Origin: Bacteroidetes/Chlorobi group bacterium MS-B_bin-24 | GTDB lineage: Bacteria > Bacteroidota > Ignavibacteria > Kapaibacteriales > UBA2268 | Length of the DNA stretch: 47,986 bases | Assembly (NCBI GenBank): GCA_003731685.1 | Contig: RCNO01000017.1 | Coordinates: 2,870 to 50,855, forward strand | Direction: 5' to 3' | In this document: piece after piece, positions 1 through 47,986 of the stretch | Numbering within the stretch: the first letter of the stretch is position 1 | Layout: each line of letters opens with the position of its first letter | Made by a program: the position numbers and the translations under genes | Notes under the pieces: model-generated | Database searches by the model: none | What the model saw: only the letters and a program-made list of their open reading frames with translations | Told to the model about the DNA's origin: nothing

Positions 1-779
1 TTAGTCAAAGAATGGTTCGTTTGCAACTTATTTCTTTTAATTATTTTCTATTTGATTGAGCGTCACAATTACAAAAAAGAAGCTAAGGAAGATTTAATCA
101 AAGACCTCGAAGAATACAAGCCCTTACGGTTACGCGGAACGATAAATCTTCTTTTCCTGTTAGGGGTTGTTCTCTCTGTTGCATTCCTCAATCCATTATA
201 TTTGCCTTTTGTAAAGCCACACCACATAGTTCATACATTCGCGAAATTGCGATAATTTTTATGGCTGTGCTTTCTATGATTTTCACCAAAAAAGAAGTCC
301 GCGAGGCGAACAGATTCAATTGGCATCCCATCGAAGAAGTTGCTTATCTTTTCTTTGGAATTTTTATTACAATGACCCCTGCTTTGCTTTACCTCGAAGA
401 ACACGCCCGAGAGTTCGGATTGACGACAATCCACGCGTTCTACTATGCCTCGGGTGCATTGAGTTCGTTCTTGGATAACACACCAACCGCTGTAACTTTA
501 TATTCGCTGGCAAAGGGGCTTATTCATCAACAGCCGCACTTGTTCACCGACCCCGTGATTGTTGGCGGCATCCCTGAACACTTGCTCGAAGGAATTGCAA
601 CGGGGTGCGTCTTTTTTGGTTCGATGACCTACATTGGCAACGGACCGAATTTTATGGTCAAAGCCATTGCGGAGCACGAGAAAGTCCCAATGCCACACTT
701 CTTTGCATATATGTATGGATTTTCGTTGATTATCCTGCTCCCAACTTTTATCATTGTGCAATTGTTGTTTATACATTAA
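1..779 (+). pseudogene. NhaD/citrate-transporter-like Na+/H+ antiporter, C-terminal part, frameshifted (5' end outside window)
   Basis: Frame 1 is open from base 1 (LVKEWFVCNLFLLIIFYLIERHNYKKE...PHHIVHTFAKLR*). Frame 3 continues the protein (IREIAIIFMAVLSMIFTKKEVREANRFNWHPIEEVAYLFFGIFITMTPALLYLEEH...SSFLDNTPTAVTLYSLAKG). Junction is at about 215-240. Confidence 0.7.
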
Positions 780-843
780 CCTTTAAATCAATTTGATTAT
801 TTAAAAATTTAATGATAATTTAGAAAGTTATTATATCTATTTT

Positions 844-1839
844 ATGGGGAAATTTCAAATAAGTTACAAACGAATTAATCCAGTTAAGTCTTTTGGAGAA
901 TTACAGCCATCTCTCTTGGTTGATGTACCAGAATTGACACCTAAACAGAAATTTTTGAATTCACTTGGAGGGGTCGAGAAAAAATATAAAAGATACTTAG
1001 GGTCACCTTTAAGATATGCTGGGGGTAAAAGCTGGGCAGTTGGCTATGTTGTCGAAAAGTTGCCCGAAAATATCCAAAGGCTCGTTTCACCTTTTTTTGG
1101 TGGCGGTTCAATTGAAATAGCGGTAGCAAAAGAATTAGGAATAGATGTAATAGGTTTCGAGATATTCGATATTCTGGTAAATTATTGGAAAATACAAATT
1201 GACAAACCAAATGAATTATATCAAGAGTTAAGTAAATTTAAACCAAATAAGGAAACATATAAGTGGGTAAAAGAAGAACTAAAGAAGCATTGGAAGGGTG
1301 TTATTAATCTTCCACCTTTGATTTTGGCTGCATACTATTATTTTAATCATAATTTATCTTATGGTCCTGGATTTTTAGGCTGGATGTCTAGTGTTTATTC
1401 AAACGAAGAAACATACTCTCGCCTTTTGGAAAGGGTAAAAAACTTCAATGTAAAAAACATTACTATTGAATGTGCTTCTTTTGAAGAGGTTTTACCAAAA
1501 TATAAAACAGATTTCCTTTACTGCGACCCACCATATTATTTAGGGAAAGATAGTACTTTGTTTAGAGGACTATATCCACAGCGTAACTTCCCCATTCATC
1601 ATAACAATTTTGACCACAATTTGCTTAGAGAACTTCTTTTGCAACACCAAGGTGGTTTTATCTTATCTTATAATGATTCACCAACAATCAGGAATTGGTA
1701 TAAAGATTTTGAAATTATTGAATTACCTATACACTACACAATGGGGCAGGGCGAGACCAGAATAGGATTGAACCGAAAGTTGAAAAATTCAAATCATATT
1801 AAAAAGATAAAAGAATTGTTGATAGTCAAGGAACCTTGA
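844..1839 (+). CDS. D12-class (Dam/DpnM-like) N6-adenine DNA methyltransferase
   Basis: 331 aa; SPLRYAGGKSW and FFGGGS (SAM-binding type motifs) and DPPYY catalytic motif. Confidence 0.88.
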   Translation: MGKFQISYKRINPVKSFGELQPSLLVDVPELTPKQKFLNSLGGVEKKYKRYLGSPLRYAGGKSWAVGYVVEKLPENIQRLVSPFFGGGSIEIAVAKELGIDVIGFEIFDILVNYWKIQIDKPNELYQELSKFKPNKETYKWVKEELKKHWKGVINLPPLILAAYYYFNHNLSYGPGFLGWMSSVYSNEETYSRLLERVKNFNVKNITIECASFEEVLPKYKTDFLYCDPPYYLGKDSTLFRGLYPQRNFPIHHNNFDHNLLRELLLQHQGGFILSYNDSPTIRNWYKDFEIIELPIHYTMGQGETRIGLNRKLKNSNHIKKIKELLIVKEP

Positions 1840-2625
1840 ATGCCAAAAAAGAAAGCTATGACATCTGAAAAAGCTAGCTTCGTAAAAAGGAAAGGGCACG
1901 AAGATGCTCGTGAATTTGCTGAATTATTAGGAATCGGAAAAGAATTTAATAACAATCCTCAAGCAAAAAAGGATGTAATTGATTCGGAAGGTTACTCTTA
2001 TTCTGTCAAAAGCGGGGAGAAGAAATGGCAAATCTTTCTTTATGGTAAGACAAGGTTTGAAAATAATTTTACTTTTAAAGGAATGAATGGAATAGGAGAT
2101 TTATTTTTAAGATGTATTAATAGCTTCCCCGAAAATAGAGAAGATTACTTAAAAGACAAGGTAAAGTATAAAAAAGAATTACAAAAACCAATGCTCGAAT
2201 TATGCGATAAGTTAAAGGATAAAAGAATACTTACTGCATTCATTGACAAAAGTATGTTTAATAGCGGTGAAGTTGATTTTCTGGTTATAAAAGAGTCGAA
2301 TAATTTTTACATTTTTTGGGGGAGGGAAGTTGTAAATACTTTGGTTAATAGCTATGTAGTTGAAAATTCAAAAGCAAGGGGAATGAACCAAATTGATGCT
2401 CAAAAAGTGATTTTCAAGGTCGATGGAATAACTCACGGTGAAATTGAGATGAGAAACGATAGCGATGTTCATTACCGAGAAATTAAATTTTGGCTTGACA
2501 AAAAGCTGACCTTTGTTCTACTTACATCCAAAATCCAACCATCAAAACAATTAAAACCAAGAATATATCTTTATGGCAAAGCCATTAATAAATTATCTAA
2601 ATATTTCAAAAGTTTAAATGCTTGA
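1840..2625 (+). CDS. Putative Type II restriction endonuclease, cognate of the upstream methyltransferase
   Basis: 261 aa; ATG directly abuts the methylase TGA; KKDVIDSEGYSYSVKSG resembles a PD-(D/E)XK-type active-site segment. Confidence 0.7.
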   Translation: MPKKKAMTSEKASFVKRKGHEDAREFAELLGIGKEFNNNPQAKKDVIDSEGYSYSVKSGEKKWQIFLYGKTRFENNFTFKGMNGIGDLFLRCINSFPENREDYLKDKVKYKKELQKPMLELCDKLKDKRILTAFIDKSMFNSGEVDFLVIKESNNFYIFWGREVVNTLVNSYVVENSKARGMNQIDAQKVIFKVDGITHGEIEMRNDSDVHYREIKFWLDKKLTFVLLTSKIQPSKQLKPRIYLYGKAINKLSKYFKSLNA

Positions 2626-2728
2626 TTGTTTTTTTCGGGACATTCGTCATTTTGAACATCTAAATTGCAAACAACGTGTAAATTCATAATTTTCTACTCT
2701 AAATAAATTTACAATTAAAGGTGATTTT

Positions 2729-3896
2729 ATGAAAAATTCTTTAATCTCTCAAACAGCCATAAAAAACATCGCTATGTGTTTATCGATGTGCTTCGCGGGC
2801 TCGCCGTGCTTTGGATGGTCGAAACCCACGTGGTCGACGTCGTCCTGATGAAATCATTCAAAAGCGGCTGGTTCTACATCTTATTAAATATTTCGAGCGG
2901 CTTCGTTGCAGTTGCTTTTTTGTTCTGTGCTGGCGCTGGGTTTTGGATTGCAGCCACACGCAAAGCCGAAGATTACCGCCGTTTCGCCCCGCCCCTTTGG
3001 CAATATCTTCGCCGTCTTGGGCTGATTTTGCTGATTGCTTATTGGCTACACTTCCCAACTATGTCGTTCCAAAGGCTTTTCCAATTGAAGTGGGAAAATT
3101 GGCTATCGTTCTTCCAGATTGACATATTGCAAACCATTGTCTATTCCTCGCTTTTCGCCCTCATTCTGCTTCTAATAGTAAAAAACTTAAATGTCTTGAG
3201 GTGGATTTATGGCCTAATTGCTTTGGCAGTAATGCTTGCCACTCCATTTATTTGGAATCTCGACCCATTCAGCTTTCTCCATCCGTTCTTTGCTTGTTGG
3301 ATTGCCCGAGTTCCAATTTCCAAATTCCCACTTTTCCCGTAGAGTGCTTACTTCTTTGCGGGAGCCTTCTTCACCGCTATGTTTTTCCAAACAGAAAACA
3401 AAGAAATGCTATCGTGGGTTCTGTTAATCGTAGGCACTGCGTTAATGCTTATCCTGTTTTATACACGAAGTTGGACAGAGTTCTATCCGGGCTATCAGGA
3501 CTGGTGGCGAGTTTCACCATTCCACACTTTATCACTTTATTTAGAATTTCGGGTACGGTTGCCGCCTTTTCGCTTTTGTACCTCATCGAGAATTGGTATA
3601 AAGAAAAAAGAATTGGTAAAATTCTGCAACTGTGTGGACAAGAGTCCCTGTATATCTATGTTTTCCATCTGCTTTTGGTTTATGGTTCTATTGCAAACTT
3701 TGGAATGCGGTATTATGTGGGTTCGCGGTTAGACCCATTTTCGACCATTTTGATTATTCTCGAGCTCTGGGTCTTGTCCTATTTCACCGCACTGGCTTGG
3801 CATCAAATCAAGGCAACGAACATTAAGACAGCGCGCTGGGTTATGGCAAGCACTTTTGGTGTTTTCTTCCTTATCTTTTTGCTCAATCCCGCGTAG
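2729..3896 (+). pseudogene. Multi-TM DUF1624/heparan-alpha-glucosaminide acetyltransferase-like membrane protein, disrupted
   Basis: Pieces FIDVLRGLAVLWMVETH..., SAYFFAGAFFTAMFFQTE..., and FITLFRISGTVAAFSLLYLIENW...LCGQESLYIYVFHLLLVY lie in two frames, with an in-frame TAG at 3340-3342 and a likely shift in an A-run near 2760-2766. Confidence 0.75.
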
Positions 3897-3912
3897 AAAT
3901 CAAAAAAGTTTC

Positions 3913-3940
3913 GTAGGGGCAATTCATAAATTGCCCCTAC
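3913..3940. repeat. Family B palindrome (12-bp perfect arms, 4-nt loop); possible bidirectional terminator between convergent genes
   Basis: GTAGGGGCAATT-CATA-AATTGCCCCTAC. Confidence 0.85.
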
Positions 3941-3947
3941 AAAATCT

Positions 3948-5051
3948 TTATTTCTCACTCTTTCTTTTTCTGAAGTGCAAAGAATCGCCCCATTCGTTCA
4001 ATCCAAGCTCCATTCCCAAATTAGTGATTCGCCGGATTAAACATTCTCCGCAGTCGTTGGTGAACTCGTCGATACAAGGCTTGCCTTCGTAAAGCACATA
4101 TTCGCGTCGGTATTGACCGGGCGTTAAAAGGGGCATAACAACATTTGCACCAAAGCGGAAACCTTCTTCTCGTCCGAACGGATACAATGCTTGCAACGCT
4201 GTCGTGGATGCAATGTTTACATCTTTCAGAGCTAGCCTTGTGACTGCAATCATTTTCAACGAAAGCAAGTAAATTTTGTATTTATTTTTGCGGAAGTATT
4301 CTTCGTACTCAGCCATTGGCGTCTGTTTATGGACAATATAGGGACCCATTCCAATCATATCCGCGTCAATTTCCTTGAAGAAAAGGATATCCCGAGCTAA
4401 ATCCTCAATTGTTTGTCCCGGAAGACCAATCATAACGCCCGTTCCCACCTGAAAGCCAATATCTTTTAGAAAATAAAGGCACTCCAAACGGCGAGCGAAC
4501 GAAACACTTTCGGGATGGATTTTTGCGAAAAGTTCAGGATTCGATGTTTCGATGCGGAGAAGATAGCGGTGGGCACCAGCCTCGAAAAAACGTTTGTATG
4601 TCGAATAGCTTTGCTCACCGACGCAAAGCGTGATTCCAGCACCATCGGGAAGTTTTTCGCTTCTTGTTTCCGATTTTATTCTTTCCACTGTTCGGCATAC
4701 GAAGTCAATGAATCTTTGGTCCCGCCTCTCTCCCGATTGCAAAACTATCGAACCATACCCTTTGTTAATTGCATATCGGGCACATTCCACAACTTCGTCT
4801 TCATCGAGCCAATATCTTTTTACGGAACTATTGCTTTTGCGAATACCACAATAGTAGCAATCATTTATACAATAATTTGAAAATTCAATCAGCCCGCGCA
4901 GATAAATTTTCGGTCCAACATTTTCCTGCTTAACCTCGAAAGCTTTACGACGAAGTAATTCAATCTCCTCCGGCTCCTCTAACGAGAGAAGTTGCTGTAT
5001 ATCCTCGAAATCTAAATTTTCTTTACCTAAAATGACATCCAAATTTTTCAT
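3948..5051 (-). CDS. hydE: [FeFe]-hydrogenase maturase HydE (radical SAM)
   Basis: 367 aa; CINDCYYCGIR radical SAM CxxxCxxC; C-terminal CIDEFTNDCGEC (Cx7CxxC) auxiliary cluster pattern. Confidence 0.85.
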   Translation of the reverse strand: MKNLDVILGKENLDFEDIQQLLSLEEPEEIELLRRKAFEVKQENVGPKIYLRGLIEFSNYCINDCYYCGIRKSNSSVKRYWLDEDEVVECARYAINKGYGSIVLQSGERRDQRFIDFVCRTVERIKSETRSEKLPDGAGITLCVGEQSYSTYKRFFEAGAHRYLLRIETSNPELFAKIHPESVSFARRLECLYFLKDIGFQVGTGVMIGLPGQTIEDLARDILFFKEIDADMIGMGPYIVHKQTPMAEYEEYFRKNKYKIYLLSLKMIAVTRLALKDVNIASTTALQALYPFGREEGFRFGANVVMPLLTPGQYRREYVLYEGKPCIDEFTNDCGECLIRRITNLGMELGLNEWGDSLHFRKRKSEK

Positions 5052-5260
5052 AACAAAGAAAGACGAGACACAATATTCTCAATTGCCAAATTCCGTGAAT
5101 AATAGAGATGAGGCGAAAGAAAAAAAGAAAACAAAAGTCATACACAAGTTGAAATTCCTATTTTCGCACAAAAGTTAAGCAGAACAACTGGTTGTTTCTC
5201 TTTGTGGATTTTTTTTCGTCATTCGAGGTTTTTAAAAAATCGTATGCCTTTCTAAAGCAA

Positions 5261-5291
5261 GACATCGGATGCTTGCGAAACATCCGATGTC
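5261..5291. repeat. Family A palindrome, copy A1
   Basis: gacatcggatgcttgcgaaacatccgatgtc. Confidence 0.9.
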
Positions 5292-5336
5292 TTTGAAAAT
5301 CAAAAAAAGGCTGAATATAAAGAATCTTTTAGGTTT

Positions 5337-6890
5337 TTATTTTTTAATTATTTTTTCGCTAACGGATTTACCCTGCAAGAAGAGAAGGAGATAATCCCTT
5401 CCGCCAGCCTTCGAATCCGTCCCGCTCATATTGAATCCTCCGAAGGGATGAACATCGACGAGGGCTCCGGTGCACTTCCTGTTGAAATAAAGATTGCCGA
5501 CGTGAAACTCGTCGCGGGCACGGTTCAATTTCTCGCGATTCATCGAATACACCGAACCAGTTAAGCCATAGATTGTATCGTTGGCAATACGCAAAGCATC
5601 ATCAAAATCTTCGGCTTTGATTACAGCAAGAACAGGTCCGAAAATCTCTTCTTGTGCAATTCTTGCCTTCGAATCAACATCGATGAACACAGTCGGTTCG
5701 ATATAATATCCATCCAAATCTTTAACTTTGTTGCCTCCGCATAATAACTTCCCTTCTTTCTTGCCAATTTCAATATAGGAAAGGATATTCTGCTCTGCAC
5801 TGGCGTTGATGACGGGTCCCATCTGGTAATTATCCTTCGGGTCGCCAATCTTGATTTTTTCGACTTCTGCTTTTAGCATTTCGACAAACTTATCGTAAAC
5901 TTTTTTATCGACGATTGCACGGGAGCAGGCAGAACACTTTTGCCCTTGGAAACCATAAGCCGACACAACCACGCCCTTGACAGCCTCTTCCAAATCGGCT
6001 TCGGAATCGACGATGATAGCGTCCTTTCCGCCCATTTCAGCAATTACCCGCTTAATCCAGATTTGCCCGGGCGAGACTTTCGCTGCCAGTTCGTAAATTC
6101 GCAGACCGACTTCCATCGAGCCAGTGAAGGAGATGAAGCGTGTCTTGGGATGAGTTACAAGATAGTCGCCCGCTTCGGCTCCGCTCGCTACCAAGAAGTT
6201 CAAAACTCCGTCGGGCAAGCCAACTTTTTTGAATACATCGTACAAAATCCATCCCATCATTGGTGAATCGGAAGAAGGTTTGAGCACAACGGTGTTCCCC
6301 GTAACAATTGCGGCAGAAGTCATTCCAGTCAGAATTGCCAGCGGGAAATTCCACGGCGGAATAACCAAACCAACACCGAGCGGGATGAAGAAATATTCAT
6401 TCTTTTCGCCTTTAATTTTGGTTAAAGGCTGCTTTTGGGAATATCTAATGGCTTCGCGTCCGTAGAATTCGAGGAAGTCGATTGCTTCGCAAGTGTCTGC
6501 ATCGGCTTCGAGATAATTTTTCCCAACTTCGCTAATCATCCAAGCATTAATTTCGTAGCGACGGCGGCGAATTTCTGCTGCCGCTTTGAACAGGTAGTTG
6601 GCTCGTTCGCGGGCAGGCACTTTCTTCCAGAACTCAAAAGCCTTCAACGCGGCTTGAATAGCCTTTTCAGCATCTTCTTTGCCCGATTTTTGGAATATTC
6701 CAACAACTTCGTTGGGATGGGCTGGATTAATAGATTTCGTCTTCCTTTCGGTGAAAACCTCTTTACCATCGATGTAGTTCGGATACTCTTTGCCAAATTG
6801 GCTTCGAACCTTTTCGATTGCCTTCTTTTGCTTCGCAATCACCTTTGGGTCCGAAAAATCCAAGTAAGTCTGATTTGCAAATGGTTTCAT
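5337..6890 (-). CDS. pruA: L-glutamate gamma-semialdehyde (1-pyrroline-5-carboxylate) dehydrogenase
   Basis: 517 aa; ALDH motifs PPWNFPLAI, FTGSMEVG, EMGGKDAIIVD, GFQGQKCSACSR. Confidence 0.92.
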   Translation of the reverse strand: MKPFANQTYLDFSDPKVIAKQKKAIEKVRSQFGKEYPNYIDGKEVFTERKTKSINPAHPNEVVGIFQKSGKEDAEKAIQAALKAFEFWKKVPARERANYLFKAAAEIRRRRYEINAWMISEVGKNYLEADADTCEAIDFLEFYGREAIRYSQKQPLTKIKGEKNEYFFIPLGVGLVIPPWNFPLAILTGMTSAAIVTGNTVVLKPSSDSPMMGWILYDVFKKVGLPDGVLNFLVASGAEAGDYLVTHPKTRFISFTGSMEVGLRIYELAAKVSPGQIWIKRVIAEMGGKDAIIVDSEADLEEAVKGVVVSAYGFQGQKCSACSRAIVDKKVYDKFVEMLKAEVEKIKIGDPKDNYQMGPVINASAEQNILSYIEIGKKEGKLLCGGNKVKDLDGYYIEPTVFIDVDSKARIAQEEIFGPVLAVIKAEDFDDALRIANDTIYGLTGSVYSMNREKLNRARDEFHVGNLYFNRKCTGALVDVHPFGGFNMSGTDSKAGGRDYLLLFLQGKSVSEKIIKK

Positions 6891-7263
6891 AATTTCCTCA
6901 TAAAATAATAAAATGCAAAATTAATAATTAATTTCGAAACTATTATGCATGGAGAATTTACGATTTGCCTCCCTCCATTTTAAAATTACGAAGTTTGTGC
7001 ATAGATTTTTTAACAAGAAGGTTTAAAAAATCTTGTTGTTACAAATCTATCTTTATTACCTAAAATTTTGTTTACTTACAAGTATTGTTTCAATTTTATT
7101 ATTATTTCGGGATAATTCAAATAAATTTGTTGGTGATTGCCAGACTCTTTCCACCCAAGCGGGTAAATCATTAAATCAATATCTTCTCGATATCAATGTT
7201 AAATGGCATATCCAACACAAATAACTTGATTGCCAAGATGAACTTCGTAAGCGGAACCTATAG

Positions 7264-7291
7264 GTAGGGGCAACTGGCCGGTCGCCCCTAC
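7264..7291. repeat. Family B palindrome
   Basis: gtaggggcaactggccggtcgcccctac. Confidence 0.85.
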
Positions 7292-7302
7292 AAGTATTTT
7301 CA

Positions 7303-7333
7303 GACATCGGATGTTTCAAAAACATCCGATGTC
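7303..7333. repeat. Family A palindrome, copy A2
   Basis: gacatcggatgtttcaaaaacatccgatgtc; 14-bp arms, CAA loop. Confidence 0.92.
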
Positions 7334-7403
7334 TTTCGGGATGATTCCAATTAGGGTCACGAACGAGGGTTTTCGGTCAAGCCACCAAATAATTTAATAC
7401 CCT

Positions 7404-7431
7404 GTAGGGGCGAATAATTATTCGCCCCTAC
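7404..7431. repeat. Family B perfect palindrome (28 nt)
   Basis: GTAGGGGCGAATAATTATTCGCCCCTAC. Confidence 0.9.
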
Positions 7432-7597
7432 AACAAAACATATTTTACAAACATTCCATCATCATCACCATCGTAGGGGCAGACCTATGAGCCTTCCCCG
7501 ATAAAATGTTATCGATGTAGACCACAGCGTTCGGGCTACCGGCCGGTGGCCTCTACAATGTTGGCAACATCGGCAACATTATATCTGGAAAGTTTTT

Positions 7598-7623
7598 TAG
7601 GGGCGATTTGTGAATTGCCCCTA
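7598..7623. repeat. Family B palindrome
   Basis: taggggcgatttgtgaattgccccta. Confidence 0.8.
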
Positions 7624-7767
7624 CAATTATTTTTTGCTTTTTCGCAAAAACTTATGATGAAAAAGGTGGGGGCAGTTTGTTTTTTCAATAATTCATTCCT
7701 TAAAATTTCTGGGGTAAAGTTGCTCGATTTTAAGTAATTTTGAAGTTTTGTATTTAGGCATATACCA

Positions 7768-9036
7768 ATGTTGGATTTAAAATTTATTCGGGAGAATCCC
7801 GAGCTTGTTCGCAAAAATATCCTTTTGAAAGGGGAGGATGCAGATTTAGACCTTTTGCTTTCCCTCGATGAGGAACGCAGAAAAATTATTGCCGAAGTCG
7901 AGTCGTTGAAGCACCAAAGGAATGTCGTTTCGAACGAAATCGCTCGGCTGAAGAAGGAAAAGCAGGACGCCATAGCAAAAATCGAGGAAATGAGGCTCGT
8001 TTCCGATAAAATCAAGGCTATGGACGACGAGCTCCGCCAAATTGAACAAAAAATCAAGCAAGAGTTGCTCCGCATTCCAAATATGTTGCACGAAAGCGTT
8101 CCCGCCGGGAAAGATTCTTCCGATAATCCTGTTGTGCGCACTTGGGGCGTCCCGCTCGAAGAAGCCCGCCCCTCGCATCTCGAAATCGCAAAGGAATTGA
8201 ACATTTTGGATTTTGAACGGGGCGCCAAAGTTACTGGCTCTGGATTCGCTTATTATGTGGGCAAAGGTGCTGCTCTCGAACGAGCTTTAATTACCTATAT
8301 GCTCGAAAAACACATCTACGAACACAACTACACAGAACTTCTGCCCCCGTTGGTTGTTAACGAAAACTCGATGATAGGTACAGGGCAAATTCCAAAACTT
8401 GCCGACGATATGTATTATATCGAAAAAAACGAACTCTATTTGATTCCCACTGCCGAAGTACCAGTAACAAACTATTACTCTGGCGAAGTTCTTTCGGCAG
8501 ATGATTTGCCAAAGAAGTTTGTGGCATACACACCTTGCTTCCGCCGAGAAGCTGGAAGTTATGGCAAAGAAACTCGTGGTTTCCTTCGGGTACATCAATT
8601 CAATAAGGTGGAACTTGTTAAGTTCGCCCTACCCGAAAGTTCCTACGACGAGTTGGAGTTGCTAACACACGACGCCGAATCTATTTTGCAGGAGTTAAAT
8701 CTGCCCTACCGGGTGGTTTTGCTTTGTAGTGGAGATACAAGCTTTTCGAGCGCCAAAACTTATGACCTCGAGGTCTGGTCGCCAGCCGAAAAGAAATGGC
8801 TGGAGGTTTCCAGTTGTAGCAACTTCGAGGATTTTCAGGCGCGCCGAGCCAACATTCGGTTTAAACGAACACCAAACGACAAGCCCGAGTATGTCCATAC
8901 TTTGAACGGAAGCGGATTGGCTACATCCCGCTTGATTGTCGCTCTTTTAGAAAATTATTACAATCCCGAAGATGGAAGTATAACAATCCCGGAAGTTCTT
9001 CGTCAATATACGAAGTTCGATCGAATTTGTAAGTGA
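7768..9036 (+). CDS. serS: Seryl-tRNA synthetase
   Basis: 422 aa; MLDLKFIRENPELVRKN..., class II motifs (CFRREAGSYGKETRGFLRVHQF; NGSGLATSRLIVALLENY). Confidence 0.97.
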   Translation: MLDLKFIRENPELVRKNILLKGEDADLDLLLSLDEERRKIIAEVESLKHQRNVVSNEIARLKKEKQDAIAKIEEMRLVSDKIKAMDDELRQIEQKIKQELLRIPNMLHESVPAGKDSSDNPVVRTWGVPLEEARPSHLEIAKELNILDFERGAKVTGSGFAYYVGKGAALERALITYMLEKHIYEHNYTELLPPLVVNENSMIGTGQIPKLADDMYYIEKNELYLIPTAEVPVTNYYSGEVLSADDLPKKFVAYTPCFRREAGSYGKETRGFLRVHQFNKVELVKFALPESSYDELELLTHDAESILQELNLPYRVVLLCSGDTSFSSAKTYDLEVWSPAEKKWLEVSSCSNFEDFQARRANIRFKRTPNDKPEYVHTLNGSGLATSRLIVALLENYYNPEDGSITIPEVLRQYTKFDRICK

Positions 9037-9929
9037 TGGAAGATTATCGAAGGTTTTTGCAACCCAATGTGGTTGCGCAATTAAGCAATATAGAACTTCG
9101 GGCGCGTCTGGTAGTCGAAGGGTTTATCACCGGATTGCATCGTTCACCTTACCACGGCTTTAGCGTCGAATTTGCCGAGCATCGGCAATATAATCCCGGC
9201 GACGATATTAGATACATCGACTGGAAAGTTTACGGTCGTACAGATAAATATTACGTCAAACAATTCGAAGAGGAAACGAATCTTCGCTGTATAATCGCTT
9301 TGGACAAAAGTGCTTCGATGCGTTATGCCTCGAAAGGAAATATTTCGAAGTTTGAATACTCTGCATACCTTGCTGCTTCGCTTGCCTATCTTTTGATGCA
9401 ACAAAGAGATGCCGTTGGCTTGGCTCTTTACGACGAAAACTTGGTCAATTACATTCCACCGCAATCCAAAACTTCGCATATTTATACTTTGATGAAAGTA
9501 ATTGACCAGACAATCCCATCGGATAAAACAGGAACAGCAAAGGCTTTGAACCAGCTTGCGGAAAAAATTCATCGTCGTGGCTTGGTGATTGTTTTCAGCG
9601 ACTTTTTCGACGATGCCGACTCGGTTGTAACTGCTTTGAAGCATTTCCGACACAAAAAGCACGAAGTTGTGGCTTTCCAAGTGCTCGACCCACGGGAAAT
9701 TGATTTTCGGTTCAGCGGTTCGGTTATTTTTAAAGATTTGGAAACATCCGAGATGTTGCAAACTCAACCTGTGCAACACGAAAAAGTTTATCGCCAAACT
9801 TTCGAAAAATTTGTGAATTATATCAAGAAAAACTGCTACGAAATGAACATTGACTTTAATGTTGTTCGAACCGACGAACCTTTCGACAAAGCATTGAGGC
9901 AGTATTTAACAAAACGAGCTTCGCTATGA
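9036..9929 (+). CDS. DUF58 domain protein (vWA-like)
   Basis: GLHRSPYHGFSVEFAEHRQYNPGDDIRYIDWKVYGRTDKYYVKQFEEE; overlaps the serS stop. Confidence 0.93.
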   Translation: MEDYRRFLQPNVVAQLSNIELRARLVVEGFITGLHRSPYHGFSVEFAEHRQYNPGDDIRYIDWKVYGRTDKYYVKQFEEETNLRCIIALDKSASMRYASKGNISKFEYSAYLAASLAYLLMQQRDAVGLALYDENLVNYIPPQSKTSHIYTLMKVIDQTIPSDKTGTAKALNQLAEKIHRRGLVIVFSDFFDDADSVVTALKHFRHKKHEVVAFQVLDPREIDFRFSGSVIFKDLETSEMLQTQPVQHEKVYRQTFEKFVNYIKKNCYEMNIDFNVVRTDEPFDKALRQYLTKRASL

Positions 9930-9970
9930 TTTTTGAATACTATGTGGTACAATCAAGATAAGTCCAAAAT

Positions 9971-12781
9971 ATGCAAGAATTTATAGAAATAAAGAAAGCT
10001 GCTACACACAATCTAAAGAACATCGACGTACAGATACCACATAAAAAGTTGATTGTGGTTACGGGGGTGAGTGGGTCGGGGAAATCTTCGCTTGCTTTCG
10101 ATACACTGTATGCCGAAGGGCAAAGACGCTTCCTCGAGTCGATGTCTGCATACACTCGGCAATTTCTGGAAAGAATGCCGCGCCCCGATGTAGAAAGCAT
10201 AACGGGAATACCCCCAGCCGTTGCGATTCAACAAAGAACACAATCGAAGAATCCCCGTTCAACTGTTGGAACTCTAACGGAAATCTACGATTATCTCCGT
10301 TTGATTTTCGGTCGAATTGGGCGAACTTTCTGCAAAAATTGCAAGCAGGAAGTTATAAAAGATAATCCTCAAACTGTTTACAATTACTTGGAAAAAAATT
10401 ATCCCGAAGGCACAAAGTTGCTAATCACTTTCCCGATTAGCGAAAGCATAAAAAGGGTAGATGATTACATTAAGCAGATTATCGAGCAGGGATTCACGCG
10501 GGCATACAATCTAAAAGACCACGAAGTTGTATCAATCGAAGATATTTCGGGGAAAAAATTTGTTGACTTCAAAGATTTCGTCATTGTTGCCGACCGGGTG
10601 GTCTTCAAAAAGGACGAGGAAAGCAAAAGCAGGATAATTGACTCGCTCGAAACAGCCTTCAAATTTGGCACCGGCAGAGTTTGGCTTATTTTCCCCGATA
10701 AGGAAAGAATCAAGAAATTCAGCGAAAGCTTTGAGTGTGCCGACTGTGAAATAATTTACAAAGAGCCCGAGCCAAGATTGTTTTCTTTCAACAATCCTTA
10801 TGGTGCCTGCCCCGTTTGCCAAGGCTTTGGCAGAACGATGGATATCGACGAAGACCTTGTTATTCCCGACAAAAGCCGAAGTTTGCGACAAGGAGCCTTG
10901 CATCCTTTTAGAACCAATGCTTTCGGCAATATTTTAAACGAAATCCTCGAAGCTGCGGTCAAAAGTGGGATTGACATCGACAAGCCCATAAAGGATTTTA
11001 ACCCCGAAGAAATGGACTTCCTTTGGAATGGAAATGAACACTTCTGGGGCTTAAATGAATACTTCCGTTACTTGCAGGAAAAAAGCTACAAAGTTCAAAA
11101 TCGTGTGATGTTGGCTCGTTATCGTGGTTTCACAACTTGCCGTGCTTGTGGTGGTTCACGAATCAGGACTTCCGCTCGCCAAGTTTTTGTTGCTGGCAAA
11201 AACATACCTCAACTAATCAAAATGTCTTTGGATAAACTCTACGAATTTTTCCAAAACATTACGCTTTCGGATTACGAATGGAAAGTGGTCGGGCAGGTTG
11301 TTGAGCATATTAAATGGCTATTGAAGCTACTTATTGACATTGGCTTGTACTATTTGACACTCGAACGGCTTGCCCATACCCTTTCGGGGGGTGAACTTCA
11401 AAGAATTTATCTTGCGAATGCACTTGGGGCTTCGCTCGTCGAAACTCTTTTCGTTCTCGATGAGCCAAGTATTGGCTTGCATCCTCGCGACACCGACCGA
11501 CTTCTGCAAATTCTTTACAAACTCCGCGACGCCGGCAACACAATCGTTGTTGTCGAACACGACCCCGACATCATCCGAAGTGCCGATTTGATTTTAGACC
11601 TCGGATTCGGTGCAGGCGAAAATGGCGGGCAAATTATTTTCCAAGGAACTTACGATGAACTTTTGAAGGCTAAAAATTCCATCACGGGACAATATCTTTC
11701 GGGGCAGAAACAAGTGCAAATCCCAAAAGCTCGCCGCGAAGAGGGGCTTGGTACAATCAGGATTTACAATGCTAAGCAACACAATCTTAAAATCGACTAC
11801 TTGGAAATTCCTTTGGGACTGATGACTGTTATCACAGGAGTTTCGGGTTCGGGGAAAAGCACTTTGCTTTATGATGTGATTTACAAAGGCTTGCATAATA
11901 TCGAAATCCACAACGAAGCAACCAATCCCGCTTACGATAAAGTTGATGTGGATGGCTATTTCTACAAGGTCGAACTTGTTGACCAAAACCCGATTGGCAA
12001 ATCCAGTCGTTCAACTTTGGCAACGTATTCCAAAGTTTTCGATTTAATTCGTGAAGTCTTTGCCAATACACAACTCGCTAAGCAACTCGGTTTAAAACCC
12101 GGCTATTTTTCGTTCAACATTCCCGGCGGTCGTTGCGAAGTTTGCCAAGGCGAAGGCGTTATCACGGTTGATATGCAATTTCTCCCCGATGTTCAATTGG
12201 TTTGTGAGTCGTGCAAGGGTACCCGCTACAAGAAAGAAGTTCGGAATATTCTTTACAAAGGCAAGTCAGTTGTCGATGTTCTGGAAATGACAGTCGACGA
12301 AGCGGTAGAATTTTTCGCCGACGAGCCGCAAATCGTGAAAAAACTGCAAATTTATCAGGACATTGGGCTGGGTTATATTCGGCTTGGGCAACCATCGACG
12401 ACACTCTCGGGCGGGGAATCGCAAAGGATTAAACTTGCTTCGTATCTCGACCAGCCCGACGCCGAGAATATGGTTCTGCTTTTCGACGAGCCCACGACCG
12501 GTTTGCATTTGGACGACATATCGAAACTATTGGTTTGCCTCAACCGACTTGTTGATGCAGGCAATACCGTCATTATCATCGAACACAATCTGCACGTTAT
12601 AGCTTCCGCCGACTTGGTAATTGACCTTGGACCCGAAGGCGGAGACGAAGGCGGGAAAGTGGTTGCTATCGGTCCACCGGAAAAGATTGCTCAATGCAAG
12701 GATTCCCACACCGGGAAAGCCCTCAAAGAATTCTACAAAATGTATAAACCCCAAAAAGCAAAGCAAAAAGTCAGAGGTTGA
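9971..12781 (+). CDS. uvrA: Excinuclease ABC subunit A
   Basis: 936 aa; two Walker A (GVSGSGKSSLAFDTLYAEGQRR; GVSGSGKSTLLYDVIY), LSGGE signatures, zinc-finger CxxC pairs. Confidence 0.96.
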   Translation: MQEFIEIKKAATHNLKNIDVQIPHKKLIVVTGVSGSGKSSLAFDTLYAEGQRRFLESMSAYTRQFLERMPRPDVESITGIPPAVAIQQRTQSKNPRSTVGTLTEIYDYLRLIFGRIGRTFCKNCKQEVIKDNPQTVYNYLEKNYPEGTKLLITFPISESIKRVDDYIKQIIEQGFTRAYNLKDHEVVSIEDISGKKFVDFKDFVIVADRVVFKKDEESKSRIIDSLETAFKFGTGRVWLIFPDKERIKKFSESFECADCEIIYKEPEPRLFSFNNPYGACPVCQGFGRTMDIDEDLVIPDKSRSLRQGALHPFRTNAFGNILNEILEAAVKSGIDIDKPIKDFNPEEMDFLWNGNEHFWGLNEYFRYLQEKSYKVQNRVMLARYRGFTTCRACGGSRIRTSARQVFVAGKNIPQLIKMSLDKLYEFFQNITLSDYEWKVVGQVVEHIKWLLKLLIDIGLYYLTLERLAHTLSGGELQRIYLANALGASLVETLFVLDEPSIGLHPRDTDRLLQILYKLRDAGNTIVVVEHDPDIIRSADLILDLGFGAGENGGQIIFQGTYDELLKAKNSITGQYLSGQKQVQIPKARREEGLGTIRIYNAKQHNLKIDYLEIPLGLMTVITGVSGSGKSTLLYDVIYKGLHNIEIHNEATNPAYDKVDVDGYFYKVELVDQNPIGKSSRSTLATYSKVFDLIREVFANTQLAKQLGLKPGYFSFNIPGGRCEVCQGEGVITVDMQFLPDVQLVCESCKGTRYKKEVRNILYKGKSVVDVLEMTVDEAVEFFADEPQIVKKLQIYQDIGLGYIRLGQPSTTLSGGESQRIKLASYLDQPDAENMVLLFDEPTTGLHLDDISKLLVCLNRLVDAGNTVIIIEHNLHVIASADLVIDLGPEGGDEGGKVVAIGPPEKIAQCKDSHTGKALKEFYKMYKPQKAKQKVRG

Positions 12782-12890
12782 AGGGTAAAGTTGTTGAATC
12801 TTCCTCGAATATTTATTGTTTCGCTTTTCAAAGCAATCTCTTTCGTTCTATTTAATTCAGAAAAGGAAAAATTACATTTTTTGTTAACCA

Positions 12891-15593
12891 CTATAACCAT
12901 TCATTAAACCGCCGTATGTACCAATTTTTGACAATTTGTGCCAGCGTTAAATAACCAACAAATACGAAAATTAGGAAGAGGAAATAAGTCCCGGGCAGTG
13001 GCTGCAGCATTTTAAGCCAATTTGCAATAGGAGAAAAAGGAATTAATATCCCAATAAGCATAATTAGGGAAGTCATTGCAAGTACTGGAGCCGTTGCCCA
13101 ACTTTGGATAAAAGGGATTTTACGCGTACGAATAATATGAATAATAAGAGTTTGCGACAATAAGCCCTCGACAAACCAACCCGTTTGAAATAGAGACTGA
13201 AGTTCTGGAGTATTTGCTTTAAATATGAACCATAGTGCAGCAAAAGTTATAAAATCGAAAATAGAACTTATTGGACCCAAAAAAAGCATAAAACGCTTTA
13301 TACTTGATGCATTCCACTTTTGTGGTTTTTCTATAATTTCAGCATCAACTGTGTCCCAAGGAATAGTAGTTTGGGATATGTCGTATAATAAATTTTGGGT
13401 CAATAGTTGAATCGGCAACATAGGTAAAAAAGGCAAAAAGGAACTTGCCCCTAAAACAGAAAGAACATTGCCAAAATTGCTACTCACTGTCATTTTCAAA
13501 TACTTCATTATATTTCCAAAAGTTCTTCGACCGTAAATCACCCCTTTCCTTAATACCATAAGGTCTTGTTCAAGCAGAATAATATCTGCACTTTCCTTGG
13601 CAATATCAACAGCGGAATCAACACTTATTCCCACATCAGATTCTTTGAGGCTAGCTGCATCATTAATCCCGTCGCCTAAGAAACCAACAGTATGACCTTT
13701 ATGACGAAGTGCCTTGACAACTCTTACTTTTTGCATCGGATTTAACTTTGCAAAAACAGAAACTTCATCTATTTTCTCAATTAGTTCTTCATCGCTCATT
13801 TCGTCTAAATCTTTCCCTAAAATGATTTTGTTTACAGGAATTCCAACATCTTTACAAATCTTTTTCGTAACAATTTCATTATCCCCAGTTAACACTTTCA
13901 CGTTTACCCCTAATTTTTGCAATGCTTCAATACTCGGCTTGGCAGAAGGTTTAACCGGGTCGAGAAAACCAATAAGCCCTGTTAGTATTAAGTCTTTTTC
14001 GTGTTCAACAGTATAATTCAAAGGATGATTCTCTTCGAATTCTTTAATAGCAACCAAAAGAACTCTAAGTCCTTCATTTTGCATTTTATCTGCGACTTTT
14101 CGAACTATTTCTTTTGTACTCTCATTTATTGGCAAAATAATATCGTCTTCAGTAAGTAACACTCCGTCTTTTCCCGGGTCTAACATTTGACTGCATACCG
14201 ACAAAACTTCTTCAACTGCACCTTTCGTAATCATTAATTGTTTGCCATTACTGGTTCGTAGAATAACCGACATTCGCCTGCGTTTAAAGTCGAATGGAAT
14301 TTCATCTATTTTTTCAAACTGCTCATCAACTTTTAGGGCACTGGAAAGTTCAATATGTTCGAGCAAGGCTTTATCGAGCAAATTTTTTAAACCCGTTTGA
14401 TAGTAACTGTTAAGGTATGCCCATTTTAAAACCTCATCATCTTCTTCCCCTTGTACATTAAGATGTCTTTTAAGAACTATTTTGTTTAAAGTAAGGGTTC
14501 CCGTTTTATCGGTACATAAAATATCCATTGCACCTAAATTTTGTATAGCATTCAAGCGTTTAACTACGACCTTCCTTTTGCTCATATTGATAGCACCTTT
14601 TGCGAGGTTCACCGTAACAATCATTGGGAGCATTTCCGGCGTTAACCCAACGGCTACTGCTATTCCAAATAAAAAAGCTTCAATCCAATTACCCTTCGAC
14701 AAGCCATTAATCAAAAATATGATTGGAACCATAACCAACATAAAACGAATTAATAAACGACTAACAGAACCGACACCTTTTTCGAAAGAGGTTTCCGGAC
14801 CGGCGTCCATGATTGTACTGCTTATGCTACCAAAGTAGGTTGAAGTTCCAGTTGTAACAACAATCGCTTTCGCTGTCCCACTTTCAACATTTGTACCCAT
14901 AAAGCATAAATTATTTAGTTCTGTTGGCTGTTTCTTATCGGCGTCGGGAATCGGGGAATGATATTTCTCCACTGGCATTGATTCGCCAGTAAGCATTGAT
15001 TCGTTGACGAAGAGGTCTTTGCTTTCCAGCACTTTGCAATCAGCAGGTACCATATCCCCAGCGGAAAGAAATACAATATCACCCGGTACTATTTGTTCTA
15101 TTGGAATTTCTATTTTCCCTTTTTCTTTTCTTAAAACTGTGGCGGTAGTTTTCACCATAGCATTTAATTTTTCGGCTGCTATATTGCTTCGAAACTCCTG
15201 TATAAATCTTAGAATACCGCTTAAAACGATCATCGTAGAAACCACAATGATTGTTTTGAAGTCCCTTTCTCCGGGAGCTGCAAGGATTACATCAATAATA
15301 AATGAAACCAAACCAATAGCTAAAAGAATATAACTAAAAGGATTAGCAAATGAATCCAGCAATTGAATGTACCAAGCAGGGGCTTTGGTGTGTTGTATTT
15401 CATTGGGTCCGTAAATTTCCAAGCGTTCATTTACAATCTCCTCTGTTAAACCATTTTCGTCGCTTTGGAGCATTTCGTAAATGTAATTATTATCACCAAG
15501 GGAAGCAAGTCGTAATTTCTTTATTATAGCCTCGTTAATACCGTTTCGCCGGTTGTTTTTGCTTGTGATTGGTTTCTTTAAAATTTTTTTCAT
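12891..15593 (-). CDS. mgtA: Magnesium-translocating P-type ATPase (MgtA/MgtB-like)
   Basis: 900 aa; DKTGTLTLN, TGES, GDGINDAASLKESDVGISVDSAVDIAKESADIILLEQDL. Confidence 0.9.
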   Translation of the reverse strand: MKKILKKPITSKNNRRNGINEAIIKKLRLASLGDNNYIYEMLQSDENGLTEEIVNERLEIYGPNEIQHTKAPAWYIQLLDSFANPFSYILLAIGLVSFIIDVILAAPGERDFKTIIVVSTMIVLSGILRFIQEFRSNIAAEKLNAMVKTTATVLRKEKGKIEIPIEQIVPGDIVFLSAGDMVPADCKVLESKDLFVNESMLTGESMPVEKYHSPIPDADKKQPTELNNLCFMGTNVESGTAKAIVVTTGTSTYFGSISSTIMDAGPETSFEKGVGSVSRLLIRFMLVMVPIIFLINGLSKGNWIEAFLFGIAVAVGLTPEMLPMIVTVNLAKGAINMSKRKVVVKRLNAIQNLGAMDILCTDKTGTLTLNKIVLKRHLNVQGEEDDEVLKWAYLNSYYQTGLKNLLDKALLEHIELSSALKVDEQFEKIDEIPFDFKRRRMSVILRTSNGKQLMITKGAVEEVLSVCSQMLDPGKDGVLLTEDDIILPINESTKEIVRKVADKMQNEGLRVLLVAIKEFEENHPLNYTVEHEKDLILTGLIGFLDPVKPSAKPSIEALQKLGVNVKVLTGDNEIVTKKICKDVGIPVNKIILGKDLDEMSDEELIEKIDEVSVFAKLNPMQKVRVVKALRHKGHTVGFLGDGINDAASLKESDVGISVDSAVDIAKESADIILLEQDLMVLRKGVIYGRRTFGNIMKYLKMTVSSNFGNVLSVLGASSFLPFLPMLPIQLLTQNLLYDISQTTIPWDTVDAEIIEKPQKWNASSIKRFMLFLGPISSIFDFITFAALWFIFKANTPELQSLFQTGWFVEGLLSQTLIIHIIRTRKIPFIQSWATAPVLAMTSLIMLIGILIPFSPIANWLKMLQPLPGTYFLFLIFVFVGYLTLAQIVKNWYIRRFNEWL

Positions 15594-15647
15594 AATATCA
15601 ACCTCTTAATTTATTGAAAACTTATAGATTACGGCTGTTTTCAAAAC

Positions 15648-17855
15648 TTACTCCAAACCTTCGAGTAGAGTTTGCAATATCTTCTTTGCTGCGGTTGGGA
15701 TAACGGTTCCCGGTCCGAAAATTTCCGATACGCCTGCTTTGTACAAAAATTCATAATCTTGGGGTGGAATTACTCCCCCAACAACAACGAGGATGTCATC
15801 TCTGCCGTAGCTTTTCAGTTCTTCGATTAATTGCGGGACAAGTGTCTTGTGGCTTCCTGCGAGCGAGCTTACACCAACAATGTGCACATCGTTTTCGACG
15901 GCTTGGCGTGCAGTTTCCGCGGGAGTTTGGAACAACGGACCAATGTCGACATCGAATCCCATATCGGCAAATGATGTTGCAATAACTTTTGCACCGCGGT
16001 CGTGTCCGTCCTGCCCCATCTTGGCAACAAGTATTCTTGGCCTTCTGCCGGCAACTTTTTCGAAATGGTCGGCAAGACGGCGAACTTCTTCGATTTCCTC
16101 CCGTTGTGAATAAGCAGAGCTATAAACTCCCGTGACGGAACGAATTGTGGGCTGATGCCGACCCCAAACTTTTTCCAAAGCAAAAGAAATCTCGCCCAAA
16201 GTAGCACGAACTCTTGCAGCTTGCACAGCCAATTCAAGCAGATTCCCTTTACCCGTGTGAGCGCACTCGGTCAATGCATCTAAAGCACGTGCGACTGCGT
16301 TCGTGTCGCGCTTTTGTTTCACTTCGTTAATCCTTTGAATCTGTTTTTGTAGTACAGCGGTGTTATCCACTTCGAGAATAGGTATTGGGGTTTCGCCTTC
16401 AACACGATTTTTATTTACACCAATAATGATTTCCTCGCCCGAGTCGATTTTAGCCTGCCGTCGTGCAGCTGCTTCCTCGATTTTCAACTTGGGCAACCCT
16501 GTTTCAATTGCTTTCGCCATTCCCCCAAGCGATTCAATCTCTTGGATATGTTCCCAAGCTTTATGAACCAATTGATGTGTCAGATATTCCAAATAATAAG
16601 AACCACCGAGCGGGTCGATTGTTCGGCATATTCCCGTTTCTTCCTGCAAATAAAGTTGCGTGTTCCGTGCGATACGGGCGGAGAAGTCCGTTGGCAAAGC
16701 AATTGCCTCGTCCAGTGAGTTAGTGTGGAGCGATTGAGTATGTCCCAAAGCCGCAGCTAAAGCTTCGATGCAAGTCCTGATGACATTGTTGAATGGGTCT
16801 TGCTCGGTCAAACTCCATCCCGAAGTTTGGCAATGAGTTCTAAGCGCCAGCGATTTAGGATTTTGCGGATTAAACTGATTGACAATTTTTGCCCAAAGAA
16901 GTCTTGCAGCGCGAAGTTTGGCGATTTCCATAAAGAAATTTTTCCCGATGCCAAAGAAAAAGGAGATGCGAGGGGCAAAGTCATCGATTTTCAGTCCGCC
17001 ACGCAGCCCAGCACGCAGATATTCCAATCCATCTGCCAAAGTATAGCCAAGTTCCAAATCGGCAGTGGCTCCTGCTTCCTGCATATGATATCCCGAGATA
17101 GAAATTGAATTGAACTTGGGCATATATTTGGCGGTGTAAGCAAATATATCCGTTATGATTCGCATCGAGGGCTCGGGTGGGTAGATGTATGTATTGCGAA
17201 CCATAAATTCTTTTAAGATGTCGTTTTGTATGGTGCCGGAAAGTTTATCCTGACTAACTCCCGATTCCTCGGCAGTAACGATATAAAAAGCCATAATTGG
17301 CAACACTGCCCCGTTCATCGTCATCGAAACGGAAATCAAGTCGAGCGGAATACCATCGAAAAGGATTTTCATATCCTCGACAGTATCGATTGCAACGCCA
17401 GCTTTGCCAACATCGCCAACGACTCGTGGGTTATCGGAGTCGTAACCACGGTGGGTTGCCAAATCGAAAGCAACAGAAAGCCCCTTTTGCCCAGCAGCCA
17501 GATTCCGACGGTAGAAGGCGTTGCTTTCCTCGGCAGTGGAAAATCCAGCATACTGGCGAATCGTCCAAGGCTGTTGGATATACATTGTCGGGTACGGACC
17601 CCGCAGGTATGGAGGTATTCCAGCAGTGAAATTCAAATGCTCAAAATGTTTGTAATCGTCGATAGTGTACAAAGGAAAGACATCGATACCTTCGAGGGTG
17701 TTTTGGACTAATTCCTCGGGGTCGAGCCCCGTTCTTCTTTTAAATTCGCTTTTCCAAAAGTCAAGGCTATATGTTTTCTTTGGCTTCTTCAGTTCCAATT
17801 TTGTCAAATCAGGAAAAACCATTCCCATAATTCCCAACAAATTAACAAAATACAA
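15648..17855 (-). CDS. Methylmalonyl-CoA mutase, catalytic (large) subunit
   Basis: 735 aa; [28 protein letters not shown] and C-terminal B12-binding GQDGHDRG. Confidence 0.95.
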
Positions 17856-18028
17856 AAATACAAAAAAAACTCCACATCTTTGGGTGGAGAGGGATAATCT
17901 ATCTTGGAAATTGCTGAAAGAAGATAATTAAGTTCTGGGAGAAGTTAATTTGATATCAATTATCAAAATGTATTAATTTTTTGAACAAAAAGAATTTTAA
18001 AGAAATTTTTTCTAATTTTGCCAATTAT

Positions 18029-18045
18029 GTCTAATATTATTAGAC
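18029..18045. promoter_or_regulatory. 17-nt palindrome upstream of the DUF4143-type ATPase (candidate operator)
   Basis: GTCTAATA-T-TATTAGAC. Confidence 0.45.
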
Positions 18046-18081
18046 AAAATTTTAAAATTTTGACTAATAGAGGTAAAAGTA

Positions 18082-19389
18082 ATGGAGAAAAACGAGATTA
18101 TAAAAATACTCTATGACTGGAATTTTTGGGATAGAGACCTTGCGACTGGCATTGAGAGAGGTCCTTATGTTGAAAGATTACTGAGATATTTAGACACGGG
18201 CTTGGTTTGTGTTGTAACAGGCGCAAGGAGAAGTGGAAAATCTTACATAATGCGACAGGCAGTAAAAAGACTTATAGATAAAGGTGTCGAAAGGAACGAA
18301 ATATTAATGATAAACTTCGAGGATCCACGCTTTCCAAAACTGGATGTAACACTATTGCAGAAGATTTATGAAACATATCTGGAATTTTTGTCGCCAAAAG
18401 AGACCCCGTACATTTTTCTTGATGAGGTTCAAGAGGTGGAAGGATGGGAAAAATGGGTTAGAACAATGCGTGAAATAAAACAAGGGAAAATTGTTGTTTC
18501 TGGTTCAAATGCAAAATTGTTGAGCAAGGAACTTGCAACACTTCTCACAGGTCTTCATATCGATTTAACTATATTTCCACTTTCTTTCAAAGAGTTTTTA
18601 TCATTTAACGATGTGAATCTCAAAAATAAACTCGAAATTGAAGTAAGGGAAGTAGAAATTAAAAGTCTTTTAAGAAAATATTTTGAGTTTGGTTCTTTCC
18701 CCGAGGTTGTTTTAAACAAAGAAAAGAAAGAGATATTAATGAGATATTATGATGATGTAATAAACAAAGATTTGATAAAGAGATATAAGATAAGGAAAGT
18801 TGAGCAAATGAAATCGCTGTCGAGGTTTTATCTTACCAATGTTGCGAACTTAACCACATTTACTTCCTTAGAAAAACATCTAAATATCTCTACTGATACA
18901 ATAGAAAAATTTTCTGAGCATCTCGCGGAAGCTTATCTTTTGTTTCTGCTGAAAAGATTTTCTTTTAAAGTTAGAGAACAGGATAAAAGCCCGAAAAAAG
19001 TTTATACAATTGATATAGGTTTGGCAAACACTGTGGGGTTTAGATTCAGCGAAAATTTGGGCAGGTTAGCAGAAAATATAGTATTTTTAGAACTCAAGAG
19101 AAAGGCACAAAATAATCCTAACTTTGAAATTTTCTATTGGAAGGATGAATATCACAAGGAAGTAGATTTTGTCATTAAAGAGGGATTAAAAGTAACACAA
19201 TTAATTCAGGTTTGCTTTAATATTTTGGATGAAAAAACGAAAAGAAGAGAAATTGGCGCTCTTATTAAAGCAATGAACGAATTTGAGTTAAATGAAGGAA
19301 TTGTTATTACCGAGGATTTTGAATCTGAACAGGAGATTGAAGGGAAAAGAATTTTATTTTTTCCCTTGTGGAAATGGTTAATAAATTAA
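18082..19389 (+). CDS. AAA ATPase with DUF4143-type C-terminus
   Basis: 435 aa; VVTGARRSGKSYIMRQ Walker A, PYIFLDEVQEVEGWEKWVR; C-terminal YWKDEYHKEVDFVIKEG. Confidence 0.9.
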   Translation: MEKNEIIKILYDWNFWDRDLATGIERGPYVERLLRYLDTGLVCVVTGARRSGKSYIMRQAVKRLIDKGVERNEILMINFEDPRFPKLDVTLLQKIYETYLEFLSPKETPYIFLDEVQEVEGWEKWVRTMREIKQGKIVVSGSNAKLLSKELATLLTGLHIDLTIFPLSFKEFLSFNDVNLKNKLEIEVREVEIKSLLRKYFEFGSFPEVVLNKEKKEILMRYYDDVINKDLIKRYKIRKVEQMKSLSRFYLTNVANLTTFTSLEKHLNISTDTIEKFSEHLAEAYLLFLLKRFSFKVREQDKSPKKVYTIDIGLANTVGFRFSENLGRLAENIVFLELKRKAQNNPNFEIFYWKDEYHKEVDFVIKEGLKVTQLIQVCFNILDEKTKRREIGALIKAMNEFELNEGIVITEDFESEQEIEGKRILFFPLWKWLIN

Positions 19390-19456
19390 ACTTAGTTCTT
19401 TTGAAGTCTTATAGGGACGAGCGGCTTACCGCTTCAATAAGATTTGGTAAATTTCA

Positions 19457-19487
19457 GACATCGGATGTTTGCGAAACATCCGATGTC
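19457..19487. repeat. Family A palindrome, copy A3, followed by T5 (possible + strand terminator)
   Basis: gacatcggatgtttgcgaaacatccgatgtc-ttttt. Confidence 0.92.
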
Positions 19488-19565
19488 TTTTTGTAATGAA
19501 CCCCGTTAGGGTTTAGGGTCACGAACGAGTGTTTTCGGTGAAGCCACCAAATAATTTAAAATCTT

Positions 19566-19593
19566 GTAGGGGTGAATAATTATTTGCCCCTAC
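19566..19593. repeat. Family B palindrome
   Basis: gtaggggtgaataattatttgcccctac. Confidence 0.88.
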
Positions 19594-19660
19594 AAATTTT
19601 CATTAAAGTAAAAATGTTTTGAAGAGTTTAAGTTTTAATCCGATTTTAAAAAACTTTCCC

Positions 19661-20380
19661 CTAATTATTCCCAGCGGTAGGGCTAAAGAGCTCAGGTGGA
19701 AGGGCTATGTTCACTGCGACGGAATCAATTCGGGAGCTGGCTAATAGTTCCTTCCCGTGGTAGACCTCGGTCAAAAAGGGAACCATAAATCCGCCGACCT
19801 TGTGGTAATCGGAATACACTATCTCGGTCTCTATTTTCCGCCCCTGCATCATCCTTTCGTTCCGAGAGCCCAAATTCAAATAGGTTGTTTTATCGACAAA
19901 CAAATATGAAACTGATTTGTCGGGATTTTCCAAACGGAATTTGAAAGCATCCTTGCCGCGGAACTTTTCTGTTGTGAAATCGCCAATCTTTCCGCCCTTC
20001 TTCTGGTATTCCCAAAGCTCCGAACGGAAATAATTCAATTGACTTTCTAAATTCCGACGCAATTCATCTTTCGATTGCTCGGGCAACGGAGTAGAATTCC
20101 CATCCAAAATCGCCAATGCTGTATCGGGAAGCAAAATGGTCACAACCTTTTGACCACCAACAGCAATTTCAGTACGCATTGTTCGAGGAGGCACAATATA
20201 CATCTTCACAGGAAGCTCCATACCCATAGCTCTAATGGTTAAAATCATATAAACCGAGCGTAGATTCTCGAAGTTTTTGGTTCCGCCTCGCATCTCAATG
20301 TTCTTTTGAAGCACCGAGTCGCTATTTTCTCGGCAGGAAACAAGACCAATCAGTAAAAGAAGCACCAAAAACCTTTTCAT
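19661..20380 (-). CDS. LolA-like outer-membrane lipoprotein-sorting family protein (lipoprotein)
   Basis: MKRFLVLLLLIGLVSCRENSD lipobox; PVKMYIVPPRTMRTEIAVGGQ. Confidence 0.65.
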   Translation of the reverse strand: MKRFLVLLLLIGLVSCRENSDSVLQKNIEMRGGTKNFENLRSVYMILTIRAMGMELPVKMYIVPPRTMRTEIAVGGQKVVTILLPDTALAILDGNSTPLPEQSKDELRRNLESQLNYFRSELWEYQKKGGKIGDFTTEKFRGKDAFKFRLENPDKSVSYLFVDKTTYLNLGSRNERMMQGRKIETEIVYSDYHKVGGFMVPFLTEVYHGKELLASSRIDSVAVNIALPPELFSPTAGNN

Positions 20381-20393
20381 TTTCAATTCTGCA

Positions 20394-21131
20394 TTATTTT
20401 TTAAACAAATTATCATCAATTGGTTCATTTACAAGAATTTTTTGGAATTTAATTTCGGCATTCTTTTGCGAATCCATATAAATTTCAATATTTTTGGGGA
20501 ATGGCACACCCTTGATAAATTCATAATCTTTAAACAGAAGTTCCTCTTGCTGTTCTTGACCGTTTTGAGCGGTTTTAAACGACATTTTTTTCAATGTATG
20601 ATTTTTCGGGTCAAACCAAAAATGTCCGGGAGTTTCTTGTTGAGTATTATCTTTCGATGGATTGATTTGGATGTGGTAGCAATTCACTCCATCGATTTTT
20701 TCCATACCTACAACTTTGATTAAGTCCTTTTCCTTTTCGTAATCTTCCATTGAAATTTTCAAATTTCCAACCTGCGTCTGATTCGCAATTTGCGCCCGAT
20801 ACATATCGAGTTGGTCTGCGGGGATTTCTGTTGTCATCCCATTTTGAATTGACCATCCTTCTTTGTCAGCAATGACAACAACACTATTCTGCCCCATAAA
20901 AGAAGTCTCGGCACGATAATTATTCCCTTTTTTCCAAATTTTGCTTGGAACCTCGAAACCCATCGTACTGACTGATAATTCCATATACAAGTTCTTGATT
21001 TTGGAAATATCGGAATATTCTTTCTGCTTCTTGATGAAGTTCTTAATTATTTCCTCTTCCGATTGAGCAAAAGAGAAAGCGACAAATAAGAGAAAAAATA
21101 AAGCACTCAAAGAACCGATTTTTTTAAACAT
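20394..21131 (-). CDS. LolA-like outer-membrane lipoprotein-sorting family protein
   Basis: Signal peptide MFKKIGSLSALFFLLFVAFSFAQ; HFWFDPKNHTLKKMSF; same layout as the downstream gene. Confidence 0.68.
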   Translation of the reverse strand: MFKKIGSLSALFFLLFVAFSFAQSEEEIIKNFIKKQKEYSDISKIKNLYMELSVSTMGFEVPSKIWKKGNNYRAETSFMGQNSVVVIADKEGWSIQNGMTTEIPADQLDMYRAQIANQTQVGNLKISMEDYEKEKDLIKVVGMEKIDGVNCYHIQINPSKDNTQQETPGHFWFDPKNHTLKKMSFKTAQNGQEQQEELLFKDYEFIKGVPFPKNIEIYMDSQKNAEIKFQKILVNEPIDDNLFKK

Positions 21132-21146
21132 AAAACCTCCAATATG

Positions 21147-21989
21147 TTAATGATTGTTTATTAAAGAAATTTTTTCAAAAAATTCTTCGATTTCGCGTTT
21201 TGTCAAGCCCATCTCGAGCATTTCTTCGTAGGTAGGCAATTTGTATTGAATCATATTTTTCAAGATTTTTTGTTCCAACGAAGAAAAAGTAATCGCATTC
21301 AAGCGATAATCCTCGAAAGCTTCGTAGGCAATTGGGCAAGTCTCTTTCACAATTTGGGCTATAATCTTTGCATATTCGCGAATTTCGAACTGGGCTGTGG
21401 AATGCAATCGCAACTCAAGGAAATGGAAAAGATTGTGAAGGTCGATTTTCCAATACCACTCGGTATAGGTCGATAGTGGCAGATTTATCCGAGCAAGCTC
21501 GCGTGCTATTTCGTTCGATAAATACCAGTTGTATTTTTCATAAAGTAAATTTTGAGTTTTTTGCAAATCCTCGATAAATTCATTTGCTGTTTCGATATTT
21601 ATCGGCTCGTCGCTTCTGCCTTGTTTGTTCGTTCGGCTTTGCTTACGAACACCTTCGGGCGAAGGCAAATAGAATTCGTCGGGCATAACCGAATAGCGCC
21701 CCGAATATTCATTGACATTTGCAGTTCGGTGGCGAATCCATTGACGCGCAACAAAAATTGGCAGTTTGATGTGAAATTTATACTCCACCATCTCGAAGGG
21801 TGAGGTGTGGCGATGCCGCATAAGATATCGAATCAGATTCCTGTCCTCGCTCACAGTCTTTGTTCCTTTGCCATAGGAAACCCTCGCGGCTTGCACAATG
21901 GAACTGTCGTCGCCCATCATATCGACAAGGCGGACAAATCCTTTATCCAAACATTTGAATTCTTTACCGATGAGTTCGTTCAGTCCCAA
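21147..21989 (-). CDS. thyX: FAD-dependent thymidylate synthase
   Basis: 280 aa; RHRTANVNEYSGRYS (ThyX RHRxxSxNxxSxRY-type motif). Confidence 0.94.
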   Translation of the reverse strand: MGLNELIGKEFKCLDKGFVRLVDMMGDDSSIVQAARVSYGKGTKTVSEDRNLIRYLMRHRHTSPFEMVEYKFHIKLPIFVARQWIRHRTANVNEYSGRYSVMPDEFYLPSPEGVRKQSRTNKQGRSDEPINIETANEFIEDLQKTQNLLYEKYNWYLSNEIARELARINLPLSTYTEWYWKIDLHNLFHFLELRLHSTAQFEIREYAKIIAQIVKETCPIAYEAFEDYRLNAITFSSLEQKILKNMIQYKLPTYEEMLEMGLTKREIEEFFEKISLINNH

Positions 21990-22142
21990 GCCCCAATCTC
22001 AAAAAAAACAAAATTACCATTTTTCAACATATTACAATGCATAAACATAAAAAAAATGGGGAGAATCAATTAACTGTTTTCTAAGCAACGAAGCTACCAC
22101 TAATCTTTGACCAGAATTTGAAACCCCTTTGGGAATTTTCCA

Positions 22143-22173
22143 GACATCGGATGTTTCAAAAACATCCGATGTC
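22143..22173. repeat. Family A palindrome, copy A4, followed by T7
   Basis: gacatcggatgtttcaaaaacatccgatgtc-ttttttt. Confidence 0.92.
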
Positions 22174-22290
22174 TTTTTTTGGTTAAAGGGTTTCAGCTTT
22201 GTTAATTCCGTGAAGAGGCAACTGCCTGTTGTTAACATACTTGCTACTTTTAATCTTTAACAACGGTTTTGTAACCACTTGCGTTTTCCA

Positions 22291-22321
22291 GACATCGGAT
22301 GTTTCAAAAACATCCGATGTC
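22291..22321. repeat. Family A palindrome, copy A5
   Basis: gacatcggatgtttcaaaaacatccgatgtc. Confidence 0.92.
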
Positions 22322-22340
22322 TTTCGTGATTAATTCCATA

Positions 22341-22368
22341 CATTCGATGTTTTCGCAAACAACCGATG
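22341..22368. repeat. Degenerate family A copy
   Basis: cattcgatgttttcgcaaacaaccgatg. Confidence 0.6.
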
Positions 22369-22515
22369 CTTTTGAATTTCTTAACTTAATATTATCGTTT
22401 TAAAAAAATTTCTTTCAAAATTCCGATAATTAATCAAAAATTTTCCCACAATTTTGTTTTGGTTTTTTAATATGCTTTTGCTATTTTGCTTTATGGATTT
22501 AATTCGGAGTTCAAA

Positions 22516-22950
22516 ATGAAGAAAGTACCAAAAGTTGAAGAAATAATGTCGAAAGACCTTTTTGTTGTTTCTTGGAATGACCCACTGAAAAAGGTGATTG
22601 ATTATATGAAGACCGAAAACATTCGCCACGTTCCTGTTGTCGAGGATGGGAAATTTGTCGGGCTTATCACCCAGAATAAAATCAATGAATATGTTCGGAA
22701 AAGGATTTACGACCCAGAGGATGAAATTGATGAGGAAGAATTTTCCCGTGTTTCCGATTTCGACTACCTTGTGAATAGAAATATTCCATTGCTTTTCCCC
22801 GAAGATAGTCTTTTGAAAGTCTTGGAATTGTTTATCAAAAAGAAATACGACTGTCTTCCTGTGGTCGATTCTAACCAAAACCTTGTAGGTTTGGTCTCGA
22901 ACATCGATGTTCTTCTTTACTTTTACAATTTCTTGTCTGAAAAAAATTAA
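22516..22950 (+). CDS. CBS-domain pair protein
   Basis: IMSKDLFVVSWNDPLKKVIDYMKTENIRHVPVVEDGKFVGLIT... and second repeat KYDCLPVVDSNQNLVGLVS. Confidence 0.9.
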   Translation: MKKVPKVEEIMSKDLFVVSWNDPLKKVIDYMKTENIRHVPVVEDGKFVGLITQNKINEYVRKRIYDPEDEIDEEEFSRVSDFDYLVNRNIPLLFPEDSLLKVLELFIKKKYDCLPVVDSNQNLVGLVSNIDVLLYFYNFLSEKN

Positions 22951-22956
22951 GTCTCT

Positions 22957-24507
22957 ATGTATTCTAAAATCCAATCGGCAAGTGTTCTGGGAATTAATGC
23001 TTTTATAATTGATATTGAAACACATTTGGACAATGCCCTGCCAAATTTCATCATAGTTGGTCTGCCCGATTCCGCTGTTAAGGAGTCGAAGGAGCGTGTT
23101 ACAGCAGCAATCAAAAATAGCGGGATTCCTTTCCCACCCAAGAAGATAACTATTAATCTTGCCCCTGCCGATATCCGAAAAGAAGGTAGCAGTTTCGATT
23201 TACCCATTGCCCTAGGGATTTTGGCAAGTCTTGGCATTGTTCCTGTTGAATCTACCGAAGGAATGCTTTTCCTTGGCGAACTTTCGCTCGAAGGAAGCCT
23301 GCGTCCCATCCACGGCGCCTTACCAATTGCTTTCGAAGCGAAAAAGCTGGGCTTCAAAGCAGTTGTGCTTCCAGAGTCGAATGCCAACGAGGCTGCACTC
23401 GTCGATGGAATTGATATTATTCCGATTCAGACCCTTACCCAAGCGGTTAATTTTTTAAACAGGAACGAAAAAATTGAGCCGAGAATCGTCGATAAATACA
23501 AAATCTTCGAAGAAAACCAAAGCAACTACACGCTCGATTTCTCCGATGTCAAGGGTCAACAAAATGTTAAAAGGGCATTGGAGGTTGCAGCCGCAGGTGG
23601 ACACAACATTTTGATGATAGGTCCACCGGGTTCGGGCAAAACTATGCTGGCGAAGCGAATTCCCACCATACTTCCCCCTTTGACTTTGGAAGAGGCTTTG
23701 GAAACCACCAAAATCCACTCGGTTGCAGGTCTTTTGGAAAGCAACGAAGCTTTGATTACCGTCAGACCATTCCGGGCTCCTCATCATACAATTAGCGACG
23801 CGGCGCTGGTTGGCGGCGGTATGAACAAAATCAAGCCCGGGGAAATTTCGCTCGCTCATCACGGCGTTCTTTTTCTCGACGAGTTGCCCGAATTCGCTCG
23901 AAATGTTTTGGAAGTCCTTCGCCAACCACTGGAAGACAAAAAAATCTGCATCTCGCGAACAAAGATGACAATCGAATATCCTGCAAACTTTATGCTTGTT
24001 TGCTCGATGAATCCCTGTCCTTGCGGGAACTACGGGAATCCTTACCAAGAATGCACATGCACCCCAGCACAAATTCAGAAATATCAGTCCAAAATTTCCG
24101 GACCCTTGCTCGACCGAATCGATATTCACATCGAAGTTCAGGCTGTGAAATACCAAGAGTTGACGGCACAATCGAGCGGAGAAACTTCTGCACAAATTAG
24201 GCAAAGAGTTGTCAAAGCCCGACAAATCCAAGCAGAAAGGTTCCGCGGTAAGAAAAATGTTTACAAAAATGCAGATATGGGTTCTAAAGAAATTCGTAAA
24301 TATTGCATTCTCGACACCCGTTCCCAAGAAATCTTGAAGATTGCAATGAACAAAATGGGACTTTCTGCCCGCGCCTACGACAAAATTCTTAAAGTAGCAC
24401 GAACTATTGCCGACTTGGACAACTCCGAAACAATACAGCCACAACACATCAGCGAGGCAATCCAATACCGAAGCCTCGACCGAAGCTACTGGCGCGGCGG
24501 GCTGTAA
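22957..24507 (+). CDS. comM: YifB/ComM family Mg-chelatase-like AAA ATPase
   Basis: 516 aa; GVNAF-type N-terminus, MIGPPGSGKTMLAKRIPTILPPL, FRAPHHTISDAALVGGG, CSMNPCPCG. Confidence 0.94.
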   Translation: MYSKIQSASVLGINAFIIDIETHLDNALPNFIIVGLPDSAVKESKERVTAAIKNSGIPFPPKKITINLAPADIRKEGSSFDLPIALGILASLGIVPVESTEGMLFLGELSLEGSLRPIHGALPIAFEAKKLGFKAVVLPESNANEAALVDGIDIIPIQTLTQAVNFLNRNEKIEPRIVDKYKIFEENQSNYTLDFSDVKGQQNVKRALEVAAAGGHNILMIGPPGSGKTMLAKRIPTILPPLTLEEALETTKIHSVAGLLESNEALITVRPFRAPHHTISDAALVGGGMNKIKPGEISLAHHGVLFLDELPEFARNVLEVLRQPLEDKKICISRTKMTIEYPANFMLVCSMNPCPCGNYGNPYQECTCTPAQIQKYQSKISGPLLDRIDIHIEVQAVKYQELTAQSSGETSAQIRQRVVKARQIQAERFRGKKNVYKNADMGSKEIRKYCILDTRSQEILKIAMNKMGLSARAYDKILKVARTIADLDNSETIQPQHISEAIQYRSLDRSYWRGGL

Positions 24508-24511
24508 GTTC

Positions 24512-24539
24512 GTAGGGGGCAAATAATTATTTGCCCACA
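24512..24539. repeat. Family B palindrome (slightly degenerate)
   Basis: gtagggggcaaataattatttgcccaca. Confidence 0.8.
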
Positions 24540-24596
24540 CAAGATTTTATAATCACAAACCATCGTTCGTGACCCAAACGGTATTTGTTGCAAAAA

Positions 24597-24627
24597 GACA
24601 TAGGATGTTTGCGAAACATCCGATGTC
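24597..24627. repeat. Family A palindrome, copy A6
   Basis: gacataggatgtttgcgaaacatccgatgtc. Confidence 0.9.
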
Positions 24628-24639
24628 TGAAATATACTT

Positions 24640-24667
24640 GTAGGGGCGAACCTCCGTATTCGCCCTT
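24640..24667. repeat. Family B palindrome
   Basis: gtaggggcgaacctccgtattcgccctt. Confidence 0.8.
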
Positions 24668-24853
24668 TGTTCCTATGTGTTTGTCCCTGATGCTACATTC
24701 TATGAGGATTTGTTTTGTAGGGTATGATGATATGTTTTTTATGGGGAATTCATAAATTGACCCCGCAATAGAGCAAATTATGGTGGTTCAAATATAGGGT
24801 GAATTGTATCGAGTAATTACCAATGATAATTCTATTGTACAGCATTGTTGCTG

Positions 24854-26074
24854 TCATTTATCCTTCTCGCCACTTTTCGAACTTTCTTCGATTATTCTCT
24901 TATATTCGTTGAACATAATTGCAATGCTGGACTCGACGCTGAAATGCTTTTGCACAAAATTTCGGGCGTTCGAACCAAGTTGTCTGGCTTTTTCGGGTTT
25001 GTTCAATAATTCAAGTACGCTGTTTGCGAATTGTTCAGGTTCGTTTGCAATCAATATACCACTATCGGGAGCGATGGGAATTCCTTCGGCTCCTATGCTT
25101 GTCGAAACCACCGGTAGCTCCATAGCCATTGCTTCGAGAATTTTGATACGAACACCGCTTCCAACAAATAGTGGAACAACTAAAATATTCCCCCGATTAT
25201 AATAGGGCTTAATATCTTCGACATAGCCCAAAACATTGACTTTTTTGTAATCTCGGAGGAAGTCGGGTGGATTTTTCCCAATTATTGAAACAAAAGCATC
25301 GGGCATTTTTTCAACAATTAGTGGAAGGACTTTTTCGAGAAACCATTTCAACCCCGAAATATTTGGCAACCAATCGAAAGTCGAAACTATGATAATTTCC
25401 TTTGGATTGCGTTCCACTTTTGGGTCGGGACGGAACAAGCTTAAATCCACGCCGGGCGAGGCTACAAGCACATTTGCATTTGGCACTAACCCCAATGCCA
25501 GAGAGCGGTCGTAATCGGTGCAAGTGAACGAGACCTTTGCAGTGGCTATTGCCTGCCGTTCTTTTTCCCGAAGCAAACGGGTCTGTTGCTTCAAGAATAA
25601 CCATTGCGGCGATAGTGGTACTTGCTTCTTCAACAATCGTTCCCACAATACCCATTCAATGTTGTGGAGTCGCAAGCCTAATGGCTTGCCTGTCTTCTCG
25701 TTCAGCCATTTCCCAATAGAAAAAGTATTGGTATGGTCAAGATGGATTAAATCGAAATCGATGTTTTTTATGATGTCCTGCAAAGAATTTTTTGCTTTGG
25801 GGCGGTAAAACTTTTCGGTTAAAACTGGTTTATTCAATAGAAAATACTTCAAAAGTCTTGGAAATGTATTTCTTGTATCCAAATGAATTACAAAGGGATG
25901 GCAAAAACTTCGGAAGTATTCGACAAATTCATTCGGAACTTTTGTTTTGGTAAAAGCAACAAAAAAAACCTCCGCACCGAAAGCTGACAACTGCTTAACA
26001 ATGTTGAAAATTCCAATTCTTCCGCCGCTGTCGAGCGGATAAGGAAATTGCGGCGAGATTTGCAAAATCTTCAT
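24854..26074 (-). CDS. Glycosyltransferase family 4 (GT4)
   Basis: LQISPQFPYPLDSGGRIGIFNI...VVPLFVGSGVRIKILEAMAMELPVVSTSIGAEGI. Confidence 0.92.
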   Translation of the reverse strand: MKILQISPQFPYPLDSGGRIGIFNIVKQLSAFGAEVFFVAFTKTKVPNEFVEYFRSFCHPFVIHLDTRNTFPRLLKYFLLNKPVLTEKFYRPKAKNSLQDIIKNIDFDLIHLDHTNTFSIGKWLNEKTGKPLGLRLHNIEWVLWERLLKKQVPLSPQWLFLKQQTRLLREKERQAIATAKVSFTCTDYDRSLALGLVPNANVLVASPGVDLSLFRPDPKVERNPKEIIIVSTFDWLPNISGLKWFLEKVLPLIVEKMPDAFVSIIGKNPPDFLRDYKKVNVLGYVEDIKPYYNRGNILVVPLFVGSGVRIKILEAMAMELPVVSTSIGAEGIPIAPDSGILIANEPEQFANSVLELLNKPEKARQLGSNARNFVQKHFSVESSIAIMFNEYKRIIEESSKSGEKDK

Positions 26075-27018
26075 CTTCTGCTTCTTTTCTCTCTGTTTAT
26101 TTTAATTTGTAGTAAATGCTTATACAATTTGAACTGGTAAGCGAAGAAAGATTTTCCCATAGTTATTTTTCTCAACTTTTCTGGCGGGGCAACGGTTCGC
26201 TCTGTTCTCCTTGTCTTTAGCATTGTTGTCAGAACAAGTAAAAAGCCTTCGAGGAGGACAAGCGGACTGAACCGACGGTAAAGACCCTCAACAAATTGAA
26301 AAGCCAAAATGCAAAATGTTCTGCCCAACGCCCGCCAAAATGGAAAAAATTTCCACGAAAACCTAGTGTATTGCTCATAGGAGCAGAGCCAGCGGTGGAC
26401 ACGATTGCGGGCTCTTGGACTGGCTTCGTGGACAACCCGAATGTTTGGAAAATAGCGAACTTCGAAACCGGCGATAATTGCACGGGCACTGAATTCAAAT
26501 TCTTCGTAGCCAAATCCCGAAAAGCCACCAATGGTATCGAACACCACCCGCCGAATTGCTGCACCTGTCCCGACAAAGCCATTTGCAGGGTAACCTTCGT
26601 CGGGGACATTGTACTTGTCAACTGGGTATGGATACCAATCCCAGCGAAGCTCGAATGTATCTTTTTCGACTTCCTGAGTGGCTATGATATGAATTTCCGG
26701 GTGCTTTCGAAAAATTTCAACTACCTTTTCGAATGTGTCAGGTGTTAAAGGATATGAATCACTATCGCAACGCCAGATAATATCCCCATCGGACCAATAC
26801 ACCCCAAGATTAATTGAACGAATGTCGAAATTCTCGGGCAGCCAGTAATATTTTACCTGCGGGAAAAGCTTCGGTATCTCCTCTTTTGTGCCATCGGTAG
26901 AAGCGTTATCGACTACGATTATTTCCTTGTTTGGGTAAGTTTGATTCAAATAGTGTGGAATCGAATTTATCAAGTCCTCTTTTCGGTTATGTGTAACAAT
27001 AATAACGCTAATTTTCAT
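26071..27018 (-). CDS. Glycosyltransferase family 2
   Basis: ISVIIVTHNRKEDLINSIPHYLNQTYPNKEIIVVDNASTDGT. Confidence 0.93.
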   Translation of the reverse strand: MKISVIIVTHNRKEDLINSIPHYLNQTYPNKEIIVVDNASTDGTKEEIPKLFPQVKYYWLPENFDIRSINLGVYWSDGDIIWRCDSDSYPLTPDTFEKVVEIFRKHPEIHIIATQEVEKDTFELRWDWYPYPVDKYNVPDEGYPANGFVGTGAAIRRVVFDTIGGFSGFGYEEFEFSARAIIAGFEVRYFPNIRVVHEASPRARNRVHRWLCSYEQYTRFSWKFFPFWRALGRTFCILAFQFVEGLYRRFSPLVLLEGFLLVLTTMLKTRRTERTVAPPEKLRKITMGKSFFAYQFKLYKHLLQIKINREKRSRR

Positions 27019-27041
27019 TTTATCAATTTATTTAAATTACA

Positions 27042-27620
27042 ATTTTACGAATTGTTCATAAAACATTTTTAAACAATATCCCAAAAGCAGTAATCTTTGG
27101 CGACGGCAGGTGTAGCCCAAAAACCAAAAAGTACAAGTCGGCAGTGAAATTGGGAGAATTGCTTGGTGCAATGGGTTTTGATATTGTAAATGGCGGCTAT
27201 GCTGGCGTGATGGAAGCAAGCGCTCGCGGAGCCTCTAAATTCGCGGTAGAACGCATCGGAGTAGTTCTGGAAAATTCAAAACGTGAGCCAAATAAATTCT
27301 TGACCAAACGAATCTTTGCCCCTTCGTACCTCGACCGACTCACACTTCTAATAGATATGGGCGATGTTTACTTCTTCTTCGAGGGCGGAAGCGGAACTTT
27401 GCTGGAATGCTCTGCTGTTCTTGCTCTTTACGAAAGGAACATTATCCGTAAGCATACATTTTACATCGGGCAGAAATGGAGTAAGTTGTTCAACTTCTTA
27501 AAAAATAATTTCAAAATAAATAGTGAAAATTATGCTCATTTCCATTTTTTTGAAAAGTTCGAAGCAAAAGAAATTGAACTTATATCGGAAATGTTAAAAG
27601 AGTTGTTGGTTAAAAAATAA
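27042..27620 (+). CDS. LOG / TIGR00730-like family protein (Rossmann), start codon uncertain
   Basis: AVIFGDGRCSPKTKKYKSAVKLGELLGAMGFDIVNGGYAGVMEASARGA...GGSGTLLECSAV; coding similarity starts upstream of the GTG at 27144. Confidence 0.78.
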   Translation: MLRIVHKTFLNNIPKAVIFGDGRCSPKTKKYKSAVKLGELLGAMGFDIVNGGYAGVMEASARGASKFAVERIGVVLENSKREPNKFLTKRIFAPSYLDRLTLLIDMGDVYFFFEGGSGTLLECSAVLALYERNIIRKHTFYIGQKWSKLFNFLKNNFKINSENYAHFHFFEKFEAKEIELISEMLKELLVKK

Positions 27621-27626
27621 ATCATT

Positions 27627-28172
27627 ATGGTGTTAGTTATTATTCTTTTTGTTTTTCTTTTGAATAATTGCGGTGGTACAATGGAAAATAAACTCTCGAA
27701 GGCATACTTTGCAGGCGGATGTTTCTGGGGCGTTGAACATCTTTTTAAAGAATTAGATGGGGTTGTCGAAACAACTGTTGGCTATTCTGGCGGGAAGACT
27801 GAAAATCCTACTTACGAAGAGGTTTGTACCGATACCACGGGGCACGCCGAGACTGTCGAAGTGATATTCGACCCAACGAAGATTTCCTACGAGGAGTTGG
27901 CTCGCTTCTTTTTCGAAATCCACGACCCAACGCAAGTCAATAGGCAAGGACCAGATGTTGGCACCCAGTACCGCTCGGTGATTTTTTATGTGGACGAAGA
28001 GCAAAAGAAGGTAGCAGAAAAACTTGTAAAAATCCTTGAGTCGAAAGGATTGTCTATTGCAACAGAAATCGTACCATTCGAAAAGTTTTGGAAAGCGGAA
28101 GAATACCATCAGGATTATTATTCCAAAACTGGCAAAGCCCCATACTGCCATTTCCGCCGAAAAATTTTTTAG
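27627..28172 (+). CDS. msrA: Peptide-methionine (S)-S-oxide reductase MsrA with N-terminal hydrophobic segment
   Basis: [38 protein letters not shown]. Confidence 0.95.
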
Positions 28173-28240
28173 CCTTTGCACCAAGCCGATAGCCTCAAGT
28201 TGCTTCATAAAAATGGCTGAAGAAGTGGATGCTAGTGAAA

Positions 28241-28272
28241 GACATAAGATGTTTTCAAAAACATCTAATGTC
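28241..28272. repeat. Family A palindrome, divergent copy A7
   Basis: gacataagatgttttcaaaaacatctaatgtc. Confidence 0.8.
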
Positions 28273-28360
28273 AAAGTTTAATCCAATGCGTTTCAGCTCA
28301 AAAGTGCTTTGCAATGTGGTTTCTAAAAATATCAAAATTCAAAAGGATTACGCTTGTAGT

Positions 28361-28420
28361 CCCTGTGGTGCTCTGTGTTCTTTGAGTTTTTTCACCACAG
28401 AGGGCACAGAGGAACACAGA
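28361..28420. repeat. Inverted repeat with CTGTGGTG / CACCACAG arms and CACAGAGG-type sequence
   Basis: ccctgtggtgctctgtgttc...ttcaccacagagggcacagaggaacacaga. Confidence 0.65.
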
Positions 28421-28490
28421 AATCGCATATCATTAGTTTCTTTTGAAAACATTTAACCAAGCTTGCATCTTTTTGATGCGACCATCCGAA

Positions 28491-28515
28491 ATCGGATTTT
28501 TGCGAAAAATCCGAT
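28491..28515. repeat. Family A palindrome, divergent copy A8
   Basis: atcggatttttgcgaaaaatccgat; perfect 11-bp arms. Confidence 0.75.
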
Positions 28516-28573
28516 ATCTCGCATAAGTGAACAAGATTTTTTTTCTTCCCCAGCGCTGGCTACAATCATAAAA

Positions 28574-28606
28574 AACCTTCCGAAGATTTCGTTCCTTCGG
28601 AAGGTT
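28574..28606 (-). terminator. Rho-independent terminator of the argF...GTPase operon
   Basis: AACCTTCCGAAG-9 nt-CTTCGGAAGGTT; on the minus strand the stem is followed by a T-run. Confidence 0.85.
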
Positions 28607-28651
28607 GATTTGATAACTGTCCTGAGTAATTAAAACTCAAAATAGAAAATC

Positions 28652-29974
28652 TTATCGTTTTAGGAATTCGGAGATAATTTCTTGCAAGTTTGGCGAGCCA
28701 ATCTCTGCTAATTCGTAATAAACTCGGGTCGAAGGTTTGTTAATTTTGATAAATCGATTTAAGTTAATCGGGGTTCCAATCACAATGGCATCGCATTCTG
28801 TTCGGTTGATTGTGGCTTCGAGGTCAGCCATCTGTTGTTTCCCGTAGCCCATTGCTGGAAGCAGAGAGCCAATTTCGGGATATTTCTCGAAAGTATCAAT
28901 TAGCGAACCTACAAGGTACGGTCGCGGGTCAACAAGTTCGCTTGCTCCGTAACGGCGAGCCGCCACAACACCGGCACCAATAGTCATCTCTCCGTGAGTT
29001 AAGGTCGGTCCGTCTTCGATTGCAAGCACTCGTTTCCCGCGAATAATTTCGGGATTTTCGACCATAATTGCCGAAGCAGCAAACACCACTTTCGCTTTGG
29101 GATTGTATTCCCTTATGTTGTCCAAAACATATTCAACATCCTCGGGATATGCAGAGTCAATTTTATTAATTACAATGACATCCGCCATTCGGAAATTGAC
29201 TTCGCCGGGATAGTATGAAATTTCGTGTCCTGGACGAAGCGGGTCGACAACTACTATGGACAAATCGGGTTGGATAAATGGCATATCGTTGTTTCCGCCG
29301 TCCCAGACAACGACATCGGCTTCTTGTTCGGCTTGACGAAGGATAGCCTCGTAATCCACACCAGCATAGATTACACTGCCCATTGCAATATGGGGTTCGT
29401 ATTCTTCCATCTCCTCGATGGTGCAGTTGTAACGATGCAGGTCTTCGATGGTTGCAAAGCGTTGAACTCTTTGTGCTTCTAAATCGCCGTAGGGCATAGG
29501 ATGTCGAATTGAAACCACTTTTAGGTTTGCATCTCGTAAAATCTTAACAACTCGACGGGTGGTTTGGCTTTTCCCGCAACCAGTGCGTACAGCCGTTATC
29601 GAAATAACCGGCTTCGATGATTTCAGCATTGTTTGCTTGGAACCGAGCATCGAAAATTTGGCGCCAGCCTTTAATACACGCGAACCAATATGCATAACCG
29701 TATCGTACGATAAGTCGCTGTAAGAAAGCACGCACTCGTCGATTTTGTACTTTTCGATTAACTCTTCTAAATCATTCTCGGAATAAATTGGAATGCCGTT
29801 CGGGTAAAGTTCCCCTGCGAGAGAGGCTGGATATAGTCGCCCCTCGATGTTTGGAATTTGCGCAGCGGTAAATCCAACTACTTCATATTCCGGTTTGTTC
29901 TTAAAAAATACATTGAAGTTGTGGAAATCGCGTCCAGCAGCTCCAAGTATTAAAACTCTTGTCCTTTGTTCCAT
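28652..29974 (-). CDS. Predicted GTPase related to cyclic 2,3-diphosphoglycerate synthetase (COG2403-like)
   Basis: 440 aa; N-terminal Rossmann-like VLILGAAGRDFHNFNVFF, P-loop TAVRTGCGKSQTTRR, VINKIDSA (NKxD), VVWDGGNND. Confidence 0.8.
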   Translation of the reverse strand: MEQRTRVLILGAAGRDFHNFNVFFKNKPEYEVVGFTAAQIPNIEGRLYPASLAGELYPNGIPIYSENDLEELIEKYKIDECVLSYSDLSYDTVMHIGSRVLKAGAKFSMLGSKQTMLKSSKPVISITAVRTGCGKSQTTRRVVKILRDANLKVVSIRHPMPYGDLEAQRVQRFATIEDLHRYNCTIEEMEEYEPHIAMGSVIYAGVDYEAILRQAEQEADVVVWDGGNNDMPFIQPDLSIVVVDPLRPGHEISYYPGEVNFRMADVIVINKIDSAYPEDVEYVLDNIREYNPKAKVVFAASAIMVENPEIIRGKRVLAIEDGPTLTHGEMTIGAGVVAARRYGASELVDPRPYLVGSLIDTFEKYPEIGSLLPAMGYGKQQMADLEATINRTECDAIVIGTPINLNRFIKINKPSTRVYYELAEIGSPNLQEIISEFLKR

Positions 29975-29987
29975 AACTCTTCTACAA

Positions 29988-31037
29988 TTAGTTTAACATA
30001 ATTTGATTTTTATAATACATAATTCGCTCGAAAGAATTGTTAATCCTTTCAATTGAGATTTTATTTTGCTTTATTAGTTCCAAAACAATCTTAATAAATT
30101 TTTGGGGCAAATCTTCGGAATAATCGATTTGATTTGCAAAAAGGAGAATGTCGTTGCCTGCGAGCAAGGCAAGTTCAACTGCTTCCTCGAATGAAAAGTT
30201 ATTCGATATGGATTTCAACTGCAAATCATCGGTGAACACCAGACCGCCAAAGCCTATTTGCTTGCGTAAAATCTCCTCTATCCAAATGTGAGACAGCGAT
30301 GCAGGAAAGTTTGGGTCGAAATTTTTGTTGTAAATATGCCCCACCATAACACCGTTCAAAATTGCATCCCTATTCAAAATCTCATAAGGTTTAAGCTCCA
30401 ACGCACGCCAAGTATTCGTGACATCTGTCCAATCGAAATGCGAATCCTGTTGCGAAGAACCGTGACCCGGAAAATGCTTGGCAACCGAAATTACATTGAA
30501 TTCCTTGTGTGCCTCGATAAAATTTCGTGCAAATTTTGCAACTTCCATCGGGTCGGCAGAAAAGCAACGGTTGTTTTGCACAACAACTTTGTTTTCGGGA
30601 TTGATTGCTAAATCGACAACGGGAGCAAAATTCACATTTATTCCCACATTGTGTAGTGCTTCGGCAATTTTAGAGAAAACAATCTTTGCAGTTTTTTCAT
30701 CATTAATTTGCCCTAATTCTGCGTGCGATGGATAATCTTCGAAACCATTACGGGAGTTCAGGCGCGAAACTTTCCCTCCTTCTTGGTCAATTGCGATAAA
30801 CAGCGGGATTTTCGATGCAGCCGATAAATCTTTGGTAAGTTTTTTAAGTTGTTCTGGGTTTTGTATGTTTCTAATTGAATTGGTTGCAAAGTCCTTTTCG
30901 AATAGAATCACACCACCAAGCAAACCATTTTCGAGATAGTCTTCGAGCCAGCGGCAGTCTTTCAATTCGGTTCCGCGAAAACCTATCATCAGCAATTGAC
31001 AAATTTTTTGCTCCAATGTCAAAGAGTTTGTGAACAT
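29988..31037 (-). CDS. Glycoside hydrolase family 3 / NagZ-like beta-N-acetylhexosaminidase
   Basis: 349 aa; FIAIDQEGGKVSRL, SVAKHFPGHGSSQQDSH, GLVFTDDLQLKSI. Confidence 0.9.
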   Translation of the reverse strand: MFTNSLTLEQKICQLLMIGFRGTELKDCRWLEDYLENGLLGGVILFEKDFATNSIRNIQNPEQLKKLTKDLSAASKIPLFIAIDQEGGKVSRLNSRNGFEDYPSHAELGQINDEKTAKIVFSKIAEALHNVGINVNFAPVVDLAINPENKVVVQNNRCFSADPMEVAKFARNFIEAHKEFNVISVAKHFPGHGSSQQDSHFDWTDVTNTWRALELKPYEILNRDAILNGVMVGHIYNKNFDPNFPASLSHIWIEEILRKQIGFGGLVFTDDLQLKSISNNFSFEEAVELALLAGNDILLFANQIDYSEDLPQKFIKIVLELIKQNKISIERINNSFERIMYYKNQIMLN

Positions 31038-31039
31038 AA

Positions 31040-32236
31040 TTACTCAAAAGATTTGATGACCTTTTCAATACGCTCCAAAGCCCAATCAATTTCTTCTTTG
31101 GTAATAATCAATGGTGGTGCAAATCGAATGACGTGGTCGTGTGTTTCTTTGCAAAGTATTCCCTCGTCTTTCAATCTTTCGCAATATGGTCGCGCAGGTC
31201 CATCGAGTTCAACACCAATCCACAAGCCTTTGCCTCGAACTTCGACAATGTGTTTGCTTTTAATTTGCTTCAATTTCCCTAAAAAATATTCACCCATTCG
31301 AGCAGAGTTTTCAATCATATTCTCTTCGATAAGCACAGAAAGAGATTCTCGAGCAACGCGAGCGGCAAGAGGATTCCCACCGAAAGTCGAGCCGTGGTCG
31401 CCGGGTTTAAAAACACCTAAAACCTCTTTGCTACCCAAAACAGCGGAAACAGGATAGAATCCACCCGAAAGTGCTTTACCAATAATTACCAAATCGGGAT
31501 GCACGCCTTCGTATTCATATGCAAAAAGTTTTCCACTACGTCCCAATCCACTTTGAATTTCATCGCAAATGAAAAGCACATTGTTCTTCCGGCAAATCTC
31601 TTCGGCTTGGCGAAGGTATCCCTCGGGCGGAACGATAATCCCAGCTTCCCCTTGAATTGGTTCAACCAAAAAAGCAGCGGTGTTCTCGTTTATTTTCGAC
31701 TTTAAATCCTCGATATCACCATATTTGACAATTTGAAAGCCCGGGGTAAAAGGTCCAAAACCATCCCGATATTGCGGTTCAGTCGAAAAACTAATTATCG
31801 TTGTGGTTCTGCCGTGGAAATTATTTTCGCAGGCAATGATTTCTGCTTTGTTTTCGGGAATTCCTTTAACCTTGTAGCCCCATTTCCTTGCTGCTTTGAT
31901 TGCAGTTTCGACTGCCTCGGCGCCGGAATTCATTGGCAAAGCCATATCGTAGCCAGTCAAGTCGTGCAATAATTTGTAGAGCAAGGGAAGTTGGTCGTTT
32001 CGAAATGCTCGGCTTGTAAGCGTAACTTTTGTGGCTTGCTCGACAAAAGCTTTCAAAATCCTTGGATGACAATGCCCTTGGTTCACTGCTGAATAAGCAG
32101 CAAGACAATCCAGATAGCGTTTGCCTTCGACATCGTAAACCCAGCAGCCTTCGGCTCGTGTTATTACAACATCGAGAGGATGGTAATTGTGGGCTCCGTA
32201 TTGATTTTCCAATTCAATATAATCCTGTGTTCTCAT
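31040..32236 (-). CDS. rocD: Ornithine-oxo-acid aminotransferase
   Basis: 398 aa; [49 protein letters not shown] lysine in [17 protein letters not shown]. Confidence 0.94.
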
Positions 32237-32256
32237 TTTAACTCCTTTATTGAATT

Positions 32257-33174
32257 TTAATCATTATCGAGAAGAAGTGTAATCAAAGCCATACGAACGA
32301 ACAACCCATTTTCAGCCTGACGGAAATAAGCTGCGCGTGGGTCGGAATCGACATCACGGCTGATTTCAACCGACCGCGGCAACGGGTGCATAATTATTGA
32401 ATTCTCCTTCATTTTTCTCAAAACATTTGGGGTAATATTGTAAATGCTCAAATCGATATTTTTGTTCTGCAACCTTTCGATGTCGATTCGAGTTTGATAA
32501 ACAACATCAACTTCGGAAATCACTTTATCGACAGAATCCAAAAGCTCATAGGCAACTTTCTTTTCTTCGAGATGTTCAAGAATATCGGGCTTGATTTGAA
32601 GCTCAGGCGGAGCGATAAAATACAATTTCGTCCTTTCGAATTTGCTGAGCAAATAGGCAAGGGAGCGTGCTGTTCTGCCTTTGTCCAAAGCACCGATGAG
32701 AGCAACTTTTAAGCCATCGAGAGTTCCAAGTTCGTTATAAATTGTGTATAAATCCAATAATGCTTGGGTTGGATGTTGACCGCCGGAACCATCACCAGCG
32801 TTGATTATAGGCACTTTCGAGACTTGGGCTGCACGGGCGGCTCCGCCCTCTTCGTGGTGGCGAAGTACAATCAGATCGCAGTAGTTGCCAATAATGCGAA
32901 TTGTGTCCTCGAGCCTTTCCCCCTTGATTTCGGAAGAGAACTCGCGGGCTTGTTCAGTCGAAAGTACCTTTCCCCCCAGTCGAAGCATTGCCGATTCGAA
33001 GGAAAACCGTGTTCTTGTCGATGGAGCATAAAAAAGCGAAGCCATAATGTATCGTTCATAATCCCGAGTACCACCACGCCGAACAATTTTTTCCATCTGG
33101 CGAGTTCGTTTAAAAAGTTCCCAAATTAAAGGCACCGTAAACTGTTGCGATTGAATAATGTGTTCAATTTTCAT
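32257..33174 (-). CDS. pyrB: Aspartate carbamoyltransferase catalytic chain
   Basis: 305 aa; [33 protein letters not shown]. Confidence 0.94.
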
Positions 33175-33188
33175 AATTTAACCTCGAT

Positions 33189-34136
33189 TTATGGCAAAAT
33201 CTGTGTTCCTGCTTTTCCTTCGAGTGCTTCCTCGATGAATTCATACGATGTAATGATAACCTTCTTTCCGCCATTCCTTAAGTATTTGATTGCAGATTGA
33301 ATTTTGGGTCCCATACTTCCAGCGGGGAAATGCCCTTCGTTGTAATATTTTTCAGCCTCATCGGACGAAATGACTGTCAATGGTTTTTGATTAGGCTTTT
33401 TGTAATTTAAATACACATAGTCTGTTGCTGTACTAATCAAAAACAAATCAACATTAAGTTTATTGGCTAAAAGAGCCGAGGAGCGGTCCTTGTCGATTAC
33501 AGCTTCGACCCCAAAAATTTGAGAATCTTGGAAATAAACGGGAATACCGCCTCCACCCAAAGCGATAGTAATAATTCCACAACCAAGGAGATGGCGGATA
33601 ACTTCGATTTCGACGATATCGAGAGGCTCGGGCGATGGTACCACTCTTCGCCATCCACGATTTGCATCTTCGACTATATTCCAACCTAATTTTTTCTTTC
33701 GCTCTTCGGCAGTCTTCCTGTCGTAAAATGGTCCAATCGGTTTAGTTGGATTTTGAAACGCGGGGTCCGCGGGGTCGACTACAACCATCGTCGGTACAAC
33801 CGTCACGGGATTATCGAGATTTTGTTTCTTTAGCTCTTGATAAAAAGCTTTCTGCAAGAGATAACCAATCTCGCTTTGCGTTGTAGCAACACACATATCC
33901 AAAGTATGGGTGTAAACTTCGCTCGAGGCACGCTCGGAACGAATCAAAGCAGCACCCACTTGTGGACCGTTCCCGTGAGTTATAACAACCTTCCATCCAT
34001 TCTTAACCATTTTAACAATGTTTTTTGCCGTCTCGACAGAATTTTGGAACTGCTCGTCCAATGTTCCGCGTTCGCCGGTCTTGATTAAAGAATTTCCGCC
34101 AATAGCAACTAACGCAGTTTTGTTCTCGTTCATCAT
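33189..34136 (-). CDS. arcC: Carbamate kinase
   Basis: 315 aa; ALVAIGGNSLI, VITHGNGPQVG, GGGGIPV, AVIDKDRSSALLA, GSMGPKIQSAI. Confidence 0.95.
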   Translation of the reverse strand: MMNENKTALVAIGGNSLIKTGERGTLDEQFQNSVETAKNIVKMVKNGWKVVITHGNGPQVGAALIRSERASSEVYTHTLDMCVATTQSEIGYLLQKAFYQELKKQNLDNPVTVVPTMVVVDPADPAFQNPTKPIGPFYDRKTAEERKKKLGWNIVEDANRGWRRVVPSPEPLDIVEIEVIRHLLGCGIITIALGGGGIPVYFQDSQIFGVEAVIDKDRSSALLANKLNVDLFLISTATDYVYLNYKKPNQKPLTVISSDEAEKYYNEGHFPAGSMGPKIQSAIKYLRNGGKKVIITSYEFIEEALEGKAGTQILP

Positions 34137-34137
34137 T

Positions 34138-35058
34138 TTATTTATTTTTCATAAGTTCATACATAATAGCCTTTTGCACGTGCAAGCGATTCTCTGCTTC
34201 TTGGAACACAACCGAATTTGGGGAATCAATCACATCGTCGGTAACTTCTTCGCCGCGATGAGCAGGCAAGCAATGCATAAAAATAGCATCGGGCTTTGCA
34301 TAAGCAAACAATTTTGCATTCACTTGATAAGGTGCAAAAATCTTCTTCCGTTTCTCGGCTTCTGCTTCTTGTCCCATCGAAGCCCAAACATCGGTATAAA
34401 CAACATCTGCGTCGCGAACTGCTTCGACGGGGTCGTTCGTTACCTCAATTTTGGCTCCGGTGGCTTTCCCCGCCTCGGTTGCGTTGAAATATGCTTTCAA
34501 ATTTGGCTCAAATCCCGGTGGGGTGGCAACAACAATGTGGGCACCTAATCTCCCAGCTGCGGACATCAATGAATGGGCTACATTGTTTCCATCGCCGACA
34601 TAAACGATTTTTAATCCTTTTATCGTTCCTTTAACTTCAAGGATTGTAAAGTAATCGGCCATTGCTTGGCAGGGATGGGCAAAATCGGTCAAGCCATTGA
34701 TAACTGGGATCCTTGCGTAGCGAGCCATATTTTCGACAATATCGTGCCCGAATGTTCTCACCATAATTCCGTCGACCATTCGCTCTAAATTTTTGGCAAC
34801 ATCGAAGACCGACTCACGCTTCCCAAGATTGATTTCCGCAGGCGAAAGGTAAATGGAGAACCCGCCCAACTGCTGAATCCCAACGTCGAAAGTGGTTCGA
34901 GTTCGCAACGAAGGCTTTTCGAAAATCAAAGCCAGCGTTTTGTAGCGAAGCGCCTCGTAGTAATCCGATGGCTTTTCTTTCATTTTCTTCGCTAAATCGA
35001 AAATGCCAAGAATTTCTTCGGTCGTAAAATCCGTTACTTCGAAAAAATCTTTTTTCAT
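34138..35058 (-). CDS. argF: Ornithine carbamoyltransferase
   Basis: 306 aa; EKPSLRTRTTFDVG, HPCQAMADYFT, HCLPAHRGEEV. Confidence 0.94.
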   Translation of the reverse strand: MKKDFFEVTDFTTEEILGIFDLAKKMKEKPSDYYEALRYKTLALIFEKPSLRTRTTFDVGIQQLGGFSIYLSPAEINLGKRESVFDVAKNLERMVDGIMVRTFGHDIVENMARYARIPVINGLTDFAHPCQAMADYFTILEVKGTIKGLKIVYVGDGNNVAHSLMSAAGRLGAHIVVATPPGFEPNLKAYFNATEAGKATGAKIEVTNDPVEAVRDADVVYTDVWASMGQEAEAEKRKKIFAPYQVNAKLFAYAKPDAIFMHCLPAHRGEEVTDDVIDSPNSVVFQEAENRLHVQKAIMYELMKNK

Positions 35059-35340
35059 AATTAACCTAATTAGTTAAACAAAATAAAATAAATAGAGGGA
35101 AAAAACAAAAGGGGTTAAATCGGGGCGTCGGTGGTATAATGCTTAAATAGAATTATCTTTAATGCACGTGTTTTGGGAAGGCGATACCAACGAAGCAGGT
35201 TTGCCTTCTTTTGAAGGAAATGCTCTTTCCCGTGCAAAAGTTTTTTCATATTTGTCAAGAATAAAAAAACAAAATTACTAATTCTTTTGAAAATAAAGAA
35301 ATTATTCGAACAAAGAGTTTCGTTTGTTGTAAATAAAAAA

Positions 35341-35373
35341 GCGGGGATACATTTCTTTCCAATGTATCCCCGC
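35341..35373 (-). terminator. Rho-independent terminator of the efflux operon
   Basis: 13-bp perfect stem GCGGGGATACATT-TCTTTCC-AATGTATCCCCGC, followed by T6 on the minus strand. Confidence 0.9.
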
Positions 35374-35390
35374 CGTTGAATAATTCAGTT

Positions 35391-38300
35391 TTAATCGGGA
35401 AGTTCTGCCGCGGTGACTTTTCTCTTTTTGAAGATTCTTTGGAATGCTTCGCGCCATTTATCGAATCTTTGATATACAACAGGAACAACGACCAATGTTA
35501 AGAACAAAGAACTCAGCAGACCACCGATGATTACAACAGCCAGACCCGATTTCGACTCGGAACCAGCAGAAGTCGAAACAGCAATGGGCAAAAGTCCAAA
35601 CACCATCGAAAAGGTTGTCATCAATATTGGGCGGAGACGAATTTGACCTGCTTCGAGCAAAGCCTCGCGTGTTGAAAGCCCTTTCTCGAACTTCATATAA
35701 TTGGTTCTATCGACGAGCAAAATACCGTTTTTGGCAACCAAACCAACAAGGGTGATTAACCCAAGAATTGAGTATAGGCTTATTGTTTTCATCGTGAATG
35801 CCAAGCCAAAAAGTGCCCCAATAAGAGCCAATGGAATAGAAAACATAATTACAAGCGGATAAAGATATGAATTATACAGAGCAACTAATATCAAGTAGAC
35901 AAAAGCATTCCCGATTAACAAAGCAACCAAAAGGCTACGGAATGAATCCATCATTGCTTTTTGCTCACCAACAAATTCGAATGTTACCCCGGGGGGCAAT
36001 TTAACATTTTCCAGCTTCTTACGAATTTCGCTTGCGACGTCACCGCTTGCTCGACCAAAAACAGAAGAGTTGACATAAATCGCTGGGGCACGATTCTCGC
36101 GCTCCAATTTCGTTGGACCTACCGATTGATAAACATTAGCAAATTGCTTCAAAAGAATTACTTTCCCTTCGCGATTAACAAACGGGAGATTTTGCACTTC
36201 TTCGACTTTTGAGCGGTCGAACTTGTCCAATTGTATACGAATTGGATAGTCCACAATGCCTTCGGTATATTTCGAATCGTCATTCCCGGTCAGTGCGGTT
36301 CGCAAAGTAGCACCAACTTCCGCAATAGTTAAACCAAAGGCTGCAATTTTATCCCTATCGATTTCCACACGAATTTCGGGCTTGCCTTCTTCGCTCGAAA
36401 GCTGAACATCGGTTGTACCTTTTACTGTCCGAACTACGCTATCGACAATGTTTGCCGCCTTGTATACGCTCTCGTAATTAGGCCCGTTAACGAGGATTTG
36501 AATTGGCTTTCGGCTGCTGGTTCCCAACAAAGTAACAGGCTGTGCAGTAACTCTTACCCCCGGAATTGTATTTATTTTTTCTTTCATCAATTGGCCAAAT
36601 TCATCGGTGGAAACATTTCGCTGATTTTTATCAACGAGAATTGCTGTTATTTGTGCTGTATTGTTCTGGAATTGTCCAAGGAAACCCTCACTCGAAAATC
36701 CAACGTTTGCAAAAACTTTAACAACCTCTGGTTGCTTTCTCAATAGTTCTTCGACTTTTTGTGTAATCTCGTTGGTTTTCTCAATTGTCGAACCTGGCGA
36801 GGTTTCAATAGTAAAAATGATTTCCCCACGGTCTACTTGTGGTAAAAATTCAGTTCCAACAAACCCCATCCCGGGCAGCATCAAAGATACAATCAGAAGC
36901 CCACCAGCGAGAACCATCACCTTTCCACCATTATTCAAAGCCCAACCAAGGATTGAAACATAATAGTTTTCGAGCTTTCTGTATAATTTCTCGGTTAACT
37001 CACTGAATCGTCTTATAAAACCTTTCGACTCTTTTGTTTCCACTTTCGAAAGCCTCGAGGCTAACCAAGGTGTAACAGTAAAGGAAACAAATAGGCTCAT
37101 CAAAGTGGAAAATACTACAACCAAGGCGTATTCCCGCAAGAAATTCCCAATCATACCTGTTATCAATGCAAGGGGGAAGAAGACCACAACATCGACCAAA
37201 GTGATAGAAACTGCAGCCAAGCCAATTTCGTTTCGTCCTCGTATTGCCGCTGTAATTCTGTCCTCGCCCATCTCCAAATGGCGAGTCATGTTCTCTATAA
37301 CCACAATTGAGTCATCGACCAGAATACCAATAACCAACGACATTGCCAGCAAGGTAATAGTATTCAGGGTAAATCCAAAAATATACATAAGAAAGAATGT
37401 AGAAATTAGCGAGGTTGGAATTGCAACCATTACGATTAGAGAGTTGCGAATGCTGTGAAGGAAGATAAACATAACGAAAGCAACGATTAACACAGCAAGT
37501 AGCAAGTCCTTTTTAACCGCATTCGCCGCATCCATAATAAAAGTCGAGTTGTCTTGGGCAATGTCGAATTTTAATCCTATGTTGCTGTATGCTTTTTCCA
37601 AACGAGCAAGTTCTTTGCGAACGAGTTTGCTTACTTCGACCGTGTTTGCGTCGCTTTGCTTTTGAATCAAGATTCCCAACGAAGGAATGTTGTTTAGACG
37701 ATTGATATTGGTAATCTCCTTGATACCATCGCGAACATTTGCAATGTCTTTAAGCCGGATTTCCCCGCCCGAGCGTGTTCGGGCAACCACGTGGTTTTCG
37801 AGCTCTTCCAAAGAATTGAATTTGCCTGCCACTCTCAACACATACTGATTTTCTGGCTCTTTGATGCTTCCCGTTGGGAAATCAATATTCGAAGCAACGA
37901 TAGATTGAACTATTGTATTCAAGGCCAGACCCACAGCTTTGACTTTTTGCATATCAATGTTGACTTGGATTTCTCGTTCTTCGCCGCCTAGTAATTGCAC
38001 CAAACCGACGCCCTCGAGTTTTGAAATGAGTGGCTGAATGTTGTCCTTGACAAACTGATATAACGCTTTGGATTGCAACTTGCTGTAAACATTGGCTCGA
38101 AGAACAGGAACTTCATCGAAAGCCAATTTTGACACTACCGGCTTCCTTGCCTCTTTTGGTAAGAAATCGGATACTTGATTAATTCTCCGCTGAACATCTT
38201 GCAGAGACTTATCGACATCGACATTCATTTCGAGCTCGACGAAGATGAACGAAACACCTTCGCGAGAAGTTGAACGAATGTTCGATATTCCCTCCATCCC

Positions 38301-38516
38301 AGTAATAGCATCTTCCAATGGCTTGGTCACATTGTTCATTACCTCGTAGGGCGAGGCTCCCGGATAGATGGTTTGCACAGTTACAACTGGGGCTGTAAGT
38401 TTTGGAAGAAGCTCATAATTTAATTGGGCAAAGCCATAAATTCCTAATATTCCAAGTACCGAAAAAAACACAACTACAAGTGTTGGTCTTTTTATCGCTA
38501 ATTCTGTTACAGTCAT
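35391..38516 (-). CDS. RND efflux pump inner-membrane transporter (AcrB/HAE1-like)
   Basis: 1041 aa; RPTLVVVFFSVLGILGIYGF, GILVDDSIVVIENMTRH, FVGTEFLPQVDRGEI. Confidence 0.95.
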   Translation of the reverse strand: MTVTELAIKRPTLVVVFFSVLGILGIYGFAQLNYELLPKLTAPVVTVQTIYPGASPYEVMNNVTKPLEDAITGMEGISNIRSTSREGVSFIFVELEMNVDVDKSLQDVQRRINQVSDFLPKEARKPVVSKLAFDEVPVLRANVYSKLQSKALYQFVKDNIQPLISKLEGVGLVQLLGGEEREIQVNIDMQKVKAVGLALNTIVQSIVASNIDFPTGSIKEPENQYVLRVAGKFNSLEELENHVVARTRSGGEIRLKDIANVRDGIKEITNINRLNNIPSLGILIQKQSDANTVEVSKLVRKELARLEKAYSNIGLKFDIAQDNSTFIMDAANAVKKDLLLAVLIVAFVMFIFLHSIRNSLIVMVAIPTSLISTFFLMYIFGFTLNTITLLAMSLVIGILVDDSIVVIENMTRHLEMGEDRITAAIRGRNEIGLAAVSITLVDVVVFFPLALITGMIGNFLREYALVVVFSTLMSLFVSFTVTPWLASRLSKVETKESKGFIRRFSELTEKLYRKLENYYVSILGWALNNGGKVMVLAGGLLIVSLMLPGMGFVGTEFLPQVDRGEIIFTIETSPGSTIEKTNEITQKVEELLRKQPEVVKVFANVGFSSEGFLGQFQNNTAQITAILVDKNQRNVSTDEFGQLMKEKINTIPGVRVTAQPVTLLGTSSRKPIQILVNGPNYESVYKAANIVDSVVRTVKGTTDVQLSSEEGKPEIRVEIDRDKIAAFGLTIAEVGATLRTALTGNDDSKYTEGIVDYPIRIQLDKFDRSKVEEVQNLPFVNREGKVILLKQFANVYQSVGPTKLERENRAPAIYVNSSVFGRASGDVASEIRKKLENVKLPPGVTFEFVGEQKAMMDSFRSLLVALLIGNAFVYLILVALYNSYLYPLVIMFSIPLALIGALFGLAFTMKTISLYSILGLITLVGLVAKNGILLVDRTNYMKFEKGLSTREALLEAGQIRLRPILMTTFSMVFGLLPIAVSTSAGSESKSGLAVVIIGGLLSSLFLTLVVVPVVYQRFDKWREAFQRIFKKRKVTAAELPD

Positions 38517-38530
38517 TTTTAGCCTCCTAA

Positions 38531-39589
38531 TTATTGAACAATTTGAACAGGTGTTCCATCTTTAAGATTTATCAAACCTTCGACAACGACAAGCTCACCT
38601 TCGCGAAGCCCTTGCAGAATCTCCAATTTTTTGCCTATTTCGCTTCCAATCACTATCGGGCGAAGTTTGGCAACATTGTTCTCGACCACATAAACTTTCG
38701 GTTCCTGATAACTGCCAACGAGTGCTTCGCGAGGCATTAGCAAAGTTCGTCCCCGAATTGCCGACGGAATCTTCACTCGAACAAACATTCCAGCTTTCAA
38801 CAAATTGTTCTTGTTTCGGACAAATATCTCCACAGGATAGGTTTTCCCCTCGTCCGCTTTATATCCTATGCTTTGAATAGTGCCAAACATTTTCTCGCCC
38901 GGAAGTATGTCCGATGTGATTTCGACCATATCGCCTTTCTTAATCTTCATTATGTCCTTTTCGGGGACTTGGATTCTTACTTTCACAGTAGAAATATCGA
39001 CAAGATTCATTAGCGGCGTGCCGGACGAAACGACTGCCCCAACTTCTACGGATTTAGAAGTTACAAAACCCGAAAATGGGGCTCGAATTTTTGTATCCTC
39101 GACTTGCTTCTTTGCGATTTTATATTGTGCTTCTGCTGTTTCATATAAAAATTTAAATTGGTCAAGTTGCGACTCTGGGGCAGATTTCTCGGCATAAAGC
39201 TTCTCGTATCGCTCCAAATCGCGCTTGGCTTTCTGGTAGTTCGCCTCAGCAGTTTGTAGATTTGCAAGCTTCATCTCGTCATCAAGTTTAATTAAAACTG
39301 CCCCCTTCGAAACAAAATCCCCAAGATTTGCATTGACCGCAACGACTTTCCCGCTGGCTTCCGAAGCTATACTAACTTCGGCATTGGGCAATACATTGCC
39401 TGTATATTCCAGCGTTAAGTTTATCTCTTCGAACGCTACGCGAGCGACATTGACTGGAAATGTTGTCAATATCACGTTTTTCTTTGCCTTTGCTTGGAAT
39501 TTGCTCCTATTGTTGAGCAAAAGCCCAACCGAAGCAATGATAATCAGAAAAGCAATAATAAGTGTTGTGATTTTCTTTCTACTTTTCAT
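38531..39589 (-). CDS. RND efflux periplasmic adaptor subunit (MFP)
   Basis: 352 aa; GKVVAVNANLGDFVSKGAVLIKLDD...APFSGFVTSKSVEVGAVVSSGTPLMNLVD. Confidence 0.94.
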   Translation of the reverse strand: MKSRKKITTLIIAFLIIIASVGLLLNNRSKFQAKAKKNVILTTFPVNVARVAFEEINLTLEYTGNVLPNAEVSIASEASGKVVAVNANLGDFVSKGAVLIKLDDEMKLANLQTAEANYQKAKRDLERYEKLYAEKSAPESQLDQFKFLYETAEAQYKIAKKQVEDTKIRAPFSGFVTSKSVEVGAVVSSGTPLMNLVDISTVKVRIQVPEKDIMKIKKGDMVEITSDILPGEKMFGTIQSIGYKADEGKTYPVEIFVRNKNNLLKAGMFVRVKIPSAIRGRTLLMPREALVGSYQEPKVYVVENNVAKLRPIVIGSEIGKKLEILQGLREGELVVVEGLINLKDGTPVQIVQ

Positions 39590-39605
39590 TTTTTACCCTT
39601 TCTTT

Positions 39606-40922
39606 TTATTTACCGAAATTATTAATTGATTTTTCCAATTTGATTTTTGCTATTTCATATTCAAGAATTGAGTTGTTGTATGCAACTTTAGCATTGAGCA
39701 AAGCAACTTCGGCATCCAAAAGTTCGGAGCTCGAAACCACGCCATTTTTGAACTTCTCGTTTGTGACGCGATAGTTCTCTTCGGCTTGTTGAACAGATTG
39801 CTTTGCCACATTTATTTTTTCTTTTGCTTTGATAAAAGCGAAGTAATTCTGCGAAACCTCCATATTGATTGCATCTTTCAACTGCTGGTAGGAAATTTCA
39901 GCTTGCCGATAGCTTTCCTCCGCCTGTTGAGTTTGATATTTTGTAGTCATCCAATTCCAGATATCATACGAAATCGTGAATCCAATATCCCAAGTCCCAT
40001 AGAATTTATCCTGGGCGGGCATCAGCCTTTGGTTAGGCCTATTGTATTGGTAGTTTGCCGAGAAAGATATTTGAGGCAACCAACCGCTTTTAGCCATAGA
40101 AATTACCTTTTGCGAAGCCTCTTTCCGAAAAGTTAACGCAAGAAGTTCAGGCCTTTGCTTGTATGCGGTTTCCAGTAGTTTGTTTAAATCGGAAAATTCT
40201 TTTTCCTGAAATTCAGGCTGTGATATTAGAACCAATTCCGTTTGAGTTGGCAATCCAAGAAGAATGCATAAGTTAATTTTCCCAATCCGAATTGCGTTTT
40301 CTAAATCTATTTTTGTTAATTCCAAATTCGAAAGTTGAACTTTAACTTTCAGAACTTCGTTTTCTGTTGTCAATCCGTTTTTGTAGAAATTTTCAATATC
40401 TTGAAGATGTGCTTGAACTTGGCGAATGTTTTCCTGCAAGCTTTGCAAAGAAAGTTCCAAATTCTTAATCGACCAATAAGCATTTTTGACATCAAAAATC
40501 GTTTTAGCCCGTTCAGTTTCGTAATCCTCTTGGCTTGCTTTTGTATTAAGTTCCATCATCTTGGCATTGTTTTCGAGTCGGAACCCTGTAAAGATAGGAT
40601 ATTGCAGACCTAAACGAATCTGGTAGTTATTCAAAATGGTTGGCGAAACCTCGAATTCTCTGCCCTGAAAATTAATTTTGAAAGGCTCAACTTCGCTTAA
40701 ACGAGCGTAGCCCGATACAAGACGCAAAGTGGGATAGAGTTGTGCATTTGCTTCGTTTGTTCGCGCTTGGGCAGCAGTGATTTTCGATTCAGCGAGCTTC
40801 AGGCTTTTTGCATTCTTCAAAGCCATATCGACCGCATTGTCGATTGTCAATTGATAACTGCTCTGTGCAAATAGTATCGCAGGAAGCGAAAAAAGAGCAA
40901 TCAAAAGCAAAATCCTCTTCAT
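39606..40922 (-). CDS. TolC-family outer-membrane efflux protein
   Basis: 438 aa; LTIDNAVDMALKNAKSLKLAESKITAAQARTNEANAQLYPTLRLVSGYA. Confidence 0.93.
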   Translation of the reverse strand: MKRILLLIALFSLPAILFAQSSYQLTIDNAVDMALKNAKSLKLAESKITAAQARTNEANAQLYPTLRLVSGYARLSEVEPFKINFQGREFEVSPTILNNYQIRLGLQYPIFTGFRLENNAKMMELNTKASQEDYETERAKTIFDVKNAYWSIKNLELSLQSLQENIRQVQAHLQDIENFYKNGLTTENEVLKVKVQLSNLELTKIDLENAIRIGKINLCILLGLPTQTELVLISQPEFQEKEFSDLNKLLETAYKQRPELLALTFRKEASQKVISMAKSGWLPQISFSANYQYNRPNQRLMPAQDKFYGTWDIGFTISYDIWNWMTTKYQTQQAEESYRQAEISYQQLKDAINMEVSQNYFAFIKAKEKINVAKQSVQQAEENYRVTNEKFKNGVVSSSELLDAEVALLNAKVAYNNSILEYEIAKIKLEKSINNFGK

Positions 40923-41569
40923 TTTTGTTCTCCTTGATTATTTTGTTCAATCAATTTTTTTATTCCCATAATTCCTTCCAACATTAATGTTGAAATTGTT
41001 TTGGCATAAAGGTCGTAATATTCATCGTCGGTTTCGACCGACCAGACTTTTTTAATCAGCGGCCCGAAGAGAAAATGTGAAAAAATCAAAGAAATCATCG
41101 CTGGCGTAATAATCGAACCATATTTCGGGTCATCTACAAAAAGTTCAATCAACTTCAATCCCTGTTTGATGTAATCGATGTGCAAGCGAACGACTTCGGC
41201 TTTGAAATCGCTAAATTCGGGAAGGTTGAATGGCATCTCGGTTATAGCAACTTTACAGAAGATGGTTTTGTTTTTAATTAAATTTACAAGCTCGCTGACA
41301 ATTGTTCTTAAAGCATCCTCGGGGGGAAGATTTTTTGCCCAAGTCTGCTCGTAGATTTGCCGAACTTCCTGAAAATAGCGAAGGATGATTTCTTTCAATA
41401 TGCCAAATTTCCCATTAAAGTAATAGGAAATCATCGAAACATTGACCTGAGCAAGGTCAGCAATTTCGCGAACGCCAACAGCAGCATAGCCCTTCGAAGC
41501 AAAAAGGCTTGCAGCAGCGTTCAAAATCCTTTCCTTTGGCTCTTTTCCCTCAATTATTTGATTTTCCAT
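40919..41569 (-). CDS. TetR/AcrR-family regulator of the efflux operon
   Basis: ERILNAAASLFASKGYAAVGVREIADLAQVNVSMISYYFNGKFGILKEII. Confidence 0.94.
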   Translation of the reverse strand: MENQIIEGKEPKERILNAAASLFASKGYAAVGVREIADLAQVNVSMISYYFNGKFGILKEIILRYFQEVRQIYEQTWAKNLPPEDALRTIVSELVNLIKNKTIFCKVAITEMPFNLPEFSDFKAEVVRLHIDYIKQGLKLIELFVDDPKYGSIITPAMISLIFSHFLFGPLIKKVWSVETDDEYYDLYAKTISTLMLEGIMGIKKLIEQNNQGEQK

Positions 41570-41586
41570 TCCACCTCAAAAAAGTC

Positions 41587-41602
41587 AAACAATCGTTTGT
41601 TT
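41587..41602. promoter_or_regulatory. Candidate TetR operator 1
   Basis: AAACAA-TCGT-TTGTTT inverted repeat just upstream of tetR. Confidence 0.6.
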
Positions 41603-41621
41603 AAAAAAAAACAAATTAATC

Positions 41622-41633
41622 AAACGTTCGTTT
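41622..41633. promoter_or_regulatory. Candidate TetR operator 2
   Basis: AAACG-TT-CGTTT inverted repeat upstream of tetR. Confidence 0.55.
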
Positions 41634-41803
41634 AAATTTTTTATTTTAGTTCTAAAAAAAATTTTTCAAAACTTTTCAATTATCTGTTCAAAAACTAATT
41701 AAATCGTATTGAATGCAAAAGGCAAAGAGAATCTTAAGAATGTAAACCAAAAGCAAGGGGAACAGCCCAATCACCTTTGGCAAGGGGCTATCGCACATAA
41801 CCA

Positions 41804-41834
41804 GACATCGGATGTTTCAAAAACATCCGATGTC
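41804..41834. repeat. Family A palindrome, copy A9
   Basis: gacatcggatgtttcaaaaacatccgatgtc. Confidence 0.92.
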
Positions 41835-41914
41835 TTTGCAGAGTGGAAGACAACACTCGCTTTTTAAGCTTATTGTGAATAAATAACTTACTAAATTTTA
41901 ATGCTCGGGCAATT

Positions 41915-43279
41915 TTACTTGTTTACAATCAGCTTGAGAATTTGGTTCTGGTTGCCAGCGAATACGTTTACCAAGTAAATTCCATTAGGAAAATCCGAGA
42001 GATTTATGCTTATTTGATTTTCACCTTCGCCAAGCGAAAATGTTTGGCTCATAAGTTTCATTCCAAGCAGATTAGTTACGGAAAGAGTAGCAATTTGTGG
42101 TTTAGGCGAAGATATTTTAACGGTTGAATAATTGGTTGCAGGGTTTGGGAAAATATTGTCATTTACCAAAGAATCTTTCTCTTCGACTACAATCACTTTC
42201 GGTAGGTTGAGTTTATAAAGAACAAGGGTAGAGTCGTAATATGCAAGAAGATATTTATCATCAGGACTGATGTCGAAGCCCCAAGGTTTTAGAGTGTCCT
42301 TGGGACTAATCAATTCGAAAGTATTAAGATTAATGACCTCCAGCGGGTCGTTTATCACAAGATAATTTTCATCATAAGTAAAAATAAAGAAATTTGGATA
42401 TGGCCGTTTCCTACTTAAATTTTCCCAAGAAAAAGTTTGTTTCGAGCTGTACACTTCAAAGCCATATATATCTTCATAATACCAATTATGAGTAGTTTTC
42501 TTGATAACCACAACGTAAAGAGTAACATAAAGCAAACTTAGAACCAGTGTTGGAGTAGGTATAGATGAATGAGTAACATTCAATTGTGGAAGCACGGCGA
42601 GAAATAAACCAACCTTTGTTTAGTTGATTAGAAATTAGGTTGTAGGTGAATTTGCCAAACTCGCGCTCACTCTTAGGAAAATAACCATAACCATAAGAAG
42701 CCGAATAAGAATAATGTATGTAAATAATAGAATCATTAAACATAAAAATTGGTCCTAAAGAGTTCCAGGCAGTACCACCACCACCATCCTGATATTCTTG
42801 GGTCATTACGGTTTTTAATATTGTTTTACTTTGTAGATCCCAGATTCGAAAGCCCCAAAGTCCTTTATAATAATCCCAAGTTGTGTCTTTAACAAATGTT
42901 GCCAAAAGATATTTTTTATTCCTCGATGTGTTAAGAGCTGCATAACGAATGTTTCCAGTTTCAACTGAATCAATTACTTGCAAAGTTTTAGTGTCGAAAA
43001 TCTTGAACGAACGGAAAAATGAATCGTCGTTCTCAGGGAAAAATATTTCTCCAGACCCTAGAGTTAACTTTCCAATAAGTTCATCGCTTTCAAAATTGTA
43101 GAATAAAATTTCTCCATTCGGTTGGTAAATATAATAATACTTTCCAGTAGGGGAAAACCTTGCCCAACTACCTTTGTTAACTTTTTCACCCAAACCGTGT
43201 CGATTTCCAAATTCTGGGCAAAAATATTTTTCGAAAATAGGATGGCAAAAAGAACAATAGTTATCAACACTCTTTTCAT
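41915..43279 (-). pseudogene. Secreted beta-propeller-like protein with T9SS type A sorting tail, split by two frameshifts
   Basis: Signal peptide MKRVLITIVLFAILFSKNIFAQ in the 43279 frame; body in the 43292 frame; C-terminal NIFPNPATNYSTVKISS...GIYLVNVFAGNQNQILKLIVNK in the first frame again. Confidence 0.75.
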
Positions 43280-43524
43280 TTTTACCTCCCAAAAATTTCT
43301 AAAAACTTATAAAAATTTATGAATATTTTCCAATTAAACAAAATGTATTCTTACCAAAATCTAAAGGTTTACTAAAAGATGCTCGAAGGAAATAAAAGAA
43401 TGTTTGAAAAATCGGAAGTCCGTATGAATAATGCACTATTTCTTTTTCCTCTCTCAAATTTTTGATTATTCCGAAATAATGTTTCCGATGAGTTTTTTAA
43501 TTTTGAATGGTGTGGGATTGATTT

Positions 43525-46425
43525 TTGAGTAGCAAAGTGGATAATAAAGACAAAAACGAAGGTGAAAAAAGGATTTATCTCATCGATGGGATGTCTGTGG
43601 TGTTCCGAGCATATCATGCAATGAGCCGTTCGACGCTGAAGTCGTCGATAACTCAGGAGCCGACCTTTGCAGTGTTTGCGTTTGCAAACATTTTGGCGAG
43701 TCTGCTCGAAAGCGAAAAGCCCGAATACATCGCAGTTGCGTTCGATACTCGTGAGCCTACTTTTCGCCACGAGATATTCAAAGAATATAAAGCGAATCGG
43801 GAAGCATTCCCCGAAGACCTTGTCCCCCAACTCGAACGCATCAAACAACTTTTGGATGCACTAAAAATAAAGAGGATTGAAATTCCCGGTTTGGAGGCGG
43901 ACGATGTAATTGGCACTCTCGCTCGAAAGCTTGCCAGCCAAGGTTGGAAAGTGATTTGCATCACAAACGACAAGGACTACTTCCAATTGGTAGACGAAAA
44001 CATCATACTTTACAAAACAGCGAAAAACATTTCCGAAGGCTTCGAAGTGATAACGAAAGATAAGGTCGCCGAAAAATTTGGAGTTCCACCCGAAAGCGTT
44101 GTCGATGTCCTTGCTATTGTTGGAGATTCGGTGGACAATGTTCCCGGAGTGTTGGGAATTGGCGAAAAGACTGCTATCCCGCTCATTCAACAATTCCACA
44201 CTCTCGAAAATCTTTACGAAAATCTCGACAAGATTGAAAAAGAAAGTCTTCGCAAAAAACTGTTCGAGAACAAAGAAAATGCATTCCTTTCGAAAAAACT
44301 GGTTACAATCGAAACCAATGCAAATATAGACTTTGATGTCTCTGAGTTTAAATTCACAGAACCCGATTTCAAAAAGTTGGAAGAACTTTTCACCCTGCTC
44401 GATTTTAAAACTCTGAAAGAAAGATATTTGACAAAAATTTTTGGCTCAAATCAAACTGCTGTGTCCGAAACATTCACTTCTGAGTTAACTTCCACCATAA
44501 AAAATGAAACAAAACATTACAATTTGATTGATACCAAAGACAAGTTGCTAACGCTTTGCGAGAAATTGAAAAATGTCCCAGCCTTTGCTATTGATACCGA
44601 AACGAGTTCGCTCGACAAACAAACTTGCGAATTGGTTGGAATTTCTGTTTCGTTTTGCAACAACGAAGCTTATTATATTCCTGTTTTTGGCAAAGCAGAG
44701 GATGTTTCCGCTTTTGCCGAGAAGACTGAAAACACTGAAAATTTTGGTCTTTTTTCGCAACAGACAGATGAGAACAAAGAAGCAAAAGGCTTGTTCTTCG
44801 AAAATTACGAGCCACAACGTGGCTTCCCAGTTCATTTTGTTCTTTCCAACTTGAAGCCGGTTCTGGAAAATCCAGAAATTCAAAAGTTTGGGCAAAACGT
44901 AAAGTTCGATGCATACATTTTAAGGCGCTATGGGGTTGATTTGCATCCGATTTCGTTCGACACGATGGTCGCCAGCTATGTCCTGAACCCCGACGAACAG
45001 CATAATTTGGATGCACTTGCAAAGCGTTGGCTGAATTACACGCCAATTTCTATAACGAGTGTAATCGGCGAGCGGAGGGCAAATCAAATTTCGATGCGAG
45101 AACTCCCGCCCGAAGCAATCTCGGATTACGCTTGCGAAGATGCTGACCTTGCTTGGCAACTTACACACATTTTGAAAGAGCAGTTGGTGAAAGAAAATTT
45201 ACTCAAACTTGCCGAAGAGATTGAATTTCCTCTCATCAAAGTACTTCGCGATATGGAATTCAACGGTGTTTTCGTTAGCACCGAGATTCTAAACTCGATT
45301 TCGAAATTACTCAACGAGGAGGTTCAGGCATTACGGGAAAAAATCTTTGCCGAGGCGGGACCTCGCTTCAACTTGGATTCGCCAAAGCAGCTTGGGCAAG
45401 TTCTCTTCGAAAAACTTCAACTTCCTGTCATTGCTAAAACAAAAACAGGATACAGCACCGATGTCAATGTTCTTTCGCAACTGGCTGCGAGTTATCCAAT
45501 TGCAAAATATATACTCGATTATCGGCAAATGACAAAGTTGCTTTCGACTTATGTCGATTCCCTGCCGCAATGGATAAACCCTGCCACGGGTCGAATTCAT
45601 TCAACATTTAATCAAACGATTACGAGCACGGGGAGATTATCATCGACCGACCCAAATTTGCAAAACATTCCCGTCCGCGGGGAATTTGGGAAAGAAATAC
45701 GTAAAGCATTTGTGCCTCAAAAAAGCGGTTGGGTGATTCTTTCTGCCGATTATTCCCAGATTGAACTTCGCATAATTGCTTATATTTCGGGCGACGAAAA
45801 CCTGATTCGAGCATTCAAGCAAGGGCTGGACATCCACTCGGCAACTGCTTCTTTGCTTTTCGACAAGCCTATCGATGCTATCGATTCCGATATGCGACGT
45901 GTTGCAAAAACTGTGAACTTCGGTATTCTTTATGGACTTGGAGCTTATGGTCTTTCCCAACGATTGGGTATTGGTCGAACCGAGGCACAGAAAATCATCG
46001 ACAACTACTTGGCGAAGTATCCCGGGATTAAGAAATATGTCGAAGAGACCATTTCGAAAACGCAAAAAAAGGGCTATGCAGAAACTTTGTGCGGGCGCAG
46101 GCGATATTTCCCGAACATTAATAGTATGAACAAGAATCTGCGTTCAGCCGACGAGCGTGCAGCAATAAATTTGCCTATTCAAGGGACTGCTTCGGATATG
46201 ATGAAAATCGCAATGATTAACATAGGCAGGGATTTCGAAAAGTTTCGACTCCGCTCGATGATGATTTTACAGATACACGACGAACTGCTCTTCGAAGTCA
46301 CCCAATACGAGATTGAAACGGTTAAGGAAATTGTCAAGGAACGTATGCAGAATGCTTTGAGTTTGGGCGAGGTTCCCGTTGTTGTTGATATTGGAATAGG
46401 CGAAAGTTGGTTCGATGCCCATTGA
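43525..46425 (+). CDS. polA: DNA polymerase I (5'-3' exo, 3'-5' exo and polymerase domains), TTG start
   Basis: 966 aa; YLIDGMSVVFRAYHAM, FAIDTETSSLD, SADYSQIELRIIAYISGD, VNFGILYGLGAYGLSQRLGI. Confidence 0.97.
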   Translation: MSSKVDNKDKNEGEKRIYLIDGMSVVFRAYHAMSRSTLKSSITQEPTFAVFAFANILASLLESEKPEYIAVAFDTREPTFRHEIFKEYKANREAFPEDLVPQLERIKQLLDALKIKRIEIPGLEADDVIGTLARKLASQGWKVICITNDKDYFQLVDENIILYKTAKNISEGFEVITKDKVAEKFGVPPESVVDVLAIVGDSVDNVPGVLGIGEKTAIPLIQQFHTLENLYENLDKIEKESLRKKLFENKENAFLSKKLVTIETNANIDFDVSEFKFTEPDFKKLEELFTLLDFKTLKERYLTKIFGSNQTAVSETFTSELTSTIKNETKHYNLIDTKDKLLTLCEKLKNVPAFAIDTETSSLDKQTCELVGISVSFCNNEAYYIPVFGKAEDVSAFAEKTENTENFGLFSQQTDENKEAKGLFFENYEPQRGFPVHFVLSNLKPVLENPEIQKFGQNVKFDAYILRRYGVDLHPISFDTMVASYVLNPDEQHNLDALAKRWLNYTPISITSVIGERRANQISMRELPPEAISDYACEDADLAWQLTHILKEQLVKENLLKLAEEIEFPLIKVLRDMEFNGVFVSTEILNSISKLLNEEVQALREKIFAEAGPRFNLDSPKQLGQVLFEKLQLPVIAKTKTGYSTDVNVLSQLAASYPIAKYILDYRQMTKLLSTYVDSLPQWINPATGRIHSTFNQTITSTGRLSSTDPNLQNIPVRGEFGKEIRKAFVPQKSGWVILSADYSQIELRIIAYISGDENLIRAFKQGLDIHSATASLLFDKPIDAIDSDMRRVAKTVNFGILYGLGAYGLSQRLGIGRTEAQKIIDNYLAKYPGIKKYVEETISKTQKKGYAETLCGRRRYFPNINSMNKNLRSADERAAINLPIQGTASDMMKIAMINIGRDFEKFRLRSMMILQIHDELLFEVTQYEIETVKEIVKERMQNALSLGEVPVVVDIGIGESWFDAH

Positions 46426-46505
46426 AAATATAATAAACCGAGTGGTCTTCCGTCAGTTATTTTTACCTTATCGATGGAATATTTTTTTATAATCACTGGA
46501 AAATT

Positions 46506-46979
46506 ATGGCAGATACAGTTTATCTAACAGAGGAAAGATTTTTAGAATTGCAAAATGAGTTAATTGAATTAAAGACGAAGGGGCGCAAGGAAGTCGCCCA
46601 AAAGATAGCCGAGGCACGCTCGCACGGCGATTTGTCCGAAAATGCTGAATACGACGCTGCAAAACACCAGCAGGAACTGCTCGAGATGCGAATAGCCAAG
46701 CTCGAGGAGACTTTGATGAAAGCCCAGGTGATTAGACCCGAAGAGCTCCCCAATGATAAAGTGTATATCCTATCCCGTGTTAAAGTAAAAAATTTGAAGA
46801 CCAACAAGATTTTTGAATACATATTGGTAAGCCCCGAGGAGGCAGATTTCGAACGAGGGAAGATTTCTGTCACCTCTCCAATCGGCAAGTCGTTGATGGG
46901 CAAGAAAGTTGGTGATGTTGTTGAATTTACTGCTCCTGCGGGAAAAACCCAACTGGAAATTCTTGAAATAAATCGATAG
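46506..46979 (+). CDS. greA: Transcription elongation factor GreA
   Basis: 157 aa; IAEARSHGDLSENAEYDAAKHQQ; SPIGKSLMGKKVGDVVEFTAPAG. Confidence 0.97.
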   Translation: MADTVYLTEERFLELQNELIELKTKGRKEVAQKIAEARSHGDLSENAEYDAAKHQQELLEMRIAKLEETLMKAQVIRPEELPNDKVYILSRVKVKNLKTNKIFEYILVSPEEADFERGKISVTSPIGKSLMGKKVGDVVEFTAPAGKTQLEILEINR

Positions 46980-46985
46980 ATTTTG

Positions 46986-47585
46986 ATGAATATTGCCGAC
47001 TCCGGGTATTTTAATCCTGCCGAGGATTACGAAATAGTCCAGCAAATACTCGGAGGCAATAAAGATTTGTTCGAAAAGCTCGAGCGAAAATACAAAAAGC
47101 CTCTTTCCCACTTGATTAGCAAGATGGTTCGAAATACTGACGATGTCGAGGATATCGTGCAGGAAACATTTATCCGTGCATACAATAATCTTCGATACTA
47201 TAAAAAAGAATTTGCGTTTCACTCTTGGCTTTTCAAAATTGCATCGAACCTTTGCATAGATTTTTTGCGAAAAAGACGTGTGCAAACAATTTCTATCGAA
47301 CAGCCCTTTCCCCGCTCCGAAAGCGAGCACCAAATGGACTTTCCCGCCCTTGGCGACGAAGCAGACAAAATGATTCTGGACGAGGAGCAACGGCAGTCGC
47401 TGAACGCTGCACTTTCCCTTTTGCCCGAAAAGTACCGAATTGTGATTGAACTTAGGCATTTCGAAGAGCTTGAATATAACGAAATTGCCGAACGACTTGG
47501 CATACCTGTTGGAACTGTCAAAGCACATCTTTTCCGTGCCCGAAAAGCATTGCTGGACATTCTCCGCAAGCGGAGATTGGTATAG
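46986..47585 (+). CDS. ECF-type RNA polymerase sigma factor (sigma-70 family)
   Basis: DDVEDIVQETFIRAYNNL...FHSWLFKIASNLCIDFLRKRR...ALSLLPEKYRIVIELRHFEELEYNEIAERLGIPVGTVKAHLFRARKAL. Confidence 0.95.
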   Translation: MNIADSGYFNPAEDYEIVQQILGGNKDLFEKLERKYKKPLSHLISKMVRNTDDVEDIVQETFIRAYNNLRYYKKEFAFHSWLFKIASNLCIDFLRKRRVQTISIEQPFPRSESEHQMDFPALGDEADKMILDEEQRQSLNAALSLLPEKYRIVIELRHFEELEYNEIAERLGIPVGTVKAHLFRARKALLDILRKRRLV

Positions 47586-47627
47586 TTTGCTGTGCAAAAC
47601 CTAAAAGAGAGGAACATAAACAAAAAA

Positions 47628-47658
47628 GACATCGGATGTTTTTGAAACATCCGATTTC
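47628..47658. repeat. Family A palindrome, copy A10
   Basis: gacatcggatgtttttgaaacatccgatttc. Confidence 0.85.
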
Positions 47659-47701
47659 CGGAAATCTGCAAAGAGTTACAAACCTGTGTTCAATCTGGAA
47701 A

Positions 47702-47733
47702 GACATTGGATGTGTTTTAAAACATCCAATGTC
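47702..47733. repeat. Family A palindrome, copy A11 (compensated variant)
   Basis: gacattggatgtgttttaaaacatccaatgtc. Confidence 0.85.
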
Positions 47734-47823
47734 TGACGCCCACTAATTTGATGGAACTCTATTTTAACAATGGATGACTGAATATTCCAGCAAGCAATTA
47801 GGTTGAAGCCCCTGACCAAAAAA

Positions 47824-47854
47824 GACATCGGATGTTTTCGAAACATCCGATATC
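47824..47854. repeat. Family A palindrome, copy A12
   Basis: gacatcggatgttttcgaaacatccgatatc. Confidence 0.85.
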
Positions 47855-47955
47855 TGGAAATCATCAAAGGGCTGTAACCCATATACTTAAACCCGAAATA
47901 TGCAATTAAAAGATTTAATTTTTTGTAATTTTAACAAAAATAATAGGTTGCAGGG

Positions 47956-47986
47956 ATGAAAGAATTAACTAAAAAAGTTGAGCAGT
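47956..47986 (+). CDS. 5' end of a CDS truncated by the window edge (MKELTKKVEQ...)
   Basis: ATG with upstream purine-rich GCAGGG; only about 10 codons visible. Confidence 0.35.
   Translation, partial: MKELTKKVEQ

What the first reader, a model, noticed from the sequence alone, without database searches (positions are those of the whole stretch)
7264..7431. Composite B-A-core-B repeat element present three times in the window, once inverted
At 7264-7431 the order is hairpin B, ~11 nt (aagtattttca), hairpin A, ~70 nt containing GGGTCACGAACGAGGGTTTTCGGTCAAGCCACCAAATAATTTAATACCCT, then hairpin B with an AATAATTATT centre. The same A-core-B order recurs at 19457-19593 (gggtcacgaacgagtgttttcggtgaagccaccaaataatttaaaatcttgtagggg...). 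It recurs on the opposite strand at 24512-24667: reverse complement reads ...tctttttg...gtttgggtcacgaacgatgg...aaaatcttgt..., with the outer B hairpin joined by tgaaatatactt, matching the 7292-7302 linker. The unit is about 130-170 bp, intergenic, in both orientations, with no ORF. It looks like a non-autonomous (MITE-like) or regulatory mosaic element, and I do not recognise the composite as a named family.
Basis: partly seen in the sequence, partly recalled or inferred. Interest (0 to 1): 0.75.

Follow-up and report, generated by a model that had tools for sequence, protein, structure and literature searches.

The report
Miniature transposon studded with DNA hairpins
The repeat is the right-hand part of a previously unlisted miniature transposon, about 310-460 bases long with inverted-repeat ends and no gene of its own, present in about 47 copies in this one bacterial genome; inside it sits a short hairpin that stayed almost unchanged while the rest of the element decayed, which suggests the hairpin does something.

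Summary
The A-core-B block recurs about 47 times in the host genome, in both orientations and nearly always between genes; it is absent from 60 related genomes. At the main locus, three congeners keep the same two genes with only about 140-190 bp between them, against 877 bp here (an empty site). The composite is not the unit, however. Pairwise comparison shows homology running about 205 bp further left to a sharp end, GGTAATTACTCAAT, and stopping on the right at its inverted complement. The best pair of copies (91% identical, unrelated loci) diverges exactly at both ends. Target-site duplication is unresolved and no parent transposase was found. The 'B' hairpins are 'double-foot' REP palindromes of the kind tied to RAYT subclass 2.4; two such RAYT genes are in the genome, one beside a copy. 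Hairpin A is the puzzle: its arms are 96% identical between copies whose core is 69% and whose own loop is 46% identical, about 200 copies exist genome-wide, mostly outside the MITE, with none in relatives. Its function is unknown.

The parts
7264..7291 (.). left palindrome of copy 1, double-foot REP type B2: GTAGGGGCAACTGGCCGGTCGCCCCTAC
   Evidence: definition of double-foot REP in PMC6006769
7302..7334 (+). hairpin A (15-bp perfect arms, 3-nt loop)
7335..7403 (+). core of copy 1
7404..7431 (.). hairpin B, double-foot REP with AATAATTATT centre
7432..7499 (+). right-hand linker plus decayed module C palindrome (GTAGGGGCAGACC...); the linker is shared with 17 copies
6891..7767 (.). expanded intergenic region that is about 140-190 bp in three congeners (empty site)
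19456..19488 (+). copy 2, hairpin A
19489..19565 (+). copy 2, core
19566..19593 (.). copy 2, hairpin B
24512..24821 (-). copy 3, whole recognisable element from its left terminal repeat to B; right terminal repeat not recognisable
24808..24821 (-). copy 3, left terminal inverted repeat GGTAATTACTCGAT
   Evidence: 13 of 14; 29 of 31 over the longer repeat
24640..24665 (-). copy 3, palindrome M1 (RAYT-type REP)
24596..24628 (-). copy 3, hairpin A with one arm mismatch
24541..24595 (-). copy 3, shortened core
24512..24540 (.). copy 3, degenerate hairpin B

Best explanation
[quoted passage not shown] The transposase was not found. Inside, in order: a GGGGCAATTTATGAATTGC palindrome, REP palindrome M1, hairpin A, core, REP palindrome B, and in some copies a linker plus REP palindrome C. 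Shown: copy number, order, ends, lack of ORF, absence from relatives, one empty site. Inferred: transposition by a DDE-type transposase, and that the REP palindromes inside came from the genome's RAYT/REP system. Hairpin A is inferred to carry a sequence-specific function, most simply as a protein-binding dyad or as a structure needed for propagation.
For: About 44 near-full copies in the genome, 47 aligned. Pairwise homology stops about 200-213 bp left of A and, in many pairs, 0-9 nt right of B. Mean identity between copies jumps from 0.24-0.33 outside to 0.65 at the left end. The right flank of several copies is the reverse complement of that left end; 14 copies have both ends recognisable, 318-457 bp apart. 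L033 and L038, 91% identical over 393 nt at unrelated loci, part at GGTAATTACTC... and ...GAGTAATTACC. 45 of 47 copies intergenic, in all gene orientations. Intergenic space of 877 bp here versus about 140-190 bp in three congeners. No copy of the composite in 60 relatives; hairpin A absent from all 60.
Against: No target-site duplication could be shown: 8 bp gives p=0.03 and 2 bp p=0.05, uncorrected over nine lengths tested. Only 14 of 47 copies show both ends, and the terminal repeats beyond about 14 bp are imperfect (14-25 of 32 identical). The motif was chosen after looking at the alignment; 11 or more of 14 also occurs in 13% of random 450-nt stretches (the background stretch itself holds real copies).
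Confidence: 0.75

Rival explanations
1. A BIME/REPIN-like mosaic moved by the RAYT (REP-associated tyrosine transposase) present in the genome: REP palindromes M1, B and C are recognised as single-stranded hairpins and carry A and the core along.
For: Two RAYT genes in the genome with the signature of subclass 2.4; RAYT2 has REP palindromes on both sides and a diverged A-core-B copy next to it, and REPs of types C and M1 in frame inside its coding sequence. Across 61 genomes, RAYT presence goes with >=2 REP B palindromes (15 of 29 versus 2 of 32, p=7.6e-5). The right-hand linker plus C resembles the RAYT gene segment next to its internal REP (anchored score 18, 99% of shuffles <=9).
Against: The unit ends at terminal inverted repeats far outside the REPs, not at REPs. 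B is less conserved than A (77% versus 96%). REP-rich relatives with RAYTs lack the composite.
Confidence: 0.15
2. A functional repeat kept by the host: A is a transcription terminator, 3'-end stabiliser or binding site, and the composites are regulatory cassettes spread by selection.
For: A arms are 96% identical between copies, loop 46%, core 69%; T-run after A; hairpin fold z = -8.9. A-like hairpins in three distant genomes often lie just after a stop codon, once with a run of seven T.
Against: No clear orientation bias against genes: 23 versus 12 in composites, 11 versus 11 for A alone, and most copies sit more than 100 nt from the gene end; about 12 copies lie between diverging genes. Does not explain the terminal repeats.
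Confidence: 0.07
3. Independent accumulation: hairpins A and B are separate mobile palindromes that happen to pile up in the same intergenic regions.
For: A occurs about 150 times without this core, and B types occur alone.
Against: Fixed order and spacing in about 47 copies with a shared unique core.
Confidence: 0.03

Closest known systems
Bacterial MITEs such as BrickBuilt of Porphyromonas gingivalis, QMITE of Coxiella, Correia elements (reviewed in PMC10969869; PMC4596501)
   Same: Short, non-coding, intergenic, multicopy, inverted terminal repeats, variable truncated copies; some carry cargo such as protein-binding sites; truncated QMITE2 copies come to resemble REPs
   Different: No parent insertion sequence or target duplication identified here; contains several REP palindromes and one hairpin far more conserved than the ends
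GTAG/double-foot REP sequences with RAYT subclass 2.4 (PMC6006769); REPs and BIMEs (PMC2817692, PMC3733652)
   Same: Palindromes B, M1 and C fit the double-foot or GTAG-foot REP form; RAYTs of this subclass, with REPs inserted in frame in the gene as reported there, are in the genome and in relatives
   Different: The element is not bounded by REPs, and hairpin A has no GTAG foot
CGTC-tagged palindromes (PMC3733652)
   Same: Short palindromes without a known dedicated transposase
   Different: Hairpin A has no CGTC foot

Membership tests
MITE | Short (<about 600 bp), no transposase gene | tested here: met
   318-457 bp between ends, longest stop-free stretch 100 codons
MITE | Terminal inverted repeats | tested here: met
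   GGTAATTACTCAAT-like at both ends in 14 copies, imperfect inward
MITE | Copies at unrelated loci whose homology stops at the ends | tested here: met
   L033 versus L038; identity step at the left end
MITE | Target-site duplication | tested here: inconclusive
MITE | Shares ends with an autonomous insertion sequence | tested here: inconclusive
   not found in 20 small contigs or in the loci held; the rest of the genome could not be searched for it
MITE | Unoccupied site in relatives | tested here: met
   one locus, three congeners; exact junction not resolvable at about 75% identity
REP of RAYT subclass 2.4 (hairpins B, M1, C only) | 5' GT[AG]G foot, and for double-foot also C[TC]AC 3', G-C rich lower stem | tested here: met
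   GTAGGGGC...GCCCCTAC
REP of RAYT subclass 2.4 (hairpins B, M1, C only) | Cognate RAYT in the genome, flanked by or containing the palindrome | tested here: met
   NCBIfam REP_Tyr_transpos for RAYT1 82 bits (cut-off 80), RAYT2 60.8 (below it)
BIME / REPIN (whole composite) | Unit bounded by two inverted REPs | tested here: not met
   unit continues about 205 bp beyond A to terminal inverted repeats
GTAG REP (hairpin A) | GTAG or GTGG foot | tested here: not met
   A is flanked by TTTTTC and TTTTT
Intrinsic terminator (hairpin A) | Lies just downstream of genes, T-run on the gene's strand | tested here: not met
   23 versus 12 and 11 versus 11, mostly over 100 nt away

The most novel reading that the evidence does not exclude
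Hairpin A is a species-specific, sequence-specific site with a real cellular or mobile-element function (for example a 33-bp dyad for an unknown chromosome-organising protein, or the recognition structure of an unknown mobilising enzyme), spread about 200-fold by hitch-hiking in MITEs and by its own movement, and then held constant while its carriers decayed.
Probability: 0.3. Interest if true: 0.7.

Novelty: new variant of a known kind. Interest (0 to 1): 0.42.

Why it matters
It adds a MITE family in which RAYT-type REP palindromes and a separate hairpin travel inside one transposable unit, a possible route by which palindromic repeats spread. It also offers a natural test of function: one 15-bp arm sequence unchanged across about 200 sites whose surroundings have diverged.

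Tried and rejected
Rfam: nothing at gathering threshold. GTDB pattern scan for A joined to the core: none; A alone exact in three unrelated assemblies. Conserved RNA structure in the core: none; the consensus fold contains hairpin A only. tRNA origin of the core: GAATTCCGTTAGGGTCAC matches the 3' end of tRNA-Glu(ttc) at 17 of 18 (score 31, 200 shuffles reach at most 25), but a related core subfamily reads GAATTCCGTTTGGGGAAAC there, so chance is likely; kept as a lead only. DNA-uptake-like half-sites: not supported, only one unpaired half-site in the window. A as terminator: orientation test not met. A as a class 3 TnpA hairpin with CnGA foot (the foot CAGA fits): no such gene among the two Y1_Tnp hits, so a weak lead only. 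Plasmid and phage collections and viral contigs: no match. Solved structures for RAYT2: no meaningful hit. More empty sites in a 19-kb stretch with several copies: synteny with congeners is broken there, so not usable.

Full report
Observation. Hairpin A, AGACATCGGATGTTT-NNN-AAACATCCGATGTCT, has nine matches in the window with at most three mismatches and none in 100 shuffles. In the whole genome (2.6 Mb, 109 contigs, unnamed) the 133-nt A-core-B block of copy 1 finds about 44 near-full copies; I aligned 47. A occurs 194 times with <=3 mismatches in 30 arm positions and 202 times with <=3 in 22 positions, the reversed-pattern control being zero. Perfect B-type palindromes occur 41 times, with three main centres. 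So the modules co-occur far beyond chance, and the loci are not one duplication.

Where the unit ends. Comparing the copies pairwise with 900 bp of flank showed homology stopping at nearly the same point, 200-213 bp left of A, and in many pairs 0-9 nt right of B. Aligning the left sides gives an end GGTAATTACTCAATACAATCCACCCTATATTTGAAC; mean identity rises from 0.24-0.33 outside to 0.65 at that point. The right flank of several copies is the reverse complement of the same sequence. Fourteen copies have both ends recognisable, 318-457 bp apart. The closest pair, L033 (378 bp between ends) and L038 (369 bp), lie on different contigs, are 91% identical, and diverge at both ends. Shorter forms lack part of the left interior; longer forms carry an extra linker and a further palindrome C on the right.

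Insertion. 45 of 47 copies lie between predicted genes, in convergent, divergent and tandem settings (genes predicted by a simple longest-ORF rule). The exact junction cannot be read at about 75% identity. The composite is absent from 60 relatives.

What the B hairpins are. GTAGGGGC...GCCCCTAC fits the double-foot REP described for RAYT subclass 2.4 (PMC6006769). The genome has two RAYT genes, one above the NCBIfam REP-associated tyrosine transposase cut-off and one below it. Both carry REPs in frame between the HUH and tyrosine motifs, a feature already reported for this subclass. RAYT2 has REPs on both sides and a diverged A-core-B copy next to it. Over 61 genomes RAYT presence and multiple B palindromes go together (15 of 29 versus 2 of 32, p=7.6e-5); relatedness of the genomes was not corrected for. 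The same palindrome centre as B is found beside and inside a RAYT gene of another family of the order (L151). I therefore read B, M1 and C as REP sequences captured inside, or inserted into, the transposable element (inference).

Hairpin A. In 45 aligned composites the A arms are 96% identical, the A loop 46%, the core 69% and B 77%; in the left half the other 15-nt windows range from 0.49 to 0.73 while those over A reach 0.83-0.94. Gene conversion would be expected to carry the loop along, so the simplest reading is selection on the arm sequence, either in the host or as a requirement for propagation (inference). No relative has A. Three unrelated assemblies carry A-like hairpins in which both arms changed together (GACATAGGATG/CATCCTATGTC, GACATCCGATG/CATCGGATGTC, GACTTCGGATG/CATCCGAAGTC), often just after stop codons. 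In this genome I found no clear terminator-like placement. Its function stays open.

Mechanism and its limits. I commit to transposition in trans through the terminal inverted repeats (0.75). Not shown: the enzyme, the target duplication, and recent activity. The most similar rival is mobilisation by the RAYT; the ends argue against it as the mover of the unit.

Status. Absent from Rfam, plasmid and phage records, and not found by text searches for the sequences, which are a weak test. It is a new family of a known kind with an unusual interior.

Noticed in passing
L031 1083-1676 (-), L032 1453-2184 (-), and L139-L144, L148, L149, L151: RAYT genes across the order carry REP palindromes in frame between the HUH and tyrosine motifs, often the type dispersed in the same genome; this is reported for subclass 2.4 in PMC6006769.
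   Followed up: yes
L119, L124, L131, L132, L134, L138: A second composite: A, about 53 nt, an A variant with TCTGGCAGA centre, a related core (CCGTTTGGGGAAACGAAATCGG...), then B; in tandem in L132.
   Followed up: partly
L143 (G038) 580-2300: About 1.7 kb array of some 25 alternating REP palindromes next to a RAYT gene, read through as a long, probably spurious ORF.
   Followed up: no
L145 (G021) 334-1539 (-): RAYT with a long internal NANANVQL-type peptide repeat at the place where others carry REPs.
   Followed up: no
window 47627-47659, 47702-47733, 47823-47855: Three A-type hairpins in 230 bp; the middle one has a compensatory arm change (GACATTGGATG/CATCCAATGTC).
   Followed up: no
core, consensus GAATTCCGTTAGGGTCAC; tRNA-Glu(ttc) at L023 1398-1470: 17 of 18 match between the core and the 3' end of tRNA-Glu, above 200 shuffles; possibly chance.
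   Followed up: partly
L103 around 12957 and 18027: Gene order shared with congeners breaks at MITE copies; the repeats may be rearrangement points.
   Followed up: no
L157-L168: A-like hairpins with both arms changed together in a Sphingobacteriales, a Chloroflexi and a Bacteroidetes assembly, often shortly after a stop codon.
   Followed up: partly
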